A DNA stretch of 64,000 nt. It comes from Gemmata sp. Lineage in GTDB: Bacteria; Planctomycetota; Planctomycetia; Gemmatales; Gemmataceae. Each line of letters starts with the position of its first letter. Positions within the stretch are counted from its first letter, which is position 1. Position numbers and translations under genes: made by a program. The notes under the pieces were generated by a model. The model had not been told where the DNA came from and searched no databases. It worked only from the letters and a program-made list of their open reading frames with translations. The DNA lies in assembly GCA_025055115.1 (NCBI GenBank), contig JANWYJ010000029.1:1-64000 (forward strand), read 5' to 3'. This document shows, piece after piece, positions 1 to 64,000 of this stretch.

Positions 1-26
1 GGGATATTCTTATTGGCGCGTGAGTG

Positions 27-93
27 AACATGGGATAAGGTGTATCAACATGGGGTAAGGTGTATCAGCCAGTGAGGTGTATCAGCCAGTGAG
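27..93. repeat. Nested short tandem repeat
   Basis: The 20-bp unit aacatgggataaggtgtatc lies at 27-46 and again at 47-66 with one mismatch. It is followed at 67-83 and from 84 on by two copies starting agccagtgag, the first of which ends in the same ggtgtatc. This is a head-to-tail duplication in non-coding DNA in front of the first gene and resembles the private repeats in many other spacers of this window. Confidence 0.85.
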
Positions 94-176
94 TGTTCGT
101 GAGCAGCTCCACGGCCAAGCCAATAACCCGCGGACGTCGTCTCCATTCCCGCTCAGCGGGGGAGGCAGAGAGCGTT

Positions 177-983
177 ATGAGCGTCAAGAGCGGTTGTCCC
201 CAATGCAGCTTTAGTTACGCCTGGGACGGTACGAACTGCTCCTATTGCCGGTTCCAGGCACCGACCACCAATGTCGCCGTCGACCCGCCCAAAGAGGAAG
301 ACGTGGTCGCGACATTGGTCCACCAGGCTTGCTATGGCGAGATCGAGCCACACCTCGACGCTTACCAGAGGGCCGAAGACCCGGCGCAAAAGCTTGCCAT
401 GATGGAGCCGCACCACTACCGGCGGTTTGCGAAGAACGCTTTGCAATCACTAGCCGAACTGACGTATAAACTGATGGAGTATATTTACGAGCGTCAGACT
501 GAGGCGGGCGGTCGAGATCACCCCGAGGTCGCAGAACTCCGACCGCACTCCAGTTTCCTGGGCGAGATCAGCTCTCGACTCAGGAAGTGCGACGGCCCAT
601 TTGTCAACGCTCTGTCGCACTTCGAGCAACTGCTGATGGGCTTTCGGCAGAAGCTGCAGGCCGCAGGTGGCCGGGCTGAGAGGCAGGGTGCAGGCTGGGG
701 GTTCTTGGGTGGTTTCGTCGGCGGCATGCTGTTGGGGCCACTCGGCGGCATCGCGGCAGCATGTTGTGCGAGCTACTTCGGCGGCAGTCTGATCGAGAAG
801 GAGTTGCACCGCGATGTTGAGCAACTCCATCTAGCCTTCGTCGCCATGCTCGGGGAGTACGAAAACCTGATGAGCGAGCTACGGAGTGTGTGTGGGCAGA
901 TGATTGACACCTACCACCATACGGTGGAGTCAACGGTTCAGCGGGCAATTTATGGTTCCGCGCCCAAGAAACTGCCGTTCTGA
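177..983 (+). CDS. Zinc-ribbon and glycine-zipper protein
   Basis: The protein has 268 residues from the ATG at 177, which has a GGGGGAGG stretch at 158-165 in front of it. A longer reading from a GTG at 93 would add 28 unconvincing residues. Residues C7, C10, C21 and C24 form a short CxxC...CxxC zinc ribbon. The middle is helical and acidic. Roughly residues 172-205 are a Gly/Ala/Leu stretch like a glycine-zipper membrane segment, followed by a helical tail. I do not recognise a named family. It lies 146 bp upstream of a GTPase in the same orientation whose C-terminal half is also glycine-rich and hydrophobic, so the two may act together at a membrane; that is inference. Confidence 0.7.
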   Translation: MSVKSGCPQCSFSYAWDGTNCSYCRFQAPTTNVAVDPPKEEDVVATLVHQACYGEIEPHLDAYQRAEDPAQKLAMMEPHHYRRFAKNALQSLAELTYKLMEYIYERQTEAGGRDHPEVAELRPHSSFLGEISSRLRKCDGPFVNALSHFEQLLMGFRQKLQAAGGRAERQGAGWGFLGGFVGGMLLGPLGGIAAACCASYFGGSLIEKELHRDVEQLHLAFVAMLGEYENLMSELRSVCGQMIDTYHHTVESTVQRAIYGSAPKKLPF

Positions 984-1129
984 TGGCCCGCCGAAGCAGG
1001 TGCTGTAGCGGACCGGTGGGGCACCCAGGCTTTCTGGAATTCATGGCTACCCCCAGCGCCCCGTGGGCGGTGAAACTCGGTCGTTCGATGGCGACAAGCG
1101 CTGCTTCAGCGTGGTAATAGGAGTCGCTC

Positions 1130-2215
1130 ATGCCTGACAACATCGATCTTGGCGCATTAGCCAAGAAGGCCCTCCATGAAGCCCTTCGCGAACGTGGGCA
1201 TGTCAATATCCTCATCGCCGGCCGTACTGGAGTTGGCAAGAGTACGCTCATCAACTCCGTCTTCCAGGGCCAGCTCGCCACCACCGGGCAGGGGAAGCCC
1301 GTTACACAGAACACGCGCGAGATAACGAAGGGCGACATCCCACTGTCAATCTTTGACACGCGTGGCCTGGAGATGGCCGACTTCGACGCCACCCTACGCA
1401 CGCTACGGACGTTCGTGTCCGAACGCAGTCGAGAGCCCGACGCGAGGAAGCACATCCATGTCGGCTGGGTGTGCATTGCTGAGGATCTTCGGCGGGTCGA
1501 ACGGGCTGAGGAGGAATTAACCCAGATGCTGGCCGATTTCATGCCGGTCATCGTGGTTATCACCAAGGCCCGAGCCGATCAGAATTTCCGTGCTCTGGTA
1601 CAGAGCATGCTTCCCCGCGCCCGTAATGTGGTTCGGGTCCGAGCTATTCGCGAGGAGTTGGACGACGGCCACGCGATCCCTCAGATGGGGCTGCAGGAAC
1701 TGATCGCCCTGACGATGGAGGTGGTACCGGAAGGCCAGCGACGGGCTGTTACCGCTGCCCAGAAGGTGGACATTGCGTTGAAAAAAAAACAAGCCCATCT
1801 GATCGTCGCAGGGGCGGCGGCTAGCGCTGCAGCGGTTGGGGCAACACCCATCCCGTTCTCCGACGCCGCCCTGATCGTCCCGATCCAAGTGGGTATGCTC
1901 GCGGGTATCACCGCAACTTTCGGCTTGTCGTTTAACGAGGGGTTCCTTGCTTCACTGGTCGGGAGCGTCATCACGGGTGCCGGGGCGACTATGGTCGGAC
2001 GTGGCATTGTGGGTGGGTTACTCAAGTTGATCCCTGGCGTTGGCTCGGTTGTCGGCGGTGTCATCTCCGCCTCGACTGCGGCCGCGATCACAACCGCTTT
2101 CGGTGAAGCGTACATTGCTGCGTTGGAGGCGCTATTTATCAAGCACGGCAACGAACCGCCCACCCCAGCCGAGGTGCTGGAGTCGTTCAAGCGGGAGTAT
2201 GGCAAGCGGTCATAG
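1130..2215 (+). CDS. Era-like GTPase with hydrophobic DUF697-like C-terminus
   Basis: This 361-residue protein has a clear P-loop, GRTGVGKST at residues 31-39, a G3 motif DTRG at 76-79 and a G4 position occupied by TKAR at about 145-148 in place of the usual NKxD. Residues about 225-330 are rich in Gly, Ala and Val with several zipper-like turns, as in YcjF/DUF697-type GTPases that bind membranes. The family hydrolyses GTP; the target here is unknown. The start ATG is preceded by aataggag. It probably forms a unit with the zinc-ribbon gene just upstream. The altered G4 motif may mean relaxed guanine selectivity. Confidence 0.8.
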   Translation: MPDNIDLGALAKKALHEALRERGHVNILIAGRTGVGKSTLINSVFQGQLATTGQGKPVTQNTREITKGDIPLSIFDTRGLEMADFDATLRTLRTFVSERSREPDARKHIHVGWVCIAEDLRRVERAEEELTQMLADFMPVIVVITKARADQNFRALVQSMLPRARNVVRVRAIREELDDGHAIPQMGLQELIALTMEVVPEGQRRAVTAAQKVDIALKKKQAHLIVAGAAASAAAVGATPIPFSDAALIVPIQVGMLAGITATFGLSFNEGFLASLVGSVITGAGATMVGRGIVGGLLKLIPGVGSVVGGVISASTAAAITTAFGEAYIAALEALFIKHGNEPPTPAEVLESFKREYGKRS

Positions 2216-2838
2216 GAGGAAACGGGTCACGACACCGGACCTGGCCATGTGTCCGGGTTGATCCGGCTCACTCGTCTATTCGTGGAGGTCGGGGGGCGGG
2301 GCTAGTGAGTTTTTTCGCTCGGCGGTGATGAACATTCTGGCTCGACCAATCAGAACCGCACGGACTGGCCGCCACGCCGTGCGGAAGCACAACACCTCCG
2401 GTTGACGGCATGACCCGCACCCGAAAATATTATCCCCATCGCTGAGACCGCCCACCGCCTTCCATGTCGGTACGCAACGGTATTGCTCCGACCAACGGAT
2501 GACCGCACCTACGTCGTGGAAGACAGAGCCGCTCAGGGGGTACGCCCGTACGGCATCGCTACTGGCATGCCCGTATGCACGCGGATGGACCTCAGCCACG
2601 AGGGCACCATTTCCCAGCCATCCGCCGATGGCTCCCACATCGCCGTGCGGATGAAGGACAGCTTGCTGGTCCTCGCCCGGGTCGAAAGTCGCATGGTGTT
2701 CACCGTGCCATCCCGATCGTTGCATCTGTGCGCGGGCGTTAGCTGTTTGATGAGCGGCATCGTCAGCTCGAAGGCCACCGCCCCGCTGGCCAAGCCCCAG
2801 TAACGCCACCGGCAGCGACCGGTGATGGTGACACGCGG
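2216..2838. other. Gap without a supported gene
   Basis: Open frames of about 80-250 codons exist here on both strands, but none has a recognisable motif, a good ribosome binding site or a plausible composition, and they overlap each other. I cannot support a gene. The position, downstream of an operon with two nonsense codons, would suit a decayed gene, but nothing in the translation proves that. Confidence 0.5.
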
Positions 2839-3738
2839 CTACTCCAGCACGACGACTTCGCCCCCGGCACGCGTGGCCAGCGCCGGGAGGATGTTGTTGG
2901 CGGAGTAGCGGAGGAACCGCACGCTGCCGTCGGCGAACGCAAAGTTCGCCCCGCCCGTGTGCGGAGACCAGAAGTGGAATCGCGAACAGTTGTCTTGAAA
3001 CGATCCGGCGCGGAATGAGTAAGGTCCGTAAGGGCAACCGCCCAAGCCGAGCGGTGAATGATTCAGTTCACTGGTACCGAGAATCACCTCAACAGATCCT
3101 TCGCCATCGTCCCCGATACCGCCATACCACCAACCATAGAGTAGGTTGGTTGGTGGTGGGCGTTCGCCAACGAGAACCGTGCTACTACTTCCATCCCGAA
3201 CGTGGGTCAGGTTGATCGCAGAACGACTGAACAGAATTCCGTCGCGAGCCAATCGATCTGTTCCTATCACGCCCGGGTAACTGGTTAAGGCGACGACGAG
3301 TTGGCTCTCGGCGGGATTTCCAAGCTGTGATCGTGGGTCGGATGGACAGAAAAACGTGGGGACCGGCGTCCTCTGAATGGTCTGGTGCGGCGGGTGGTTG
3401 CTCGTGTGCGGCGCGGGATCCGTCGAATAGGCTTGAAGGACCGCCTGCCACAGCGGTTCTTGCTCGATGAATGGCAGAATCCGCGTGTGCCAACTCAACC
3501 GCATCGAACCCTTTCCGGCATCTCGTGTGAAGCCAGGGGGAAATGCGGAGTGGTGGTCGTGGTACTGGTGGAGTCCGAGGGCGAGTTGGCGGACGTTATT
3601 TTGGCAACGGGCGCGGGCCGCAGAGACCCGCACCTTCTGAACACCGGACAACGCGAGGCTCATCACCAAGCCAATGATCGCGAAGACGACGATCAATTCG
3701 ACCAGCGACAACCCACGGCGTTTGTGATTGAGGATCAT
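2839..3738 (-). CDS. Prepilin-like DUF1559 secreted protein
   Basis: I place the start at the ATG at 3738, giving 299 residues, because the type IV prepilin-type N-terminus then begins directly: a short basic leader, GLSLVELIVVFAI and a long hydrophobic helix. An upstream start at 3801 would add 21 residues and overlap the preceding gene. The DUF1559 body follows, with the RCQNNVRQLALGLHQYHD segment after the helix. The C-terminus has the family signature HTGGANFAFADGSVRFL. These proteins are strongly expanded in planctomycetes and are predicted to be exported and anchored through the N-terminal helix; their roles are mostly unknown. It is the last gene of the minus-strand operon 5914-2839. 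Confidence 0.92.
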   Translation of the reverse strand: MILNHKRRGLSLVELIVVFAIIGLVMSLALSGVQKVRVSAARARCQNNVRQLALGLHQYHDHHSAFPPGFTRDAGKGSMRLSWHTRILPFIEQEPLWQAVLQAYSTDPAPHTSNHPPHQTIQRTPVPTFFCPSDPRSQLGNPAESQLVVALTSYPGVIGTDRLARDGILFSRSAINLTHVRDGSSSTVLVGERPPPTNLLYGWWYGGIGDDGEGSVEVILGTSELNHSPLGLGGCPYGPYSFRAGSFQDNCSRFHFWSPHTGGANFAFADGSVRFLRYSANNILPALATRAGGEVVVLE

Positions 3739-3776
3739 GGTTGGTTCCAGTAACGTGGGTTGGAACTGAGTCTCAA

Positions 3777-4244
3777 TCAAGGAACCACGCATTTTGTCCA
3801 CTCCGGCTGAACCACTAGACCGGGTACGGGTATCTCATAAGCGTCCCAATCTGCTGCCTGTGCGAATGTGACGTTGACAAGACTCGACCCCCTCTCGCCA
3901 GCTTTCACGTTGCAGTCGTAAACAGGAGCCTTCGTGTACTTGTAGAGAGTGTAATTGACTCCTTGCCCTTTGTGATTACCGGGGTCCGGGGCGGTGGCGA
4001 GAAGGTCACCGAACTGTTGTGGGTTCGGCGCGTGGAGGATCGGAATGGTCAACTCTTTGTTGTTTGGATCGGGTTTCCTCATTCCAGTCGGTCGGGGATC
4101 GTAGGACGTCTTTGGATCAACGGGAACCCAAGCTTTCATCTCTTTGCATGGGCACTCCACACAGTCTCCGAGTGAAAACCCTTGACGCGGCAACAGCAGA
4201 AGACAACTGATACTGAAAGCCACTAATAGAAACACGGTGCGCAT
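3777..4244 (-). CDS. Small secreted protein of unknown function
   Basis: The 155-residue product starts with a good signal peptide (MRTVFLLVAFSISCLLLL, cleavage near residue 24) and then a cysteine cluster, DCVECPCKEM. The rest is soluble and rich in Pro, Asp and aromatic residues with two more cysteines, so disulfides are likely. I do not recognise a family. It lies 33 bp downstream of the LolA-like gene and 38 bp upstream of the DUF1559 gene, all on the minus strand, which suggests one transcript. Confidence 0.7.
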   Translation of the reverse strand: MRTVFLLVAFSISCLLLLPRQGFSLGDCVECPCKEMKAWVPVDPKTSYDPRPTGMRKPDPNNKELTIPILHAPNPQQFGDLLATAPDPGNHKGQGVNYTLYKYTKAPVYDCNVKAGERGSSLVNVTFAQAADWDAYEIPVPGLVVQPEWTKCVVP

Positions 4245-4277
4245 CCTGAACCACCTGTGAGAAAGTAGGCGACTTCA

Positions 4278-5402
4278 TTAGCCGGTTGGGTTCACCGGCT
4301 CGTTCCTTCGATCACGCCGCGTTCGACGGATCACCAAAGCAATGAGAACGCTGACCACGACAAGCGCCAGCCAACGCCAATTCCGCCGAACCCAGTACAG
4401 AGGGTCTGTTGGTCCCGCAGTCTGAACCAACTTGCCATCTTTGACCACGTATTGATAGAAGTCGATTTGCGGATCCTGTTGACCTTTCGGCAACTCGTAG
4501 TGGCTCCTGCCTACCTTTGCTCCTTCGGGTGGCACGACATCGTATGTGTTGTTCGGACCAACGGGAACGTCTTCGGCGAAGTGCAGAACCTTTACCTTGA
4601 CGGTCTGAATGGGCGCGGCATCCAGATTCCACGAGACGTAGGTCCATTCGGTGATGGCCCACTGTCTGGTTCCTGTGACAGGCTCTACTTTGATGTCCAG
4701 GGATAGCGAGGGTTTCCCTTTCACGGTGTACCAGAATCCGACGATTGCGTTGTCTTTCTCGGTGTCAATGAGATACTCTTACTGAATTGGTGCGATTGGG
4801 TTTTCTGGGAAGGTTTTGAGCGAAATGCATTTGCGATTATCCCGTATTACTTCTCCCTGAATGAAGAACTTCTCTGCGACTGGTTCGATGACAAAGTGCC
4901 CTGGATAAAACACGTCATCGTGCCCCGGTATCATGCCTTTGTGCAAAAACACGGGCCAGTACTCATACTTGAAGGTCCTTGAGTTCAATCGTCCCGTAAC
5001 CATTCCATACTCCCAAGTCCCATCCCCTGTGGGTTTGCCTTCCCGTGTGACAGCTCGGAACTGTGTTTTCAGCTTCTCTCCATCGTACATTTCGATCTGC
5101 TCGAACGGTTCGATTTGACACCCATCCCAGCCAGATTGTCGAAACTTTCCGGATTTCCACTCGACTTGAAATTCCTTCAGAATGCGACAGTTTCCAGTTG
5201 CGACGCCCTTGTTAAAGCCGGTGCGTACAAACTCCAGTTTGTAGACTTGGTTTCCTTGCCGGTCGCGCTTTTCCTTCAGTTTGCCCAACAGATCGGCCAG
5301 AGCTTTCCTCTTCGCATCCGGATTCGGTTCCTCCCCACCTGAGGCGGGCGAGAGAACGCCCAACGCCATTACCAACGGAAGTACCCACATGCTGCGAATC
5401 AT
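4278..5402 (-). pseudogene. LolA-like secreted protein, interrupted by one in-frame TAA
   Basis: The reading frame from the ATG at 5402 encodes a signal peptide and 207 residues ending ENPIAPIQ, then a TAA at 4779-4781. After that single codon the same frame continues without another stop to 4278, reading EYLIDTEKDNAIVGFWYTV and so on, about 374 codons in all. The part after the stop carries on the beta-strand pattern of LolA/outer-membrane-lipoprotein-sorting folds and ends in a membrane segment followed by basic residues, so both halves clearly belong to one gene. One C-to-T change of a CAA codon would explain the stop. The start overlaps the preceding gene as ATGA. It could be a fresh pseudogene, a base-call error or a readthrough site. 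Confidence 0.85.
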
Positions 5403-5914
5403 CGTGCAGCCTCCAATAGAACTCCGTTCACGAGCAGATCGAGTGAAGCAACAGGTTCACTTCCGCTTGGCGGGATATTGGCAACAGTTAGAACGCCCCG
5501 GAATGGCCCAGGCTGTTGATCCGTGCGAGGTGAGACAACAATCTTCCACTCAGTTGCACTAGCGCCAGGAGAGACTTTCACAGTAAGCGTTAGACGAATC
5601 TCACGTGACTCATTTGGGTGGAGTGTGAAACTATTCGGTTCGACTAGGCGACAGTTGCATCCAGTCTGGAAGTTAGTGATTTGAATGGAACGTACTGAGC
5701 GATTCTAGATCGGGAGAGGGATCGTGGCTTCGTTTGCGTCAACCCACACTTCGCCGAAGTCGAGGTATTGGGGATCGACGGTCAGTGCGGGTTGTTCAGG
5801 TTCGGAGGGAACTGGTTGTGTGTTCCGAAAGGGCCAGCGGGCAACCAACACTGCCGCGCCCGCAGCCAACAGGGAAGCGACAATATACAAGATTGCCACT
5901 TGTGTTCGACTCAC
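5399..5914 (-). pseudogene. DUF1573 protein, interrupted by one in-frame TAG
   Basis: From the GTG at 5914 the frame encodes a membrane anchor (residues about 5-27) and the start of a DUF1573 Ig-like domain, FGEVWVDANEATIPLPI, then a TAG at 5705-5707. Beyond it the same frame continues as NRSVRSIQITNFQTGCNC and runs on to 5399. The GCNC motif is the conserved SCGC-type element of DUF1573, in the right place, so the domain is complete apart from one codon, probably once CAG, AAG or GAG. The final TGA overlaps the ATG of the next gene (ATGA), showing that the operon architecture is preserved. The adjacent downstream gene has the same kind of lesion. Confidence 0.85.
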
Positions 5915-6341
5915 GGGAGGCGCCCGCTAGGACTGGAAGTAGTCAGTAGATGAGATTGTCGCGACAGACGAGCGCTCGCGCCAAGAGAAAAGAAAGAGAA
6001 AAAAGAAATTGTTCCAGACGACTTCACAGCCCCAGCCGGCAGCGGTCATTGGCTTGTGGAGTTCTGTCGCAAAAAGCAATTGTCAAAAGAATCGGTTCCT
6101 ACCAGCCGGTAGTGAGTTCGCTCTTGGCCTGGGCTTAGCCAACGGTGACCGATTCTGGGCAAGCAATGGTGCCACCAGCGCAACGACCGACCTGCCAGCG
6201 GGTCCAACCCGGTGCGGTCGTGGACCGGGTCCGTTGCTGAGTTGGGTGTCGTCGCGGGCGATTTTCGCCGAGGTTGTGTGGGGTGTGGGGGAGGTCAGCC
6301 GGTGGCCCGGGGCGTCAATCAGAACCATTTCGCCGGGCGGG
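5915..6341. other. Spacer without a supported gene
   Basis: This spacer of about 430 bp lies between the convergent-facing HEAT gene end and the start of the DUF1573 operon. A purine-rich stretch of about 25 bp is seen near 5985-6010. Short open frames here have no recognisable product. The operon promoter must lie here, but I see no convincing -35/-10 pair. Confidence 0.5.
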
Positions 6342-7151
6342 TTAGGGCAATGGCGGGGGAGGGGCCGTGACGCGGGCGAAGGCCGCTGCGGCAGCGCGGC
6401 GGACGTCGGCATCCGGATCAGCGCGCAATGCTTCCAATGCCGGGGCCACAATCGCCGCGGCGGGGCCAATCTGGCCTAAGGTGCGAGCGGCTATCAGCCG
6501 CCGGTTCGGGTCGGGGTCGCGGAGGTCTTCGGCGATCGCCCGGATCAAGGCTTCGGAAGGCACCGCGTTCGGCTCGATGGCGCGAATGGCGGCAATTGCG
6601 GCCCGGCGCACGTCGTGATCCGTATCTTTGAGGACTTGAGTCAGAGCGGGAATAGCGGTTCGTGCCACCGCGCCCAGATCGCCCAAAGCCTTCGCGGCTC
6701 GCAGGCGTAAGCTGGCGTCGCGGCTTGTGAGCTGAAATGTGAGGGCCTCGATATCTTGGGAATCGGAGGCTGCCAGAATCGCCGCGGTGCTATTGTGAAT
6801 CGCCAGATCGAGATCAGCCGTGCGGTGAACGGCCCGCGCCAACGCCGGCAAGGCCACCTTGGCTTTCGTCCCCATCCGCCCCAATGCTTCGACAATCGCT
6901 TCCTGAAGCGGTTCTTGCTCGCTGCCGCGGAGACGGTTGAGAACCGTAACCAAATCGTTGACCGCCACAGCCGCCCGCGGACCGAGCTTCTCCAAGGTGC
7001 GCACGGCTTCCACCCGCGTGGCCAGTGGCTGGCGGAAGTCGCGGACGATGGCCGCCATGCGTTGGGCCAGTTGGTCGTCGGCTTCGTCGGCCTGCAGGGG
7101 GGGGGAAATCCCCAAGAGCAGCACACCGGCGCCAAGAAACCACGCACGCAT
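6342..7151 (-). CDS. Secreted HEAT-repeat protein
   Basis: The product has 269 residues from the ATG at 7151, where the signal peptide MRAWFLGAGVLLLGISPPLQA starts; an in-frame start at 7166 adds five residues. After the signal it is a run of about six HEAT/PBS-lyase-like repeats with the recurring pattern of paired helices (for example LRLRAAKALGDLGAVARTAIPAL, shown here only in part as RLRAAKALGDLG). Such proteins are protein-binding scaffolds in the periplasm. It diverges from the flagellar motA gene with about 240 bp between them, so a flagellar role is possible but not shown. Confidence 0.82.
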   Translation of the reverse strand: MRAWFLGAGVLLLGISPPLQADEADDQLAQRMAAIVRDFRQPLATRVEAVRTLEKLGPRAAVAVNDLVTVLNRLRGSEQEPLQEAIVEALGRMGTKAKVALPALARAVHRTADLDLAIHNSTAAILAASDSQDIEALTFQLTSRDASLRLRAAKALGDLGAVARTAIPALTQVLKDTDHDVRRAAIAAIRAIEPNAVPSEALIRAIAEDLRDPDPNRRLIAARTLGQIGPAAAIVAPALEALRADPDADVRRAAAAAFARVTAPPPPLP

Positions 7152-7392
7152 TGGCACAACCTCCAAGGCCAGTGGCGGTAGTTCGAAGCATGGGATATCA
7201 TCGACCGTCTGTCGGAAGGAAATCCGCGTCCCGGGAAACCTGGTGTGGTGAGGGAGGAAAATTCACCCTGTCCGTTCAATCCAACCGGCAGAATCACGTT
7301 TTTCCCCCAGGATTTCCAGCAAAAAACGCCCGATTGCTTCGATGACAACCGATGTCGCAGAAGGTCCGTGAACTCTCAACCGGTGGTGGCGC

Positions 7393-8238
7393 GTGATTGT
7401 CATTGTTGGCGGACTGATTGTTTTGGGAGCGGTGCTGGTCGGCTTCAGTATGGCCGGCGGGAAGGTCGGTGCGCTGATTCACCTCTCGGAGTTTGTCACC
7501 ATTGGCGGGGCGGCCTTCGGAGCGTTGATTGTGATGTCGCCGATAAAGGTCATTAAAGACCTCATCCGCGGGGTTCTGCAAACCCTCAAAGGTTCAGCTT
7601 ACGGTAAACCGGCGTGTCTGGAGCTGTTCAAGTTGCTGTATGCCTTGGCCCGTTTGGTCCGGCAGGAGGGTTTGTTGGCGTTGGATGCCCATGTGACCAA
7701 GCCGGAAGAAAGCCCACTGTTTCAGCAGTTTCCCAAAATCAGCAAAAATCACCACGTGTGCCACTTTCTGTGTGATTCCTTGGCCATGATTATTGATGGC
7801 ACAGTCGAAAGCAGCCAATTGCACGAGTGGTTGGAAGAGGAGATCAAGGTCGTGGAGCGGGAACATCACGCTGCGGTGACGGCGCTAGCCAAAACGGCCG
7901 ACGCCTTGCCGGGGTTCGGGATTGTGGCGGCGGTTTTAGGGATCGTTGTGACGATGCAGGCCATCGGCGGGCCGGTCGATGAAATCGGTTACAAGGTTGG
8001 CGCGGCCTTGGTCGGGACATTCCTGGGAATTCTCATGGCCTATGGTTTTTTCGCGCCGATGGCGGGGCGGATGGAAGCGTTGGGCGAGCAGGAAATCCAG
8101 TTTTTCCGGGCAATGGCGGTGGGCGTGATCGCCATCAATGATGGCGTCAGCCCCAAGGATGTGGTGATCCGGGCGCGGCGCATCGTCGGCACCGATTGCC
8201 GACCCAGCCAAGCCGAGCTGAAAGACCTCTTCGGCTAA
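7393..8238 (+). CDS. motA: Flagellar motor stator protein MotA
   Basis: This 281-residue protein begins at a GTG with the MotA N-terminus MIVIVGGLIVLGAVLVGFSM. The four membrane segments are at about 1-20, 28-50, 155-180 and 190-215, with a large cytoplasmic loop between the second and third. The GFGIVAAVLGIVVTMQAIGG region and the following GTFLGILMAYGF segment match the conserved pore helices with their prolines and glycines. With MotB it forms the ion-driven stator. It opens a plus-strand flagellar gene run that continues to 13228. Confidence 0.95.
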   Translation: MIVIVGGLIVLGAVLVGFSMAGGKVGALIHLSEFVTIGGAAFGALIVMSPIKVIKDLIRGVLQTLKGSAYGKPACLELFKLLYALARLVRQEGLLALDAHVTKPEESPLFQQFPKISKNHHVCHFLCDSLAMIIDGTVESSQLHEWLEEEIKVVEREHHAAVTALAKTADALPGFGIVAAVLGIVVTMQAIGGPVDEIGYKVGAALVGTFLGILMAYGFFAPMAGRMEALGEQEIQFFRAMAVGVIAINDGVSPKDVVIRARRIVGTDCRPSQAELKDLFG

Positions 8239-8278
8239 CGTGCAATGATAATGCCAACGATGTGACAGGGGGTGAGCG

Positions 8279-8830
8279 GTGGCGGGCAAAGGCGGGGGGT
8301 CGTGGAAGGTGGCCTATGCGGACTTTGTTACCGCGATGATGGCCTTTTTCCTCGTTATGTGGATCGGTGCGCAGGATGTGAAAGTGCGGCAATCCGTGGC
8401 CAACTACTTCATTGATCCGTCGGGGGTCAGTAAGACCGCGCGTTCTGGGGGCGTTATGGAAACGCCTTCGCCAGGTGTTGTGCCGGAGCAAGCGAAAGTC
8501 GCGAACAGTCAAGGCACCCGCGCTCCGGGCAGCAATACCCCCAGCCCCGCGACGGCCGCCGTCATCAACTGGATTCGCCAAACCCCCCAACGCCTCCAAT
8601 ACTGGCGCGACCAGGCCCAACGCTGTCGCCAAGAAGCCGCCGCCGAACAGGCCGTCAACCAATCCAAAACGCCCGATGAAATCGCTACTGAAAAACTGGG
8701 GCAATTGCTCCATGCGGAAATCGCTGGGTCGATCCCCAAAGACACCCCCGATGTCTACAAGGACTTGATTTTCGGCTCCTTCAAAGATGTAGACTGGAAA
8801 CAAGTGGCCGAGGATATCTTCCGCTCGTGA
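8279..8830 (+). CDS. motB: Short MotB-like stator protein without OmpA domain
   Basis: The 183-residue product starts at a GTG behind a GGGGGTGA Shine-Dalgarno-like sequence. Residues 8-29 read SWKVAYADFVTAMMAFFLVMWI, the MotB transmembrane helix with the ion-binding aspartate at D15. The family then normally has a plug helix and a C-terminal OmpA-like domain of about 120 residues that anchors the stator to peptidoglycan. Here residues 50-183 are proline/serine-rich and then helical and contain no OmpA signature. The gene follows motA by 40 bp, so it is surely its partner. The missing domain must be supplied elsewhere or this anchor works differently. Confidence 0.88.
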   Translation: MAGKGGGSWKVAYADFVTAMMAFFLVMWIGAQDVKVRQSVANYFIDPSGVSKTARSGGVMETPSPGVVPEQAKVANSQGTRAPGSNTPSPATAAVINWIRQTPQRLQYWRDQAQRCRQEAAAEQAVNQSKTPDEIATEKLGQLLHAEIAGSIPKDTPDVYKDLIFGSFKDVDWKQVAEDIFRS

Positions 8831-8914
8831 ACGTGTCGCCGGGGGAGCCGAACTTGCTTCCTGCCAGCCAACGCGGTATAGCCCCAAGAAGGTGGAGGGT
8901 AAGGGAGGGATGGA

Positions 8915-9493
8915 ATGTCCAGCGCAATCCAGAAGTGGGTGGCCAGCGCAGGGCTTGCGCCGCTGCTGGTGACCTTCTCGGCCCTGGCGGCTCCGCCGTC
9001 GGCACTTCCCGATGCGGTCACGAAAGCCCCCGACGAAACCACCCTCAGCGATAAGCGGGAAAAACTCCAGGCCGAAGTGCTGAAACTGCTCAAAAAACTC
9101 GGGGAGCAACCACCGCTGCCCTACCCGCCGCCCACCCCGGTCGTTCCCCCCAAGAAAGTGGAAACAACGCCGGGTATCATCGTCGACGAAATCAAAGCGG
9201 CCATGAACCGCTTCCGCGACAACGACATCGAAACAGCCAAACGCACCTTCCAATTGATCGACCCGACAACCCTCAGCAACGAAGATCGAGCTTTCGTTCG
9301 TTACATGCTGGCCTGCTGCCACCGACGACTCGGCAACCTCAGCGAAGCCGAAACCCTTTACCGGGAGGTCGCCAACAGCCCCGACGACGCCTTTTTCGCC
9401 AGCTGTGCCATTTGGCAGCTGGCGCTGATCCGGTCGGAAAAGGAGCTTCAGACTCAGCTCGAACAACTTCGCTCACGCTTGAAATCTAAGTGA
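8915..9493 (+). CDS. Exported TPR-like protein in flagellar cluster
   Basis: This 192-residue protein has a weak signal peptide or membrane anchor (residues 1-27), a charged helical linker with a proline-rich stretch (LPYPPPTPVVPP) and a C-terminal TPR-like segment from about residue 95, including the helix pair around YMLACCHRRLGNLSEAETLY. The ATG follows a gggaggga ribosome binding site. Lying between the stator genes and fliK, it could bind the short MotB protein or the basal body, but that is guesswork. I know no named family for it. Confidence 0.75.
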   Translation: MSSAIQKWVASAGLAPLLVTFSALAAPPSALPDAVTKAPDETTLSDKREKLQAEVLKLLKKLGEQPPLPYPPPTPVVPPKKVETTPGIIVDEIKAAMNRFRDNDIETAKRTFQLIDPTTLSNEDRAFVRYMLACCHRRLGNLSEAETLYREVANSPDDAFFASCAIWQLALIRSEKELQTQLEQLRSRLKSK

Positions 9494-9536
9494 AAACATC
9501 TGGTCTTGGGGGCGAATTGGGCCATTTCCTTTCCCC

Positions 9537-9929
9537 ATGAGGGCGATTTCGGTGGTACAAGAAATGCAGGCGACATTGTCCGAGGCCAGGTCGCTGGTAG
9601 CGGCTATCGCGGCGTGCTTTCAGGCCGGCAATCCGGCCGACGAGCTGATGACCCGCCTGGGCGGTCTTCTGGCGACCCTCCGCATCGCGACGCTGCCCCC
9701 GGAGCTGGAACGCCAGTTGCAGGAACTATCCCACGGCGTAGAACAGGCTCTCGCCGCCGGGCAACATTGGCTCGCTCAAGCCAGTGCGCAACTGGCCCAC
9801 CAGCAGCTGCGTCAACGGGCCCAACGCGCCTACGGTCGCACCGAAGTTCTTGGCGTAGATACCGATGGCGGATTCAACCCTCAATCTGACGACTCTTCTT
9901 CCCCCGCTGGCGCTGGATGCGAGCCGTAG
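9537..9929 (+). CDS. Small helical protein, possible FlgN/FliT-type chaperone
   Basis: The 130-residue product is almost entirely alpha-helical by composition, with heptad-like Leu/Ala spacing. It has the size and look of flagellar export chaperones of the FlgN/FliT kind; there is no decisive motif. Its 3' end overlaps the start of fliK by 65 bp in another frame, which argues for translational coupling and for a link to hook assembly. The ATG at 9537 has no strong ribosome binding site. Confidence 0.55.
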   Translation: MRAISVVQEMQATLSEARSLVAAIAACFQAGNPADELMTRLGGLLATLRIATLPPELERQLQELSHGVEQALAAGQHWLAQASAQLAHQQLRQRAQRAYGRTEVLGVDTDGGFNPQSDDSSSPAGAGCEP

Positions 9930-11388
9930 CGAGACGGTTCGCTCGGCCACGGCTAGTTCTTCCGCCGGTTCTCCAGGGGCATTCCAAACCGCACTCGCTG
10001 AAGCCCAGGCCGATGAGGCCACCACCACCGCGACCGCACCGGGAGGCGAAGCCGATCCCTCCGCGGGTGGGCTGCTGACCCTCGTAACGCAACTGCAACT
10101 TCTCGCCCCGCCAGCCAATGCGGCGATCGCCCAAGCGAACCAACTCATCCCCCCCCCAGCGACTGCGGAATCCGAGACGGTAGCGGAGCGTTCCCCCGCC
10201 GAACAAGCGGTATTCCCGCGTCTGGGTGGCCCGAACACGATCGGAACGGCTCCCCCCGCCGCGGCAATAACCTCGCCTCCAGATCCGACTGCTGAACTGC
10301 CCCCCCCATCCACCACCACCCAGGGGGCAGCCGAACTGTCGGAAATTCCGACACTGCCCGTGAACCCGGGTGCCGTTGCGAGCCGGGCCGCGCTGCGTGT
10401 GGCCCTTCGCGGCGGCTCGACCAATCTGCCGCTCCTGACTCCGGTGGTGGCGAATCTCCTGCCGGATGTGGCTCCGCCGGCTGATCTGAGCGCCCGCGAC
10501 GTGGTGGTCAACGAACTGCAACCGATTACGGCCGTCGCGGGCCTGCCGGCGGCCGATCTGGGCGACCGTCCCGCGATCGCCGGAGAGAAGTTTGTCGCAG
10601 CGGCTTCCACTGGGGCGTTACTGACGGCGAATTCCACCGAACCGCCGTCACGCCTGTTCGCCAACGAACTGGAAGCCCTCAATCCGGCCGTAGTCCGCAC
10701 CCCCCCCACCGCCGCAGGCGAACTTCCCGCCGGTCAGGGTACCGCGATCCTCAATCCCCTGGCCGTGGCCACCGACTTAGCGACTGGATACGAACTCACC
10801 CAGGATGGCATGGGCTTCAACCCTCATTCGGTCAGCACAAACTCCGCCACGGGCCGGCCTCAACCCCACGACGATAACATTCCCCCTTTCGCAACGGCGC
10901 CAGCACTGGGCCGAAACGGGATTCTCAACTCTCCGCAACCCAACGGAGAGGCCGTACCGATGCTCCATCCGTCCCCGGCAGTCAGTAGCTCGGTGGCCGA
11001 CGCGATTGTCACACAGGCCCGGATACTCGAACGCCCCGGAGCTATGGAATTCCAACTGCGCCTCGATCCGCCTGAACTCGGTCGCCTCCAGATTCGCTTG
11101 GTGGCCAGCGGAGACGACCTCCGGGCGCAGGTTCTCGTACCCGACGAGGCGGTACGCCGATGGCTGGAAAGCCAACTGCCCGAGCTGCGGCAACGGTTGG
11201 AAGCCGCGGGAGTCCAGGTGCAGGCATGGGATATCGCGACCGATCCCAATAGTGGTCGTAACCCCACCGACGATGGCCCTGAATCCCTGCCGCTGGCCGC
11301 CGAGCCACCCCGCCGCGAGCGGCCCACGGCCCTCACCTGGGTACGCATCGGCCGTTCGGAGGCCAAGACCGTGGATGTGACGGTGTAA
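9865..11388 (+). CDS. fliK: Flagellar hook-length control protein FliK
   Basis: This 507-residue protein has a long low-complexity N-terminal part, rich in Ala, Pro and Thr, and a compact C-terminal domain from about residue 385. The latter contains MEFQLRLDPPELGRLQIRL, the diagnostic L-x-P-x-x-L-G motif of the Flg_hook/FliK C-terminal domain that switches export specificity. FliK is secreted during hook growth and acts as a molecular ruler. The next genes, flgD and flgE, encode the cap and the hook that it measures. Ruler length varies widely in this family, so the N-terminal composition is not odd. Confidence 0.93.
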   Translation: MADSTLNLTTLLPPLALDASRSETVRSATASSSAGSPGAFQTALAEAQADEATTTATAPGGEADPSAGGLLTLVTQLQLLAPPANAAIAQANQLIPPPATAESETVAERSPAEQAVFPRLGGPNTIGTAPPAAAITSPPDPTAELPPPSTTTQGAAELSEIPTLPVNPGAVASRAALRVALRGGSTNLPLLTPVVANLLPDVAPPADLSARDVVVNELQPITAVAGLPAADLGDRPAIAGEKFVAAASTGALLTANSTEPPSRLFANELEALNPAVVRTPPTAAGELPAGQGTAILNPLAVATDLATGYELTQDGMGFNPHSVSTNSATGRPQPHDDNIPPFATAPALGRNGILNSPQPNGEAVPMLHPSPAVSSSVADAIVTQARILERPGAMEFQLRLDPPELGRLQIRLVASGDDLRAQVLVPDEAVRRWLESQLPELRQRLEAAGVQVQAWDIATDPNSGRNPTDDGPESLPLAAEPPRRERPTALTWVRIGRSEAKTVDVTV

Positions 11389-11425
11389 AGCCCGTTCGCC
11401 GCGGCCAACAGCACGGACAACAATG

Positions 11426-11465
11426 TGATGCCGTTGGCTGGTACCGGATGCCGTTGGCCGGTACC
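11426..11465. repeat. 20-bp tandem repeat in fliK-flgD spacer
   Basis: The unit gatgccgttggctggtaccg at 11426-11445 is followed directly by a second copy at 11446-11465 that differs at one position. It is non-coding and lies about 100 bp before flgD. Confidence 0.9.
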
Positions 11466-11567
11466 GATTGCTGAGATGACATTCATCAGAAGACCCTGGC
11501 GAAAAAAGACTTTAGGAAATGGCGCTGCCGAAACGAACCCCTCATTCCCCGTCCGGAGGATGCGACG

Positions 11568-11924
11568 ATGGCTACTGAAGCGGTCTCCGCAATTGGTTCG
11601 CAACAGTTCTTGCAACTGTTGGTCGCTCAGTTACAGAATCAAGACCCCCTCAATCCGGTGAGCGATAAAGAATTCATCTCACAACTGACGGCGCTTAACA
11701 CTCTGGAGAGTCTCAACAATCTCAATGTGAGTTTCGCGCAGATGCTCCGGTTGCAGCAACTGACGCAAGGCGCCAGTTTATTGGGCAAAACGATTGAGTA
11801 CCTCCCCCCCGGCGGGACGTTGACGACAGGAACCGTTGAGGCGATCACCGTGCAAAATGGTCAGTTCATCCTCACGGTGGGTTCCACGCAAGTGCCGCTG
11901 GACCAAGTACAAACGGTTCGTTAA
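11568..11924 (+). CDS. flgD: Flagellar hook-capping protein FlgD, short form
   Basis: The 118-residue protein carries the FlgD N-terminal signature FLQLLVAQLQNQDPLNPVSD followed by the helix with ALNTLESLNNL. The C-terminal half is a small beta-rich segment (GASLLGKTIEYL onward) in place of the larger Ig/Tudor pair of enteric FlgD, as in short Gram-positive forms. FlgD caps the growing hook and lets FlgE subunits assemble. The ATG has a good CCGGAGGATG site upstream and flgE follows after 50 bp. Confidence 0.93.
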   Translation: MATEAVSAIGSQQFLQLLVAQLQNQDPLNPVSDKEFISQLTALNTLESLNNLNVSFAQMLRLQQLTQGASLLGKTIEYLPPGGTLTTGTVEAITVQNGQFILTVGSTQVPLDQVQTVR

Positions 11925-11974
11925 GGACCGGTTGCTGTTCCTTCATCCTGGATTGGCTTCTGTGAGGATTGTTT

Positions 11975-13228
11975 ATGGCTTTGACGGCGTTATTTACGGG
12001 GTCTTCTGCGTTGCAAGCGAACTCCTTCGCTCTCGACGTGGTCGGTAACAACCTCGCCAACCTGAACACGTCCGGATTCAAAACGCAGCGGACGCTGTTT
12101 AAGGACATGATGTATCAGACACTCAACCCCGGTTCGGCTCCCAGTGCCACTAGCGGGGGAACCAACCCATCGCAAAACGGTTTTGGTGTCGCGGTGGGGG
12201 CCATCGACACGCTCTTCCAACAAGGCTCAGTCTCGCCGACAGGACGGTCGCTCGATGTCGCCATCCAAGGCCGCGGTTTCTTCACCCTGACCAACGGGCA
12301 GACGACGGTTTTCAGCCGCGCTGGTTCCTTTGCGATTGATGCGGCCGGGTTTTTGGTCGATCCCAATACGGGTTTCCGTGTTCAGCGCACCGGAACCGTG
12401 GGCGAACCTGGCGGGACCAATCCCGGTTTCCAAATCCCGGGCAATAACGACATTCGCGTGCCTCTGGGAGCCGGCGCACCGGGTACACAAACAAGCTTTG
12501 TCAATTTTCAAGGAAATCTGAGTAGTTCGTTAGCGATTGGGGATTCCGTCACCGCAGGGATTCAAATTTACGATTCCCAGTTCAATCCGCGGGCACTGAC
12601 CATTACCTTCACCAAAACCGCAGTGAACACGTTCAATATCAGTGGCTCCGTTTCGGGGGGGACGGTCAGTTTCTCCACGACGGCGATTAACTTCGACACA
12701 GCCGGTTTGTTGGTCGGCCCAGCCAGTATCGACATGGACATCACGGGCATTCCCGGCGTAGCGGCACAAACGGTGACGTTGAATCTGGGTACACCGGGAC
12801 AAACCACGGGATTGACACAGTTTGGTGGTGTCAGCACCGCTACTGCGGTCACGCAGGATGGGACAGGTTTCGGCACACTGGTGAGTGTTTCGTTTGATAA
12901 TCAGGGCATCCTGCAAGGGCAATTCAGCAATGGCCGCACCATTCCGCTAGCCCAATTGGCGATCGCCGGTTTTACCAACGATGGCGGTTTGCTGCGGTTT
13001 GGGAACAACTACTTCATCACCTCGTCGGCCTCCGGGGAAGCGTTGATTGGGGTCGCAGGGTCGGGGGGGTTGGGTACCACGCAGGGGTCGTCGCTGGAGG
13101 GGGCCAACGTCGATATCGCGATTGAATTTTCCCGGCTGATTGTAGCGCAGCGAGGCTTCCAGGTGAATGCTCGGACGATCAGTGCCGCCAACGAGACGTT
13201 GCAAGAACTGGCCAATATCGTGCGGTAA
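11975..13228 (+). CDS. flgE: Flagellar hook protein FlgE
   Basis: I choose the ATG at 11975 with the gtgagga site at 11962-11968. The 417-residue protein has the rod/hook N-terminal motif ALQANSFALDVVGNNLANLN and the central hook-domain beta structure. The C-terminal motif, including LEGANVDIAIEFSRLIVAQR, ends in ANETLQELANIVR. It polymerises into the hook joining the basal body and filament. It is the last gene of the plus-strand flagellar run and ends 28 bp before the end of the opposing fliO gene. Confidence 0.96.
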   Translation: MALTALFTGSSALQANSFALDVVGNNLANLNTSGFKTQRTLFKDMMYQTLNPGSAPSATSGGTNPSQNGFGVAVGAIDTLFQQGSVSPTGRSLDVAIQGRGFFTLTNGQTTVFSRAGSFAIDAAGFLVDPNTGFRVQRTGTVGEPGGTNPGFQIPGNNDIRVPLGAGAPGTQTSFVNFQGNLSSSLAIGDSVTAGIQIYDSQFNPRALTITFTKTAVNTFNISGSVSGGTVSFSTTAINFDTAGLLVGPASIDMDITGIPGVAAQTVTLNLGTPGQTTGLTQFGGVSTATAVTQDGTGFGTLVSVSFDNQGILQGQFSNGRTIPLAQLAIAGFTNDGGLLRFGNNYFITSSASGEALIGVAGSGGLGTTQGSSLEGANVDIAIEFSRLIVAQRGFQVNARTISAANETLQELANIVR

Positions 13229-13256
13229 TCGCAGCCAACCGAGTCGATGATGCCGC

Positions 13257-13700
13257 TCAACCGGAGGCCCCTTCACCCGCCTCCGGTTTTTCGTGGGATG
13301 GGTTCACGTTGGCCAGAACATCGTCGAAGGGTTCGGAGAGCAGCACCATCGACCGTAGCCCAGTCGCATCGGTGGTGACTGCGACGGTGTATTCGTCGGC
13401 AGCTACCAGATAGAGCCAACTGCGGCGATCCAGTGCCCAAGAACCAGTCTGGCGCAGCCGCGGGCTGTGCTTCAGGGCGTGGGGTTGCGTGAGGCGGCGG
13501 GCCGACCACAGCACGGCAGCGCAGAGGATCAGCAGTCCGAGTGTGATGGCCACCAGCCGGGCTAGCAAGCCCGCGGCATCGGGCGGTGGGGGGGCCTGGG
13601 GAGGGGTGTACTCCAGCCCCGCCGGCGGACCGGCGCTGGCCAACGAAGCCTCGCCCACCAGCAGAGCCGCTATACTCACCATCGCGAGAAGTCGGTTCAC
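13257..13700 (-). CDS. fliO: FliO-like flagellar export assembly protein
   Basis: The 147-residue product starts at a GTG with a signal-like segment, has a proline-rich linker, a membrane helix at about residues 44-66 (LLARLVAITLGLLILCAAVLW) and a small cytoplasmic beta domain. FliO proteins show this layout and help the FliP pore assemble. Identification rests on layout plus position directly after fliN, since sequence conservation in this family is low. FliP/Q/R do not follow here, because the cluster meets flgE. Confidence 0.75.
   Translation of the reverse strand: MNRLLAMVSIAALLVGEASLASAGPPAGLEYTPPQAPPPPDAAGLLARLVAITLGLLILCAAVLWSARRLTQPHALKHSPRLRQTGSWALDRRSWLYLVAADEYTVAVTTDATGLRSMVLLSEPFDDVLANVNPSHEKPEAGEGASG
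13259..13291 (+). terminator. Hairpin terminator between flgE and fliO
   Basis: The arm aaccggagg at 13259-13267 pairs perfectly with cctccggtt at 13280-13288 across a 12-nt loop, and a run of five T follows at 13287-13291. It would end the plus-strand flagellar transcript after flgE; it overlaps the last codons of the opposing fliO gene. Confidence 0.7.
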
Positions 13701-13760
13701 GGTTCCGTCGTTCCCTTCCGTGGGGTTGGGGCGATACCACCATGTTGTTTTCCGGTCGGC

Positions 13761-14132
13761 TCACGTCTCGAGAGTTCCCGTTCGGGGGGCGAGTAAGCGG
13801 GTGATCCGAACGGCGAAGTGATCGTTAACGACAATCACCTCGCCCGCGGCAAAAGGTATACCGCGGACGGTCAGTTCCACAGGAGCCGTGATTTCCTCTT
13901 CCAATTCCACCACCGAACCGGGGCCGAGTTTGAGAATAGCCCCAATCGGCAGTGTGGTATGACCGAGGCGGGCCGTGATGGTGATGGGCACATCACGGAT
14001 GGAATCGAGAGGTGTCCCGTGGTGGGCGGTGGCGTGTGGATCGAGTTCGGGGAACTCCGGTCGGCGGGCCTCCACCGTGGCGGTTTCGGCTCGGGGCGGT
14101 GTTTCGGTGAGAGTCGCGGCAGTTTCCGACAT
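13761..14132 (-). CDS. fliN: Flagellar motor switch protein FliN
   Basis: The 123-residue protein has a variable acidic N-terminal half and a C-terminal SpoA domain from about residue 42 (LDSIRDVPITITARLGHTTL), with GSVVELEEEITAPVELTVRG as the second conserved block. FliN forms the base of the C-ring with FliM. It starts 20 bp downstream of fliM and is followed by fliO after 60 bp. Confidence 0.93.
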   Translation of the reverse strand: MSETAATLTETPPRAETATVEARRPEFPELDPHATAHHGTPLDSIRDVPITITARLGHTTLPIGAILKLGPGSVVELEEEITAPVELTVRGIPFAAGEVIVVNDHFAVRITRLLAPRTGTLET

Positions 14133-14152
14133 AGGTGGTCTCGCGTGGTGGT

Positions 14153-15016
14153 TTACAGTTCGTCGGCGGCCGAGTCGATGACCACCGCAGCGCGTTGGCC
14201 AATCACGCCCGGCCAGACGCGGAATTTACGCATCCCTGATAATAAACCGTCGAGGGGTTGGTCGATCTTTTGGCGCAGAACGACGACATCGCCCGTTTGC
14301 AGTTGGGCCACATCGTCCATGCTCAGTTCGGCCGTTCCCAAAACAACTGTCAGATCGACGGGCATCGCTTGCACCACGTCATCAATCGAGGCTGACTGTT
14401 GCGGTGGCGTTGGAGCCGGGGCTTCGCCCTGCGCGAACACCGCGCCGATACCACTGCGCGGGATGAGTAAGTAAATAGGGTAGTCACCAAAGGGCAGCTT
14501 CACATTCAGCCGGGCCAACAGGAGCAAATCTTCGAGGGGTCCTCGCCAGGCGCGCCGGGGGGAAGTCAACGCCCCCGGTTGCAATTGCGGAGCTTGTTCC
14601 TGCGGCCAACTTTGGATCAGCGGCTCGATGAACAACTCTTTGGCCAAATACCCTATCAGTGATTGTTCGAGTTCGGTGGGTTCGCGATCGGCGGGTAGCG
14701 CCGGAGGGACTTCGCCCACCAAGCCGGCCAGCAAGGTCAGCAATACTGGTCGCGGGAACGCTAAGACGAACGTTCCTTCAGCGGGAGAAACGGCTGTAAG
14801 CGGCAGCGCGATTGTTTCGGCACCGAGTGTCTGAAAAGCCGACACCACGTCGATCATTTCGACCGTGGCCAGAGTCCATTCGGCCGGGAAGGGGAGCGTT
14901 CGCGCCCACGGGCCGGCCGCTCGACGACAAGCAGCGGAAAGCCATTGACTGGCGCGGTGACCGAGGACTCCCGGGGGTGGTTTACGGAAATCGTACACAA
15001 CCGGTGTCGCTGTCAT
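14153..15016 (-). CDS. fliM: FliM-like flagellar motor switch protein
   Basis: This 287-residue protein has a CheC-like middle domain and a C-terminal SpoA domain (about residues 205-275) with MPVDLTVVLGTAELSMDDVA. It is shorter than enteric FliM (about 334 residues), and I cannot see the N-terminal EIDALL-type CheY-P docking motif: the protein starts directly with MTATPVVYDFRKPPPGVLG. Its start overlaps the end of fliL as ATGA. It forms the C-ring with FliN and takes part in torque and switching. Confidence 0.9.
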   Translation of the reverse strand: MTATPVVYDFRKPPPGVLGHRASQWLSAACRRAAGPWARTLPFPAEWTLATVEMIDVVSAFQTLGAETIALPLTAVSPAEGTFVLAFPRPVLLTLLAGLVGEVPPALPADREPTELEQSLIGYLAKELFIEPLIQSWPQEQAPQLQPGALTSPRRAWRGPLEDLLLLARLNVKLPFGDYPIYLLIPRSGIGAVFAQGEAPAPTPPQQSASIDDVVQAMPVDLTVVLGTAELSMDDVAQLQTGDVVVLRQKIDQPLDGLLSGMRKFRVWPGVIGQRAAVVIDSAADEL

Positions 15017-15501
15017 TGCACAACGTATTCCTCAAACAAGACCGCCTTGATGCGGCTGTCGCCCTCGGGGTAGAGCACTTCGTCGGTGCGTTCCAATAAC
15101 TCCCGCTGGGTGCGGGCCACGCCCGCCGAACCGCTCACCGAATCGAGCGTTTTCCCCGCCAAATGGGAGATCATCGCACTTTTGATCGCGGCCTTCTTTT
15201 TATTTACCAAATCGGTGACTTCCTTCTCGGCTTCCCAATCGACCAGGAAGGCGATCTTGACTCGAAGATACCGTTGCGCCCGGCCTTCCGACAAGTTCAC
15301 TACGACATCGCCAAAGGGAACAATCGCCGTTTTGGCGTCTTTCTTCTCTTTGCTTTTTTCAGCTTTCGACTTCGCGAACAACGATTGAACATCCACCACC
15401 ATCGGCAACGCCGCGCCAGCGGCGGTAAAAACGACGCAAACAACCAAAAACAGCAGTTTTTTCCCCTTCTTGGGAGCCGGGGGAGCAGCAGCGGCAGACA
15501 T
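15013..15501 (-). CDS. fliL: Flagellar basal-body-associated protein FliL
   Basis: The 162-residue protein has a basic cytoplasmic start, one membrane helix (LLFLVVCVVFTAAGAALPMV, about residues 16-35), a lysine-rich linker and the periplasmic FliL domain with the conserved block VVVNLSEGRAQRYLRVKIAF. FliL surrounds the stator and supports torque and stator stability. It overlaps fliM by four bases and lies 77 bp after the upstream lipoprotein gene. Confidence 0.94.
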   Translation of the reverse strand: MSAAAAPPAPKKGKKLLFLVVCVVFTAAGAALPMVVDVQSLFAKSKAEKSKEKKDAKTAIVPFGDVVVNLSEGRAQRYLRVKIAFLVDWEAEKEVTDLVNKKKAAIKSAMISHLAGKTLDSVSGSAGVARTQRELLERTDEVLYPEGDSRIKAVLFEEYVVQ

Positions 15502-15578
15502 CGCGGCAATCTCCGAGAGTGCGAAACCCCAAAGGCAACGCTCCCGCGCAAGCGGCGGGAGGCGGATTCGGAGAAAGC

Positions 15579-16385
15579 CTACTTCACATTCGCTCCCGGT
15601 GTCGCGGTGCGGGGTGCCGAGCAGTTTGCTGGCATCGCGGTTGGCTCCCCGGTTGTGGTGGGAGTCAGAACATTCTGCTCGGGCATCAACACGCCGGGAA
15701 CCGCTTGCCCTAAGAGTGTTAGTGCCGCTTCATGGCACACCCAACGTTGGAAAAGAGCCGGCGAATCGAGGGCCAGTTCTTCCGCGAAGCTATCGTCGTT
15801 GACAATGACGTTGTTCCGCAGCCATGGGGGCCGTGGCCGCGGTCGCTGCCGGTAATAGGTCCGGCAGCGATCCGCCAGGGCCGTATCGGTTGTATCCCAC
15901 AAACCATCGACCGAAGCTACCACCTTGCCCAACGCCGGGCTGACGGCTTGCACAATCAGACCCAGCCGCGGCCGCGGATAGGGCGAGTAATGGGTCACAA
16001 TGCCATGAACGACCACATCGGCTTTGGTTTGTCGGGCGATCTCCAGCATGGCCAGTTCGTCGAAGCGGCCGCCGCGGTGAACCTGAGCCGCCAGGGCGGC
16101 ACGATCGTCGCTTGCGGCGCTGACCACTTCAAAGCGGCCCATGCGCTGCAATTCACCCGCCAACGCCGCTTGCGCTTCGTCTCCGGCATGCGTATATTCC
16201 GATTCATTGAGAAACGGCAGCACCAGAACCCGTTGGACGCGGCTCCAATCCCAATTCTCCAACTGATAGCGGCTGAAGGTTGGAGCTTCAAGGTGCGGAC
16301 GACGGCTCCACCACGGTCCGTTCCCCCAGCCGCAACAGCACCCCGCAGCGGTCGCGACGAACACAGCCAGAGCCGCTCCTCTCAT
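15579..16385 (-). CDS. CsgG/FlgT-like lipoprotein in flagellar operon
   Basis: The 268-residue product has a signal sequence ending in a possible lipobox (VATAAGC, cysteine 16). The body resembles the nucleotide-hydrolase-like fold seen in CsgG, FlgO and FlgT: RVLVLPFLNES, a helix with AGDEAQAALAGELQ, then GRFEVVSA, followed by VVHGIVTHYSPY. Such proteins form or stabilise structures around the outer-membrane part of the flagellum. The assignment is by fold pattern, not strict motif. It overlaps the preceding lipoprotein gene as ATGA, so they are co-translated. Confidence 0.65.
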   Translation of the reverse strand: MRGAALAVFVATAAGCCCGWGNGPWWSRRPHLEAPTFSRYQLENWDWSRVQRVLVLPFLNESEYTHAGDEAQAALAGELQRMGRFEVVSAASDDRAALAAQVHRGGRFDELAMLEIARQTKADVVVHGIVTHYSPYPRPRLGLIVQAVSPALGKVVASVDGLWDTTDTALADRCRTYYRQRPRPRPPWLRNNVIVNDDSFAEELALDSPALFQRWVCHEAALTLLGQAVPGVLMPEQNVLTPTTTGEPTAMPANCSAPRTATPGANVK

Positions 16386-17230
16386 GGTTTCTTCTCCGGC
16401 GGCAACAGTTTTCGCAAAGCTTCCAAAACCGCTTCGAGAAAGCGAATCTCATCTTCTTCTAATTGCTGCAGCCGTTTCTGTAAGGCGGTGACCTGGGCCA
16501 AAAGTGTGGCTTTCTCTTGGGCGGCCGCCGCATTGACCGAGTCGATTTCCCGCATCGCTTCCACGAGGGCTTGCTCGCGGCCAGCACCGAGGGTTTCGAG
16601 TTCCTTGGCCCGAGCGAGCAGGGCCTTGTTTTGGGCCAGAACCGTTTCGAGCTGGGCGGTCAGTTCGGCGAGTCGGTCGGCCGGGGTTTCCCAGGGGGCC
16701 AGCTCCCAATGCTTCCCGGTGACCGTCGGAACGCCGCGGAGGTGCGGATCGGCAAACGGTATCGCCCCCGAGGGGAGGGAGGGCGGCGTGCCGGGAGCCG
16801 CGGACGGCCAAGGCCGTGGTTGCGGAAGAGGCTGTGGGTTGGCCGGAGGGGTGGGCGTTGCAGCCGGCGGTGGCGTGGCCGGCAAGGGGCCGGGCGGAGG
16901 TAGCATCGTTGGCGGTACCGAAGTATCCGGAGATGCCGCCGTCGCTTGCGCGGGCAGAAATTTCGAGACAGCGTTCGGATGGGGCGGCACCGACCCACCA
17001 GTAGCCACAACCGTGCCTCCTGGCAGGGGGTTGGAGGTCAGAAAACCGCCGGTACTGCTCGTAGTGTTGGCCGCATGCGGTTCCACACGGGACGACACCG
17101 GACGGCCTTTGGCACCGACAACGGAGGACTCTACAGGTGCGGAAAATGGGCGCCCAAGGCCACAGCCCGCCATAGCCACCACAAGGAGGCTGAATAGTCC
17201 ACTTCGGAGGCTTGGTGTCTTCACGGCCAC
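16382..17230 (-). CDS. Proline-rich lipoprotein with C-terminal coiled coil
   Basis: The 282-residue protein starts with a lipoprotein signal (lipobox AMAGC, cysteine about residue 23), then about 125 residues dominated by Pro, Ala, Thr and Ser, a short globular piece and a long coiled coil from about residue 185 to 275 (helices with ELTAQLETVLAQNKALLARA). The layout suggests a spanning or tethering protein between outer membrane and periplasm. Coupled by a 4-bp overlap to the CsgG/FlgT-like gene, it may act in flagellar outer-membrane ring building. No named family is recognised. Confidence 0.7.
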   Translation of the reverse strand: MAVKTPSLRSGLFSLLVVAMAGCGLGRPFSAPVESSVVGAKGRPVSSRVEPHAANTTSSTGGFLTSNPLPGGTVVATGGSVPPHPNAVSKFLPAQATAASPDTSVPPTMLPPPGPLPATPPPAATPTPPANPQPLPQPRPWPSAAPGTPPSLPSGAIPFADPHLRGVPTVTGKHWELAPWETPADRLAELTAQLETVLAQNKALLARAKELETLGAGREQALVEAMREIDSVNAAAAQEKATLLAQVTALQKRLQQLEEDEIRFLEAVLEALRKLLPPEKKP

Positions 17231-17298
17231 TCCTTGGCCCTCGTCTGCCCAGCGGGTGCGGCCTTCCCGGCATCGTCACCCAGAGCGATCATTCGCGA

Positions 17299-17517
17299 TC
17301 ATGAATACTCACACTGGATGATCATTTGTTGGCCGCAGGTGCACGTGATCTGAATCGCCCGCACCACATCGCCATCGCGGATGACTTTCAGTTGCGGTTC
17401 GCGTTCGGCTGCGGTCGCTGGCCGCGGCGGCCCCACGCGAACCGACTCCGGTGACAGCCGGACACGTGCGGCTGGAATCACTCCCCCCCCGCTAGCACCG
17501 GACTCACGTTCGTCCAT
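17299..17517 (-). CDS. Small protein with C-terminal cysteine motif
   Basis: This 72-residue product has a disordered N-terminus and a compact end, VVRAIQITCTCGQQMIIQCE, with three cysteines, which may be half of a zinc knuckle. It lies 68 bp upstream of the lipoprotein gene and is probably the first gene of the minus-strand flagellar operon. Its small size leaves some doubt. Confidence 0.5.
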   Translation of the reverse strand: MDERESGASGGGVIPAARVRLSPESVRVGPPRPATAAEREPQLKVIRDGDVVRAIQITCTCGQQMIIQCEYS

Positions 17518-17943
17518 GCCAGAAAACTCCCCGTCGGCCCGGTCGTCACTCTTTCTGCGGAACCTGCGGAGGCGAACCGATATAGCTGCCCCGCACGCGG
17601 TGTCAACGTGGGCTGGAAAGACCCATCACGAAGACCCAGACCGCCACAACATCAGGTCCACGCGAACTTGCCGGCGAGCCGATGTCGTGACCAACCCAGG
17701 CTGACAAAGATCATTATGGTGATGCGCGAATTATCATATCGCGTGAATTGCCGGGGATGAGTTGCGATGGGGAAAGAATATAGCGTTGGGGTGGGCAAAG
17801 AATTTTCTCATTTGGTCTGGAATGGGGTTGACAGAGGGGGGAGGGGATCGCTTTCTTTAGCAAAAGATGATACACCGAGAATCGACTTTCACGGTTTTTC
17901 TGATCCTTGTGGTTTACTCGAAATATTTGCTCCATCAGGAGTT
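17518..17943. other. Divergent spacer, no supported gene
   Basis: This spacer of about 425 bp separates the minus-strand flagellar operon from the plus-strand exported protein gene. From about 17705 to 17940 it is much richer in A+T than its surroundings, which suits promoters for both sides. An open frame extends upstream of the next gene, from 17767, but its translation does not look like protein sequence. I do not see a clear sigma-54 or sigma-70 box. Confidence 0.55.
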
Positions 17944-18750
17944 ATGATAATGTTCCAGCGTCTGTGGCGGCGGTGGGCAACGGTTGTGGCCGTGTTGGCG
18001 GTGGTGGCTCCCACGCCCGCTTACGCGGATATTCAGATCCTGGTGGAAGAACTCGATGCTGGTAGTAATGTCGTGGGCAGCAGCTCGTTTTTCGTCGGTT
18101 CGCCCAGCGGCAGCACCACGTTTTTCCAACCCTTCTCGTACTCCAGTACCAACGGCCACTTCACGCTGAGTGGGTTTGCCGGAACCAATAGCAACCTCGG
18201 CCTGGCGAATGCGTCTCTGTCAACAAGTTTCACAGGGGGATTTACCAGCCAATTTGATGCCTCCCAACGCCACATGCTCCGTATTACCATCACCGATGAT
18301 CGCTACACCGCTGGTTCGCTTCCCTACTTGTTGACGAATAGTGCGGGTGTGGCCGTGGGTTTCAGCGGCGGGTCGATTCAAGTCAATTCATTCAGCCGCG
18401 TGATTGATCCCACCGATCCGACGGCGATTCCCGCCAGCAGCACCACGCAATTGGCCGATGGGCCGACGATCGGCACCCCCACTCCGGTGGCGACCGATAG
18501 CCTTCCTGCAGGGGACCCCAGCTTGCGCATCACGCGCAGTCTGCTGGGAGCATTGCCGACACCGTACGGCATTCAGCAGGTCATCATTCTTTCCTTTGAG
18601 CAAACCGGGACGATTGACCCGGGTAGTACGTTTACTGGTTCGGCGGGTGTTCGGGCCGACCCAGTTCCGGCTCCGGGGGGGCTGGTGCTGGCCTTGGTCG
18701 CCTTGCCGATGCTAGGTTGGCGACGGTGGCGGCAGCGGGGTACCGTTTGA
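17944..18750 (+). CDS. Exported protein with PEP-CTERM-like sorting tail
   Basis: I choose the ATG at 17944 behind tcaggagtt. The 268-residue protein has a signal peptide (WATVVAVLAVVAPTPAYA), a Ser/Thr/Gly-rich beta-type body and a C-terminal tail reading DPVPAPGGLVLALVALPMLG followed by WRRWRQR. That is the three-part sorting signal of exosortase substrates: a VPxPGG-type motif, a hydrophobic helix and an arginine cluster. The motif has PAPGG where classic PEP-CTERM has PEP. It stands at the head of an exopolysaccharide locus with an EpsI gene, so processing at the cell envelope by an exosortase is likely. Confidence 0.8.
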   Translation: MIMFQRLWRRWATVVAVLAVVAPTPAYADIQILVEELDAGSNVVGSSSFFVGSPSGSTTFFQPFSYSSTNGHFTLSGFAGTNSNLGLANASLSTSFTGGFTSQFDASQRHMLRITITDDRYTAGSLPYLLTNSAGVAVGFSGGSIQVNSFSRVIDPTDPTAIPASSTTQLADGPTIGTPTPVATDSLPAGDPSLRITRSLLGALPTPYGIQQVIILSFEQTGTIDPGSTFTGSAGVRADPVPAPGGLVLALVALPMLGWRRWRQRGTV

Positions 18751-18793
18751 GCGGCGAAGCGGGTTTTCGTTCTGCTGAGCATATGCTAAGGTG

Positions 18794-18830
18794 AACGGGG
18801 ACAACAGGGGGTTGTCCCCGTTGCTGTTTT
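18794..18830 (+). terminator. Strong rho-independent terminator
   Basis: The arm aacggggacaac at 18794-18805 and the arm gttgtccccgtt at 18811-18822 are perfectly complementary over 12 bp with a 5-nt loop, followed by gctgtttt. It ends the transcript of the PEP-CTERM-like protein gene and separates it from the TPR gene. Confidence 0.85.
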
Positions 18831-18864
18831 CGCTGCGGTTGCCCACGCGGGCGAGGAGCCTCCC

Positions 18865-21800
18865 GTGCGTCGCGCTGTCTGCTGGAAGCGTCTGCTGATC
18901 GTTGTTGTTGCGGCTGGGGCCTTGGGGGGGAGCGTCTTCGCTTGGCACCGCTATCAGGTCCGCTCCCAAGCGGGTATTCTCAAAGAACAAGCGGAGAAAG
19001 TGGCTGCCGAAGCCTCAAAATCCCCCGAGCGACGGGCCGAAGCCCTTCAATTGATGCGGAAATACCTCAAGTTCCGCCCCAACGACGAAAACGCCTTCCG
19101 CCAATACGCCGCGATGCTCTTTGATCTGGTGGAGGCAGAACCAACACCCGCCAATTTCGAGCGCGTCACCAAAGGTTTGGAAGAGTACCTGCGTCTGTTT
19201 CCCAATAATCCCGACGATCGCCTCAAACTCGCCAAACTCTACATCGAAACGCCGAGTGTCGCCAACCTCACCGCGGCCAAACAACACTTGGAAATGCTGT
19301 ACCGATCACTCGCCAGCCACTTGCACTTACAGATGGAAGTGCTGGAATTGCTAGCGGTTTGCGAACGCAGCTTACCCGGTGAGATGGGCCTGACCAAGGC
19401 GATTGGGTACCTGGAAGAAGCCATCCGTACCAACCAAGCGCCGGTGCGCGTCTATCGCCTGGCGATGGAATACCACTACGCCAACACCGCCGATGCCCAA
19501 CGATTGCTCCGCATTGAGAAGGATTTGCTCGATGCCCTCCGTCGCGGACGATTCCAAGACGATCTGGAGGCGCGCATCACCGCCGCCCGCTTCACGATTT
19601 CCCTGGGGCATCTGGAACAAGCCGCCACGGACCTCGACTACGCCTTCACCCATCTCGGTGGGGCGACCCACCCCGATGCCCTTCTGGCCAAAGCCGAATG
19701 GGAGCTGGCCCACAACGACCCCAAAGACCTCACCCCCCGGTTGCAAGCCGCGGAAAAGTGGCTGCGCCAAGCCTTCCAGCGCGACCCCACGCATGTGCCC
19801 GTCGGCCTGCTGCTGGCCGATGTCTGCCACCGACTCACCAACCGCGCCGAGGCGATTCAAATTCTCAAAACCACTGCCGAAGCCCTCGACGGCCCGGGCG
19901 ATCAACTGTTTGTCGTCATCGACCAACTGATCGACCTCGGCGAACACGATCTTTCGGCCGCCCTGGTGGAACGGCACCTGGCCAACCGCACCACCTACAC
20001 GGTTATCGCCACGTACTTCCGCGGCCGACTGGCGGTTTTGAAGCAAGAGTGGCTCACCGCGCAGAAGCTACTCAACGACATCGCCCAACCGATCGCCCGC
20101 GTACCGCAATATTACAAACGGGCGATGGTCGGGTTGGCCGCCTGCTATGCGGCCATGCAGAACCCGGATCGGCAACTGACGTACTGCCGTGAGGCGCTGC
20201 GGGTTGATAGTGGCTTTGTCGTGGCTTTAGTGGGCGAAGCCGAAGCGTTGGTGCGGATGGGACAGTTGGCCGAAGCGGTGAAGAAATACCGCGTTCTTGT
20301 GCACCTGCTGCAGTTGGAAGCGTATCGGACAGAGTTGGTTCGGCTGGAGTTGTACAACGTATTGCTTCAACCGCCCGAAACCCGTGCTTCGGCCTGGGAA
20401 GCCTTCGACGCCAGCCTCGGCCCCGCGGAGAAGCGAACACCGGAAATCGTTATCTATCACGCCGATTCACTCGCCGCCCGAAACAAAGTCGCGGAGGCTG
20501 TTCAACTTTTGGACACTTGGCTGTGCGACAATCCCCGCCATGCCAAAGCCGGGGCCGTGTGGGTAGCGCTGGCGCGGCTGAAGGAGGGGGGGCGTCGCGA
20601 ATCGGCCTGGGCTGTCTTACAAGCGGCCGAGCAACAACTCGGGCCTTCGGTCGAGCTGCGCCTGGGCCAAGCCGGGGTGCTGGCCGCCGCGGCAAAACCG
20701 GTCACCGCTGACGAACTTGCGGCTCTGGCGACCAAGATCGAATCGTTCACCCCGGACGAGCGCTTCCGCTTGTTTGTGGGTTTGGGACAAATCGCCGGAC
20801 AGTTGGCGGATCGTCGACCCCCGGGCGACGCCGACGGGCAAGCCCTGCGTGCCACGGCCTTGCAGTTCTTCCGGCAAGCGGCCGACGTGGCTCCGCGCGA
20901 TCTTGCCTGCCGGGCGGCTCTGCTTGATCAAGCCATCGCCGCGCAGCGTGTTGATGTGATTGAGCGTGTCTTTGAGGAAATGGCTGCGATTGAAGGCCCC
21001 AACGGCCCGGTGGGTACCCTGGGCCGCTTGGCGGTGCGGCTGCCGGAAGTCCGCACTATGGCGGATGAAACTGCGCGCCGCGCGGCGATCCAGCAGCTGC
21101 GTGGGTTAGCAGAAGCGGTGCGGGAACAGCGCCCCGGTTGGAGCCGGGTGTATGTAGCACTGGGGCATCTGAACGAACTCGAAGGCTTCAACGATGCCGC
21201 GCTTCTCAACTATCGCCAAGCCATTGACAAAGGCGAACGGCAAGAATACGTCATTCGCCGCACCGTCGAGTTGTATCGCCTCAAACAAGAAGAACTCAAA
21301 GCCGTCGGTCTTCTCGATGAACTGAGCACCGAAATGCGCCTGCCCGACGATCTGGAACGTTATCGGGCCATTCATCGGATGCTGACCGATGATTTACCCC
21401 AAGACAGCCGGGCCACGATCGATCGCATTGCCCCGGCGAATAGTCCGGATGTGCAAATTCTGTTGCTTCGCGGAGCGCTTCTGGCGGCTATCCGTCACGA
21501 CGACGAGGCTTTGAAAGCCTTCTCCGCGGCGGTGGAAAAAGCCGATCGCCGAACGGACACCTGGGCGTCTTTGGTCGCCCAATTGATGAAACTCCGCAAA
21601 TTCGACGAGGCGAAACGAGCCGTGGCCGAAGCGGAGAAGAAGCTCACCGTGGCCATGAACACCCCGGCGCAGCGGCCTGAGCTGCACATTGCCCTCGGCG
21701 GACTGTACGAGATGATCGGCGATGCGGCGACCGCCCGGCAACATTTCGTGGCAGCCCAGCAAGCGGCCCCCCTGGAACTCAACCCGGTTCGGCAACTGAT

Positions 21801-23292
21801 CCAGTTCCTCCAACGCACCGGGCAAAGCCGCCCAGCCAATGAGCTACTCAACCAAGCCATTCGCTCACCGGCCCCCGACATCGCGCGCTGGGCCCGCCGC
21901 CGCCTGGCTCTGACCCTGCTGACCGGCGGCGATGGTTACAACCAACGCACCACGGCCATGCAGTTGATTGAACAGAATCTGGCAACCAACCCCAATGATC
22001 CGGAAGACCGCAAAGCCCGAGCCGTGATTCTGACGGTCGATCCCGCCACGCGGGCGGAGGGGGTTCGCATCCTCCGCGAATTCGGCGATCGCGGCGACCT
22101 GACCCCCGATGAATACTTTCTGCTCGGCCAACTGGCCTTTGATCAGGGCCAATTGCTCGAAGCGGTCGGTTCGTTCCGGCTGGCGGCACGCTTGCAACCA
22201 GGGGTGACGGCTCAGCATATGGCGGCTTTGGTCCGTGTGTATCTGGCCCTCGATAATCTGGCCGATGCGGAAGCCGCCTGGAATCGCCTCAAGGCGCAAC
22301 ACCCCGACAGTTGGGAGGCCACGCGCGAACAAGCCCGGCTTCTGATCCGCCAAAGCCAACGCCGCGGCGCCGAACTTGATCGTGTGGGCCAGCAGAAACT
22401 CCGCGACCAGGCCCTCGCGGTCATCCAGGCCTTCCCCGGCTGGGACGACACGACCAATCTCGCCACACGTTCCGGCCCGCTGCTTGACGAACTCGGTTTC
22501 ACGGCCGAAGCGGAAGCCGCTTTCAAAAAGTTCCTCGAACGCGATTCCACCGAGACCGCCCATGTGCCGCTCGCCCTCTTCTACATTCGTCACAAACAGT
22601 CCGAAAAGGCGATCGCCTTGGCCCGCCAGCACGAACAACGGGTGGGCGTGGCCCTGACGGCCCAACTGCTGACCGGCGCTGTGCGCATGAAAAGCCCCGG
22701 ACCCGCTATCGAAGCGGAAATCGAGAAATGGTTAGAAGACCGCTTGCGCGATGCGGCCGGACAGCCGGAACTGCAGGCCCAATTGTACGCCGCCCGCGCT
22801 GAATTGTTCGATGCCCAACGCAAATACCGCGAAGCCCTTCAGGAATATGATCGCTGCATCGCCACCTTCCAAACCATCCCCCATCCGCAAAGCCGCATCG
22901 ACCACGCCAAGAACAATCGCTGCATGCTCCTGGCCTTACATGCCCCCGAACGAGCCGAGGAAGCAGTCAAAATGATGACCGAACTGATCGCCCTTCGTGG
23001 CCCGGTGCCGGCCTACCTGGATACGCGCGCTGTGGCCTACCTGGTCAGTAGCCGCCCCGCCGAAGCCAAAAAAGATTTGCAACTGGCCCTCATCCAATTC
23101 GATCGGGCGACCTACCGCTTCCATCTCGCCTGGGCCATCGACCTCGATACCGTGCAAGAAAACCGCCTTTTTGCCATCGATGAACTCAAAAAAGCACAGC
23201 AATTGGGCCTCAGCCGCGACGATCTGCACCCCATCGAATATCAACGGTATCTGGAATTGCTCGCGAAGTATAAATTGCCCGTTCCACGCTGA
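18865..23292 (+). CDS. Giant TPR protein, PrsT-like
   Basis: The 1475-residue protein starts at a GTG behind gaggag with a basic residue pair and a single membrane anchor or uncleaved signal (LLIVVVAAGALGGSVFAWH, about residues 10-28). The rest is a near-continuous superhelix of TPR-like helix pairs with recurrent W/L/G/Y/A/P positions. It recalls the TPR proteins of exosortase/exopolysaccharide loci (PrsT type), though it is longer and has no lipobox. It would be a periplasmic scaffold for the polymer export machinery. The gene has a single intact frame over 4.4 kb. Confidence 0.85.
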   Translation: MRRAVCWKRLLIVVVAAGALGGSVFAWHRYQVRSQAGILKEQAEKVAAEASKSPERRAEALQLMRKYLKFRPNDENAFRQYAAMLFDLVEAEPTPANFERVTKGLEEYLRLFPNNPDDRLKLAKLYIETPSVANLTAAKQHLEMLYRSLASHLHLQMEVLELLAVCERSLPGEMGLTKAIGYLEEAIRTNQAPVRVYRLAMEYHYANTADAQRLLRIEKDLLDALRRGRFQDDLEARITAARFTISLGHLEQAATDLDYAFTHLGGATHPDALLAKAEWELAHNDPKDLTPRLQAAEKWLRQAFQRDPTHVPVGLLLADVCHRLTNRAEAIQILKTTAEALDGPGDQLFVVIDQLIDLGEHDLSAALVERHLANRTTYTVIATYFRGRLAVLKQEWLTAQKLLNDIAQPIARVPQYYKRAMVGLAACYAAMQNPDRQLTYCREALRVDSGFVVALVGEAEALVRMGQLAEAVKKYRVLVHLLQLEAYRTELVRLELYNVLLQPPETRASAWEAFDASLGPAEKRTPEIVIYHADSLAARNKVAEAVQLLDTWLCDNPRHAKAGAVWVALARLKEGGRRESAWAVLQAAEQQLGPSVELRLGQAGVLAAAAKPVTADELAALATKIESFTPDERFRLFVGLGQIAGQLADRRPPGDADGQALRATALQFFRQAADVAPRDLACRAALLDQAIAAQRVDVIERVFEEMAAIEGPNGPVGTLGRLAVRLPEVRTMADETARRAAIQQLRGLAEAVREQRPGWSRVYVALGHLNELEGFNDAALLNYRQAIDKGERQEYVIRRTVELYRLKQEELKAVGLLDELSTEMRLPDDLERYRAIHRMLTDDLPQDSRATIDRIAPANSPDVQILLLRGALLAAIRHDDEALKAFSAAVEKADRRTDTWASLVAQLMKLRKFDEAKRAVAEAEKKLTVAMNTPAQRPELHIALGGLYEMIGDAATARQHFVAAQQAAPLELNPVRQLIQFLQRTGQSRPANELLNQAIRSPAPDIARWARRRLALTLLTGGDGYNQRTTAMQLIEQNLATNPNDPEDRKARAVILTVDPATRAEGVRILREFGDRGDLTPDEYFLLGQLAFDQGQLLEAVGSFRLAARLQPGVTAQHMAALVRVYLALDNLADAEAAWNRLKAQHPDSWEATREQARLLIRQSQRRGAELDRVGQQKLRDQALAVIQAFPGWDDTTNLATRSGPLLDELGFTAEAEAAFKKFLERDSTETAHVPLALFYIRHKQSEKAIALARQHEQRVGVALTAQLLTGAVRMKSPGPAIEAEIEKWLEDRLRDAAGQPELQAQLYAARAELFDAQRKYREALQEYDRCIATFQTIPHPQSRIDHAKNNRCMLLALHAPERAEEAVKMMTELIALRGPVPAYLDTRAVAYLVSSRPAEAKKDLQLALIQFDRATYRFHLAWAIDLDTVQENRLFAIDELKKAQQLGLSRDDLHPIEYQRYLELLAKYKLPVPR

Positions 23293-23339
23293 ACACGGAG
23301 TGCAATAACCTATGGAAGCAACAACGCCGTGCTAACAAT

Positions 23340-23375
23340 AGGTTCCCGCAGACCACCAGGTTCCCGCAGACCACC
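23340..23375. repeat. Exact 18-bp tandem repeat
   Basis: The unit aggttcccgcagaccacc occurs at 23340-23357 and again at 23358-23375 without a mismatch. It lies between the TPR gene and the recognisable part of the decayed epimerase. Confidence 0.92.
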
Positions 23376-23390
23376 GTTCCACCCTGACAA

Positions 23391-23454
23391 AAAGCCTGCA
23401 AGAGCCTGTGTCAGCGCGATACAAAGCCTGCAAGAACCTGTGTCAGCGCGATCG
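23391..23454. repeat. 32-bp tandem repeat at end of epimerase remnant
   Basis: A 32-bp unit starting aaagcctgcaagagcctgtg lies at 23391-23422 and again at 23423-23454 with three differences. It adjoins and partly overlaps the remnant of the epimerase gene, whose C-terminal part is missing from here on. Confidence 0.9.
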
Positions 23455-23855
23455 GGGCGCGGCCGCAGGCCAAACATCTTGAAGAAGCGAAGCCGAACGG
23501 TTGACAACTCATAACGATGGGCGAAGTGATGGGCGAACGACTCAGCATCCACTTCGCCGGCCAGTTTGGCCGCCGCCGAGAGTAAGGAGGGCTGGACGGG
23601 AGGCTGTGAGGGCGTCCGATCGTGGGACGTTGCCGTCGGCGCTAGCACGACCCGAGCAAACCAGGCGGCGAACTCCGGCGTGTCCGGCCGCATCCAGCTC
23701 AGGCCGTGTCCCGATGGCAGAGTCCCGATGGTACCTGGCAGAGTCCTGATGGCAGCGACGGCGTCGGTCGTGAGTGGGTCTTCCAGGCCCTTGGCGACCA
23801 AGCTTAACGCCGCCAGGTGAAACACCACATCGCCAACCGCCCGCCGCAGCCCATC
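23445..23855 (-). pseudogene. Remnant of an NAD-dependent sugar epimerase/dehydratase
   Basis: On the minus strand one frame reads DVVFHLAALSLVAKGLEDPL near 23840-23770 and later SAAAKLAGEVDAESFA and YELSTVRLRFFKMFGLRPRP near 23580-23455. These match the middle and C-proximal blocks of extended SDR sugar epimerases (DVVFHLAA, PYxxxKLxGE, YGLxTVxLRYFNVFGPRQ). The Rossmann glycine motif, the catalytic tyrosine of YxxxK (serine or leucine here) and the C-terminal third are gone, and the segment between the blocks no longer reads as protein. It is therefore a decayed gene, fitting the sugar-nucleotide metabolism of the surrounding polysaccharide locus. Confidence 0.75.
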
Positions 23856-24387
23856 ACGGGCCGAACTTCCCGGAGGGCATGGGTCGCGGTGGTAGATTCC
23901 CGGGGGGGGTATCGCTGCCAGGTTTTTTCGGTTCAGGCATCTTTTGGGGCGGCGGATCGATCGATCGGGGGGGAGGCAGCGGACTGCCCGGCCGACGCGG
24001 TGCATCGCTAACACCCACACCCTGATACGGATAAGGACAGACTTCCTCCCAGCGCCGCCATTGTGTTTGGAAGTAGCCAAAACAAGCCCCAGGGCACAAC
24101 TGCACCGGATAGGGGGCATTCTTGTTTTTCTGCGTCAGGTGTCCCAGCCGTGGACCGCAGGAAGCACACCTGCTTTTGGGTAAACCGTGTTGGCAAGTGG
24201 GGCACCCCGGGTCGGCGATCCACGCCGGATCACTCACAGACGGCGGCGCGATCGGAAGCGGTGGCGGTGTCACATCCGCCGCGACCGTCGAACCGGCCGA
24301 CAGAACCATGATGATCACGGCGACCCAACTGTTGCTGTGAGGCCACCTCTTGCTGTGAGGCCATCCACTCGGGGGAAACCCGTGCAT
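23854..24387 (-). CDS. Small secreted cysteine-rich planctomycete protein
   Basis: I place the start at the ATG at 24387, which has AAAGGAG eight bases upstream. The 177-residue product has a signal peptide, a cysteine-rich centre (CPTCQHGLPKSRCASC), the block ACFGYFQTQWRRWEEVCPYP and a proline-rich tail. The GYFxTQWRRW block recurs in many exported planctomycete proteins of unknown role. Two WPHS units near the N-terminus come from an 18-bp duplication in the DNA. It is encoded next to the Wza-like export gene. Confidence 0.75.
   Translation of the reverse strand: MHGFPPSGWPHSKRWPHSNSWVAVIIMVLSAGSTVAADVTPPPLPIAPPSVSDPAWIADPGCPTCQHGLPKSRCASCGPRLGHLTQKNKNAPYPVQLCPGACFGYFQTQWRRWEEVCPYPYQGVGVSDAPRRPGSPLPPPRSIDPPPQKMPEPKKPGSDTPPGNLPPRPMPSGKFGP
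24332..24367. repeat. 18-bp tandem repeat inside a coding sequence
   Basis: The unit ttgctgtgaggccacctc at 24332-24349 is repeated at 24350-24367 with changes in the last four bases. It is in the 5' end of the small secreted protein gene and produces the two neighbouring WPHS segments. Confidence 0.85.
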
Positions 24388-24435
24388 ACCCAGACTCCTT
24401 TCCACAATTGATGCCGGATGCTTACGGCGGACACT

Positions 24436-24984
24436 TCAACGCCGGAATTGGTTGATGGTGGCCCCGGCCATCAGCCCGGTTCCCAACACACTCCCCACCC
24501 CCGTACGGGGTCCACCAACGCCCATCATCCCCGGGCCAACGAGGCCGCCACCGACTCCCACCCCGCCCACGACCCCACCCCCGGAGGACCCGAGCACACC
24601 GGCCCCACTGCGAATGCCGTTCGGGTACCAATGGCCGTAAGAACCGAATTGCCCAGCGTACCAGTGACCCAAGTTGTTGAACGTCGCAGCCACACCCGTG
24701 GGGGCGATTGCTGGGTTCACGGCGACCGGAGCCGGCAGACCCTCGGGTGACATACCAGGGTAAATGAAGCCCGGAACCTGAGGCCCCGCCGGCAGTGCCA
24801 CCCGCGGCTGATTCAACCCAATCAGCCCCTGACCGGGATTGACCAACAGCGGTCGCCCCGGGGCAAACACACTTTGGAATTGCGTATAGCGAGGACGGGT
24901 CGGCACTTGCGGCTGAGCCGAAACCGCTGGCGCCAGCAGGGCCAGTCCACTGCTGGCGAGGATGATTCCGAGGCGAAACGACAT
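24436..24984 (-). CDS. Secreted glycine-rich protein
   Basis: The 182-residue protein begins with a signal peptide (MSFRLGIILASSGLALLAPAVSAQ) behind AAGGAG seven bases from the ATG. The middle contains FNNLGHWYAGQFGSYGHWYP, two GHWY elements, and the last 60 residues are dominated by Gly and Val. It is probably an envelope or surface structural protein; I know no function. It is transcribed with the next small secreted gene, 48 bp downstream. Confidence 0.72.
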   Translation of the reverse strand: MSFRLGIILASSGLALLAPAVSAQPQVPTRPRYTQFQSVFAPGRPLLVNPGQGLIGLNQPRVALPAGPQVPGFIYPGMSPEGLPAPVAVNPAIAPTGVAATFNNLGHWYAGQFGSYGHWYPNGIRSGAGVLGSSGGGVVGGVGVGGGLVGPGMMGVGGPRTGVGSVLGTGLMAGATINQFRR

Positions 24985-25249
24985 ACGCCGCTCCTTGGGG
25001 TTCGACGCCCTCTTTCCGGTGGTGCTTTTCCAACGTCGATCGTAGTACCCGTTTCTTCAGATCGACGAAGACGCGCTGGGGAAATTGTGGCAATGTTGGA
25101 AAAGTGCCCATTTTATCGAGTTGTGGTGTTCCCCATCGGAACCCACTTGTGCAGTTAGACCCGCTCAGGTGGCTATTGAAAACGCTAGTCCTTATCCTGA
25201 CAAGACTTATGACAAGGACTAGCGTTGGCGCGACATTCGGCGCGACATT
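24985..25249. other. Spacer between small secreted gene and export lipoprotein gene
   Basis: Between the start of the glycine-rich protein gene and the end of the Wza-like gene lies 265 bp. A near-palindromic pair ctagtccttatcctgacaag / cttatgacaaggactagcg at about 25186-25224 could fold as a hairpin (about 13 bp pairing, ctagtccttatc with its complement) and would terminate the export gene transcript. No gene is seen. Confidence 0.5.
25187..25224 (-). terminator. Candidate hairpin after the Wza-like gene
   Basis: The sequence gctagtccttatcctgacaa near 25187-25205 is matched by an inverted copy, with core tagtccttgtca pairing to tgacaaggacta across cttatcc-type bulges, ending near 25222. There is no clear U-tract, so function as terminator is uncertain. 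Confidence 0.35.
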
Positions 25250-26356
25250 CTACGGAATAATCGGAGCGACGAAACCAACGTTGTTGCCACCCAAACCGCC
25301 GTCGCGGATAACGTTGACGGTACTGGCCCCCAACAGGGTGACGCCAAAGGCCCGCTGAACCGGCGACAGCACACGCGCCATGTAGGTATCGAATTTCGTG
25401 AGCGGTTGCGACAGGATATAGATGCGATCGTAAGGCATGATCTGGTAGTTGGTCTTCACTTGGCCGCGGCGGGTAATACCGCACCAATCGACCGGCAGAA
25501 TCTGATCCTGTTCGCACTCACTGGGCGCAGGGCGGGCAATCCAAATTTTCTTACTGGAAACGGCCGACAAGCCACCGATCAGGGCAATGGCATCGAGGAC
25601 GGTTTCGTTGCCGGTGTGCGGCAACCGGGTCACTTGTTCCCCACTGCCGGCAAAGTCGGTGATCACGTAGTAGAACTTGCTGTTGTACGAATACACATCG
25701 ACTGCAACTTCTGGCCTGTAGAGATATTGCGACAAGTGAGCCTCAATGGCCTGCTTCACCTGAGGCAAGCTCATCCCCGCGACATAAACACTCCCATAGG
25801 CTCCCAGACTCACCGTACCATCCGAACGGACAATGTGCTGCCCGCTGATTTGCTGCACCCCACGCGATTGCGCCAACGATACAGTGACCGTGGCATTTTT
25901 GGCAAATTGCCGCACTTTCTCTTCAATAACCTTTTGAGCTTCTTCCGTCGTCAAATCGGTGACCCGCACCGCGCCACCATAAGTGGGGCCTAGGTTGATC
26001 GTACCGTCGGGTTCGATGGGGTACAATCCGGCGATGCGCGCCCGTTCAAAATCATTCTCAGCACTCAAATACAGCACATCCAGCGGTTCCAGCCGGTATG
26101 GTGGCAGTGGAATGACCCGAATCGCCTCAATCTGGAGAATGTCGGGAGTTTCAACAATATAAGGCGGCAAACTCACCTTATTCAGCTCTTTGGGTACCGG
26201 AACATCGGGAATGGTGCAGCAATTGAAACGCGGAGGTTGACAGCATAATCGCTCACTGTGGATATCGTGCAGCGTATGGCAGCCGACAGCGTGAACTAAC
26301 AGGACTGCCGCGGTGATACTCAGCGCTGTCCATCGCGGGGTCGGCCGGGGTGGCAT
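25250..26356 (-). CDS. Wza-like polysaccharide export lipoprotein
   Basis: The ATG at 26356 has AAGGAG nine bases upstream, giving 368 residues. The signal sequence ends in a lipobox (LLVHAVGC, cysteine about residue 26). A Poly_export domain follows (YRLEPLDVLYLSAENDF, then LYPIEPDGTINLGPTYGGAV), then SLBB-type domains with VYVAGMSLPQVKQAIE and VYSYNSKFYYV. The protein forms the outer-membrane channel for exopolysaccharide. It diverges from the Wzc-like gene over a spacer of 455 bp that must hold both promoters. Confidence 0.92.
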   Translation of the reverse strand: MPPRPTPRWTALSITAAVLLVHAVGCHTLHDIHSERLCCQPPRFNCCTIPDVPVPKELNKVSLPPYIVETPDILQIEAIRVIPLPPYRLEPLDVLYLSAENDFERARIAGLYPIEPDGTINLGPTYGGAVRVTDLTTEEAQKVIEEKVRQFAKNATVTVSLAQSRGVQQISGQHIVRSDGTVSLGAYGSVYVAGMSLPQVKQAIEAHLSQYLYRPEVAVDVYSYNSKFYYVITDFAGSGEQVTRLPHTGNETVLDAIALIGGLSAVSSKKIWIARPAPSECEQDQILPVDWCGITRRGQVKTNYQIMPYDRIYILSQPLTKFDTYMARVLSPVQRAFGVTLLGASTVNVIRDGGLGGNNVGFVAPIIP

Positions 26357-26811
26357 GGTTGGTCTCCTTGCAACAAAAAAGCCTACGGCATAGTTTGTGC
26401 AGATTGTTTTTCTTGTTTGGCTCGTGCCAATGACGCTCACTGTGCTTGTTCATCGGCGTTCCTGAATTACCAGTGCAAGAAAAACAACGTGATTGTTCGG
26501 TGTAGCCAAAACATCAGAAAACTTCCTCACAAACTCATCAGCTGCCCTTTCCTCGACAGGGCGGGGTGAAGTAAATTGATTCGAGTGAATGCCTCCAAGG
26601 AGATGGACCAATTCCGCTGACGCAGGAAATTCTTCTCGGACATGAATTTTTTGCGTTGCGGATCGTCGAAGCGCGACCCGTGGCGTGCTAAAGTTGGACA
26701 AATGGGAACTTCGGCCACGAAATGCCGTGCCTGACCATCGTATAAGCTCGACTCGTATTCCCGGATGAGCCGGTTTTCGGAAGGATGTCGCGTTAACCGG
26801 AGAGGAAAAGA
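26357..26811. promoter_or_regulatory. Divergent control region of the export genes
   Basis: This gap separates the starts of the Wza-like (minus) and Wzc-like (plus) genes and contains no supported gene. It is less G+C-rich than the flanks and includes a small inverted repeat, gccct...agggc, near 26549-26567. I looked for GG-N10-GC sigma-54 spacing and found none I would defend. The label rests on the divergent layout only. Confidence 0.5.
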
Positions 26812-29061
26812 ATGCCCCGTTCGTCGTCTGGTGAATTTCCAGCACCGCTACCGCCCACCGGCCATCCTTCAACTCCCGGGAGTCTGCCTCCTTGGTCGGC
26901 GCCCGCGGCGTCCCTGAATTACACGCAGCAACCCGTTGCTGCACCCGCGCCGACAATCTCCTCCACCCCGACGTTGATGGGATTGTGGAATGCCTTCCGT
27001 CGCCGTTGGGTGTTGGGTAGCTTCCTTGGCCTGTTGGTCGGCACGACATTGGCGGTCGGCATTTGGTTGGTGCTGCCCAGCGGCAAACATCAGGCCCGGG
27101 CGATTGTCCAGCTCCGTTCGCGGGGTGTCGAATTGAGCCGCAACAATGAGGATTTCGCAGAATATCGCCAGCGGCAAACCTACTTGCTGAAGTCACGCGA
27201 TCTGATCACACGCACCCTCGCCGACCCAGCCATCGCCAGCCTGCGCATGGTCCAAGAAGCCGCCGACCCAGTGCAGATGCTGGAGACGCAAATTCGCGTC
27301 AAACCTGTGACCGAAGACCTCATCGAAGTCACCCTCACGGGCGATCAGCTCGACGACATGGGGCGGATTCTCGATCATTTGGTGAAGCGATTTATCGACG
27401 ACGCCACGATCTACGATAACCGCGATCTCGACGAACAAATCAAAAAACGCGAAGAACTGGCCCGGCAACTGCGCCTGGAGATTGAATCGCTCCACCGGCA
27501 AATCGAAATGCAAGGCCGGGTCAACAGCACCCTCGGCGGGGAAGACAATGCCAAACGCCTGGCCTATCTGCAACAGCGCTACATCGAAACCGACAGCGAA
27601 TACAACCGCCTCGGCCGCGAGTTGGTGAAAATTGAAGCGGAATTGAAAGTTCTCCGCCTGCAAGTTGCGGAGAAAAATCCCACGACCCCCCCCGACCCTG
27701 TACTTCTGGCCGAAGCCATCGAAGCTGATCCGCTGGTGGCGAAAGCCCGGGCGTTCTACGAACAAGAGGAGCAACTCTACAAAAAGGAACTGAAAAACGC
27801 CGCCCGCGACGACATTCCCTACATTGTTGATCTGAAAACGAAACTGGATAAAGCCAAAGCCGATTGGGAGGAAGCCCGCCAGGCCGCCCAAACCCGGGCG
27901 ATCGAACGGGTCCGAGCACTGGAAAACGTCAACCGGCAGCAACGCATCGCCCAACTCGATCAATTGCACAAAATCAAAACTGAGGAACGCGAAAAAGTGA
28001 AGGAAGAGCGCAACGAATGGAAGAAAATGATCGATGCCGGGGTCGTTGGTGGTCTGGACATCCAAACTCTCCGCGACGCTCTCAAACCGCAAAAGGAGAT
28101 GTTGGACCAAACCAATGCGGCGTTGGCCAAACTCCGCATGGATCAGAAGCTCAGTAACCGCATCACCCTCCGCGGTGACATCGACAAAATCCCCAACCAC
28201 AACCAGAACCGGAAAATCCTCTTTTCGGCCCTGGGAGGCTTGGGTGGGTTGGGGGCCGTGGTTGCTCTGATTGCGTTTCTGGAATGGCGGACGCGGCGCG
28301 TCGATAACGTCGATCAGGTGGTCAGCGATCTGGGGTTGCGGGTAATCGGTACTGTGCCAGCGTTTCCCAATCGGGCCAGCCTCAAAGCCGCGGTGGAAAC
28401 CGGCAGTGCCAACTGGCGTTTTGTTCTCAACGAGTCGATCAATTCCGCCCGCACGATGCTGCTCCACACAGCCCGCACGCAGTCGATGCAAGTGGTGATG
28501 GTGACCAGTGCCATGCAGGGCGAAGGCAAAACCTCACTGGCCAGCCAACTGGCCTCAAGCATGGCCACCGCGGGCATGCGGACGTTGCTGGTCGACGGCG
28601 ACCTGCGCAATCCCTCGATCCAGAAGCTTTTCGATCTACCGCTGGCGCCGGGAGTTTCCGAAGTTTTGCGACACGAAATTGATGTCAGCGAGGTCATCCA
28701 AGCTACCGCGGTGCCCAACCTGTGGGTCATCACCGCGGGGCAATGCTCCCACGTCACCATCGCGGCCTTGGCCCAAGGACACCCCTTGGAGACACTGTTC
28801 AACCGCCTGCGGGGCCAATTCGACTTTGTGATCGTCGATAGTTGCCCGGTGCTGCCAGTGGCCGATGCCTTGCTGATGGGTCAGCATGTGGATGGAGTCG
28901 TCTTTTCCATCATGCAAGACATCAGCCAACTGCCCAAAGTCATGACGGCCTCGGAGAAGCTGCAACAGTTGAACATCCCGTTGCTGGGGGCGGTGGTCAA
29001 CGGCATCAAACACGATGTTTATTCCTACGGGTATAACTATGTCAAACAATTGCCCGCCTAA
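26812..29061 (+). CDS. Wzc-like chain-length determinant and tyrosine autokinase
   Basis: The 749-residue protein is preceded by ggagagg. It has a proline-rich cytoplasmic start, a membrane helix near residues 70-88 and a long periplasmic part of Wzz type with heavily charged coiled coil (residues about 190-450). A second helix lies near 470-490, and a BY-kinase domain follows with Walker A SAMQGEGKTSLAS (about 563-575) and Walker A' LLVDGDLRNPS. The Walker B-like FVIVDSCPVLPVADALL segment and a C-terminal tyrosine cluster (DVYSYGYNYVKQ) complete it. It controls polymer length and export with the Wza-like channel. Confidence 0.93.
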   Translation: MPRSSSGEFPAPLPPTGHPSTPGSLPPWSAPAASLNYTQQPVAAPAPTISSTPTLMGLWNAFRRRWVLGSFLGLLVGTTLAVGIWLVLPSGKHQARAIVQLRSRGVELSRNNEDFAEYRQRQTYLLKSRDLITRTLADPAIASLRMVQEAADPVQMLETQIRVKPVTEDLIEVTLTGDQLDDMGRILDHLVKRFIDDATIYDNRDLDEQIKKREELARQLRLEIESLHRQIEMQGRVNSTLGGEDNAKRLAYLQQRYIETDSEYNRLGRELVKIEAELKVLRLQVAEKNPTTPPDPVLLAEAIEADPLVAKARAFYEQEEQLYKKELKNAARDDIPYIVDLKTKLDKAKADWEEARQAAQTRAIERVRALENVNRQQRIAQLDQLHKIKTEEREKVKEERNEWKKMIDAGVVGGLDIQTLRDALKPQKEMLDQTNAALAKLRMDQKLSNRITLRGDIDKIPNHNQNRKILFSALGGLGGLGAVVALIAFLEWRTRRVDNVDQVVSDLGLRVIGTVPAFPNRASLKAAVETGSANWRFVLNESINSARTMLLHTARTQSMQVVMVTSAMQGEGKTSLASQLASSMATAGMRTLLVDGDLRNPSIQKLFDLPLAPGVSEVLRHEIDVSEVIQATAVPNLWVITAGQCSHVTIAALAQGHPLETLFNRLRGQFDFVIVDSCPVLPVADALLMGQHVDGVVFSIMQDISQLPKVMTASEKLQQLNIPLLGAVVNGIKHDVYSYGYNYVKQLPA

Positions 29062-29105
29062 GGCCCTCGCGGGCTTCGCGAAGTGTAACCCAGCAGGGTA
29101 AGGTT

Positions 29106-29777
29106 ATGCCGCGGTGGTTGATTGTGATGCTCGCCCTGGGGGGATTGGCGGCGGCCGCGGCGGTCGAAGGGTTCTTCACGAACCGTTGGGGGCCGTCCGC
29201 CAACCTCCGTTGGGCCGTGGAAAAACTAGCAAAAATTCCCGGGAACTTTGGCGCGTGGTCGAGCGTCGAAGTTCCATTAGATCCCAAACAGGTGAAAGTT
29301 GCCGAAGCCGCCGGTTACGTTTCGCGGATTTACACCCACCGCCAAACGGGCCGATCCTTCACCGTATTGCTGCTGTGCGGTCCACCAGGGCCTATTGGCG
29401 CTCACACCCCTGAGGTGTGCTACGCCGGTATGGGTTACAACCTCCAGGGACCGTCGCAAAAGCATGTGGTGAAACTGCCGGATAACACGGTGGCGAGCTA
29501 TTGGTCGGCTCGCTTCGAGAAACGTAACTCCTTGGATGAACCGCCCTTACGCGTCTGTTGGATGTGGGGGGTCCAGGGCCAGTGGCACGCCTCCGATCGG
29601 CCACGCAGCGAATTCGCCCTTCACCAAGTGCTTTACAAACTGTACGTCGTTTGCGCCGAAACCGAAAAGTCCCCCGCGACGACAAACCCCATGGCCTCTG
29701 AACCTGCGAGCGGGTTTTTAACCGAATTTTTGCCTGAGGTGAAAAAAGCTCTCGCTGGTTCCGACCCCACGAACTAA
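29106..29777 (+). CDS. epsI: EpsI family exosortase-associated protein
   Basis: The 223-residue protein has an N-terminal anchor (LIVMLALGGLAAAAAVEGFF) and the EpsI hallmark HTPEVCYAGMGY at about residues 101-112, preceded by a beta segment with the FTVLLLCG strand. EpsI domains occur either fused to the C-terminus of exosortases or encoded directly beside them. Here the gene follows the Wzc-like gene by 44 bp and no exosortase reading frame is next to it. The role of EpsI in polymer synthesis is not settled. Confidence 0.9.
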   Translation: MPRWLIVMLALGGLAAAAAVEGFFTNRWGPSANLRWAVEKLAKIPGNFGAWSSVEVPLDPKQVKVAEAAGYVSRIYTHRQTGRSFTVLLLCGPPGPIGAHTPEVCYAGMGYNLQGPSQKHVVKLPDNTVASYWSARFEKRNSLDEPPLRVCWMWGVQGQWHASDRPRSEFALHQVLYKLYVVCAETEKSPATTNPMASEPASGFLTEFLPEVKKALAGSDPTN

Positions 29778-29820
29778 CAACCACTGCTGACCGACACTCG
29801 ATTTGATGAACGGATGCTCG

Positions 29821-30666
29821 ATGAGTACCGCCCAAACTGCCGTGCCCAACACCATGACGGAACACTCTTCGCCCGTTTCGCCCAACCTCCCCGACCGCGA
29901 ACCGTGGCCCGAGATCGATAGCTTACCCGCTGCTACTTCCATCGACATTACCCCCCCCGGCGGCTGGTATGTTGTGGCCAAAACCGCCTTCGACTACGCC
30001 GCGGCCCTCGTGCTACTCCCGTTCGCATTGGTACTGATCGCTCTGGCAGCCGTGGCCGTCAAACTCACCTCCCCCGGCCCGGTGTTCTACACGCAAACCC
30101 GTGTAGGGCTGAACGGCCGCAAGTACAAAATCATCAAGATTCGCACCATGCATGCGAACATTGAGGCGGTTTCGGGAATTCAATGGTCGCGCCAAGGCGA
30201 TTCGCGCGTCACCCCTGTGGGGCGGATTCTGCGCGTCACACACATTGATGAACTGCCCCAATTGTTCAACGTGTTGATGGGACAGATGAGCCTGGTGGGG
30301 CCGCGGCCCGAACGTCCTGAGATCATTCAAGCGAAGGGATTGAATCATCTGGTGCCCGGCTACCGGCACCGGTTGCGGGTCAAACCGGGGGTCACCGGCT
30401 TGGCCCAATGCCTATTGCCCGCAGATACCGACATCACCAGCGTGCGACACAAAATCGTCTACGACCTGTATTACATCGAGAATATGAACTTCTTCCTCGA
30501 TGTGCGCCTGATGGGAGCGACCCTGTTAGCCGCCATGGGGATTGGCCCCAAAACCGTGCAGTGGCTCGTGGGGTTACCCAATCGCCAGCAAGTCGCTGCG
30601 GCTTTCCTTGCCGGCGTCGTTGCCCCTGCCGGCCCTTCCCCTCTCCCGACATTACAACCGGTATGA
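29821..30666 (+). CDS. Exopolysaccharide initiating sugar transferase
   Basis: The 281-residue product (ATG at 29821; another in-frame ATG at 29806) belongs to the bacterial sugar transferase family that loads a sugar phosphate onto undecaprenyl phosphate. A single membrane hairpin ([20 protein letters not shown]) is followed by [20 protein letters not shown], then [28 protein letters not shown] and GPRPERPE, all signature blocks of the catalytic domain. It has no N-terminal multi-helix region, so it is a short form. The stop codon overlaps the next start as ATGA. Confidence 0.94.
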
Positions 30667-31910
30667 CTCAACCGGCTCCCGATCGGCCGCGCGTTCTGCT
30701 TCTGACGCACCGCGTCCCGTTTCCGCCGGATAAAGGTGACCGGATTCGCACCTTTCATCTGCTGCGCGAACTGACCGAACACGTTCGTGTGTGGCTGGCT
30801 TGCCCCGCTGATGAACCGGTGACTGCGGAAACCCGTAACACCCTGCACCAACTGTGCGAACGGGTGGCTGTTGTGCCCGTCGGCCGTTCCCGCCGTTGGC
30901 TCCGCGCCGCCTGGGGCTTCGCGCAGGGCCGAAGCCTCAGCGAAGGCGTGTTCGCCAGCCGTCCCCTGGCCCGTGTGTTGCGGCAATGGGCCGATGAAGT
31001 GACATTTCACGCCGTCGTCGCTTCAGCCTCCTCGGTCGTCCCTTATTTCCGCGATCCGGTGTTCGCTCGGGTTCCCAAAATTGTTGACTTAATTGATGTT
31101 GATAGTCAGAAATGGCTCGATTACGCCGCGGCCAGCCGTTTCCCGAAATCTTGGTTGTATCGGCTCGAAGCTGTTCGGGTACGCCGCTTGGAGCAATCCT
31201 TGGTGGGCTGGGCCAAAACCATCAGCGTCGTGAGCCTGGTTGAAGCGAAAATTTATGAGGCGTTGACCTATCCGGGTGCCGCGACGGTAGCCACAAATGG
31301 TGTCGATACCGAATTTTTCGCACCGGCCGCGAGGGAAGAACCGCAGACGGTGGCCTTTGTCGGTGCTCTTGATTATCGGCCGAATGTGGATGGGGTGAGG
31401 TGGTTTGTGCAGCAGGTGTGGCCGGAGGTTCGGTCGCGGTTCCCCACTGCCGAATTTCGCATCATCGGCCGCCATCCGGTAGCGGCGGTGCGGGCATTGG
31501 CCAGCGTGCCGGGCGTCCGCTTGGTGGGCCAGGTGCCAGATATTCGGCCGTTTGCGGCTTCAGTTGCGGTTGTGGTAGTGCCGTTGCGTCTGGCCCGCGG
31601 CGTTCAAAACAAGTTGTTGGAAGCGATGGCGATGGGGCGCGCGGTGGTCGCCTCGCCCGCCAGCGCCGCCCCGTTGCCCGTGAAGGCCGGGGAACACCTG
31701 TTGATAGCTTCTACGCCTGCGGAGTGGGTGGAAAGTATCACCGCGCTATTGGCCAATGCCGATCGCCGCCACAGTTTCGGCCGCGCAGCTCGCAATTATG
31801 TGCAAGAGTATCACAACTGGGAACGATGCTTGCGGCCGCTGATCGCTGCGATCGTGACCGCAGAGGATCACGCGCAAACGCCGTTATCCGCGACCCCACG
31901 GCCGGAATAG
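30663..31910 (+). CDS. Glycosyltransferase of the exosortase-associated Stp1 type
   Basis: The 415-residue GT-B protein starts at an ATG overlapping the stop of the sugar transferase. The N-terminus VLLLTHRVPFPPDKGDRIRT is typical of the PEP-CTERM/exosortase-associated family described as TIGR03087. The C-terminal half has VAFVGALDYRPNVDGVRWF and the donor-binding region with GVQNKLLEAMAMGRAVV. It should add a sugar to the lipid-linked repeat unit on the cytoplasmic side. Confidence 0.92.
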   Translation: MTQPAPDRPRVLLLTHRVPFPPDKGDRIRTFHLLRELTEHVRVWLACPADEPVTAETRNTLHQLCERVAVVPVGRSRRWLRAAWGFAQGRSLSEGVFASRPLARVLRQWADEVTFHAVVASASSVVPYFRDPVFARVPKIVDLIDVDSQKWLDYAAASRFPKSWLYRLEAVRVRRLEQSLVGWAKTISVVSLVEAKIYEALTYPGAATVATNGVDTEFFAPAAREEPQTVAFVGALDYRPNVDGVRWFVQQVWPEVRSRFPTAEFRIIGRHPVAAVRALASVPGVRLVGQVPDIRPFAASVAVVVVPLRLARGVQNKLLEAMAMGRAVVASPASAAPLPVKAGEHLLIASTPAEWVESITALLANADRRHSFGRAARNYVQEYHNWERCLRPLIAAIVTAEDHAQTPLSATPRPE

Positions 31911-32102
31911 GGATAATAGCGCACAGTTGGCGACGGGTTTTTGCGGCGCGTGGGCACGTTCCACAATGGATGGTTCTGGTCAGACGGCCGCCATCCACGG
32001 ACAATTTCCGCAGATGCCACAACGTATTGCGTTCCGCCCGTGGATATCGCCGACTCTCTGACCGATACGTTGGCTCCCAGGCTTGCGAGGGGTTCGCCCG
32101 CA

Positions 32103-33272
32103 ATGCGTCCCTGTGTACCGGCAACGCCGGTGGTTCTCGATGCCCGCGTTGTGACCGGGGCGGGCGGTGGACCGGACAAAACCATTCTCCATTCCCCACG
32201 CCTGCTGGAACCGCTCGGCTACCGCATGCTCTGCTTGTATCTGCATCCACCGGGCGATTCCGGTTTCGAGATACTGCGGCAGAAGGCCGCCCATGCCCAA
32301 GCGCCTCTTATCGCCGTTACCGATCGGGGACCTTGGGATTGGCGCGTACTAACCGAAACGCTGGCCGTGTGCCGCCGCGAAAATGTTACCATCTGGCACG
32401 GCCACGATTACAAAACTAATGCCCTAGGATTGCTGCTGAAACGCTTCTGGCCGATGCGTTTGGTCACTACCGTTCACGGTTGGGTCCAACACACCCGCCG
32501 TACGCCCCTGTATTATCGGATCGATCAATTCTGCTTGCCACGCTATGAGCGAGTCGTCTGTGTTTCGGACGATTTGCTCGAAGCGTGCCTGTCGGTGGGG
32601 GTACCGGCCCGTCGCTGCGTTTTGCTCGAAAACGGGATCGACACCACGGCGTATCGCCGCATCCGCTGTACCACGGAAGCGAAAGCGGCGCTGGGCTTGC
32701 CGGTCGAACGGTTTCTCCTGGGGGCAATCGGTCGCTTGTCGGAGGAAAAGGGTTTCGACCTTCTGATTCCCAGTATTGCGACGCTGCGGTCGCGTGGGTT
32801 GGATGTGCATTTGATGATCGTCGGTGATGGGCACCAGCGGCCACGGCTGGAACAACTGATCCGTGAATACGGTCTCACCGAATGCGTGCGCTTGGCCGGC
32901 TGGCAAGCCGACGTCCGGCCGTTTCTGGAAGCGATGGACCTGTTCGTTCTCAGCAGTCGCCGGGAAGGGCTTCCCAACGTGTTGCTCGAAGCGATGGCTA
33001 TGGATGTACCCGTGGTAGCCACACGGGTCAACGGCGTACCGCGGTTGGTGCAGGATGGCCGCAACGGCCTTTTGGTGAACGCGAACGATCCCGACGGCCT
33101 TGTGACCGCGATCGCTACGCTGCTGAATAACCCGCAGTTGCGGGAATCATTCCGCGCTGCCGGCCGGCGTACTGTGGAGACGCGCTACAACTTCCTGACG
33201 CGCATACAACGGCTCCAACGCCTCTACGACGCATTATTAGCTGAAAATCCCTCTTCGGTTCTGCTGCGGTGA
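32103..33272 (+). CDS. Group 1 (GT4) glycosyltransferase
   Basis: I take the ATG at 32103 as start (389 residues) because the Rossmann strand VVLDARVVTGAGGGPDKTIL begins there; the frame is open further upstream to 31941 but that part overlaps the end of the preceding gene and does not read as protein. The GT-B fold is shown by LVTTVHGWVQHTRR, LLGAIGRLSEEKGFDLLI and the EX7E-type block SSRREGLPNVLLEAMAMDVP. It is likely the next transferase in repeat-unit assembly. The stop overlaps the following gene. Confidence 0.92.
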   Translation: MRPCVPATPVVLDARVVTGAGGGPDKTILHSPRLLEPLGYRMLCLYLHPPGDSGFEILRQKAAHAQAPLIAVTDRGPWDWRVLTETLAVCRRENVTIWHGHDYKTNALGLLLKRFWPMRLVTTVHGWVQHTRRTPLYYRIDQFCLPRYERVVCVSDDLLEACLSVGVPARRCVLLENGIDTTAYRRIRCTTEAKAALGLPVERFLLGAIGRLSEEKGFDLLIPSIATLRSRGLDVHLMIVGDGHQRPRLEQLIREYGLTECVRLAGWQADVRPFLEAMDLFVLSSRREGLPNVLLEAMAMDVPVVATRVNGVPRLVQDGRNGLLVNANDPDGLVTAIATLLNNPQLRESFRAAGRRTVETRYNFLTRIQRLQRLYDALLAENPSSVLLR

Positions 33273-34432
33273 TGATTGCCCCACGGGATACGCCCCGACT
33301 GACCGCCCACCACCCCCCGACCGGCTCGTTGGTCCGAGCCTCACGGGTGGGGCCGACAACGTCCGATTCGGTGGTCGCCTTCACCACGCAGGTGCATTCG
33401 TACCCCGCGTTGGAAGGCCGTTTCCCCGCGTGGACGGCGCTGGTCCACCACGCGCGGGCGGAAGTTCCCCTCAGCCAGCACCCACGGTGGCTCAGTATCT
33501 TGCACGCGGCCCTCGGCCATACCGTTTACGCGGTCGAAACGACGAGCGCGACTGGCCAAACCCTCGGCTTTTTGCCCTTGGCGTTCGTGGAATCGCTCCT
33601 GTTTGGCCGTTTTTTGGTCAGTTTGCCGTATCTGAACACCAACGGTGTCGTGGCGGCGTTCCCCGAAGTGCAACAACAGCTCGTGACGCGGGCGGCGACG
33701 CTGGCCGAGGAATTGAACGTGCAGTATCTCGAATTACGGCATGAAGTTCCGGTGGCTCACCCCGCACTGACCGTGGAGTATACCGAAAAAGTGCACCTGC
33801 GCTTGCGGCTGCCGGCTAGTGGCGAACAGCTCTGGAAAGCCTTCGACCCGAAAGTGCGCAATCAGATACGCAAAGCAGAGAAAGCCGCGTTGACCATTCA
33901 CTGGGGAACCCAGGAGCTTCTCGACGACTTCTACACGGTTTTGGCCCGGAATATGCGAGATTTGGGTTCGCCCGTCTATGGGAAACCACTGTTTGCTGCC
34001 ATTCTGGCCACGTTTCCCAATCAGGCCGAGATCGTAGTACTTCGCGATGGACGCCAGCCGGTTGCGGCCGCACTACTGCTCCACGGGCAGGGCCGCACCG
34101 AGGTACCCACGGCCTCGTCCCTGAAGGACTACAACCCCAGTTGTGCGAATATGTTAATGTATCACCATCTGTTGCGCCGTGCGGTCGAACGTGGCCAGCA
34201 AGTGTTCGATTTTGGGCGTTCCACCCGCGGCAGCAATACGTTCCGCTTCAAGAAACAATGGGGGGCGGAACCCCACCCGGCGACCTGGCAATATCACTTG
34301 GTGGCCGGCAGCCATGCCGGACAGATGCGGCCCGAAAACCCCCGCTACCAATGGGCGATCCGGTTGTGGCAACGCCTCCCGGTGTGGCTGACCCGACAAC
34401 TGGGGCCGCGCATCGTTCGCGGCATTCCGTAA
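33272..34432 (+). CDS. FemAB-like acyltransferase, exosortase-locus type
   Basis: The 386-residue protein (ATG at 33272; a GTG at 33269 is equally placed) has the tandem GNAT fold of FemAB/TIGR03019 proteins found in PEP-CTERM exopolysaccharide loci. Typical blocks are VRNQIRKAEKAALTIHWG, the YTVLARNMRDLGSPVYGKPL helix and FDFGRSTRGSNTFRFKKQWG near the C-terminus. Relatives transfer amino acids, but the substrate in polysaccharide loci is unknown; it may modify a sugar. It overlaps the end of the GT4 gene. Confidence 0.9.
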   Translation: MIAPRDTPRLTAHHPPTGSLVRASRVGPTTSDSVVAFTTQVHSYPALEGRFPAWTALVHHARAEVPLSQHPRWLSILHAALGHTVYAVETTSATGQTLGFLPLAFVESLLFGRFLVSLPYLNTNGVVAAFPEVQQQLVTRAATLAEELNVQYLELRHEVPVAHPALTVEYTEKVHLRLRLPASGEQLWKAFDPKVRNQIRKAEKAALTIHWGTQELLDDFYTVLARNMRDLGSPVYGKPLFAAILATFPNQAEIVVLRDGRQPVAAALLLHGQGRTEVPTASSLKDYNPSCANMLMYHHLLRRAVERGQQVFDFGRSTRGSNTFRFKKQWGAEPHPATWQYHLVAGSHAGQMRPENPRYQWAIRLWQRLPVWLTRQLGPRIVRGIP

Positions 34433-34556
34433 ATTCTGATAAACCACGTCAGCGATTCACGTTACACCGGAAGACCTGAAGCCCGAGCAATCGATTTTTC
34501 CCGCATCTTCGCCCAACGCAGTTGCTTTCCCCTCATTTGTAAACTTTCCTTGAGCG

Positions 34557-34572
34557 TGGTAACACCGTTGCA
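34557..34572 (+). promoter_or_regulatory. Candidate sigma-54 (-24/-12) promoter
   Basis: The sequence TGGTAACACCGTTGCA has GG and GC exactly ten bases apart and a complete TTGCA -12 element; it differs from consensus TGGCACG-N4-TTGCW at three -24 positions. It lies about 43-110 bp before the possible starts of the sigma-54 activator gene, so that gene may be expressed by the sigma factor it serves. Confidence 0.6.
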
Positions 34573-34614
34573 ACTTTTCCGTATCCAGCGATTTTCGCCG
34601 GTGAGCTGAAAAGT

Positions 34615-36135
34615 GTGGCGGTGACAATCATGCGGGTTGGTTCCGAGCCGCTCGCGAGGACTACCGGAGTGCCACGAGGTATGTTTTCGTCGCGTCGCTT
34701 GGTTGTTGTCGCTCACGATTATCGTTTCGCTACTCTGATTGATGAACATTTGCGCAGAACGATTCAACTCGCGGTACCGATGGTCCGCTTCGAGGACGTG
34801 CCGTCCCTACTCACCCCCGAAACCGATGGCGATTTGCTCCTGATCGCCAACGATACTCACGATGTGACAGCCCTGGAAACGGTGGTTCGCGAAACGAAAG
34901 TCCAGCTTCTTCCGCCGCGGTTGGCCGTTGTGGAAACCGAGGCTGTGCGCAACAGCGGCCAACTGGAAGCCCTGACCCCCTACTTGGCCCACCGTTTCTT
35001 GTGGCCGCAACAAGCCCGTGAGCTGGCCCTGTGGGCGCAGCGGGCATTCCAAGCCGGCGTGCCCTTCGCCGATCCGGCCAGCGAAACCATCGCCCAGACT
35101 ATCCGCCGCCGCTTGATCAATCACACCCCGTCGCTCACCGCGATGGTGGACCGGTTGTGTATCGCGGCTACCCACGATGTCACGGTTCTGCTCGAAGGCG
35201 AACCCGGGACTGGCAAAACCTTTCTCGCCAGATTGATTCACGATTGTTCCCCGCGGCGCGGACAGCGGTTGTGGGTTGTCTCTTGTGGCACGGGAACCGG
35301 TCAGGGGATCGCCAGTGAATTATTTGGCCATGTGCCCGGTGCATTCAGCGGAGCCGAAACGGCCAAGGTCGGCAAGCTCGCCGCCGCCGGCGACGGGACG
35401 ATCCTGCTCGACGAAATTGACGCCCTCAGCCTGGAGCATCAAACCCATCTGCTGCGGGTTATCGAAACGGGGGAGTTTGAACCGGTTGGCAGTAACGAAA
35501 CGCACTTCTGCAAAGCTCGCATCCTGGCTGCGACCAACCGTAGCCTCACCGAAGCTCTCGAACGCGGCCGCTTCCGCCACGACCTGTATTACCGCTTGCA
35601 GGTTGTGAGTTTCCATCTGCCACCGCTACGCCAACGTCCGGAAGATATCGCCCCCTTGGTTCGCGGCCTGGTAGCCCGCTATGGCACCAAGTACGCCAAG
35701 TCCTTGTACAGTGTCGGTTCCGAAACCCTCCAAGTTCTGGAAGGCCATCCGTGGCCTGGCAACATCCGGCAGTTAGAAAACGCGATCCAGCAAGCCGTTC
35801 TCAGTAGTCGTGGCCACGAACTGAAACTGCACCACTTACCGCCGCAACTGTTGGCACAAACCGATTCCCCGTCCCGAACGGGGCTGTTTTCCAGCTCCTT
35901 CGACGGCACCCTCAAACAAACCCGCGAAGCGACCGAACGGGCCAACATTCTCCGCGCCTTAGAAAAGGCGAATCATAGCCGCACCCGAGCCGCCCAGTTG
36001 CTCGGGGTCAGCCGCGTCACACTCTACAAAAAGATGAAACTCTACAAACTGCTGTCGCGTAACGATGCCCCCCAATCGCCCGCGGACACCCCCTCTCCTC
36101 CCGGTGTCCACGGCGAACACCGGAATTTCTATTGA
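34615..36135 (+). CDS. Sigma-54-dependent activator, PrsR-like with degenerate receiver
   Basis: The protein has 506 residues from a GTG at 34615; ATG codons at 34630 and 34681 are alternatives, the latter with an acgaggt site. The first 140 residues look like a receiver domain that lost its acidic pocket (LLLIANDTHDV where an LLLDxxMP stretch is expected). The AAA+ domain has Walker A GEPGTGKT, the sigma-54 contact loop GAFSGA, Walker B GTILLDEIDAL and the LRQRPEDIAPL block. A Fis-type helix-turn-helix closes it (RTRAAQLLGVSRVTLYKKM). Placed after the polysaccharide genes, it is probably their regulator. Confidence 0.93.
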   Translation: MAVTIMRVGSEPLARTTGVPRGMFSSRRLVVVAHDYRFATLIDEHLRRTIQLAVPMVRFEDVPSLLTPETDGDLLLIANDTHDVTALETVVRETKVQLLPPRLAVVETEAVRNSGQLEALTPYLAHRFLWPQQARELALWAQRAFQAGVPFADPASETIAQTIRRRLINHTPSLTAMVDRLCIAATHDVTVLLEGEPGTGKTFLARLIHDCSPRRGQRLWVVSCGTGTGQGIASELFGHVPGAFSGAETAKVGKLAAAGDGTILLDEIDALSLEHQTHLLRVIETGEFEPVGSNETHFCKARILAATNRSLTEALERGRFRHDLYYRLQVVSFHLPPLRQRPEDIAPLVRGLVARYGTKYAKSLYSVGSETLQVLEGHPWPGNIRQLENAIQQAVLSSRGHELKLHHLPPQLLAQTDSPSRTGLFSSSFDGTLKQTREATERANILRALEKANHSRTRAAQLLGVSRVTLYKKMKLYKLLSRNDAPQSPADTPSPPGVHGEHRNFY

Positions 36136-36276
36136 CTGGGCGCTGGTTACAACAGTGTGAGCACCCAACTCTCTCCCCACGGCTGGCCGCTTGTGTCGGG
36201 ATTAGCGGCTGGCCGCTCGCTCATGCCCGCTTGCTCCGCTCCGGCATCTCGGAAAGGGCCCGCGGTTGTGTCGGGG
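36136..36276. repeat. Spacer with imperfect direct repeats
   Basis: Segments with the shared core tgtcgggattagcggctggc occur around 36191-36216 and, with several changes, around 36269-36293. The same spacer holds shorter ggctggccgc doublets. The second copy reaches into the 3' end of the STAS gene. Confidence 0.7.
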
Positions 36277-36621
36277 TTAGTGGCTGGCCACTTGGACATC
36301 CAGGATGGTGTCGAGCCGGGTGATGTGAAAGACTTCATAAATCGCCGGCGCAGCATGGATCAGTTCCAGGTGACCGCCGGCGGCGCGAATCTTGGCGTTG
36401 AGGGTAATGAGCTTGGCCAAAATCACACTCGTGAGCAGAGAGACGTTGGCAAGGTCGATCACAAGATGGGGCGGTTGGCGCTGGGCGGCGAGCGTGTTGA
36501 GCTGCTGGCTGAAAGCTTCGGCATTCGCTTCGACCAGTGCTGTTTGCGGAGGGAAGCGAATGATCGTGGCGTGCGCGTCATCGACCACTTCGAGTTTCAG
36601 TTCGCCAGCGTCCAGTGGCAT
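36277..36621 (-). CDS. STAS-domain protein
   Basis: The 114-residue product from the ATG at 36621 is a single STAS domain of the anti-sigma-factor-antagonist type. The strand LVIDLANVSLLTSVILAKLI holds the region where SpoIIAA carries its phosphorylatable serine; here TS is present, so phosphorylation is possible. The next helix, LNAKIRAAGGHLELI, fits the family. No anti-sigma kinase lies next to it, so its partner is unknown. A start at 36660 would add 13 residues. Confidence 0.85.
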   Translation of the reverse strand: MPLDAGELKLEVVDDAHATIIRFPPQTALVEANAEAFSQQLNTLAAQRQPPHLVIDLANVSLLTSVILAKLITLNAKIRAAGGHLELIHAAPAIYEVFHITRLDTILDVQVASH

Positions 36622-36675
36622 GAGCAAACCCCAGTCCGCGAAGGTCTGAGTGAGGCACACAACGGTGAAGACAAA

Positions 36676-37734
36676 TCAAAACGTCTCCGTCACTATGTGA
36701 TTGTAACCGCTAGCCGGAGCCGAAACAATCAGGGGGGAGCTTTTCAATCGCTGATCCGGTGGTGCTGAATCGTTCAGCAGGAGAAATAGGTCGTCGATGG
36801 TGGTCGCGTGTTTAATGCGGTCGAAGTGGGGGAATTGCCCCACCAAAGCCGCAATGCGAAGCCATTGTTTGAGGCGAGAAACCATCTTCTCGGCTCGCGT
36901 CGGTTGCATTCGCCCTGTCCAATCGACCAGCCGCTGCAGCAACGCGGCCCAGTCTTCCGACGGTTCGGTCCGCTGCGCCGGGCGTGATACCAACCCCAAT
37001 TCCGCAGCTACTTGCCACGCCAGTTGCGGATGGCCGATGGCCCCTCGGCCGAGCATGAAGTGACGGCAGCCGGTGATGTCGCGGCAGCGGCGGAAATCGT
37101 TGAGGGTCCAGATGTCGCCGTTGGCCACCACCGGCAGTGGCAACCGTTTCCGCACGCGGCCAATCGGTTCCCAATCGATCGGCGGTTGATAGCCGGCGAT
37201 GCGCGTGCGCCCGTGGATGGTGATCCACGTCGCCCCCCCTTCGGCCGCCATCATCGCGTTCTCATCAATCGCGTCGGGGCTGTCCCAGCCCAGCCGCAGT
37301 TTGGCGGAAACGGGTATGTGGCGGGGTACGGCCGAGCGAACCGCCGCCACGATGTCGCGAATTCGCCGGGGGTATCGGAGCAAGGCCGCACCGCCATCGT
37401 GCCGGTTGACAGTCTTGGCGGGGCAACCGAAGTTGATGTCGATCGCGGTAACCCCCAATTCCCAGGCGCGACCGGCACTATCCGCCATCCGGGCCGCATC
37501 CCCACCCAGCAATTGCAACTGAACGGGCAGACCGGTGAGCGTCCGGCCACCGTGGGCTAGCTCGGGCATATGCTGGAGAAAAGTCTGCCGCGGCGGAACC
37601 AATTGCGTGATGCGTAGAAACTCGGTCACGGCAAACGAAAACGGCCCCAATTCGCCTTGAACCGCCCGCATGGGCGCATCGGTAACGCCTTCCATCGGAG
37701 CCAAGATCACGGCGGGTCGGCACGGGTCGAGCAT
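36676..37734 (-). CDS. dus: tRNA-dihydrouridine synthase
   Basis: The 352-residue flavoprotein has the Dus N-terminal block VILAPMEGVTDAPMR, the active site INFGCPAKTVNRHDGGAALL with the catalytic cysteine, and the FMN phosphate-binding segments PVVANGDIWTLNDF and FMLGRGAIGHP. It reduces uridines in the tRNA D-loop in the cytoplasm. Similarity is closest by eye to the DusC-like bacterial group, including the C-terminal helical domain. It overlaps nothing and is transcribed alone or with the STAS gene 55 bp downstream. Confidence 0.95.
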   Translation of the reverse strand: MLDPCRPAVILAPMEGVTDAPMRAVQGELGPFSFAVTEFLRITQLVPPRQTFLQHMPELAHGGRTLTGLPVQLQLLGGDAARMADSAGRAWELGVTAIDINFGCPAKTVNRHDGGAALLRYPRRIRDIVAAVRSAVPRHIPVSAKLRLGWDSPDAIDENAMMAAEGGATWITIHGRTRIAGYQPPIDWEPIGRVRKRLPLPVVANGDIWTLNDFRRCRDITGCRHFMLGRGAIGHPQLAWQVAAELGLVSRPAQRTEPSEDWAALLQRLVDWTGRMQPTRAEKMVSRLKQWLRIAALVGQFPHFDRIKHATTIDDLFLLLNDSAPPDQRLKSSPLIVSAPASGYNHIVTETF

Positions 37735-37750
37735 AACTGTCTACAGAATA

Positions 37751-37808
37751 AATGAGAAATACCCAATAGAACAAATGAGAAATACCCAATCGGACTAATG
37801 AGAAAACC
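37751..37808. repeat. 23-bp tandem repeat, 2.5 copies
   Basis: A 23-bp unit starting aatgagaaatacccaa occurs at 37751-37773 and 37774-37796, and a third, partial copy (aatgagaaa) begins at 37797. It lies just upstream of the dus start, in the dus/histidine-kinase spacer. Confidence 0.92.
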
Positions 37809-37958
37809 CCGCGTCCGTCACGGCTGTCACCTAGCGATTCCAGCCGCTGGTGCTTCCGCGTTGGCCCCTGACGGGCCATGGCAGCGGATGGCACGGACTC
37901 CCGCCGCGGGACTACCGTTTCCGACCGTGGTGATAGCGTTAGCCTGGCTCGCCGCGGA

Positions 37959-38708
37959 TCAGGCCGGCTGCCGGCCCTGGGGTTCGTCGGTTCCGGCTGT
38001 GGCGGTGGTGTCAGCCCGGGGTAAGGCAACGGTGAACTTGGTGCCCCGTCCCGGCTCGCTTTGCACTTCAATTGTACCGCCGTGGGCGAGTACGATCTTC
38101 CGCACCGTGGCTAGCCCCAGGCCGCTGCCATCGGGTTTGGTGGTATAGAACGGCCGGAACAGCTTGGGGAGCTGCTCGGCCGGAATGCCCACGCCAGTGT
38201 CGATCACATCCAGATAGACCCGCTCGGGGTCGCTGCGGCCGATGAGCGTCAGCGTGCCGCCCTCGGGCATGGCTTGTTCGGCGTTGAGCATCAGGTTCAA
38301 CAGTGCCTGCTCGAACAGATCGGCATCGAGCCGGACCAGGGGCAATTCGGAGGTCGCAAACCAGTTGATGTCGATATTGCGCTGTTTGGCGGTAGGACCA
38401 AGGAAATCGATGAGGCGGGACACGACCGCTTCGAGGGCCGTGGGCTGCGTGTGCAGCTCGCGCAGCCGGGCGAAGCGCAAAAAGTCATTAGAAAGACCCA
38501 CCAACTTCCGACATTCGTCCGACAACCGGCCTACCCGCTCCAGTGCGCGGCGTTCCCGAGGCGTTTGGGCGTCTTCAAATTCTTCCGCCAACAGTTGCAG
38601 ATTCAACGACAAGGTACTGAGATGATTTTTAATTTCGTGAATGAAGCCGGCGGCCAGTTCCGCAATGTCGGCGGGAAGCGTGGGGTCGTGCCGCGGTGGT
38701 TCCGGCAT
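37959..38708 (-). CDS. Soluble sensor histidine kinase
   Basis: The 249-residue protein from the ATG at 38708 consists of little more than the kinase core. The H-box AAGFIHEIKNHLSTL has the phospho-acceptor H24, and a HATPase_c domain follows with N-box LNLMLNAEQAM, G1 DTGVGIP, F-box LFRPFYTTK and G2 GSGLGL. No membrane segment or PAS domain precedes it, so it is cytoplasmic and takes its signal through a partner. The HExKN variant of the H-box is that of NtrB/ZraS-like kinases, whose partners are often sigma-54 activators. No response regulator gene is adjacent. Confidence 0.92.
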   Translation of the reverse strand: MPEPPRHDPTLPADIAELAAGFIHEIKNHLSTLSLNLQLLAEEFEDAQTPRERRALERVGRLSDECRKLVGLSNDFLRFARLRELHTQPTALEAVVSRLIDFLGPTAKQRNIDINWFATSELPLVRLDADLFEQALLNLMLNAEQAMPEGGTLTLIGRSDPERVYLDVIDTGVGIPAEQLPKLFRPFYTTKPDGSGLGLATVRKIVLAHGGTIEVQSEPGRGTKFTVALPRADTTATAGTDEPQGRQPA

Positions 38709-38789
38709 GGGGGTGATCCTGACGCTCCCCCTCGGAGCGAGCCACCGACCGTCGGTGGACCGCGCCAAGGTAGGATTCGCTCGATCCGT

Positions 38790-38873
38790 TTCCGGATGCT
38801 CCGTTGCTTGACTATCTTTCCGGATGCTCCGTTGCTTGACTGTGCTTCCGGATGCTCCGTTGCTTTACTGTAT
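38790..38873. repeat. 28-bp tandem repeat in three copies
   Basis: Three copies of a 28-bp unit, starting ttccggatgctccgttgctt, stand head to tail at 38790-38817, 38818-38845 and 38846-38873, with a few changes in the last third. Each contains GG and GC exactly ten bases apart with TTGCT, the geometry of a -12 sigma-54 element, but the -24 part is poor. The rest of the spacer 38874-39100 shows no gene. Confidence 0.93.
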
Positions 38874-39100
38874 TGTGTATTGTGTCACCCTCTTGAAAAC
38901 ACCTGCCGGGTTCTAATGCTATCTGCATGCGGTGGCCCCGCTGGTCATGGCCGATTAGCGGGCGGAACCTCACGACCGTTGGCTTGTTCACAGGCCCCTC
39001 GACCGGGCTTGCGGCCAACGGTTGAATATCTCCCTAGGCGGCCCGGCCTCTCCACGGTTGCTCTCCGGGTCTTGGACACGTCCTTCTTCGAGATGGCATT

Positions 39101-40387
39101 ATGGCGACTTCCACACGCGGAAAACTCGGTATTGTCGTCGGCGGTGGCCCTGCTCCGGGCATCAATGGTGTCATCAGTTCCGTGACGATCGAAGCGATCA
39201 ACCGGAATCTGGAAGTGATTGGCATTCGCGATGGCTTCAAGCATCTGGCCGTAGGCGACTATACCCAAGTTCGCCCCCTCACCATTCCCGATGTGGCCCC
39301 CTACTATCAACGCGGCGGTTCGCTGTTGGGTACCAGCCGAACCAATCCCGCCAAAGACCCAGCCCACATGGCCGCGGTCATCGAAGGGCTGAACCAATTG
39401 GGAATTAAGTACTTAGTGACCATCGGCGGCGACGACACCGCCTACAGCGGCTCCCAGGTCTACGCCCATGCCAAAGGAGCCATCAAGGTCGCGCACGTTC
39501 CCAAAACCATCGACAACGACCTGCCGTTACCGCCAGGAATCCCCACGTTTGGCTTCGAAACAGCCCGGCACTATGGCGTGCAAATGGCGCGAAATTTGCA
39601 CGAAGACGCCAAAACCACCTCACGCTGGTACATCGTCGTCAGCATGGGCCGCGCCGCCGGACACCTGGCCCTCGGCATCGGCAAAGCCTCCGCCGCTACC
39701 GTCACCCTCATCGCCGAAGAGCTGAAACACAAAGATGTTACGCTCGAACTCATCTGCGATATCATCATCGGCTCGATGATCAAACGCAAAGCCCAAGGCA
39801 AGGGCTATGGGGTGGCCGTCTTGGCCGAAGGGTTAATGGAACAAATCGGCGAAGAGAAACTCCGCACCATTCTGGAGAAAAACCCTGGCAAATTCGGTAA
39901 CATCGAGGTCGATGCCTTCGGCCACCTCCGCCTCGGCGAAATCGAATTCGGCCGCATGATTCGCACCATGATCGCCGCCCGGCTCAAAGACCTTGGCTTG
40001 AAATTCGACATGATCGACAAAGACCTGGGCTACGAACTCCGTTGCGCCGACCCCATCCCCTTCGACGCCGAATACACCCGGAACCTGGGCTATGGGGCGG
40101 TGAAGTTCCTGCTGTCCCCCGAAGCAGAACACAACGGTGTCGTCATCACCTTCGTCGGCGGCAGTATGGTTCCGCGACCGTTCCCCGAAATGATCGACCC
40201 CGTCACCAAAAAGATGCGCACACGGTTGGTCGACATTAGCGGCGAAAATTACGAAGTTGCCCGCCGCTATATGATTCGTCTCGAACAGAGCGACTTTGAC
40301 GACCCCGCGCGGCTCGAACGCCTCGCCGCGGTCGTTAAAATGGAGCCGACTCAATTCCGCCAACGCTTCGAGTACATTGTCCGCTGA
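39101..40387 (+). CDS. Phosphofructokinase, PPi-dependent type by sequence
   Basis: The 428-residue protein has the PFK folds: N-terminal GIVVGGGPAPGINGVI, GGDDT at residues 109-113, the catalytic PKTIDND at 134-140 and VVSMGRAAGHLAL for substrate binding. In ATP-dependent enzymes the second residue after GG is glycine; the aspartate here (GGDD) is the mark of diphosphate-dependent PFKs, as is the lysine in PKTIDND. It would interconvert fructose 6-phosphate and fructose 1,6-bisphosphate reversibly. The gene stands alone. Confidence 0.92.
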   Translation: MATSTRGKLGIVVGGGPAPGINGVISSVTIEAINRNLEVIGIRDGFKHLAVGDYTQVRPLTIPDVAPYYQRGGSLLGTSRTNPAKDPAHMAAVIEGLNQLGIKYLVTIGGDDTAYSGSQVYAHAKGAIKVAHVPKTIDNDLPLPPGIPTFGFETARHYGVQMARNLHEDAKTTSRWYIVVSMGRAAGHLALGIGKASAATVTLIAEELKHKDVTLELICDIIIGSMIKRKAQGKGYGVAVLAEGLMEQIGEEKLRTILEKNPGKFGNIEVDAFGHLRLGEIEFGRMIRTMIAARLKDLGLKFDMIDKDLGYELRCADPIPFDAEYTRNLGYGAVKFLLSPEAEHNGVVITFVGGSMVPRPFPEMIDPVTKKMRTRLVDISGENYEVARRYMIRLEQSDFDDPARLERLAAVVKMEPTQFRQRFEYIVR

Positions 40388-40418
40388 ACCGATCGATCAC
40401 CCCTACACCCCGGCTCGA

Positions 40419-40462
40419 GGGATAAACTCCTGCCGGGGAAGGGATAAACTCCTGCCGGGGAA
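40419..40462. repeat. Exact 22-bp tandem repeat
   Basis: A 22-bp unit starting gggataaactcctgccgggg is present at 40419-40440 and again at 40441-40462 without a change. It lies 30 bp after the phosphofructokinase stop. Confidence 0.93.
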
Positions 40463-40624
40463 GGGAATGATACAACGACTGCCGACTCTCCACGGCTTGC
40501 GACCCCCCGCCCACACCGCCGGTGTTCCCCTGTCTGTATCGCTCAATGCCTCTGTTTGGCTCAATGCCGGTCCCGTGGTCTATTACGTGTCGTTAGGGCG
40601 GTGGTGATCGGCGGCCTCGTGGAG

Positions 40625-40738
40625 GGTATGGCTCATGCCAGCCCCCCTGGTGTATTGCGCGTGTGAAGACTGCGAGCATAAACGACGTGGCCAAGGCAGC
40701 AAGGTATGGCTCATGCCAGCCCCCTGGTGTATTGCGCG
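40625..40738. repeat. 36/37-bp direct repeat with 41-bp interval
   Basis: The copies at 40625-40661 and 40703-40738 share a sequence starting ggtatggctcatgccagccc and differ only by one base in a C run. The interval between them is unrelated. No gene is seen anywhere in the spacer 40388-40955. Confidence 0.93.
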
Positions 40739-40955
40739 GGTCGCCAAAGCGTGGGGATCGGGTTCACTTTTGCTCGTCCATCCTGGGGCGGCCTGTGGTG
40801 TTATAATCATCAGGCGATCGCTTGATCTTTGGCAGTCCCACACCCGTGGCTGTGGGGCCGACGGCGACCCGCCGCCGACGCGCAACAACCCCACAGCCGC
40901 GGCGCCGGCTCAGTCGCGGCGGGGTCGGGTGTATTGTCAAGCTGTTCGTGTCGTG

Positions 40956-41927
40956 TCAGTGCGTTTGCAGGCCAGCGATGACGTATTCCAAGAATTCCTT
41001 GGCCCGCTTGGCGAGGGCATCAACGGCTTGCGGTTGGTCGGGTCGCGGTAAGAGTGGGGCGGAAATATTCTCGCAGGCCAGCGGCATCGTCAGGCCGGTG
41101 AAGGCGACGGGGTGAAGCAGTTTGTAATGGTCGATTTCGCCAAACCCGGGGCCGCAGTCTTCGTCTTTGGGCCAATTGCGGTGGTCCTTAATGCAGAAAC
41201 TCCGCACTTCGCTCGCACAGCGTTGGATGTCGGGAATGGGATCTTGGTTGAGATAATCGAGGACGTTGCCGGCATCGTAATTCACCTTCACATTCGGATG
41301 ATCGACTTCCTTGGTGATGGCCGCGCACGCCTCGCCCGTGCCGGTTTCCCCACCGTGTTGCTTCACCACAATCATTACATTGTGATCTTTGGCGATCGGG
41401 CCGAGTTGTTGGAAACGCTCAATCCATAGTTTGCGATTGCCACCTTTGGTGTGGCCGAAGGTGAGAAGTTGGGGAATGCCTGCGGCGGCCGCTTGCTTGA
41501 TCCGCTGGATGTGAACCTCCAGGCCGTCTTTGGCTTCGGGATATACGCCGCTGAACATCATGATCGGTTCCAGCCCCCGATCGCGGCATTGCTTGGCCAG
41601 TTCCTTGGCGCGTTCGGGCGGTGCATCTTTGGCGATCACCGGCACGGTTTGGCCGTTTTCGTTGTGCGTGGTTCCCCACGCGACAAACTTGTAACCGGCG
41701 GATTGAATGCCTTCCAACGCCCGACTGAAGGAGAAACGGGCGTAGGGAAGGGTCATGCAGGCAATTTGGAACTGCGTGGGCTTCGCATCAGGCTTCGCAT
41801 TAGTCTGCGCAGGCGCAGTCAATACGCGGCGGAAAGCCGGGGCGGATGCATTGGTGGCGCTGGCGGAGGCACAGCGCAAGGCCAACGGTGCGGTGGTGGC
41901 CGTACCTAAGAATGTGCGTCGGTTCAT
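40956..41927 (-). CDS. Exported TIM-barrel sugar phosphate isomerase/epimerase
   Basis: I start at the ATG at 41927, where a Tat-type leader begins (MNRRTFLGTATTAPLAL); the frame upstream is open but not protein-like. The 323-residue product is an AP-endonuclease-2-like TIM barrel: LEPIMMFSGVYPEAKDG, IVVKQHGGETGTGEACAAIT, VNYDAGNVLDYLNQDP and the metal-site region FCIKDHRNWPKDEDCG with GFGEIDH. Proteins like this are abundant in planctomycetes and act on sugars or inositols outside the cytoplasm; the substrate is unknown. Confidence 0.9.
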   Translation of the reverse strand: MNRRTFLGTATTAPLALRCASASATNASAPAFRRVLTAPAQTNAKPDAKPTQFQIACMTLPYARFSFSRALEGIQSAGYKFVAWGTTHNENGQTVPVIAKDAPPERAKELAKQCRDRGLEPIMMFSGVYPEAKDGLEVHIQRIKQAAAAGIPQLLTFGHTKGGNRKLWIERFQQLGPIAKDHNVMIVVKQHGGETGTGEACAAITKEVDHPNVKVNYDAGNVLDYLNQDPIPDIQRCASEVRSFCIKDHRNWPKDEDCGPGFGEIDHYKLLHPVAFTGLTMPLACENISAPLLPRPDQPQAVDALAKRAKEFLEYVIAGLQTH

Positions 41928-42097
41928 CGGAGCAGTCTCGCAGGAGCAAGGTTGGCGATGCCTCAGGATTGTAACCCGTCGGGACGATGAAGGGAAAACA
42001 TCTTCGGGATAGTTCTCATCCCACAACGACGGCTCTTTCGTCACAGCCACTTGTTGGTTAGGGTAATATGGCCGTTCGATCAACACGGGCGACATCC

Positions 42098-43276
42098 ATG
42101 AACGAACTATCGGACTATGCCGACCATCTCGCGTTGGCCCTCGTTCCAGGTTTGGGGCCGAAATTGACCGCAGCGTTGTTGGCCCACTTTGGTTCAGCCA
42201 AGGCCGCGCTGCAAGCGACCGCGGCCGAGTTGATGGCCATTCCGCACATCGGTGAGAAACTGGCCCATGCCTTCGCCCGCGCACTGCGCCAGGTGGATAT
42301 TCGCCAGGAAGTCGCACTGCTGCAGCAACACGGCGTGCGTCCGGTGCCGTTGGGTTCGCCGGAGTATCCGCCACCGCTGGCGGCGATCCCGGCCCCACCA
42401 CCGCTGTTGTACTGCCGCGGGCAGTGGATCGATTCCGACATCAACGCGATCGGGGTTGTGGGTTCCCGCCACTGCACTCCCTACGGCCGCCGCATGACCG
42501 AACAACTGGTTCGCGATCTGTGCCACGCCGGTTTCACGATTGTTTCTGGGCTGGCGCGTGGTATCGACGGCATCGCGCACCGGGCGGCGCTCGCCGCGGG
42601 GGGGCGAACGATCGCGGTACTCGCGGGGGGATTATCCGCCATTTATCCACCCGAACACACCGAGTTGGCGCACCAGATCGCTCAATGCGGCGTGATTTTC
42701 AGCGAAACGCCCATGACGGTAGCCCCGCAACCGGGAATGTTCCCCGCGCGGAATCGTATCATCAGTGGTTTGAGTCGCGCGGTCATTGTGGTGGAAGCGA
42801 ACACCAAAAGCGGTGCTTTGATCACCGCAACGCACGCCGGTGAGCAAGGGCGTGAAGTGTTCGCCGTCCCTGGGCCGGCCGATAGCCCAGCGAGTGCCGG
42901 CTGCCACGAACTGATCCGCCAGGGGGCGCGGTTGGTTCGCCATGCCGCCGATGTCATCGACGATCTCAAAAGCCTCCCGTTGGGCGATTTTCCATCAGTG
43001 CCCCCCGCGTCAGTACCTTCTCACCCCAGCCCAACGCATCTCTTTGCCGATGTCGCGGGGAACGCTCAGGCGGACGTGGCCACGCCCGTACCGCCGCGAC
43101 CGGCCCTCGATCCCCATCAGCAACGTCTCTATGATGCCTTGGCGACCCCGCGGCATTCCGATGAATTGGTTCGGGAATTGGGCGTTTCGGTCAGTGAATT
43201 GACCGGTCTATTGTTTCAGTTGGAATTGAAAAAACTCGTACGCAAACTCCCCGGCAATTTCTACGAACGACGCTGA
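42098..43276 (+). CDS. dprA: DNA processing protein DprA
   Basis: The 392-residue protein (ATG at 42098; an upstream ATG at 42068 is possible) has a helix-hairpin-helix-like N-terminus (LVPGLGPKLTAALLAHFGSA, HIGEKLAHAF), the Rossmann-like DprA core with VVGSRHCTPYGRRMTEQL, SGLARGIDGIAHRAAL and FPARNRIISGLSRAVIVVEA, and a C-terminal winged helix. DprA loads RecA onto incoming single-stranded DNA during transformation. The gene diverges from the isomerase gene. Confidence 0.95.
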   Translation: MNELSDYADHLALALVPGLGPKLTAALLAHFGSAKAALQATAAELMAIPHIGEKLAHAFARALRQVDIRQEVALLQQHGVRPVPLGSPEYPPPLAAIPAPPPLLYCRGQWIDSDINAIGVVGSRHCTPYGRRMTEQLVRDLCHAGFTIVSGLARGIDGIAHRAALAAGGRTIAVLAGGLSAIYPPEHTELAHQIAQCGVIFSETPMTVAPQPGMFPARNRIISGLSRAVIVVEANTKSGALITATHAGEQGREVFAVPGPADSPASAGCHELIRQGARLVRHAADVIDDLKSLPLGDFPSVPPASVPSHPSPTHLFADVAGNAQADVATPVPPRPALDPHQQRLYDALATPRHSDELVRELGVSVSELTGLLFQLELKKLVRKLPGNFYERR

Positions 43277-43309
43277 ACGATGCCCGATGGCCGTGCCACC
43301 GGCCCCTCC

Positions 43310-43339
43310 ATCACCCGTCATTCATATCACCCGTCATTC
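43310..43339. repeat. 14-bp direct repeat after dprA
   Basis: The sequence atcacccgtcattc is found at 43310-43323 and 43326-43339, two bases apart. It lies in the same spacer as the following longer repeat. Confidence 0.85.
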
Positions 43340-43360
43340 GCCGAGGGTGGCTAGCGCCGG

Positions 43361-43460
43361 GCGGTACCGAGGCGACGATGGGGCCGCGGCCCGTGCATCA
43401 TCTCCCTGATGGCCCCAGTGAACTCAGCGCTGAGCGGTACCGAGGCGACGATGGGGCCGC
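43361..43460. repeat. Exact 27-bp direct repeat, 73 bp apart
   Basis: A 27-bp sequence beginning gcggtaccgaggcgacgatg is found at 43361-43387 and again, identically, at 43434-43460. The second copy ends 18 bp before the start of the membrane protein gene, which has no ordinary ribosome binding site. Confidence 0.92.
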
Positions 43461-43478
43461 AACCCGTACAACAACAGC

Positions 43479-45092
43479 ATGAAGTTCTGGCGCTTTGGCG
43501 AAATGATTCTCTGCGCCGCTGCGTTTGCCCTGGCGCATACGCAATCGCCGCTGTATTATTCCAATCAGAATCAGTATTTCCTGCACGGGGCAGCACAGGC
43601 CGGCTATGGGCACCTGGCGAACGATTGGCTCGCCAACACCCGTGATCCAACACCCGTCTTTTCGTGGTTGGTGGCCGCGATTTACCGCTACGATCCGTGG
43701 GGGCTTCAACCGGCGTATTTTGGGCTGCTGATGGTGTACTTTGGGGCCGCATGGGCCTTGGCGTTGGCGGTGCCGGGTTTTGTGCCGACACGTTCGGCCC
43801 GGTGGGCTTTTGCCGCCGTGTTCACTCTGACGCATGCGGCGATTGTGCGCGTGGCTTCCATTCAACTGACGAGTGTCGATTATCCGTGGTACGGGCAAGC
43901 GGGGTTGGCCGCACAGTATATGCTGGGGCCGGGGATTCAGCCATCGGCATTCGGGGTACTTTTGTTGGTTGCTGTCGCGGTGTACGCCCGGGGTGGCTCG
44001 CCGGTAGTCGCTGCGGCCATCGCAGCGGCCGCGTGTGTTTTTCATGCTACCTACTTGCTTCCGGCGGCGTTATTGATCAGTGGCTTTCTGATCGCCTCAT
44101 GGTTGGCAACGCGGGATGTGCGGTTAATTGCCGGTATGGCGGCGGCGGCCTCGTTGTTCGGTTCAGTGGGCTGTGTGAATGCCCTGCATGTGCTCCATTC
44201 TCCCGGGGCTGATGCCGCTGAAGCGCTGCGGATTTTGGTTGAAGTGCGGATTCCCCATCATTGTGTGGTGTCGCGGTGGTTCGATGCGATCGCGGCCTGG
44301 CAAATCGTGTGGATGGGGATCGGTGGGTATTTCCTTCGCCGTCAGCCGTTAGGCTGGGCGTTGTGCATCGCGGCCAGCGGCGGCTTGCTCCTGACGGGGC
44401 TACAGCTCGCAACCGGCAGCTACGCGTTGGCCTTGGCGTTTCCGTGGCGGATTTCGGTATTGTTGGTTCCCGTGGCGACCATCGTTGTGGCGGCCCAACT
44501 GGCCGCGCGGTGGCCACGCGGTGGGGGGGGCGATGCGGTTGCGGCCACGCTGCTATTGGCGTTGGCCCTCAGCGGGGTGGTGGTGATGCTGTTGGGCTGG
44601 GGCTACCAAATGGCGGCGGACGAAGAACCTCTGTATGCCTATCTGCGGCAAACCGCCGGGCCGCAGGATGTGTACCTGGTTCCGGTGAGTTTCCCGAAAG
44701 TGGGCAGTGGCCGAGGGGCGGTGTCGAACACGTTTCGGCCACCGCCACGGGCCGAGCCAGGCACGAATCAAATCCCCGTCGATCTGCAGCGTTTCCGGCT
44801 GGCCTCCGGAGCGTGTTTGTACGTCGATTTCAAATCCATTCCCTATTCCGCGGCCGAAGTATTGGAATGGTATCGGCGGATGCAGTTTGCCAGTTCTTTG
44901 ACCACCACCGACCGCTGGCATTCTCCGGGAATAGTTGCGGAACTGAAACGGGAAGGGATTACGCATGTCGTCTGGCCACGGTCGAAACCACTGGTGGTCG
45001 ATGGTCTTGAACTAATGTATATCGATGCGGCTTATGCGGTCTACCGGGTCAATGGAGCGGTCGAGCGAACTGCCGTGCGATCCGGTTCGTAG
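43479..45092 (+). CDS. Polytopic membrane protein of unknown function
   Basis: The 537-residue protein has about nine or ten hydrophobic segments between residues 8 and 385 and a soluble C-terminal domain of about 140 residues. The pattern, with HTQSPLYYSNQNQYFLHG near the N-terminus, resembles a planctomycete family annotated only as a domain of unknown function; the layout recalls lipid-linked-sugar glycosyltransferases of the GT-C kind, but I cannot point to a catalytic motif. It is followed after 39 bp by a DUF1559-like gene in the same direction. Confidence 0.75.
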   Translation: MKFWRFGEMILCAAAFALAHTQSPLYYSNQNQYFLHGAAQAGYGHLANDWLANTRDPTPVFSWLVAAIYRYDPWGLQPAYFGLLMVYFGAAWALALAVPGFVPTRSARWAFAAVFTLTHAAIVRVASIQLTSVDYPWYGQAGLAAQYMLGPGIQPSAFGVLLLVAVAVYARGGSPVVAAAIAAAACVFHATYLLPAALLISGFLIASWLATRDVRLIAGMAAAASLFGSVGCVNALHVLHSPGADAAEALRILVEVRIPHHCVVSRWFDAIAAWQIVWMGIGGYFLRRQPLGWALCIAASGGLLLTGLQLATGSYALALAFPWRISVLLVPVATIVVAAQLAARWPRGGGGDAVAATLLLALALSGVVVMLLGWGYQMAADEEPLYAYLRQTAGPQDVYLVPVSFPKVGSGRGAVSNTFRPPPRAEPGTNQIPVDLQRFRLASGACLYVDFKSIPYSAAEVLEWYRRMQFASSLTTTDRWHSPGIVAELKREGITHVVWPRSKPLVVDGLELMYIDAAYAVYRVNGAVERTAVRSGS

Positions 45093-45131
45093 ATGAAATG
45101 AGCTATTGCGGTTTGGGATTGATGGTGAGGA

Positions 45132-45968
45132 ATGAATCCGCGCGTGGCTATCGTTGGTGTCAGCGTGCTGTTGGGTGTGGTGGGTGTCATCCTCGTTACG
45201 GCCATTCCGCAATGGCGGTTAGCCGCCAATCTCAAGAAGTCGCAGAACAATCTGCGCGAGCTGGCGTTGTTCGGTGCCCACCACGTTAAACCGGAGGAAA
45301 CGCCGAAAACGCGTCTCGCCGACGTCAACAAAATGCCGACGGAAATTCCCGCTGGAACGATTGTCCTGCCCCACACCACTCCGGCCGAACGGCTCAGTTG
45401 GTTCGCGCTCATTCTTCCCGTTCTCGATCAACAGCGGCAAAACCTCGCCGCACTCTACGCGCAGATCGACCAACGGCAGCCATGGCAAGCCGAGCCGAAT
45501 CAGCGAGCCGCGACCACACCCCTGGTGGTGCTGCTGTGCCCGGAAAACACCCCCAAGTGGCCCGAGGGTCAACCGGCGATCAGCTGCTATGTGGGCATCA
45601 GTGGTATCGGCTTTGATTCCGGCGGCTTACCCGCGGATTCACCCCATCGTGGCGCCTTCCGCTACGATCGCCCCACTCCGTTTCGGGAAATCAAAGACGG
45701 CCTCAGTCAAACCTTGCTCATGGGCGAAACCAACTTGGAACTCGGCCCGTGGCTGCGTGGCGGCCCATCAACGGTTCGCGGCCTGAATCCCGAACCCTCC
45801 GCTTTGCCGCTCATCGGCGGCCAATTTGGCGGTTACTTCCCCCATGTGGCCAACTTCGCCCTGTGCGATGGCAGCGTACGGCCCTTCACCGTGAAGACGA
45901 CACCGGGGGTGCTGCTCGGCTACGCCACCATCGACGGACACGGCAGCGACCCCCTGCCCGGTGAATGA
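45132..45968 (+). CDS. DUF1559-like protein with a plain membrane anchor
   Basis: The 278-residue protein has the body and C-terminal signature of DUF1559 (HVANFALCDGSVRPFTV), but its N-terminus (MNPRVAIVGVSVLLGVVGVI) lacks the G/F[S/T]LxELxVVxAI prepilin cleavage site. It is thus anchored rather than processed as a pseudopilin. The site gtgagga precedes the ATG. It may act with the membrane protein encoded just upstream. Confidence 0.82.
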   Translation: MNPRVAIVGVSVLLGVVGVILVTAIPQWRLAANLKKSQNNLRELALFGAHHVKPEETPKTRLADVNKMPTEIPAGTIVLPHTTPAERLSWFALILPVLDQQRQNLAALYAQIDQRQPWQAEPNQRAATTPLVVLLCPENTPKWPEGQPAISCYVGISGIGFDSGGLPADSPHRGAFRYDRPTPFREIKDGLSQTLLMGETNLELGPWLRGGPSTVRGLNPEPSALPLIGGQFGGYFPHVANFALCDGSVRPFTVKTTPGVLLGYATIDGHGSDPLPGE

Positions 45969-46141
45969 TGCGGATACTTCCGGCCAACGCGCAGAGATTC
46001 GATCGGGCCGAAATGAACGGTCACGGGTTCTTCCCGCCAATCGTCAGCACATAACCCGGACGTCCGTCATTCTAACAATCCCGGAGTTCCCCACCGACTC
46101 TGGCACGCTGCTCGGTGGTTCGGAATCGGGGCACCCCACCG

Positions 46142-48091
46142 CTACTTCACCCATTGCGGCAGTGACCACACCTCCACAGTTCGCCGCGCCGCCAGCAGCA
46201 GCAGATCATCGCTGGGGCCAAAGGCGATGACACGCACCGGGGAGGGCCGCTTGATGCGGTGCCGCAGGCGTCCTGCGGAAATATCCCAAATGGCCAGCCA
46301 ACCCGTATTGTCGGTGATGGCCAACTGGGAACCGCTGCGGTTGAACGACAAACCCGTGACGGCCGTACCATCGAACACGGGCCAGAGCGTCGGTTTGCCA
46401 CCCTTGGCCGACCACAGCGCGACTGTGCCTTTCTCGTCGCCGGTGGCGAAGTCGCCCGTCGCGCTTTCGGCCCAGGCACGCACGGCAGCGCGATGGTCGC
46501 GGGCCGGGGCTTCGGGTCGCATCGCTAGGTTGTACATGGTGATAGTGCCATCGGGGTGTCCGGCGTACAGGCGGTCGCCGCCCCAGCCCAGAAACGTTGG
46601 CCCGGGTGGTTTGGGTGGATCGCGGGGAATGTTGATGGGCGTGATTTCATCCGTTTTTCCCGGTATGGCGATGTCGCGGGCCTTGGTGGGCGGATGGAGA
46701 ACAAACGATACGGGCAGGACACGATGTTGCAACGTGTTGCCACGAACAGCGACCAAGCGAATGCGGTCGTCGGCCAAGGCGGACGCGATAGCCACCGGTG
46801 TTCCAGGAATTTTCACCGGTACAGTGGATAGCCCGGTGCGCGGAGCGACGAACACACCCGTTGTTGTGTGGGCGAAGACGAAGGAACTCGATCGATCGAA
46901 CTGCATGCGGAGGATGGTTCCATCAGCTTTGGGGCCAAGCAGCCAGGATTCAAACGTCGGTTGGTCGAGCAACCACAACCGCGATTGGCCGTCGGCGTAG
47001 CCCACGCCCAAGGTGTTGCCGTCGGGGGCCAGTGCCAGGGCGGTGACATCTGCCGGGCCATCTTCCAGCGCGCTGGCTCCGTGTTTCTGAGCAAGATCGA
47101 GGTGGGACGGGGGGCGTGGCGGTGGTTCTTCCGAAGGCGGCGGCGAAGGTTCAGGTTCGGCTACCGGGGGCGAAGCCGGCACTTCCCGGCGTAGCTCCGC
47201 CTGGGCGTGGTCCCAACCCATCCGATACGCCCAGGCACCGTAAAGAAATACGCCGGTGCCACCGACCGCGACGCCAGCCATACCCAGGATTTGCGCAGAC
47301 ACCGGCCAGCGCGATAGCCACACGATCGCGGCATTCGCCAACAACCCTCCAACCGCCAAAACTCCACCAACCACTAGCCCTAGCTCGGTACTCACTTCTT
47401 CCTGTTGCGCGCAAAGCAGCGGACCAAGAGCCAACCCCAGGGCGAAAATCACGGCCATCGCCCCCAGCCACCACGTCCGCCGGTAGTCCGCTGCCACCGG
47501 AGCGGGCCGCTGGCCACGGAGAAAGGCCAGCGTATCACGGGCCAATGCCGCGGCCGAGGGACCCTCGAAACGCAGAGCCAACACACGCTGATCTGGTAAC
47601 GTGGCCATAACATCGGTACGATTCAGCCGTTCGATCGGGGTTCCCGCAGGCACGTAGGCCCAGGGTTTCATCGGCTCGTGTTCGAGGAAGACGCCATGCG
47701 GTACGATCACGGCCAAGCACGGCCCCGGGCTTTGCTGGTGCGAATCGGCCAGAAGCCGAATCGGCGTTCGGAACGGAATTCCTTCGGGGGATGATTGTTC
47801 GGGAGAAGGATGGTCGTCGAGTGCTGGTGGTTTCGCGGGGGATGGTGGCGTCGCGGCGGTGGCGGGGGGGACCGGCGGTTGGGTTGATGGTGTTCGGGAA
47901 GCGCGCTCGGCCGAGGTTGGGGCAGGTTTGGCATCGGGCCGCACGGGAGAGCCAGCCGCGCAAGCAGCTGGCGTCGAGGTGAAATTCACCCCAGCCAGGC
48001 ATTTCGGACATTTTCCGCTGGAGGGCGTGTCCTGGCCCGGCGGAATTCTGAGGAGTTGTCCGCATTTTGAACATACCTGCCGCACGGTCAT
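46142..48091 (-). CDS. Zinc-ribbon, membrane and WD40 protein
   Basis: The ATG at 48091 has gagga eight bases upstream (649 residues); an ATG at 48100 is too close to that site. The N-terminus has a zinc ribbon (VCSKCGQLLRIPPGQ... KCPKC), followed by a Pro-rich linker, a small globular region, three hydrophobic helices near residues 205-285 and a C-terminal WD40/beta-propeller region of about 300 residues. It diverges from a Ser/Thr kinase gene that also joins a zinc-ribbon-like N-terminus to WD40 repeats, so the two may share a pathway. No enzymatic motif is seen. Confidence 0.82.
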   Translation of the reverse strand: MTVRQVCSKCGQLLRIPPGQDTPSSGKCPKCLAGVNFTSTPAACAAGSPVRPDAKPAPTSAERASRTPSTQPPVPPATAATPPSPAKPPALDDHPSPEQSSPEGIPFRTPIRLLADSHQQSPGPCLAVIVPHGVFLEHEPMKPWAYVPAGTPIERLNRTDVMATLPDQRVLALRFEGPSAAALARDTLAFLRGQRPAPVAADYRRTWWLGAMAVIFALGLALGPLLCAQQEEVSTELGLVVGGVLAVGGLLANAAIVWLSRWPVSAQILGMAGVAVGGTGVFLYGAWAYRMGWDHAQAELRREVPASPPVAEPEPSPPPSEEPPPRPPSHLDLAQKHGASALEDGPADVTALALAPDGNTLGVGYADGQSRLWLLDQPTFESWLLGPKADGTILRMQFDRSSSFVFAHTTTGVFVAPRTGLSTVPVKIPGTPVAIASALADDRIRLVAVRGNTLQHRVLPVSFVLHPPTKARDIAIPGKTDEITPINIPRDPPKPPGPTFLGWGGDRLYAGHPDGTITMYNLAMRPEAPARDHRAAVRAWAESATGDFATGDEKGTVALWSAKGGKPTLWPVFDGTAVTGLSFNRSGSQLAITDNTGWLAIWDISAGRLRHRIKRPSPVRVIAFGPSDDLLLLAARRTVEVWSLPQWVK

Positions 48092-48374
48092 ACGACTCAT
48101 CCTCGGGGCGAACCGATCCTCTCGACGCCAGCGCTCGTATGCGATTGTATCGCGAAACTTCGCGCCACAGGGCGGGTAAACTTCACCATCCGGAGTTCAC
48201 TGCATGCGTTAGAATGAAAATACGACTTGCGGGAGTCGATACCGTGTTCGTTCCGCGGGGGCGAAGCGGTGCCGTGCTGATACTGGGTGGGCCACTGCCA
48301 CACACCCCACCATCGGTTGGGGTGTCGTGAGTCTGTTTGGCTGGATCACATGGGTGGGTTTTTGGGAAGTGCGG
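48092..48374. promoter_or_regulatory. Divergent spacer between two WD40 genes
   Basis: This spacer of 283 bp holds the promoters of both divergent genes. The sequence contains a small CA-rich hairpin (ccactgccacacaccccacc...) but no -35/-10 pair I would trust. No gene is seen. Confidence 0.4.
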
Positions 48375-50378
48375 ATGTCCACACGTCGGCTGATATGCCC
48401 CTGTGGTGTCGCCTGGGATCATCCGGTGTCGGCACCGGTTCCGGAGAACGTGCGCCTGATCTGTCCGGTGTGTTCGCTCGCCCCCACCAATGATGCCGAC
48501 ATACCACGTGGGGCCACGGCTGAAGGGCTGAAGGCGCATTGCGAACCCGCGGCTTCTAGCTCTGAAAACGCGGCAGCGGTCGGGCCGGGTTCGGTTATTG
48601 CGGGCTACGAGATTCTCGAAGAGATCAACCGCGGCGGCATGGGCGTGATTTATAAAGCCCGGCAACCGGGAGTGAATCGCTTAGTCGCGCTGAAAATCAT
48701 CTCGCCGGCGAAACTCAACCAACCCGGAACGCGCGGCCGTTTCAAGCGCGAAGTGCGGGCCTCCGGTCGCATGAACGACCCGTGCATTGTCACGATCTAC
48801 CAAACCGAACTCGATGGCCCGATTCCATTTGTGGCGATGGAGTACGTTCCTGGGATCGACTTACTGCGCTTGGTCAAACAAACCGGTCCGTTGCCGGTCG
48901 ATGATGTGGTCTACTACGCGCGGCAAATTCTCGATGGGCTGCAACACGCTTACGAAGCCAAGCTGGTGCACCGCGACATCAAACCCTCGAACCTGATGAT
49001 CAGCCCCTCACCGCTGGCCCCCACCGCCGGCCACAGCGGCAAGTTGCCGAAGGTGAAGATTCTCGATATGGGTTTGGCCCGATTGCTCGATTCCGAACCG
49101 GACCCGGAAATCGACGACCTCACGCCTCCCGGCGTGTTTGTGGGCACGCCCGATTATGTGGCTCCCGAACAAGCCGAGAACCCCCGTGCTGCCGACATCC
49201 GGTCGGATTTGTACTCGCTGGGTGCCACGATGTACTTCTGCCTGACCGGCGAAGTCCCCTTTCCGGGCAAAACCTTGGCGGCCAAACTCCGCAAACAATT
49301 GACTGAGCCGCCGCCCAGCGCCGCCGCTCGGCGATCCGATGTTCCGGTGGCCGTCGATGCCTTCATCCGCAAGCTGATGGCGCTGGAGCCGGCCGATCGC
49401 TATCAGACACCCGCCGAAGCGATCGCGGCGCTGGATGCCGTGCGGAAATCGCCTCTGCCAAAACCGGGCACGAAAACGGCTCCCGCGATGCCATCGGTGT
49501 TTGCCCAAGCCCATGATGGTGGCGTGCAGGCGATGGTTGTTGCACCCGATGGCGCAGCCCTCATCACAGGAGGCGGCGATAGCTGCCTGCGCTTCTGGCA
49601 CCCGGCGACCCTCAAACAACTGCGCACCATTTCCGGTGACGTGGGGGTGGTGGAAACGATGGCCCTGGCTCCCAGTGGCAAGTGGCTGGCGACCAGCGCC
49701 ATCCGGTTGAATGCATCGGACATGGGCGTTCAACTGTGGGACCTGGCGACCGGCCAAGAACGCAAACGCCTCCACGGCCCGACCGATAACATCTACGGTG
49801 TCGCGATCTCTCCCGATGGCCAGGCCATCGCTGCCGGCAGCGCCGATAAGATCGTGTGGTTGTGGCTTCGCGATGCCAGCGGACCGACCACGGCGTGCGT
49901 GCGCGGGCACACCGCGACCGTCAGCGCGGTCGCCTTCGTAGCCGCCGATTCGCTCTTATCCGCCAGTCACGACGGTACAGTCCGGCAGTGGGATTTGAAG
50001 ACGGGTAAAACGAAAGGCCAGCTGCTGGGCGGAGTTGGCCCGATTTACGCGCTGGCTTATGCCGCCAAGCGCGTGGTGGTCGCGGGGCGCGATGGGTTGG
50101 CCTGGCGTGCCCCGGGAGCCACCAGCTTTCACAAACTCCGTGGGCACGATGGCCCGGTGCTGTGCTGTGCGCTCAGCCCCGATGGTCAATTCATCGCCAG
50201 CGGCGGAGCAGATGGCACCGTCGGCATCTACCGGGCGGAGGATGGGCTGGCCCTGGCCCATTATCCCGGCCATCAACGCCCCGTGCGCGCTGTGGCTTTC
50301 GCGGTCCGTGGCGATGCCGTGTATTCTGGGAGCGAGGATGGCACTCTCCGCCGCTGGCCGGTTCCCAAAACGCTCTGA
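48375..50378 (+). CDS. Ser/Thr protein kinase with WD40 repeats
   Basis: The 667-residue protein starts at the ATG at 48375 (gggaag upstream). A zinc-ribbon-like start (C8, C10, C30, C33) precedes a Hanks-type kinase domain, residues about 72-345: glycine loop INRGGMGVIYKA, VALKI, catalytic loop HRDIKPSN at 199-206, DMG in place of DFG, and GTPDYVAPEQ. About seven WD40 repeats follow to the end. No membrane segment lies between them, so it is soluble. Kinase-WD40 fusions are characteristic of Gemmata-type planctomycetes; the propeller probably recruits substrates. Confidence 0.95.
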   Translation: MSTRRLICPCGVAWDHPVSAPVPENVRLICPVCSLAPTNDADIPRGATAEGLKAHCEPAASSSENAAAVGPGSVIAGYEILEEINRGGMGVIYKARQPGVNRLVALKIISPAKLNQPGTRGRFKREVRASGRMNDPCIVTIYQTELDGPIPFVAMEYVPGIDLLRLVKQTGPLPVDDVVYYARQILDGLQHAYEAKLVHRDIKPSNLMISPSPLAPTAGHSGKLPKVKILDMGLARLLDSEPDPEIDDLTPPGVFVGTPDYVAPEQAENPRAADIRSDLYSLGATMYFCLTGEVPFPGKTLAAKLRKQLTEPPPSAAARRSDVPVAVDAFIRKLMALEPADRYQTPAEAIAALDAVRKSPLPKPGTKTAPAMPSVFAQAHDGGVQAMVVAPDGAALITGGGDSCLRFWHPATLKQLRTISGDVGVVETMALAPSGKWLATSAIRLNASDMGVQLWDLATGQERKRLHGPTDNIYGVAISPDGQAIAAGSADKIVWLWLRDASGPTTACVRGHTATVSAVAFVAADSLLSASHDGTVRQWDLKTGKTKGQLLGGVGPIYALAYAAKRVVVAGRDGLAWRAPGATSFHKLRGHDGPVLCCALSPDGQFIASGGADGTVGIYRAEDGLALAHYPGHQRPVRAVAFAVRGDAVYSGSEDGTLRRWPVPKTL

Positions 50379-50802
50379 TGCCTCTCCGGCGGCCCACCCT
50401 CGCTCCCATGGCACTTATTTCGGTATCACAAATCGTCCAGTTCCTGTTACCTGCTCTCTCTCCGGCGGCCTGCACTCTCCCGCATGGCACCCTCCGCGGT
50501 GGGTGCGGGCGTCTGGCATCATCGCAGGGTGAAGGTTCTCGGCAAGGTGGCGGTGGCTGCGTCGTGCCGCCCGTCCATGTTCGGACTTTCCCCCGAAGAT
50601 AACCGCACGTGGCAGGTCGAAAGGGCGTCCTGTTTTCCGGCTCGCTTCCTTGTCCGGACTTTCCCCCGAAGATAACCGCACGGGTTCTGAAGACGTGCTG
50701 CTGCTGTCCTTGAAGTCTGTTGACACGCTGCAGTCTGTTGACACATCTTCTTCCATGTCCGGACTTTGCCCCTACGATAACCGTACCCCGTGGAGACGTA
50801 CT
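50379..50802. other. Repeat-bearing spacer in front of nuoC
   Basis: Apart from the three-copy 28-bp repeat listed separately, this spacer has a smaller duplication of gtctgttgacac near 50715-50744. An open frame runs into nuoC from 50650, but its translation simply reflects the repeats. A promoter for nuoC must be here. Confidence 0.55.
50581..50786. repeat. 28-bp direct repeat, three copies upstream of nuoC
   Basis: Copies at 50581-50608, 50654-50681 and 50759-50786 share ggactttcccccgaagataa; the first two are nearly identical and the third has four changes. The spacing (73 and 105 bp) is irregular. The last copy ends 16 bp before the nuoC start codon. Confidence 0.92.
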
Positions 50803-51336
50803 ATGACGGCGGCGGAAATAGCGGCCCTTCTGGACGAGCACTTCGGCCCAGCCATCACTGGCAAGAAGCTGGACGCCCTCGACCCGTTCGTCGTGGTCGA
50901 TCCAGCGCAGTTGGTCGCGGTCAGTACCTTTCTGCGGGATGATCCGCGCCTGAAATTCGAGATTCTCAACGATATCAGCGGGGTGGATTATCTCGAAACC
51001 GATCCCAAGAAAGCTCCCAAAGCCGGTTTTGAACCGCATCTGGAAGTGGTTTACCATCTGTCGAGCTTCACGTTTCCCGGTCGGCGTTTTACCCTCAAAG
51101 TGCTGCTGCCGCGATGGAAAGACGATGTGACGGGGCAACTGCCCGAAGTGCCGACGGTCAGCGGGGTGTGGACAACCGCCGATTGGCACGAACGGGAAGT
51201 GTACGATCTGGTGGGGGTGCGGTTCCTCGGCCATCCGAATTTGGTGCGGATCTTGCTGAACGACGATTGGGTGGGCCACCCGCTGCGCAAAGATTACGAA
51301 TACCCGCTGGAATACCACGGCATCCGCTGCCGCTAG
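50803..51336 (+). CDS. nuoC: NADH-quinone oxidoreductase subunit C, isolated
   Basis: The 177-residue protein from the ATG at 50803 (tggagac upstream) has the complex I 30-kDa subunit features: FEILNDISGVDYLETDP, LEVVYHLSSF, and the signature WHEREVYDLVGVRFLGHPNL with the RKDYEYP end. NuoC belongs to the peripheral arm of complex I and is normally followed by nuoD. Here the next 580 bp are non-coding and the next genes are ABC transporter parts, so the gene is separate from any nuo operon in this window. Confidence 0.94.
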   Translation: MTAAEIAALLDEHFGPAITGKKLDALDPFVVVDPAQLVAVSTFLRDDPRLKFEILNDISGVDYLETDPKKAPKAGFEPHLEVVYHLSSFTFPGRRFTLKVLLPRWKDDVTGQLPEVPTVSGVWTTADWHEREVYDLVGVRFLGHPNLVRILLNDDWVGHPLRKDYEYPLEYHGIRCR

Positions 51337-51481
51337 AGCGTTTTGGGAAATATGGCCGCGCCATCATGAGCCGCCCAGGCCATCGCCAGCGCCTTCCGCT
51401 CCCATCGACACGCGACACATTCTCGGCAAATGCCCTAGTAGGTCGCCGTTCGACGGGGTTTGCCCTTCGTCTTCCTGGCTT

Positions 51482-51587
51482 CGTCTTACTGGCCAGGCGG
51501 ACTCAGCCGGGAAAATCTTCTGAACTTCCTTCTTGTCGTGATGAACAGCCTGCCCTGCGTCTTACTGGCCAGGTGGACTCAGCCGGG
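51482..51587. repeat. 30-bp direct repeat
   Basis: A 30-bp sequence starting cgtcttactggccagg lies at 51482-51511 and 51558-51587 with one difference. A shorter partial copy (cgtcttcctggc) sits just upstream near 51470. Confidence 0.9.
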
Positions 51588-51628
51588 GGTAGTGGTCGGG
51601 CGATTCGTACCACGACAATCTTGACCAC

Positions 51629-51726
51629 GGGAAGTCGCAGCAGCGGTTGAATGACGAATAATAAACGGCGCGTATACTTCCCCCGCGTGTTCCTGGCCAT
51701 GGGAAGTCGCAGCAGCGGTTGAATGA
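51629..51726. repeat. 26-bp exact direct repeat
   Basis: A 26-bp sequence starting gggaagtcgcagcagcggtt is found at 51629-51654 and 51701-51726. It is unrelated to the other repeat in the same spacer. Confidence 0.92.
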
Positions 51727-51916
51727 ATGGGGCGTCTGCCGGCGGGCCGTTCTGGCCGCGGCCAAGTGGGGCTTCGCCTCCTATCCTAGCCTTAGCGCCA
51801 GAGCCTTCAGGGAGCCTGGCCGGCTGGTTCCGAAGGCGCGAACCGGCGGCGGGGTGAAAACGTATGGCGGGGTAGCGTGTGCGGCGCGAGAGACACCTTT
51901 TCCACGGTTGTGAGCT

Positions 51917-53200
51917 ATGTTGCCGACTTGGATCACCGATCCGACGTTGATTCTGGCCGGAGTGGTGTTGGCCGCGGCGCAGTTTGTCGCCGCGTTGCCG
52001 TGGCTGTGGGCGATTGATCCCCGCGGCTTTAAGCAAGCCCTGCAAACCCCGCTGACACTGGTATACGTCGGCGGGGGGTTACTGTTGGCCGGGGTCGCTC
52101 TTGCCGCGTATCTGGCTTATCGGGCCGACCCCACCAATCTCACCTGGGAAGGCCGCTACATCTACGGAGCCATTCTGCACTTGCAGCTGATTATCGCCCT
52201 TTTCCTCCTGATGCCCCCGCTTCTGACATCGGTCTGGCCCAAGGGCGGGGCTGTAGCCTCGGCCGCGTTTCGCGAAAGCTGCCGGCAACCCATGTTCTGG
52301 CTCATCACCCTGGGGGCTAATACCGTTATCTGGATTTCCGTCGCCGTCCCGTACTTCACCTTCGGCGACGACTACAAGATGATGAAGCAAATCGGCTTCG
52401 ACATTGTGATGTTGGCCGCGGTGCTGTTTGGCGTGCTGGCCGCAAGTACCTCGATCAGCGAGGAGATCGAAGGCCGCACCGCCGTGACCCTGATGAGCAA
52501 ACCGGTCAACCGGCGGCAATTCTTGATCGGCAAGTATCTTGGCATTCTGATGGCCTGCCTGATCATGGCCCTGCTGCTGAGTTGGTCGCTCACATACGCA
52601 CTGCGAGCGATGCGCGAGTTCGACCAGATCAACAACGCCCCCGACCCGATCGATCCCCTCGGCACGCCCACCGAGAAACTGGTGGACCCGATGACATTTG
52701 AAGCCCAACGCACGATGGTGCCACCGTTTGAGAAAGCGGTGCCTGGCGGACCAGGGCGGTACATGGCTCGCGGTGCGGGGCTGTGGTTCTCCGATACGCT
52801 AGCCCACTCTTTCGGGGTATTGCTCGGCTTTGGTCGCGTTATGATTCTGGTGGCTATCGCGTCTGCTCTCGCCACCCGGCTGACATTTGTGGTCAACATC
52901 ATGATGTGCCTGGTGATCTACTTCCTGGGTCACTTGGCCCCGGTGGTGGTGCAAGCGACTCAGCAAGCCAAAGGCGGGGGAGTGGGGGTCGATTTGATCG
53001 GCTTTCTTGGGCGGCTCTTCGATGTGCTGTTGCCCTCGCTTGAGTCGTTCAATATGAGCCGGGCGATTATTCGCGAAAACGAACTGCCCCTATGGGAATT
53101 CGGCGGTTATGTGCTGACCGTCTTTGGCTATTCGCTGATTTACACAACGATCGCTCTGTTGGTCGGCTTGCTGCTGTTTGAAGATCGGGACCTCGCCTGA
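51917..53200 (+). CDS. ABC-2 type transport permease
   Basis: The 427-residue membrane protein has two N-terminal helices, a hydrophilic loop, and a core with the block STSISEEIEGRTAVTLMSKP followed by VNRRQFLIGKYLGILMA. That is the hallmark of ABC-2 permeases related to NosY/YhaP. It has six or more further helices and a periplasmic loop of about 80 residues. It needs an ATPase partner; the ABC protein encoded after it is of the exporter type and is not an obvious match. Confidence 0.9.
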   Translation: MLPTWITDPTLILAGVVLAAAQFVAALPWLWAIDPRGFKQALQTPLTLVYVGGGLLLAGVALAAYLAYRADPTNLTWEGRYIYGAILHLQLIIALFLLMPPLLTSVWPKGGAVASAAFRESCRQPMFWLITLGANTVIWISVAVPYFTFGDDYKMMKQIGFDIVMLAAVLFGVLAASTSISEEIEGRTAVTLMSKPVNRRQFLIGKYLGILMACLIMALLLSWSLTYALRAMREFDQINNAPDPIDPLGTPTEKLVDPMTFEAQRTMVPPFEKAVPGGPGRYMARGAGLWFSDTLAHSFGVLLGFGRVMILVAIASALATRLTFVVNIMMCLVIYFLGHLAPVVVQATQQAKGGGVGVDLIGFLGRLFDVLLPSLESFNMSRAIIRENELPLWEFGGYVLTVFGYSLIYTTIALLVGLLLFEDRDLA

Positions 53201-53448
53201 CTGCGACCCGAAGGCTTCGCCGCTGGAAAAATGAGAGCCGCAGCGTCCAGCCAGCCGTGGGACCAACAGGAAACGAGGGGTCGGCCCCAGGGGGGGCACA
53301 AAGCCGGCGAATGGATGCGGCCTCCCCAACGGCCCTTTCAGCCGCCGCTATGGCTCCGAAACACGCAGTTTCGAGTAGCTGAGCGGCGATTGTTTTTGCT
53401 AATCTCAGGGCAGAGTGGGTTCTCGTCTGTCCCTGTTGTGAGGGCACC
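53201..53448. other. Spacer between ABC genes
   Basis: A spacer of 248 bp separates the two transporter genes. No repeat, gene or strong promoter was recognised. Confidence 0.45.
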
Positions 53449-55689
53449 GTGGACAGTAGCGCCTTCGACCGCATTCGCATCGATTTTGTCAAATCGCCGT
53501 CGGGTCGATGGGGAGCATTCCTCAGTGCGATCGGGGCGGCCATCGTTTACTTCCTACTGCTATTGCTGCTGTATTTGTTTGTCGATCTGTTGGTTTGGCG
53601 TGGTGAAATTCCCCCCTTTGCCCAGCTGACGGCAGCCCGCAAGAACGAATTTGCTCGGGAGTGGGCGCGTTACAGTGAATCCGAGCGGCGTGCCGCGGTG
53701 CAGCGGATTGGTTCGCCCGAGTGGCGAACGGAACGCCTCGCTGCGGCGGATGATGAGGAACTGCAAAAAAAGGCGAAAAAACCCGAAGAACAGCATCTGT
53801 TTGCCGATGAATGGGAGGATCGCTGGCGGGCGGGGGTCTATCTGGCTCTCCAACGCCGGGTCAATCAACAGGCCGCCGATGCCTACTTGCCGCCGCTGAC
53901 GCCATCACCGGAGCCTGTGGCTGTCCCTGTTGCCGCCGAAGCCGATGAAGCCGCTGGGGGCGATTCCCGCCCCCGTTACGGTATTCTCAGCCTCGTGGTG
54001 CGGGAACGCAACCGCTGGACGGCTTCCCTCATCGGCACCTTCGCCGCCTGGAACCCCTGGACCTGGGCTCCAGGGCCAGATCACTCCGCCAACGTCACCT
54101 ACCTCACGGGCCTGTTCATCTTGGCCCTGACGCTGGCCCTGATTCTGGGAGTGTTGGTGAACGCCTACACCTATCTCTCCACAGCTTCGACCCTCGATAC
54201 CCTCATCCGCCTGCGCCGGGCCATTTACTTCCACACCTATCGGCTCGGAGCATTGACCCTGCAAGCGATTGGTGTTCATGAAGCCGCCAAACTGCTCACC
54301 CGCCGGGTGGACGATGTCGGCGCGGCCCTGGAATCACGCCTGATTGCGATTCGATACCCGATTCTGATTGTTGTATTGGTCGTGCTGATTTTATTGGTGA
54401 ACTTTTGGGTAGCCCTCAGTTTTCTGACGCTCGCTGGGTTGGTCTGGCTCATCGGCGGACAAGTCGCGGCTCACTTCCGCCGCGAACAACGTTTGGGCGA
54501 ACGGCAGGCGGCCGCAGCGCTGGCGCTACTCAAAGAAAGCATCGCGATGTTCCGCTTGGTGAAATGCTATCAGATGGAACGGTTCAACCACAACCGCGTC
54601 GAACGGCAACTCAACGAAGCGGCCAAAGCGCAGTGGCGGCGGCTCCGCGGCAACGCTATGGCCGGCCCTCTGTTGGCCTCAGTGGCTCTCGTCGCTGGCG
54701 TGGCCCTGGCGTATTTGGCCGGCCGCGGCGTGCTGGCGGGCGAATTCACCGTTGCCGGATTGGTGACTATGGCTGTGGCGTTGGTGTCGTTGGCCTGGCC
54801 CATTACCGGTATCTTCGATCATGCCGCGAAGATGCGCCGCGGCCGCGAAGCCGCCGACGTTATCTACGAATTCCTCGACCGTAAAGGCGAAGCGGCCGAA
54901 GTGGCCGATGCCGAATTCCTCCCCCCGCTGACCACCCGCATCGAATTCCGCAACATCAGCCTCAAAGACCCCGTCAGTGGTGAAACCATCCTCGAGAACA
55001 TCAATTTCGCCATTCCGGCGACCGCGAAAATTGCTATCGTTGGCCCCCGGGTTGTTGAGAAGCATTCGTTGGTCTATCTCATTCCGCGCTTTCTCGATCC
55101 CACGTCCGGAGAAATCCGCATCGAAGATAAGAATATCCGCTGGGTGACGCACGAATCCCTCCGTGCCCAGGTGGCTTTAGTGATGCTCGATGATCTCACC
55201 TTCACCGATACAGTCGCCAACAATATCGGCGTTGGTAGTCTTGAGTACAACCTGCCCCAGATCATCGAAGCGGCCAAGATCGCCCACGCCCATCAATTCA
55301 TCGAACGCCTGCCCTACGGCTACGAAACTGTGATTGGCCCGGCCGGTTATTCCCTGACGCTGGGTGAACGCTTCCGCATTGCGTTGGCCCGGGCATTGCT
55401 GCGTGATCCCTCGATTCTCATTATTGAAGAACCGGTTGGGCCGATCGACGAAGATACGCTGGCCCTACTGGATGATACGCTGGCACGCATCGGCCCTGGG
55501 CGAACCATCATCTTCCTGGCGCAGCGGCTGTCCACACTCCGCACGGTCAACCGCGTCTTCTTGCTGCGCAATGGCCGGATCGAAGCCTCGGGTTCGCACC
55601 ACGATCTGTTACGCGAGAACGAACACTACCGCCGCTTGCAGATTCTCGCTGATGCACCCTCGGCCGAACACATCGCCCTGAAGGATTGA
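53449..55689 (+). CDS. ABC exporter with degenerate nucleotide-binding domain
   Basis: The 746-residue protein (GTG start) has an N-terminal helix, a charged region, a six-helix ABC exporter domain (about residues 215-480) and an NBD. In the NBD, Walker A is GPRVVEKHS at 532-540 in place of GxxGxGKS, the Q-loop glutamine is replaced (VMLDDLTF), and the signature LSGGQ is LTLGE near 636-640. Walker B reads ILIIEE with glutamate for aspartate (660), and the H-loop histidine is glutamine (FLAQRLSTL). The fold is preserved, as FRIALARALLRDPSILI shows, so this is a structural, probably non-hydrolysing NBD. An active partner is not encoded nearby. Confidence 0.9.
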   Translation: MDSSAFDRIRIDFVKSPSGRWGAFLSAIGAAIVYFLLLLLLYLFVDLLVWRGEIPPFAQLTAARKNEFAREWARYSESERRAAVQRIGSPEWRTERLAAADDEELQKKAKKPEEQHLFADEWEDRWRAGVYLALQRRVNQQAADAYLPPLTPSPEPVAVPVAAEADEAAGGDSRPRYGILSLVVRERNRWTASLIGTFAAWNPWTWAPGPDHSANVTYLTGLFILALTLALILGVLVNAYTYLSTASTLDTLIRLRRAIYFHTYRLGALTLQAIGVHEAAKLLTRRVDDVGAALESRLIAIRYPILIVVLVVLILLVNFWVALSFLTLAGLVWLIGGQVAAHFRREQRLGERQAAAALALLKESIAMFRLVKCYQMERFNHNRVERQLNEAAKAQWRRLRGNAMAGPLLASVALVAGVALAYLAGRGVLAGEFTVAGLVTMAVALVSLAWPITGIFDHAAKMRRGREAADVIYEFLDRKGEAAEVADAEFLPPLTTRIEFRNISLKDPVSGETILENINFAIPATAKIAIVGPRVVEKHSLVYLIPRFLDPTSGEIRIEDKNIRWVTHESLRAQVALVMLDDLTFTDTVANNIGVGSLEYNLPQIIEAAKIAHAHQFIERLPYGYETVIGPAGYSLTLGERFRIALARALLRDPSILIIEEPVGPIDEDTLALLDDTLARIGPGRTIIFLAQRLSTLRTVNRVFLLRNGRIEASGSHHDLLRENEHYRRLQILADAPSAEHIALKD

Positions 55690-55691
55690 GG

Positions 55692-56498
55692 ATGAACCCA
55701 TTTGCCCAAGAATTGGCCGCAGCCCGCGAAGCTGCCGCACGTGCCAGCGATTTCCTCCGCCGCGAATATGAGTCGTTCGTGGCCATTCCCGATGCCCCGG
55801 TGACGATCAGCACCCCCGCCGATCAAGGCGCGCAGGAGTTGATTCTCGCCTACCTGCATGAACGCTTTCCCGACGATGCCCTGTGCGCGGAAGAATCCAC
55901 ACCCGCCTTTGATGCCGTTCCGCGCGTCGGTCGCCGGAGCTGGGTCGTCGATCCGATCGACGGTACACGCGGCTTCGCCAAAAAAATGGGACAATTCTCC
56001 GTAATGATCGGCTTGTTGGTCGATGGTCAACCTGTTGTCGGAGTTGTCGCCGAGCCAGCCCAACAACGGGTCACGTTCGCCAGCCGCGGTGGCGGCTGCT
56101 GGACGCACACCGGCGGTGCCGAACCGCAACGCTGTCATGTGTCGTCGCGACGCTTCGACGAACTGATTCTCGCACAAAGTTGGACGAAAACCGGCATGTC
56201 ACCCAAACCGGTGCAGGCCTTTCAACCGCGACAGGTGATCGAAACCTACTCCGGTGGTGTGAAATTGGCTTTGGTGGCACGCGGCGAAGCCGACATTTAC
56301 GCGAATATGTACGAAACCTTCCGTGATTGGGATATCTGCGCTGGTCACGTGCTCGTTACGGAAGCCGGCGGGACAGTCACCGATCTGGGCGGCGGACCGA
56401 TCACCTACCAAAACCCCGGCTTTGCCCAAACCCGCGGCTTGATTGCCTCCAATGGCCTGGTTCACAGCGAAGCGGTGATGCGCCTCGCTGGGCTGTAG
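55692..56498 (+). CDS. Inositol monophosphatase family phosphatase
   Basis: The 268-residue enzyme starts at the ATG at 55692, two bases after the ABC gene stop. It has the metal-site motifs of the family: EES near residue 73, WVVDPIDGTRGFAKKMGQFS from residue 84, and WDICAGHVLVTEAGG near the C-terminus. The family dephosphorylates inositol phosphates, histidinol phosphate or 3'-phosphoadenosine nucleotides with Mg2+; the DPIDGTRGF form with GTRGF is common in the CysQ/HisN-like branch. The substrate cannot be told from sequence alone. It is probably co-transcribed with the ABC gene. Confidence 0.92.
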   Translation: MNPFAQELAAAREAAARASDFLRREYESFVAIPDAPVTISTPADQGAQELILAYLHERFPDDALCAEESTPAFDAVPRVGRRSWVVDPIDGTRGFAKKMGQFSVMIGLLVDGQPVVGVVAEPAQQRVTFASRGGGCWTHTGGAEPQRCHVSSRRFDELILAQSWTKTGMSPKPVQAFQPRQVIETYSGGVKLALVARGEADIYANMYETFRDWDICAGHVLVTEAGGTVTDLGGGPITYQNPGFAQTRGLIASNGLVHSEAVMRLAGL

Positions 56499-56552
56499 CG
56501 GCGTCTGATCAACCGATACCTTTCCCCGCCCCTCACCACCCGCCGCTGTGTA

Positions 56553-56592
56553 ACACGCTGACACCTGGAGCGACACGCTGACACCTGGAGCG
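56553..56592. repeat. Exact 20-bp tandem repeat
   Basis: The unit acacgctgacacctggagcg is found at 56553-56572 and 56573-56592. It lies in the short convergent spacer between the phosphatase and PQQ-propeller genes. Confidence 0.93.
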
Positions 56593-56630
56593 TCGCCGTT
56601 TGCGGTAAACGCCTTCCTGGCGCCGCAGCT

Positions 56631-58022
56631 TCACGGAGGCGGCCGGCGCACGTCAAGACAAACCACATGCTGTTCGTCACGCAGATAAATCCGCCCATCG
56701 ACCAGCACCGGGCTGGCCCAGTTGTTGTTGCCGCTGAGAATCTTGGGGGTTTTCGCGATCAGGTGAAATTCCTTCGGATTCGCTTCCACTAGGTACAAAT
56801 GCCCAGTAGCCGATTGCAGAATCAAGTGCTCGCCCGCCAGAATCAGACTCGCCTGGCCGATCGACCGCTCGCCCCAATCCGGCACTTCCTTGCCGGTGCT
56901 GAATTCAATACACTTCAGCCCGTTGAGGCCGTTTTGTCCGTCGATGCCAAAAATGTGTCGGTCTTTATAAACGCTGGTGGCGTGATGATTCTGATACCCG
57001 CGGCCACGGCGTTCGTACACCTTCACGAGTTTCACCTCATCACCGGATCGTTCGGCCCGAAGCAGGGCACTGCCGGAGCTGTAGGCTGCGGAAATGAAGA
57101 CATAGGTGTTGGTGGTGTCGTCACTGACCACCAACGGCGTCGCAATGTTGGCATTGTGGAGTGTGGACCACTTGAAGCGATCCGTGATCGTCCCATCGCT
57201 CGGACGAACGGCAAGCAGTGCATCCCCCATGAAGGCGAAGATGGTGTCTTGGCCGGCCACGGCCGCCACGACGGGCGAACTGTAGCTGGGCGGATGGGAG
57301 CCGCTTTGCCATTTCACCTGCCCGGTCGTTTTGTCGAAAGCAACAACCGCGGCATCGGTTCCCCCCGGTTGGACAATCACCATGTCGCGGTAAACCAATG
57401 GCGACCCCGCGACGCCCCATTCAGGCAGCTTGGCATGGAATTCCGTGACCAGATCGTGCATCCAGCGGACCTGTGGCCCCGCGGCAGTCGCTTCGATGGC
57501 CAGCAAACGTCCCGATTCCCCCACCGTAAAGACCCAATTCCCATCGACAGTCGGCGTTGCCCGCGGACCCGAATCGTAACCGATTCGCCCCAAACGCGGC
57601 GGATCGTAACGGTATTCCCACACCTGTTGACCGGTTTCAGCATCGAGGCAGACCACACGTTCCTGGTGGCCCTGTTTATCTTGAACATAGAGTTTGCCGG
57701 CAACGACGGAGCACGACCCAAAGCCGCCGCCGATGGGTACGCGCCATAGCTCCTGAGGCGGGGTTTTGTCCCAATCCGTGCGGAAACTGCCCGCCGCCGC
57801 CACCCCTTTGCGTGATGGCCCGCGCCACTGCGGTGAACCGGCTGTAACTTCTTGCGGTGCGTCGTTTTTGAGAGCCACCGATCCGGCCCGATCGATTTCC
57901 GCAGCATTTTCGCTATCCGGCAGCAACCAGGAGCGCACCCACGACGATTGCCACGCGGCATAGCCGCCCAGAGCTAACACGGCAACGACTCCCAGGATCA
58001 GCACTACCGAGCGCGTTTTCAT
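56631..58022 (-). CDS. PQQ-like beta-propeller (BamB-like) protein
   Basis: The 463-residue protein from the ATG at 58022 has an N-terminal anchor (VVLILGVVAVLALGGYAAW) and a PQQ-type beta-propeller. Recurrent blades include RVVCLDAETGQQVWEYRYDP and VVAFDKTTGQVKWQSGS, and the domain starts with SPQWRGPSRKGV, the WRG motif typical of planctomycete members. These proteins are periplasmic; the lack of PQQ-binding catalytic residues suggests a scaffold rather than a dehydrogenase. Upstream reading to 58103 is not protein-like. Confidence 0.9.
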   Translation of the reverse strand: MKTRSVVLILGVVAVLALGGYAAWQSSWVRSWLLPDSENAAEIDRAGSVALKNDAPQEVTAGSPQWRGPSRKGVAAAGSFRTDWDKTPPQELWRVPIGGGFGSCSVVAGKLYVQDKQGHQERVVCLDAETGQQVWEYRYDPPRLGRIGYDSGPRATPTVDGNWVFTVGESGRLLAIEATAAGPQVRWMHDLVTEFHAKLPEWGVAGSPLVYRDMVIVQPGGTDAAVVAFDKTTGQVKWQSGSHPPSYSSPVVAAVAGQDTIFAFMGDALLAVRPSDGTITDRFKWSTLHNANIATPLVVSDDTTNTYVFISAAYSSGSALLRAERSGDEVKLVKVYERRGRGYQNHHATSVYKDRHIFGIDGQNGLNGLKCIEFSTGKEVPDWGERSIGQASLILAGEHLILQSATGHLYLVEANPKEFHLIAKTPKILSGNNNWASPVLVDGRIYLRDEQHVVCLDVRRPPP

Positions 58023-58083
58023 CGAGATGCCCCACAATGACGTGAGAAGGTGCAGGCGGCGTGGGCGAGTACCGCGTCGTTCA

Positions 58084-58147
58084 ACATAGTGCGCGACAGC
58101 CACGGGATGAAGAAAACATAGTGCGCGACAGCCACGGGATGAAGATT
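58084..58147. repeat. 32-bp tandem repeat
   Basis: A 32-bp unit beginning aacatagtgcgcgacagcca is found at 58084-58115 and 58116-58147 with one mismatch. Confidence 0.93.
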
Positions 58148-58203
58148 TGGGCCACGGTTCGCGGCGGGGGGATGGCGATGGGGGCCAGATGTTCCACGTG
58201 GAA

Positions 58204-58306
58204 CGTCGGCGATTGTTAGAATGTCGTGCCGAAAGAGCATGTTCTGCGAAGTCAGCATGCGTTGCTGAGCGTAGAAGGTCGGCGAGTGTTAGAATGTCGT
58301 GCCGAA
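58204..58306. repeat. 30-bp direct repeat
   Basis: Copies at 58204-58233 and 58277-58306 share tgttagaatgtcgtgccgaa and differ at two positions nearer their 5' ends. Confidence 0.9.
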
Positions 58307-58377
58307 GTGCTCGTTGTAATTGGACATATGAATACTCATTGCCTTTTCACCCATTTCCTCCTCCGATTGGCACACTT

Positions 58378-58413
58378 TTTCTAGCTCGACAACAATTTCT
58401 AGCTCGACAGCAA
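58378..58413. repeat. 18-bp tandem repeat
   Basis: The unit tttctagctcgacaacaa at 58378-58395 is followed by a copy at 58396-58413 with one change. Confidence 0.9.
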
Positions 58414-58426
58414 TCGTCGTGTTACC

Positions 58427-58680
58427 GGGTCCCGATGGGGCTGCTGCGGAAGAGCAATCGGACGCGGAAGAGCGATCGGATGGGCGGTCGCCCCCCTGCG
58501 GGGGTTGTGCGGTTAATCGTTTGCTGGGTCCCGATGGGGCTACCGCGGAAGAGCAATCGGATCGGTGGGTGGCCCTCCACCGCAGGGGGTTGTGCGGTTG
58601 ACCGCCACATCCTGGCGGTGGTGCATCTTCACCCGACTTGGCTATGACTCCACCGCAGGGGGTTGTGCGGTTGACCGTCA
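58427..58680. repeat. Interleaved repeat block
   Basis: Two families alternate here. One has the core cccgatggggct and gcggaagagcaatcgga near 58433-58475 and 58530-58562. The other has the core gggggttgtgcggtt near 58498, 58583 and 58655, the latter two also sharing gaccg(c/t)cacatc. The block reads like repeated duplication and drift. Confidence 0.8.
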
Positions 58681-58781
58681 CATCAGCAAACGTTGGGCCA
58701 TACGAGGTCGGATTGGCCGTTCCCCCGCGTAGGGTGGTGTGCGGGGGGAAACCAAGCCCGAGGCGCTGGCGCGATCAAGTT

Positions 58782-60590
58782 TTAAGCGCGTTTTTTGAAG
58801 TCGATCTCTGGGGCATCGGGGGTGTTGGGATCAAACCATTCGTCACGGAACTTGATGCGTTGGCCGGTTTCCATGGCGATGTTGGCCGTCAGGGCCAGAA
58901 TCGCGTCGGCCATTGCGACTTCGCCGTGGCAGCGGGGGAGGATGTCGGCGTATTTGAGGTGGCCGTTGCCATCGGTTTCGTAGCTGACTTTTTGTCCGCG
59001 TTTTTGCCATTCGCGGATGCAGTAGGCGAAATGTTCCATCTCGGTGCGATAGCCGCGGACGGCACTATTCCAATCGGAGCCGCCGGCTGCTTTGCCTGTG
59101 GAGGCGCTACTGCCGCCGCCGCCCCAGGTACTGGTCGATTCCATCACGGCTTTGCCACCGCCGGCGGTGGTCACTGTGATTTTCGTATCTCGGCCGCCGG
59201 TGTCGCCTTTTTTGGATTTGTCGCGTTCACGCCACAGGTAGACGTCGGCTTCTTTTTCCAAGAACATGGTGCCTTGGGTGCCCATCACCCATTCGCCGTA
59301 GTTTTCGAATTCGTTGGTGTTAATCGAGCTGAAGGTGACGATGACGATATCATCTTTGCCTTTGGGGTTGATGATGGGTTTGCCGTTTTTGAGCACAACG
59401 TGGCCGCGGTCGTCGCGTTCGTAGTAGGTTCGGCCGGGGAATTCGTAGGTCACGAAAACTGTGTCGGCCCCTTCGCGATCGTTTCCGCGGCTGGGATCGT
59501 CGCCCCGGCCATAGAAGAATTTGCCGCCCACGCCGCTGACGGTGAGGGGGCGAACATGGCCGAGGATGATCGAGGAGGCGTCGAGCTGGTGGCTGCCCAA
59601 TTCGGCCATCAACCCGCCGCCGGTGCGGTTGAAACAACGCCAGCGGACCAGTTCGGCCACATCGCGGAAACCGTATTTCTCGGGGTCGGCGAAGGCCAGT
59701 TCTTTGAGCTTCTCGGGGGTTAGCTCTTTGGCATCTTCGATGGGCACTTCCTTCCACCACGAATCGACATACGCCGGAATGCCGTAGGTTTTGTCGAATT
59801 TCTTGTCGTTGAAGGCTTTCGGGTCGTAGGGCCAGGAGTTGTTGCGGTGCCACAAGGCCCGGATGTAGCGGATATCGCCGAGGATGCCGTTTTCGATCAG
59901 TTCGATGGCTTGGGCGTAGAGGGTGCTGTAGTGCCGCTGGTGGCCGATGGAGAGGAGAACGCCTTTTTCTTTGGCGTAACGGATCATGTCTTTGCAGCGC
60001 GATACGTCGTGGGCCATGAGTTTTTCGCACAGCACATGCAGCCCGGCATCCATACACTTTTTGGCGATGATGTCGTGCGTGTTCAGCGGGGTGGCGATGA
60101 TGACCGCTTCAAGGCCGAGTTTGTCTTTCTCGGCCAAGAGTGCATCGACGGTGTGATAGGTGCGTTTTTCGGCGATTTCGCGAGCGACGGCTTCGCCATA
60201 GTGGCGACGCAAGCCTTTGCGCGGCCCGCGTTCTTCACCTTCAATGATGCGTTTGCGGTTGGTGGGGCGAATGTCGCAGATGGCGACGATTTCATTGAAT
60301 TCCGGGTTGTGGTCGCCGACGAGAACCCCGCCTTCGTCCCCGGTACCGATGAGGGCGGTCCGCACGGCTTTATTGCCCTTCCACGACTGATAGCCAAAGT
60401 ACACCGCGGCCGACACCGGCACCACGGCACCCGCGGCCAGACCGGCTTTGAGAACGTCGCGACGGTCGGGGTCGTCGGGGCCGCCAACGGCGAGCGTCCG
60501 CATCCGGCCTTGGCGTGCCAAATCCCCGGATGCCTGATCGAAATTGGCTTTACCGATGGCTTTTTGCTCGGGGCTTAAATCGAGGGACAT
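58782..60590 (-). CDS. Exported Gfo/Idh/MocA family oxidoreductase
   Basis: The 602-residue protein (ATG at 60590) has a twin-arginine leader set some 44 residues in (DRRDVLKAGLAAGAVVPVSA). The Rossmann domain with ALIGTGDEGGVLVGDHN follows, then VIIATPLNTH and the lysine block LCEKLMAHD, where most relatives have EKPxA. The C-terminal alpha/beta domain is large, with an insertion near residues 380-500 that includes a Gly/Ser-rich stretch. Enzymes of this family oxidise or reduce sugars with NAD(P). Many Tat-type relatives occur in planctomycetes; the substrate is unknown. Confidence 0.92.
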   Translation of the reverse strand: MSLDLSPEQKAIGKANFDQASGDLARQGRMRTLAVGGPDDPDRRDVLKAGLAAGAVVPVSAAVYFGYQSWKGNKAVRTALIGTGDEGGVLVGDHNPEFNEIVAICDIRPTNRKRIIEGEERGPRKGLRRHYGEAVAREIAEKRTYHTVDALLAEKDKLGLEAVIIATPLNTHDIIAKKCMDAGLHVLCEKLMAHDVSRCKDMIRYAKEKGVLLSIGHQRHYSTLYAQAIELIENGILGDIRYIRALWHRNNSWPYDPKAFNDKKFDKTYGIPAYVDSWWKEVPIEDAKELTPEKLKELAFADPEKYGFRDVAELVRWRCFNRTGGGLMAELGSHQLDASSIILGHVRPLTVSGVGGKFFYGRGDDPSRGNDREGADTVFVTYEFPGRTYYERDDRGHVVLKNGKPIINPKGKDDIVIVTFSSINTNEFENYGEWVMGTQGTMFLEKEADVYLWRERDKSKKGDTGGRDTKITVTTAGGGKAVMESTSTWGGGGSSASTGKAAGGSDWNSAVRGYRTEMEHFAYCIREWQKRGQKVSYETDGNGHLKYADILPRCHGEVAMADAILALTANIAMETGQRIKFRDEWFDPNTPDAPEIDFKKRA

Positions 60591-60806
60591 CGTTGTACTC
60601 CGGGGAGAAGAACCTACTGACCGATTCACCTATACGTTGGGGCTGTTGGTATTATTCGCAAACCCTCGCGACTGCCAAGGCGTGATTCGGGGAATCGCGC
60701 GGGTGGCGGTCGCGGGCAGGATTGGTGCGGGGTGGGCGATGGGGGGCGACCATTCAGCGAGAGGCGCGCCGGACAACTCGCGCTCGTCGCCACACCCCAG
60801 GGGCGA
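60591..60806. other. Spacer between oxidoreductase and adaptor genes
   Basis: This spacer of 216 bp contains two related segments, ggggcgaccattcagcgaga near 60744 and ggggcgactattcagcgggg near 60800, a 20-bp imperfect repeat whose second copy reaches the end of the adaptor gene. No gene is seen. Confidence 0.6.
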
Positions 60807-62930
60807 CTATTCAGCGGGGTTGGGCGGCGGGCCAGCGGGGCTGCCGTTGGGGGGGCCGCCGCCAGGGCGTTTGCCTTGGCCCTTACTGCCTTTGCTACCG
60901 GGCGAACCGCTACCTTTCGATCCGCCCGGGGAGGGGCCTTCGTCGCCTTTGAAGGAGTCGCCTTTGCCGTTTCTACCCTCACCGCCGGAGCCGCCTTTGT
61001 TCTCGCCGTCGCGGGTGCGGGTCTTATCGTCGGGGGCGAGCAGCACCCGGGGATTGAGAACGACTTGTTCCCCTTCGGTCAGCCCTTCGCGAATCTCCAC
61101 GACCTTTTCGTTGGCCAAGCCGAGCTTCACGGGGCGACGTTCATAACCGGTGGGCGTCTTGACGAAGACTTCGCGGACAGCGCCCATGTCGGTGCCACCC
61201 ACAATGGCCTGCACCGGGACCGTTAGCACCGGTTGGTGGGTGGTATCGACGGTGATCGTCACCTCCGCGGTCATGTCGGGTTTCAGTTGTTCGCCGATCA
61301 CCGGTTTGCGGCTACCGTCGGGCAAGACTTCAAAGTCAATTGTGACAATCGTTTGATACAGTTTCACGTCGGAGGTCCAGGAATCGACTTGGCTGGCCAC
61401 GTTGGCGACGGTGCGTACGCGGCCCTCATAGACGCGATCCGGAAGGGCATCGACGCGGATTGTGGCTTTCTGCCCGTCCGAGACTTTGACATACTCAGCC
61501 TGCCGGAACACTTTGTGCAGGTGATTCACATTGTCTTGGTGTTGGCTGACGATGCGGGTGAATGGATCGGTATTGAGCAGCATCAGTTTTTGCAGGCTAT
61601 CGACGAAGTGGGTGGGGACCCAGACGTCGCCGCGAATGCGGGCGACCATCGCTTCGTGGACTTTGGTGTTGACCTGCATTTTCCGCAGATTGGGAATACG
61701 CAGAAGTTTTTGTCCTTCCTTGACTTGCGCGCCGACTTCGATCATGCCTTCGGTGGTCGTGCGGAATCGGCTCGATTCCTGCTTGTAGTAAACCACCATC
61801 GAATCCGGCTCGATGTTGTCCGGGGCGCGGATTTCGCATTCTTTGCGTTGTTGCTGGATTTCCCGCAAAAGTTCATCCGCCTGCGCGTAGAGCAGGTCGC
61901 ATTTGCGTTTTTCGGCCACGAATTTGGCCAGATTCGCCTCCGCTTCCAGTTTGGCCTTCTCCAGGCTCAAGGCGGCGTTATCACGCGTGAGGATGAGGTT
62001 GGTGAGGGTCTGGTCGCGTTCGCTGGTCAGCAGTTGTTGGAGTTTGGCTTTGAGGCTCCGGAGGGTTTCCACGGAGCTATCGAGGCGGGATTTTTCGGCC
62101 TGCGCCTGGGCCGGACTCATGTAGGAGAGTTTGACCATCCGTTCCGCCCAAGCGGCGCGTTCGCGGTTTTGCTCCACGGTGGCTTCGGCTAAGCGCACTT
62201 GGCCGGTCAGATCGTCGACGGATTGGCGGAAGGTTCCGGCTTCGACCAAGGCCACCGGGCCGCCGGCCACAGCCGCCCAGGTCGCCCGGTTGGGGTCGTA
62301 GGTCATGCCGATGTAGGTTTTCAGGGCGTATTCGGCGGCCGTCAGAGCCGATTGCGCGTTGGAAATGTTCAGTTCGTTCTCTTTGATGGCAATCTCGACA
62401 TCTTTTTCGGCTTTAATTTTGTTCGCCAGGGCGGTTTGTACCACGATCAGTTGGTTATCTTCTTGATCTTTGAGCGCCGAGTCGTCGAGGATCATCAACA
62501 ATTGGCCGGGTTTGACGCGGGAGCCGTCGTCGATGACCCATTTGATGGTGCTGGAGAAACTTTTGTTGCCAGCGCGCACACGGCAGACAATATCGCGATT
62601 GTCGACCGATTCGAGGGTCCCTTTTTCGGTGACACTGACGATCAACGGTTCGCGTTTGACGGTGTGCAGGAGGATATCGGCACGTTCCGGGGCAGGCCGC
62701 AAGAACAGATACCAGCCGCTGGCCGCCGCGGCGCCGATCAGCAGCAGACTGGCGGCGGCCACCAGCAACAGCTTGCCGCTACCGGCGGTCCGCGATGGGA
62801 GCGTTTTCGGACCACTGCTGCGGGAGCTGAGGACCCCCCCTGCGGCCGACAGGTCGGGGGGCCGGAAGTCGTTCGCCGCCGGGCTGGTCAGTGGGTTGGG
62901 TTGCGTCGTCGGTTCGGTTGAAAAGTTCAT
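60807..62930 (-). CDS. HlyD/RND-type efflux membrane fusion protein, long form
   Basis: The 707-residue protein from the ATG at 62930 (or the ATG at 62951) has a disordered start, one membrane helix at about residues 53-74, and a split lipoyl/barrel-sandwich domain. A very long coiled-coil hairpin (about residues 135-340) and beta-barrel and proximal domains follow, ending in a Gly/Ser/Lys/Pro-rich tail of about 70 residues. Typical blocks are VSVTEKGTLES and VPVQAIVGGTDMGAVREVFV. It links an inner-membrane transporter to the TolC-like protein encoded just upstream. No transporter subunit is in the window. Confidence 0.92.
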   Translation of the reverse strand: MNFSTEPTTQPNPLTSPAANDFRPPDLSAAGGVLSSRSSGPKTLPSRTAGSGKLLLVAAASLLLIGAAAASGWYLFLRPAPERADILLHTVKREPLIVSVTEKGTLESVDNRDIVCRVRAGNKSFSSTIKWVIDDGSRVKPGQLLMILDDSALKDQEDNQLIVVQTALANKIKAEKDVEIAIKENELNISNAQSALTAAEYALKTYIGMTYDPNRATWAAVAGGPVALVEAGTFRQSVDDLTGQVRLAEATVEQNRERAAWAERMVKLSYMSPAQAQAEKSRLDSSVETLRSLKAKLQQLLTSERDQTLTNLILTRDNAALSLEKAKLEAEANLAKFVAEKRKCDLLYAQADELLREIQQQRKECEIRAPDNIEPDSMVVYYKQESSRFRTTTEGMIEVGAQVKEGQKLLRIPNLRKMQVNTKVHEAMVARIRGDVWVPTHFVDSLQKLMLLNTDPFTRIVSQHQDNVNHLHKVFRQAEYVKVSDGQKATIRVDALPDRVYEGRVRTVANVASQVDSWTSDVKLYQTIVTIDFEVLPDGSRKPVIGEQLKPDMTAEVTITVDTTHQPVLTVPVQAIVGGTDMGAVREVFVKTPTGYERRPVKLGLANEKVVEIREGLTEGEQVVLNPRVLLAPDDKTRTRDGENKGGSGGEGRNGKGDSFKGDEGPSPGGSKGSGSPGSKGSKGQGKRPGGGPPNGSPAGPPPNPAE

Positions 62931-64000
62931 CACTCCATACCCCGCGATCATCGAGCGTCATTAGCTCGAGGTCCAAGTAAAGACGCATCCGCGCAATCAG
63001 ATAGTTCACCCAGTGCGCATACAGCGTGTTTTGAGCATTGAGCAAACCGCTTTGGGCTTGCAGCACCTGTTGCGTCAACGCGGCCGCGCTGCCGGCATCT
63101 GATCCAGCCCCTGGTACCGGCGGGGCAAACAGGATGGCCTCGGCGTTGTCCACCTGTGCATAACCCAGTTCGACCGAACGTTGCTGAATCCGGTATAGCT
63201 CGGCCAAAGTACGCAGTTGGCGGATGTCGGTGCGGACATCGTTGGCGATGTTGTCTTCGAACGCCATGAGGGTTCGGCGTTGGCGTTGGTAGGCTACAAG
63301 GGCCGCACGGTAGTTATTCCGCTCGGCGCGACGTACGAGGGGAAGGTCCGCTCGAAACGTCAGTTGATGGCTGGTGCGGTCGCCCGAAAAAGCGACCGGA
63401 TTATTTCCACCGGGGGGAGTCGTACTATTTAAATCATAGCGAACATCGAAGACACCTTGTAAGGAATTTGCCGTGACAGTTATCTGCCGCCACGCATCCA
63501 CGACCTGCGCCCGCGCGTTCATCAGGTCGAACCGGTTGGCCAGGGCCGCTTGCGTGCCGGCGGCATACGCTTCATCCAGCGAAGCCGTCAGCAAATTCAA
63601 ACCGTTAACCGGCAGCGGCGGCAACGCGGGCCATTTTTTGTACAGCCCGGCGAGGCGCTCATTCTGGGCACTGAGAACCACCAGATAGAAGGCATTGAAC
63701 GCTCGCGTGAAGGCATTTTCTTGCAGCAGTTGCCGTTCGCGGCCTTCTTTCTTGGCCCACGGTTGCGCTTCATATTCCCGGACAGCCAGTTCAAATTCGC
63801 CCAAATCGATTTCGGCATTCAAGGTGGCGAGTTTTTCGGCCGTACCCGGAGGGTCGGGGAGTTTTTTCAGTTCGCGCTCGACCCGTTCATCGAGAATTTT
63901 CCGCCGTTGCGCTTTAAGGTCTGCGAGTCGGGTTCGGGCTTGTTCTTCGGTGAGTTGGGCCGGTCCCCAGGTGGCCCATCGTTTCTCTATATCTTGGGCA
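62779..64000 (-). CDS. TolC-like outer-membrane efflux protein, 5' end missing
   Basis: The frame is open from the right edge (64000) to the stop at 62779, about 406 residues, and the N-terminus lies outside the window. Long helices with the TolC pattern are seen (ANRFDLMNARAQVVDAWRQI, then YRAALVAYQRQRRTLMAFED) and the family end RMRLYLDLELMTLDDRGVW. About 45 further residues, rich in Pro, Gln and Arg, follow that end and are encoded inside the adaptor gene start in another frame, so the two genes overlap by about 150 bp. It forms the outer-membrane duct of the efflux system. Confidence 0.92.
   Translation of the reverse strand, partial: AQDIEKRWATWGPAQLTEEQARTRLADLKAQRRKILDERVERELKKLPDPPGTAEKLATLNAEIDLGEFELAVREYEAQPWAKKEGRERQLLQENAFTRAFNAFYLVVLSAQNERLAGLYKKWPALPPLPVNGLNLLTASLDEAYAAGTQAALANRFDLMNARAQVVDAWRQITVTANSLQGVFDVRYDLNSTTPPGGNNPVAFSGDRTSHQLTFRADLPLVRRAERNNYRAALVAYQRQRRTLMAFEDNIANDVRTDIRQLRTLAELYRIQQRSVELGYAQVDNAEAILFAPPVPGAGSDAGSAAALTQQVLQAQSGLLNAQNTLYAHWVNYLIARMRLYLDLELMTLDDRGVWSDELFNRTDDATQPTDQPGGERLPAPRPVGRRGGPQLPQQWSENAPIADRR

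Follow-up and report, generated by a model that had tools for sequence, protein, structure and literature searches.

Two adjacent stop-interrupted genes of a four-gene cluster in a Gemmata draft genome are probably recent pseudogenes

Introduction

Among the described systems, nonsense pseudogenes of bacteria stand closest to the locus reported here, with premature stops, orthologues that are intact in other genomes, an additional deletion and a patchy distribution. The present genes differ from them in that change in the protein is not faster than in an intact neighbour, and the loss is visible by the lesions only. Stop-codon recoding, by a suppressor tRNA or a reassigned code, shares with the locus a coding frame that goes on past a stop. 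Unlike recoding, however, the locus comes with no suppressor tRNA found, no other interrupted match in the families scanned, intact release factors and a stop that is not conserved. The DUF1573 (PF07610) proteins of planctomycetes are alike in the profile match above cut-off, the TGCxC motif and the N-terminal anchor, but the gene studied here has an internal segment missing and carries one stop. The parts of the literature on Gemmataceae pseudogenes and on DUF1573 in Planctomycetes that were available to us held nothing of use.

In the present study, we analysed the first 64,000 nucleotides of contig JANWYJ010000029.1 of a Gemmata sp. assembly (GCA_025055115.1); this whole stretch is called the window. 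The genome (G000) is a draft of 100 contigs, 4.93 Mb in size and 98.1% complete; contig 22 contains the window. The minus-strand genes of the cluster are, in order, DUF1573, a second gene for an anchored exported protein, a protein of about 150 aa, and DUF1559. Judged from these parts, our guess is that the cluster has an envelope role with membrane-anchored proteins. Elsewhere in the window (11969-15016), some proteins look by eye like products of flagellar hook and FliM/FliN/FliO-type genes.

Results

Two genes with one internal stop each

The features of the cluster are as follows.

5402..5914 (frame 5399-5914), minus strand: DUF1573 gene with GTG start, interrupted and internally shortened; PF07610 at 28.2 bits against a cut-off of 26.1; syntenic orthologues in G003 and G115
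5705..5707, minus strand: in-frame TAG in the DUF1573 gene; CGC (Arg) in both syntenic orthologues
5584..5585, approximate and uncertain by a few codons, minus strand: junction of an in-frame loss in the DUF1573 gene (...IRLTL / TVKVSPG...), read from the alignment
4278..5402, minus strand: second gene (called LolA-like in the first-pass annotation), 374 codons; no Pfam, NCBIfam or PDB sequence match
4779..4781, minus strand: in-frame TAA in the second gene; TTC (Phe) in G003, TAC (Tyr) in G115
5399..5402, minus strand: ATGA overlap of the DUF1573 gene and the second gene; kept in G003 too
3777..4244, minus strand: third gene, an open frame of 155 aa; its orthologues in G003 and G115 measure 143 aa and up to 164 aa
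2839..3801, minus strand: fourth gene, DUF1559 with prepilin N-terminus, open; PF07596 at 134.6 bits; used as intact-neighbour control

The DUF1573 frame has 172 triplets including the final stop and the second-gene frame 375, and each holds exactly one internal stop, TAG and TAA respectively, as the first-pass annotation had claimed. The ATGA overlap between the two genes, also claimed there, was found intact, and its counterpart in G003 lies at L003:847-850. By eye, the second gene has a signal-like N-terminal segment and a C-terminal membrane anchor. The DUF1573 gene has an N-terminal anchor, again judged by eye, and a TGCxC motif common to G003 and G115.

The label DUF1573 was borne out by the profile score listed above, which was obtained with the TAG read as X. 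The label LolA-like found no support in sequence searches of Pfam, NCBIfam or PDB. The window protein had no Pfam match at E 0.1, and its two orthologues gave only sub-threshold matches to unrelated families (E 0.14 and 0.17). In NCBIfam, no match at E 0.1 was obtained for the window and G003 proteins, and a profile of all three second-gene proteins had no PDB sequence match at E 1. In addition, a structure model of the G003 orthologue reached a mean pLDDT of 43.6, too poor for a fold search.

Orthologues and distribution of the cluster

We looked for the second gene in 59 genomes (its own and 58 relatives) and afterwards used a two-row profile on 95 family genomes including its own, 66 of which have a completeness of 90% or more and a contamination of 5% or less. 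Full-length, stop-free orthologues were found at G003:C602 (44% identity) and G115:C1103, that is, in 2 of the 94 family genomes other than G000. The other matches, five further rows in each search, were weak and stop-free, and a further scan of genome contigs gave one locus, again that of G003. The order of the four genes is uninterrupted in both G003 and G115, and the second gene of the cluster measures 347-374 codons. Since these two genomes have sense codons at the places of the stops and matching protein beyond them, both interrupted genes were once single genes. This patchy distribution looks like, and fits, that of a dispensable accessory cluster.

At the TAG column, 15 DUF1573 loci were compared, of which 11 reach it (the match of L015 ends before the column, and L016, L020 and L023 gave no row); the residues there are R in three, T in three, Q in two, and E, A and K, with no stop. 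The codon of the syntenic orthologues, CGC, would need three base changes to become TAG. No stop occurs inside any homologue match of the second gene or of DUF1573 in the other genomes. The first-pass annotation had named natural ends of the homologues at these two places as a finding that would speak against an interruption; neither G003, G115 nor the other matches reaching both columns end there.

The open frames of the 15 other DUF1573 matches (14 frames, two matches sharing one) are 260-499 aa long, with one exception. This frame of 117 aa belongs to G002, a genome in the same genus that consists of a single contig (L015, G002:C1 near 1392000). The match in this short frame covers residues 2-58. 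By eye, the frame runs for about 18 residues beyond the TAG position, so that its end is near but not at it, and it overlaps the frame of an exported-looking protein by ATGA. A related gene may have been shortened separately here, or a short form may be of use.

Constraint beyond the stops

In both genes, the same frame goes on past the stop with matching protein, as the first-pass annotation had held; because the frames after the stops align to intact orthologues, this continuation is more than chance. Compared with G003, the part after the TAG differs in 38% of amino acids over 99 codons, with mismatches of 0.25/0.21/0.65 at codon positions 1/2/3, and the part after the TAA differs in 61% over 152 codons (0.49/0.40/0.66). 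Before the stops, the mismatches are 0.42/0.29/0.58 in the second gene and 0.50/0.44/0.59 in the DUF1573 gene, where conservation is weaker. These codon-position mismatches against G003 show the sign of coding constraint.

The stretch 5402-5704 (DUF1573 after the TAG) has a GC3 of 0.416; an equally low value was found in 1 of 1813 windows of 101 codons, the mean of such windows in 443 kb of G000 being 0.678. Long drift as a reading of this low GC3 was rejected, since the stretch remains conserved at codon positions 1 and 2 (mismatches with G003 of 0.25 and 0.21).

An internal loss in the DUF1573 gene

The DUF1573 gene has 171 codons including the stop codon, and the syntenic orthologues have about 250. 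We found that between ...IRLTL and TVKVSPG... there are 84-92 residues in all eight aligned homologues (8 of the 15 DUF1573 loci, picked for good matches) and none in the window gene. The loss is in frame, comprises about 85-90 codons, and joins the initial part of one beta-sandwich-like unit directly to the end of the following one. It is a third, independent lesion, which was overlooked in the first-pass annotation. The earlier description of otherwise clean frames thus stands for the one internal stop in each gene, but not for the DUF1573 gene, which is also without a segment present in its homologues. The loss probably spoils the DUF1573 fold and would disable the protein. No further disabling lesion was seen in the second gene.

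Rate of protein change

Residues unique to G000 were counted against those unique to G003. The ratios were 7:7 before and 15:5 after the TAG in the DUF1573 gene, and 29:14 before and 22:17 after the TAA in the second gene. The intact DUF1559 neighbour gave 39:21, from which none of the four counts of the broken genes differs (Fisher P 0.36-0.84). An excess in G000 over G003 appears in 29:14, 15:5 and the intact 39:21 (sign test P 0.03-0.04); since the intact DUF1559 gene shows it as well, it does not single out the broken genes. The counts thus gave no sign of relaxed selection on these genes. As their proteins have changed no faster than that of the intact neighbour, the lesions are placed late relative to the split of G000 and G003. 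Decay would then be legible in the lesions only, the sequence change apparently matching that of the intact neighbour.

Stops, tRNAs and release factors in the genome

Within family matches in G000, no stop was found in 59 DUF1559 and 62 Pkinase matches (together 29,113 codons), a count that is blind to frameshifts such as that in the DUF1559 gene on contig 57. The latter gene (G000:C57:8331-9175) consists of two adjoining pieces in different frames, with a probable frameshift. Among DUF1573 matches, one of five holds a stop, namely the window gene.

A codon-usage scan for interrupted genes over 443 kb gave 10 candidates among 1660 stops with 50 open codons on either side. It was not used as a rate because the two stops of the present finding were not picked up by it. 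The scan candidates at 13761 and 36676 in the window look, on inspection, like ordinary boundaries of adjacent genes.

The genome has 53 tRNA genes by Rfam. The suppressor tRNA proposed for a search by the first-pass annotation was not seen: ARAGORN, run on 50 loci or stretches holding all 53, gave no cta, tta or tca anticodon, a search that could miss an aberrant suppressor unseen by both programs or one on unassembled DNA. On contig 14 (G000:C14:49336-50334; L059:9337-10337), ARAGORN found eight clustered tRNA genes, of which Rfam recovered seven (29-61 bits). Three are Leu tRNAs of only 75-77 bases, and none of the eight has a stop anticodon; a mobile element may carry the array. In G000, both of two release-factor genes have open frames; one contains PAT (RF1-like) and the other SPF (RF2-like), motifs that mark RF1 and RF2. 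Furthermore, the ends of 220 long, non-overlapping and mechanically picked open segments (443 kb, about 9% of the genome) are TGA in 118, TAA in 58 and TAG in 44.

Discussion

Our reading of the locus is ordinary gene decay, with assembly error as its main rival. The first two genes of the four-gene cluster are most likely recent pseudogenes, left by the decay of a dispensable and patchily distributed operon. Each gene would have taken one nonsense change, and the DUF1573 gene would additionally have lost about 85-90 codons in frame. Translation stopping at the TAG would leave an anchored stub of 69 aa, and translation stopping at the TAA a fragment of 207 aa without the conserved C-terminal part and the membrane anchor. 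The function of the cluster would be dispensable and its loss recent relative to the split from G003. Several points stand against decay: the unique-residue counts give no sign of relaxed constraint, the internal loss preserves the frame, the two genes still overlap by ATGA, and codon positions 1 and 2 are conserved after the TAG. In addition, a short DUF1573 form may be tolerated or of use, given the short frame with an ATGA overlap in G002.

The first-pass annotation had left the choice among very recent loss, base errors and suppression. Recent loss is now supported by the intact syntenic orthologues, the third lesion and the neighbour-like rate of change; suppression found no support beyond the open frames, and base errors became less likely. 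In the case of base errors, one or both stops would have arisen in the draft assembly, and apart from the internal deletion the genes would be uninterrupted in the organism. The genome is indeed a draft of 100 contigs, and the protein encoded beyond each stop seems to be under normal constraint. However, the absence of stops in 29,113 codons puts the 95% upper rate at about 1e-4 per codon, which would give 0.056 stops in 545 codons and a P of 0.0015 for two or more; this figure is post hoc, the place having been chosen for its stops, as is the Fisher test of 2/545 against 0/29,113 (P 0.0003). Over the whole genome, such a pair of stops could arise by chance at the upper rate. The CGC of the syntenic orthologues is three bases away from TAG, but two other homologues have Gln at this column, for which the codon CAG would be only one base off. 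Base errors would also leave the internal deletion unexplained. With clean genes elsewhere making them less likely, we consider base errors an improbable source of the stops, though the strongest competitor of decay.

Shortened or split products might still work, be it as a short DUF1573 leader, as a secreted second-gene fragment of 207 aa, or as fragments restarted at downstream start codons such as GTG 4724 and GTG 5581. The DUF1573 frame of G002, which ends soon after the TAG position and has an ATGA in common with the frame behind it, is in line with this. The stops, however, lie inside conserved sequence, the second gene loses a conserved GAKVGRS stretch together with the anchor, and no homologue match has an internal stop, so that working short products seem very unlikely. 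Still less credit can be given to readthrough of both stops, by a suppressor tRNA or leaky termination, with full-length proteins made. The conserved protein after both stops and the kept ATGA overlap would suit it, but the two stops are different and neither occurs in any homologue match, no other stop-interrupted match was found in the three families scanned (DUF1559, Pkinase and DUF1573), one of the genes has a large internal loss, and there is no stop anticodon among the 53 Rfam tRNAs beside open release factors. By the same measure, it is hardly conceivable that leaky readthrough of both stops sets the level of a two-protein unit in one lineage, with the shortened DUF1573 domain still working.

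Ordinary decay of the first two genes therefore remains our preferred reading. The separate pieces would be given by gene callers as several unrelated small ORFs, and it is the orthologues that show them to be two genes of a four-gene cluster. Beyond annotation the finding matters little; readthrough, if true, would matter more.
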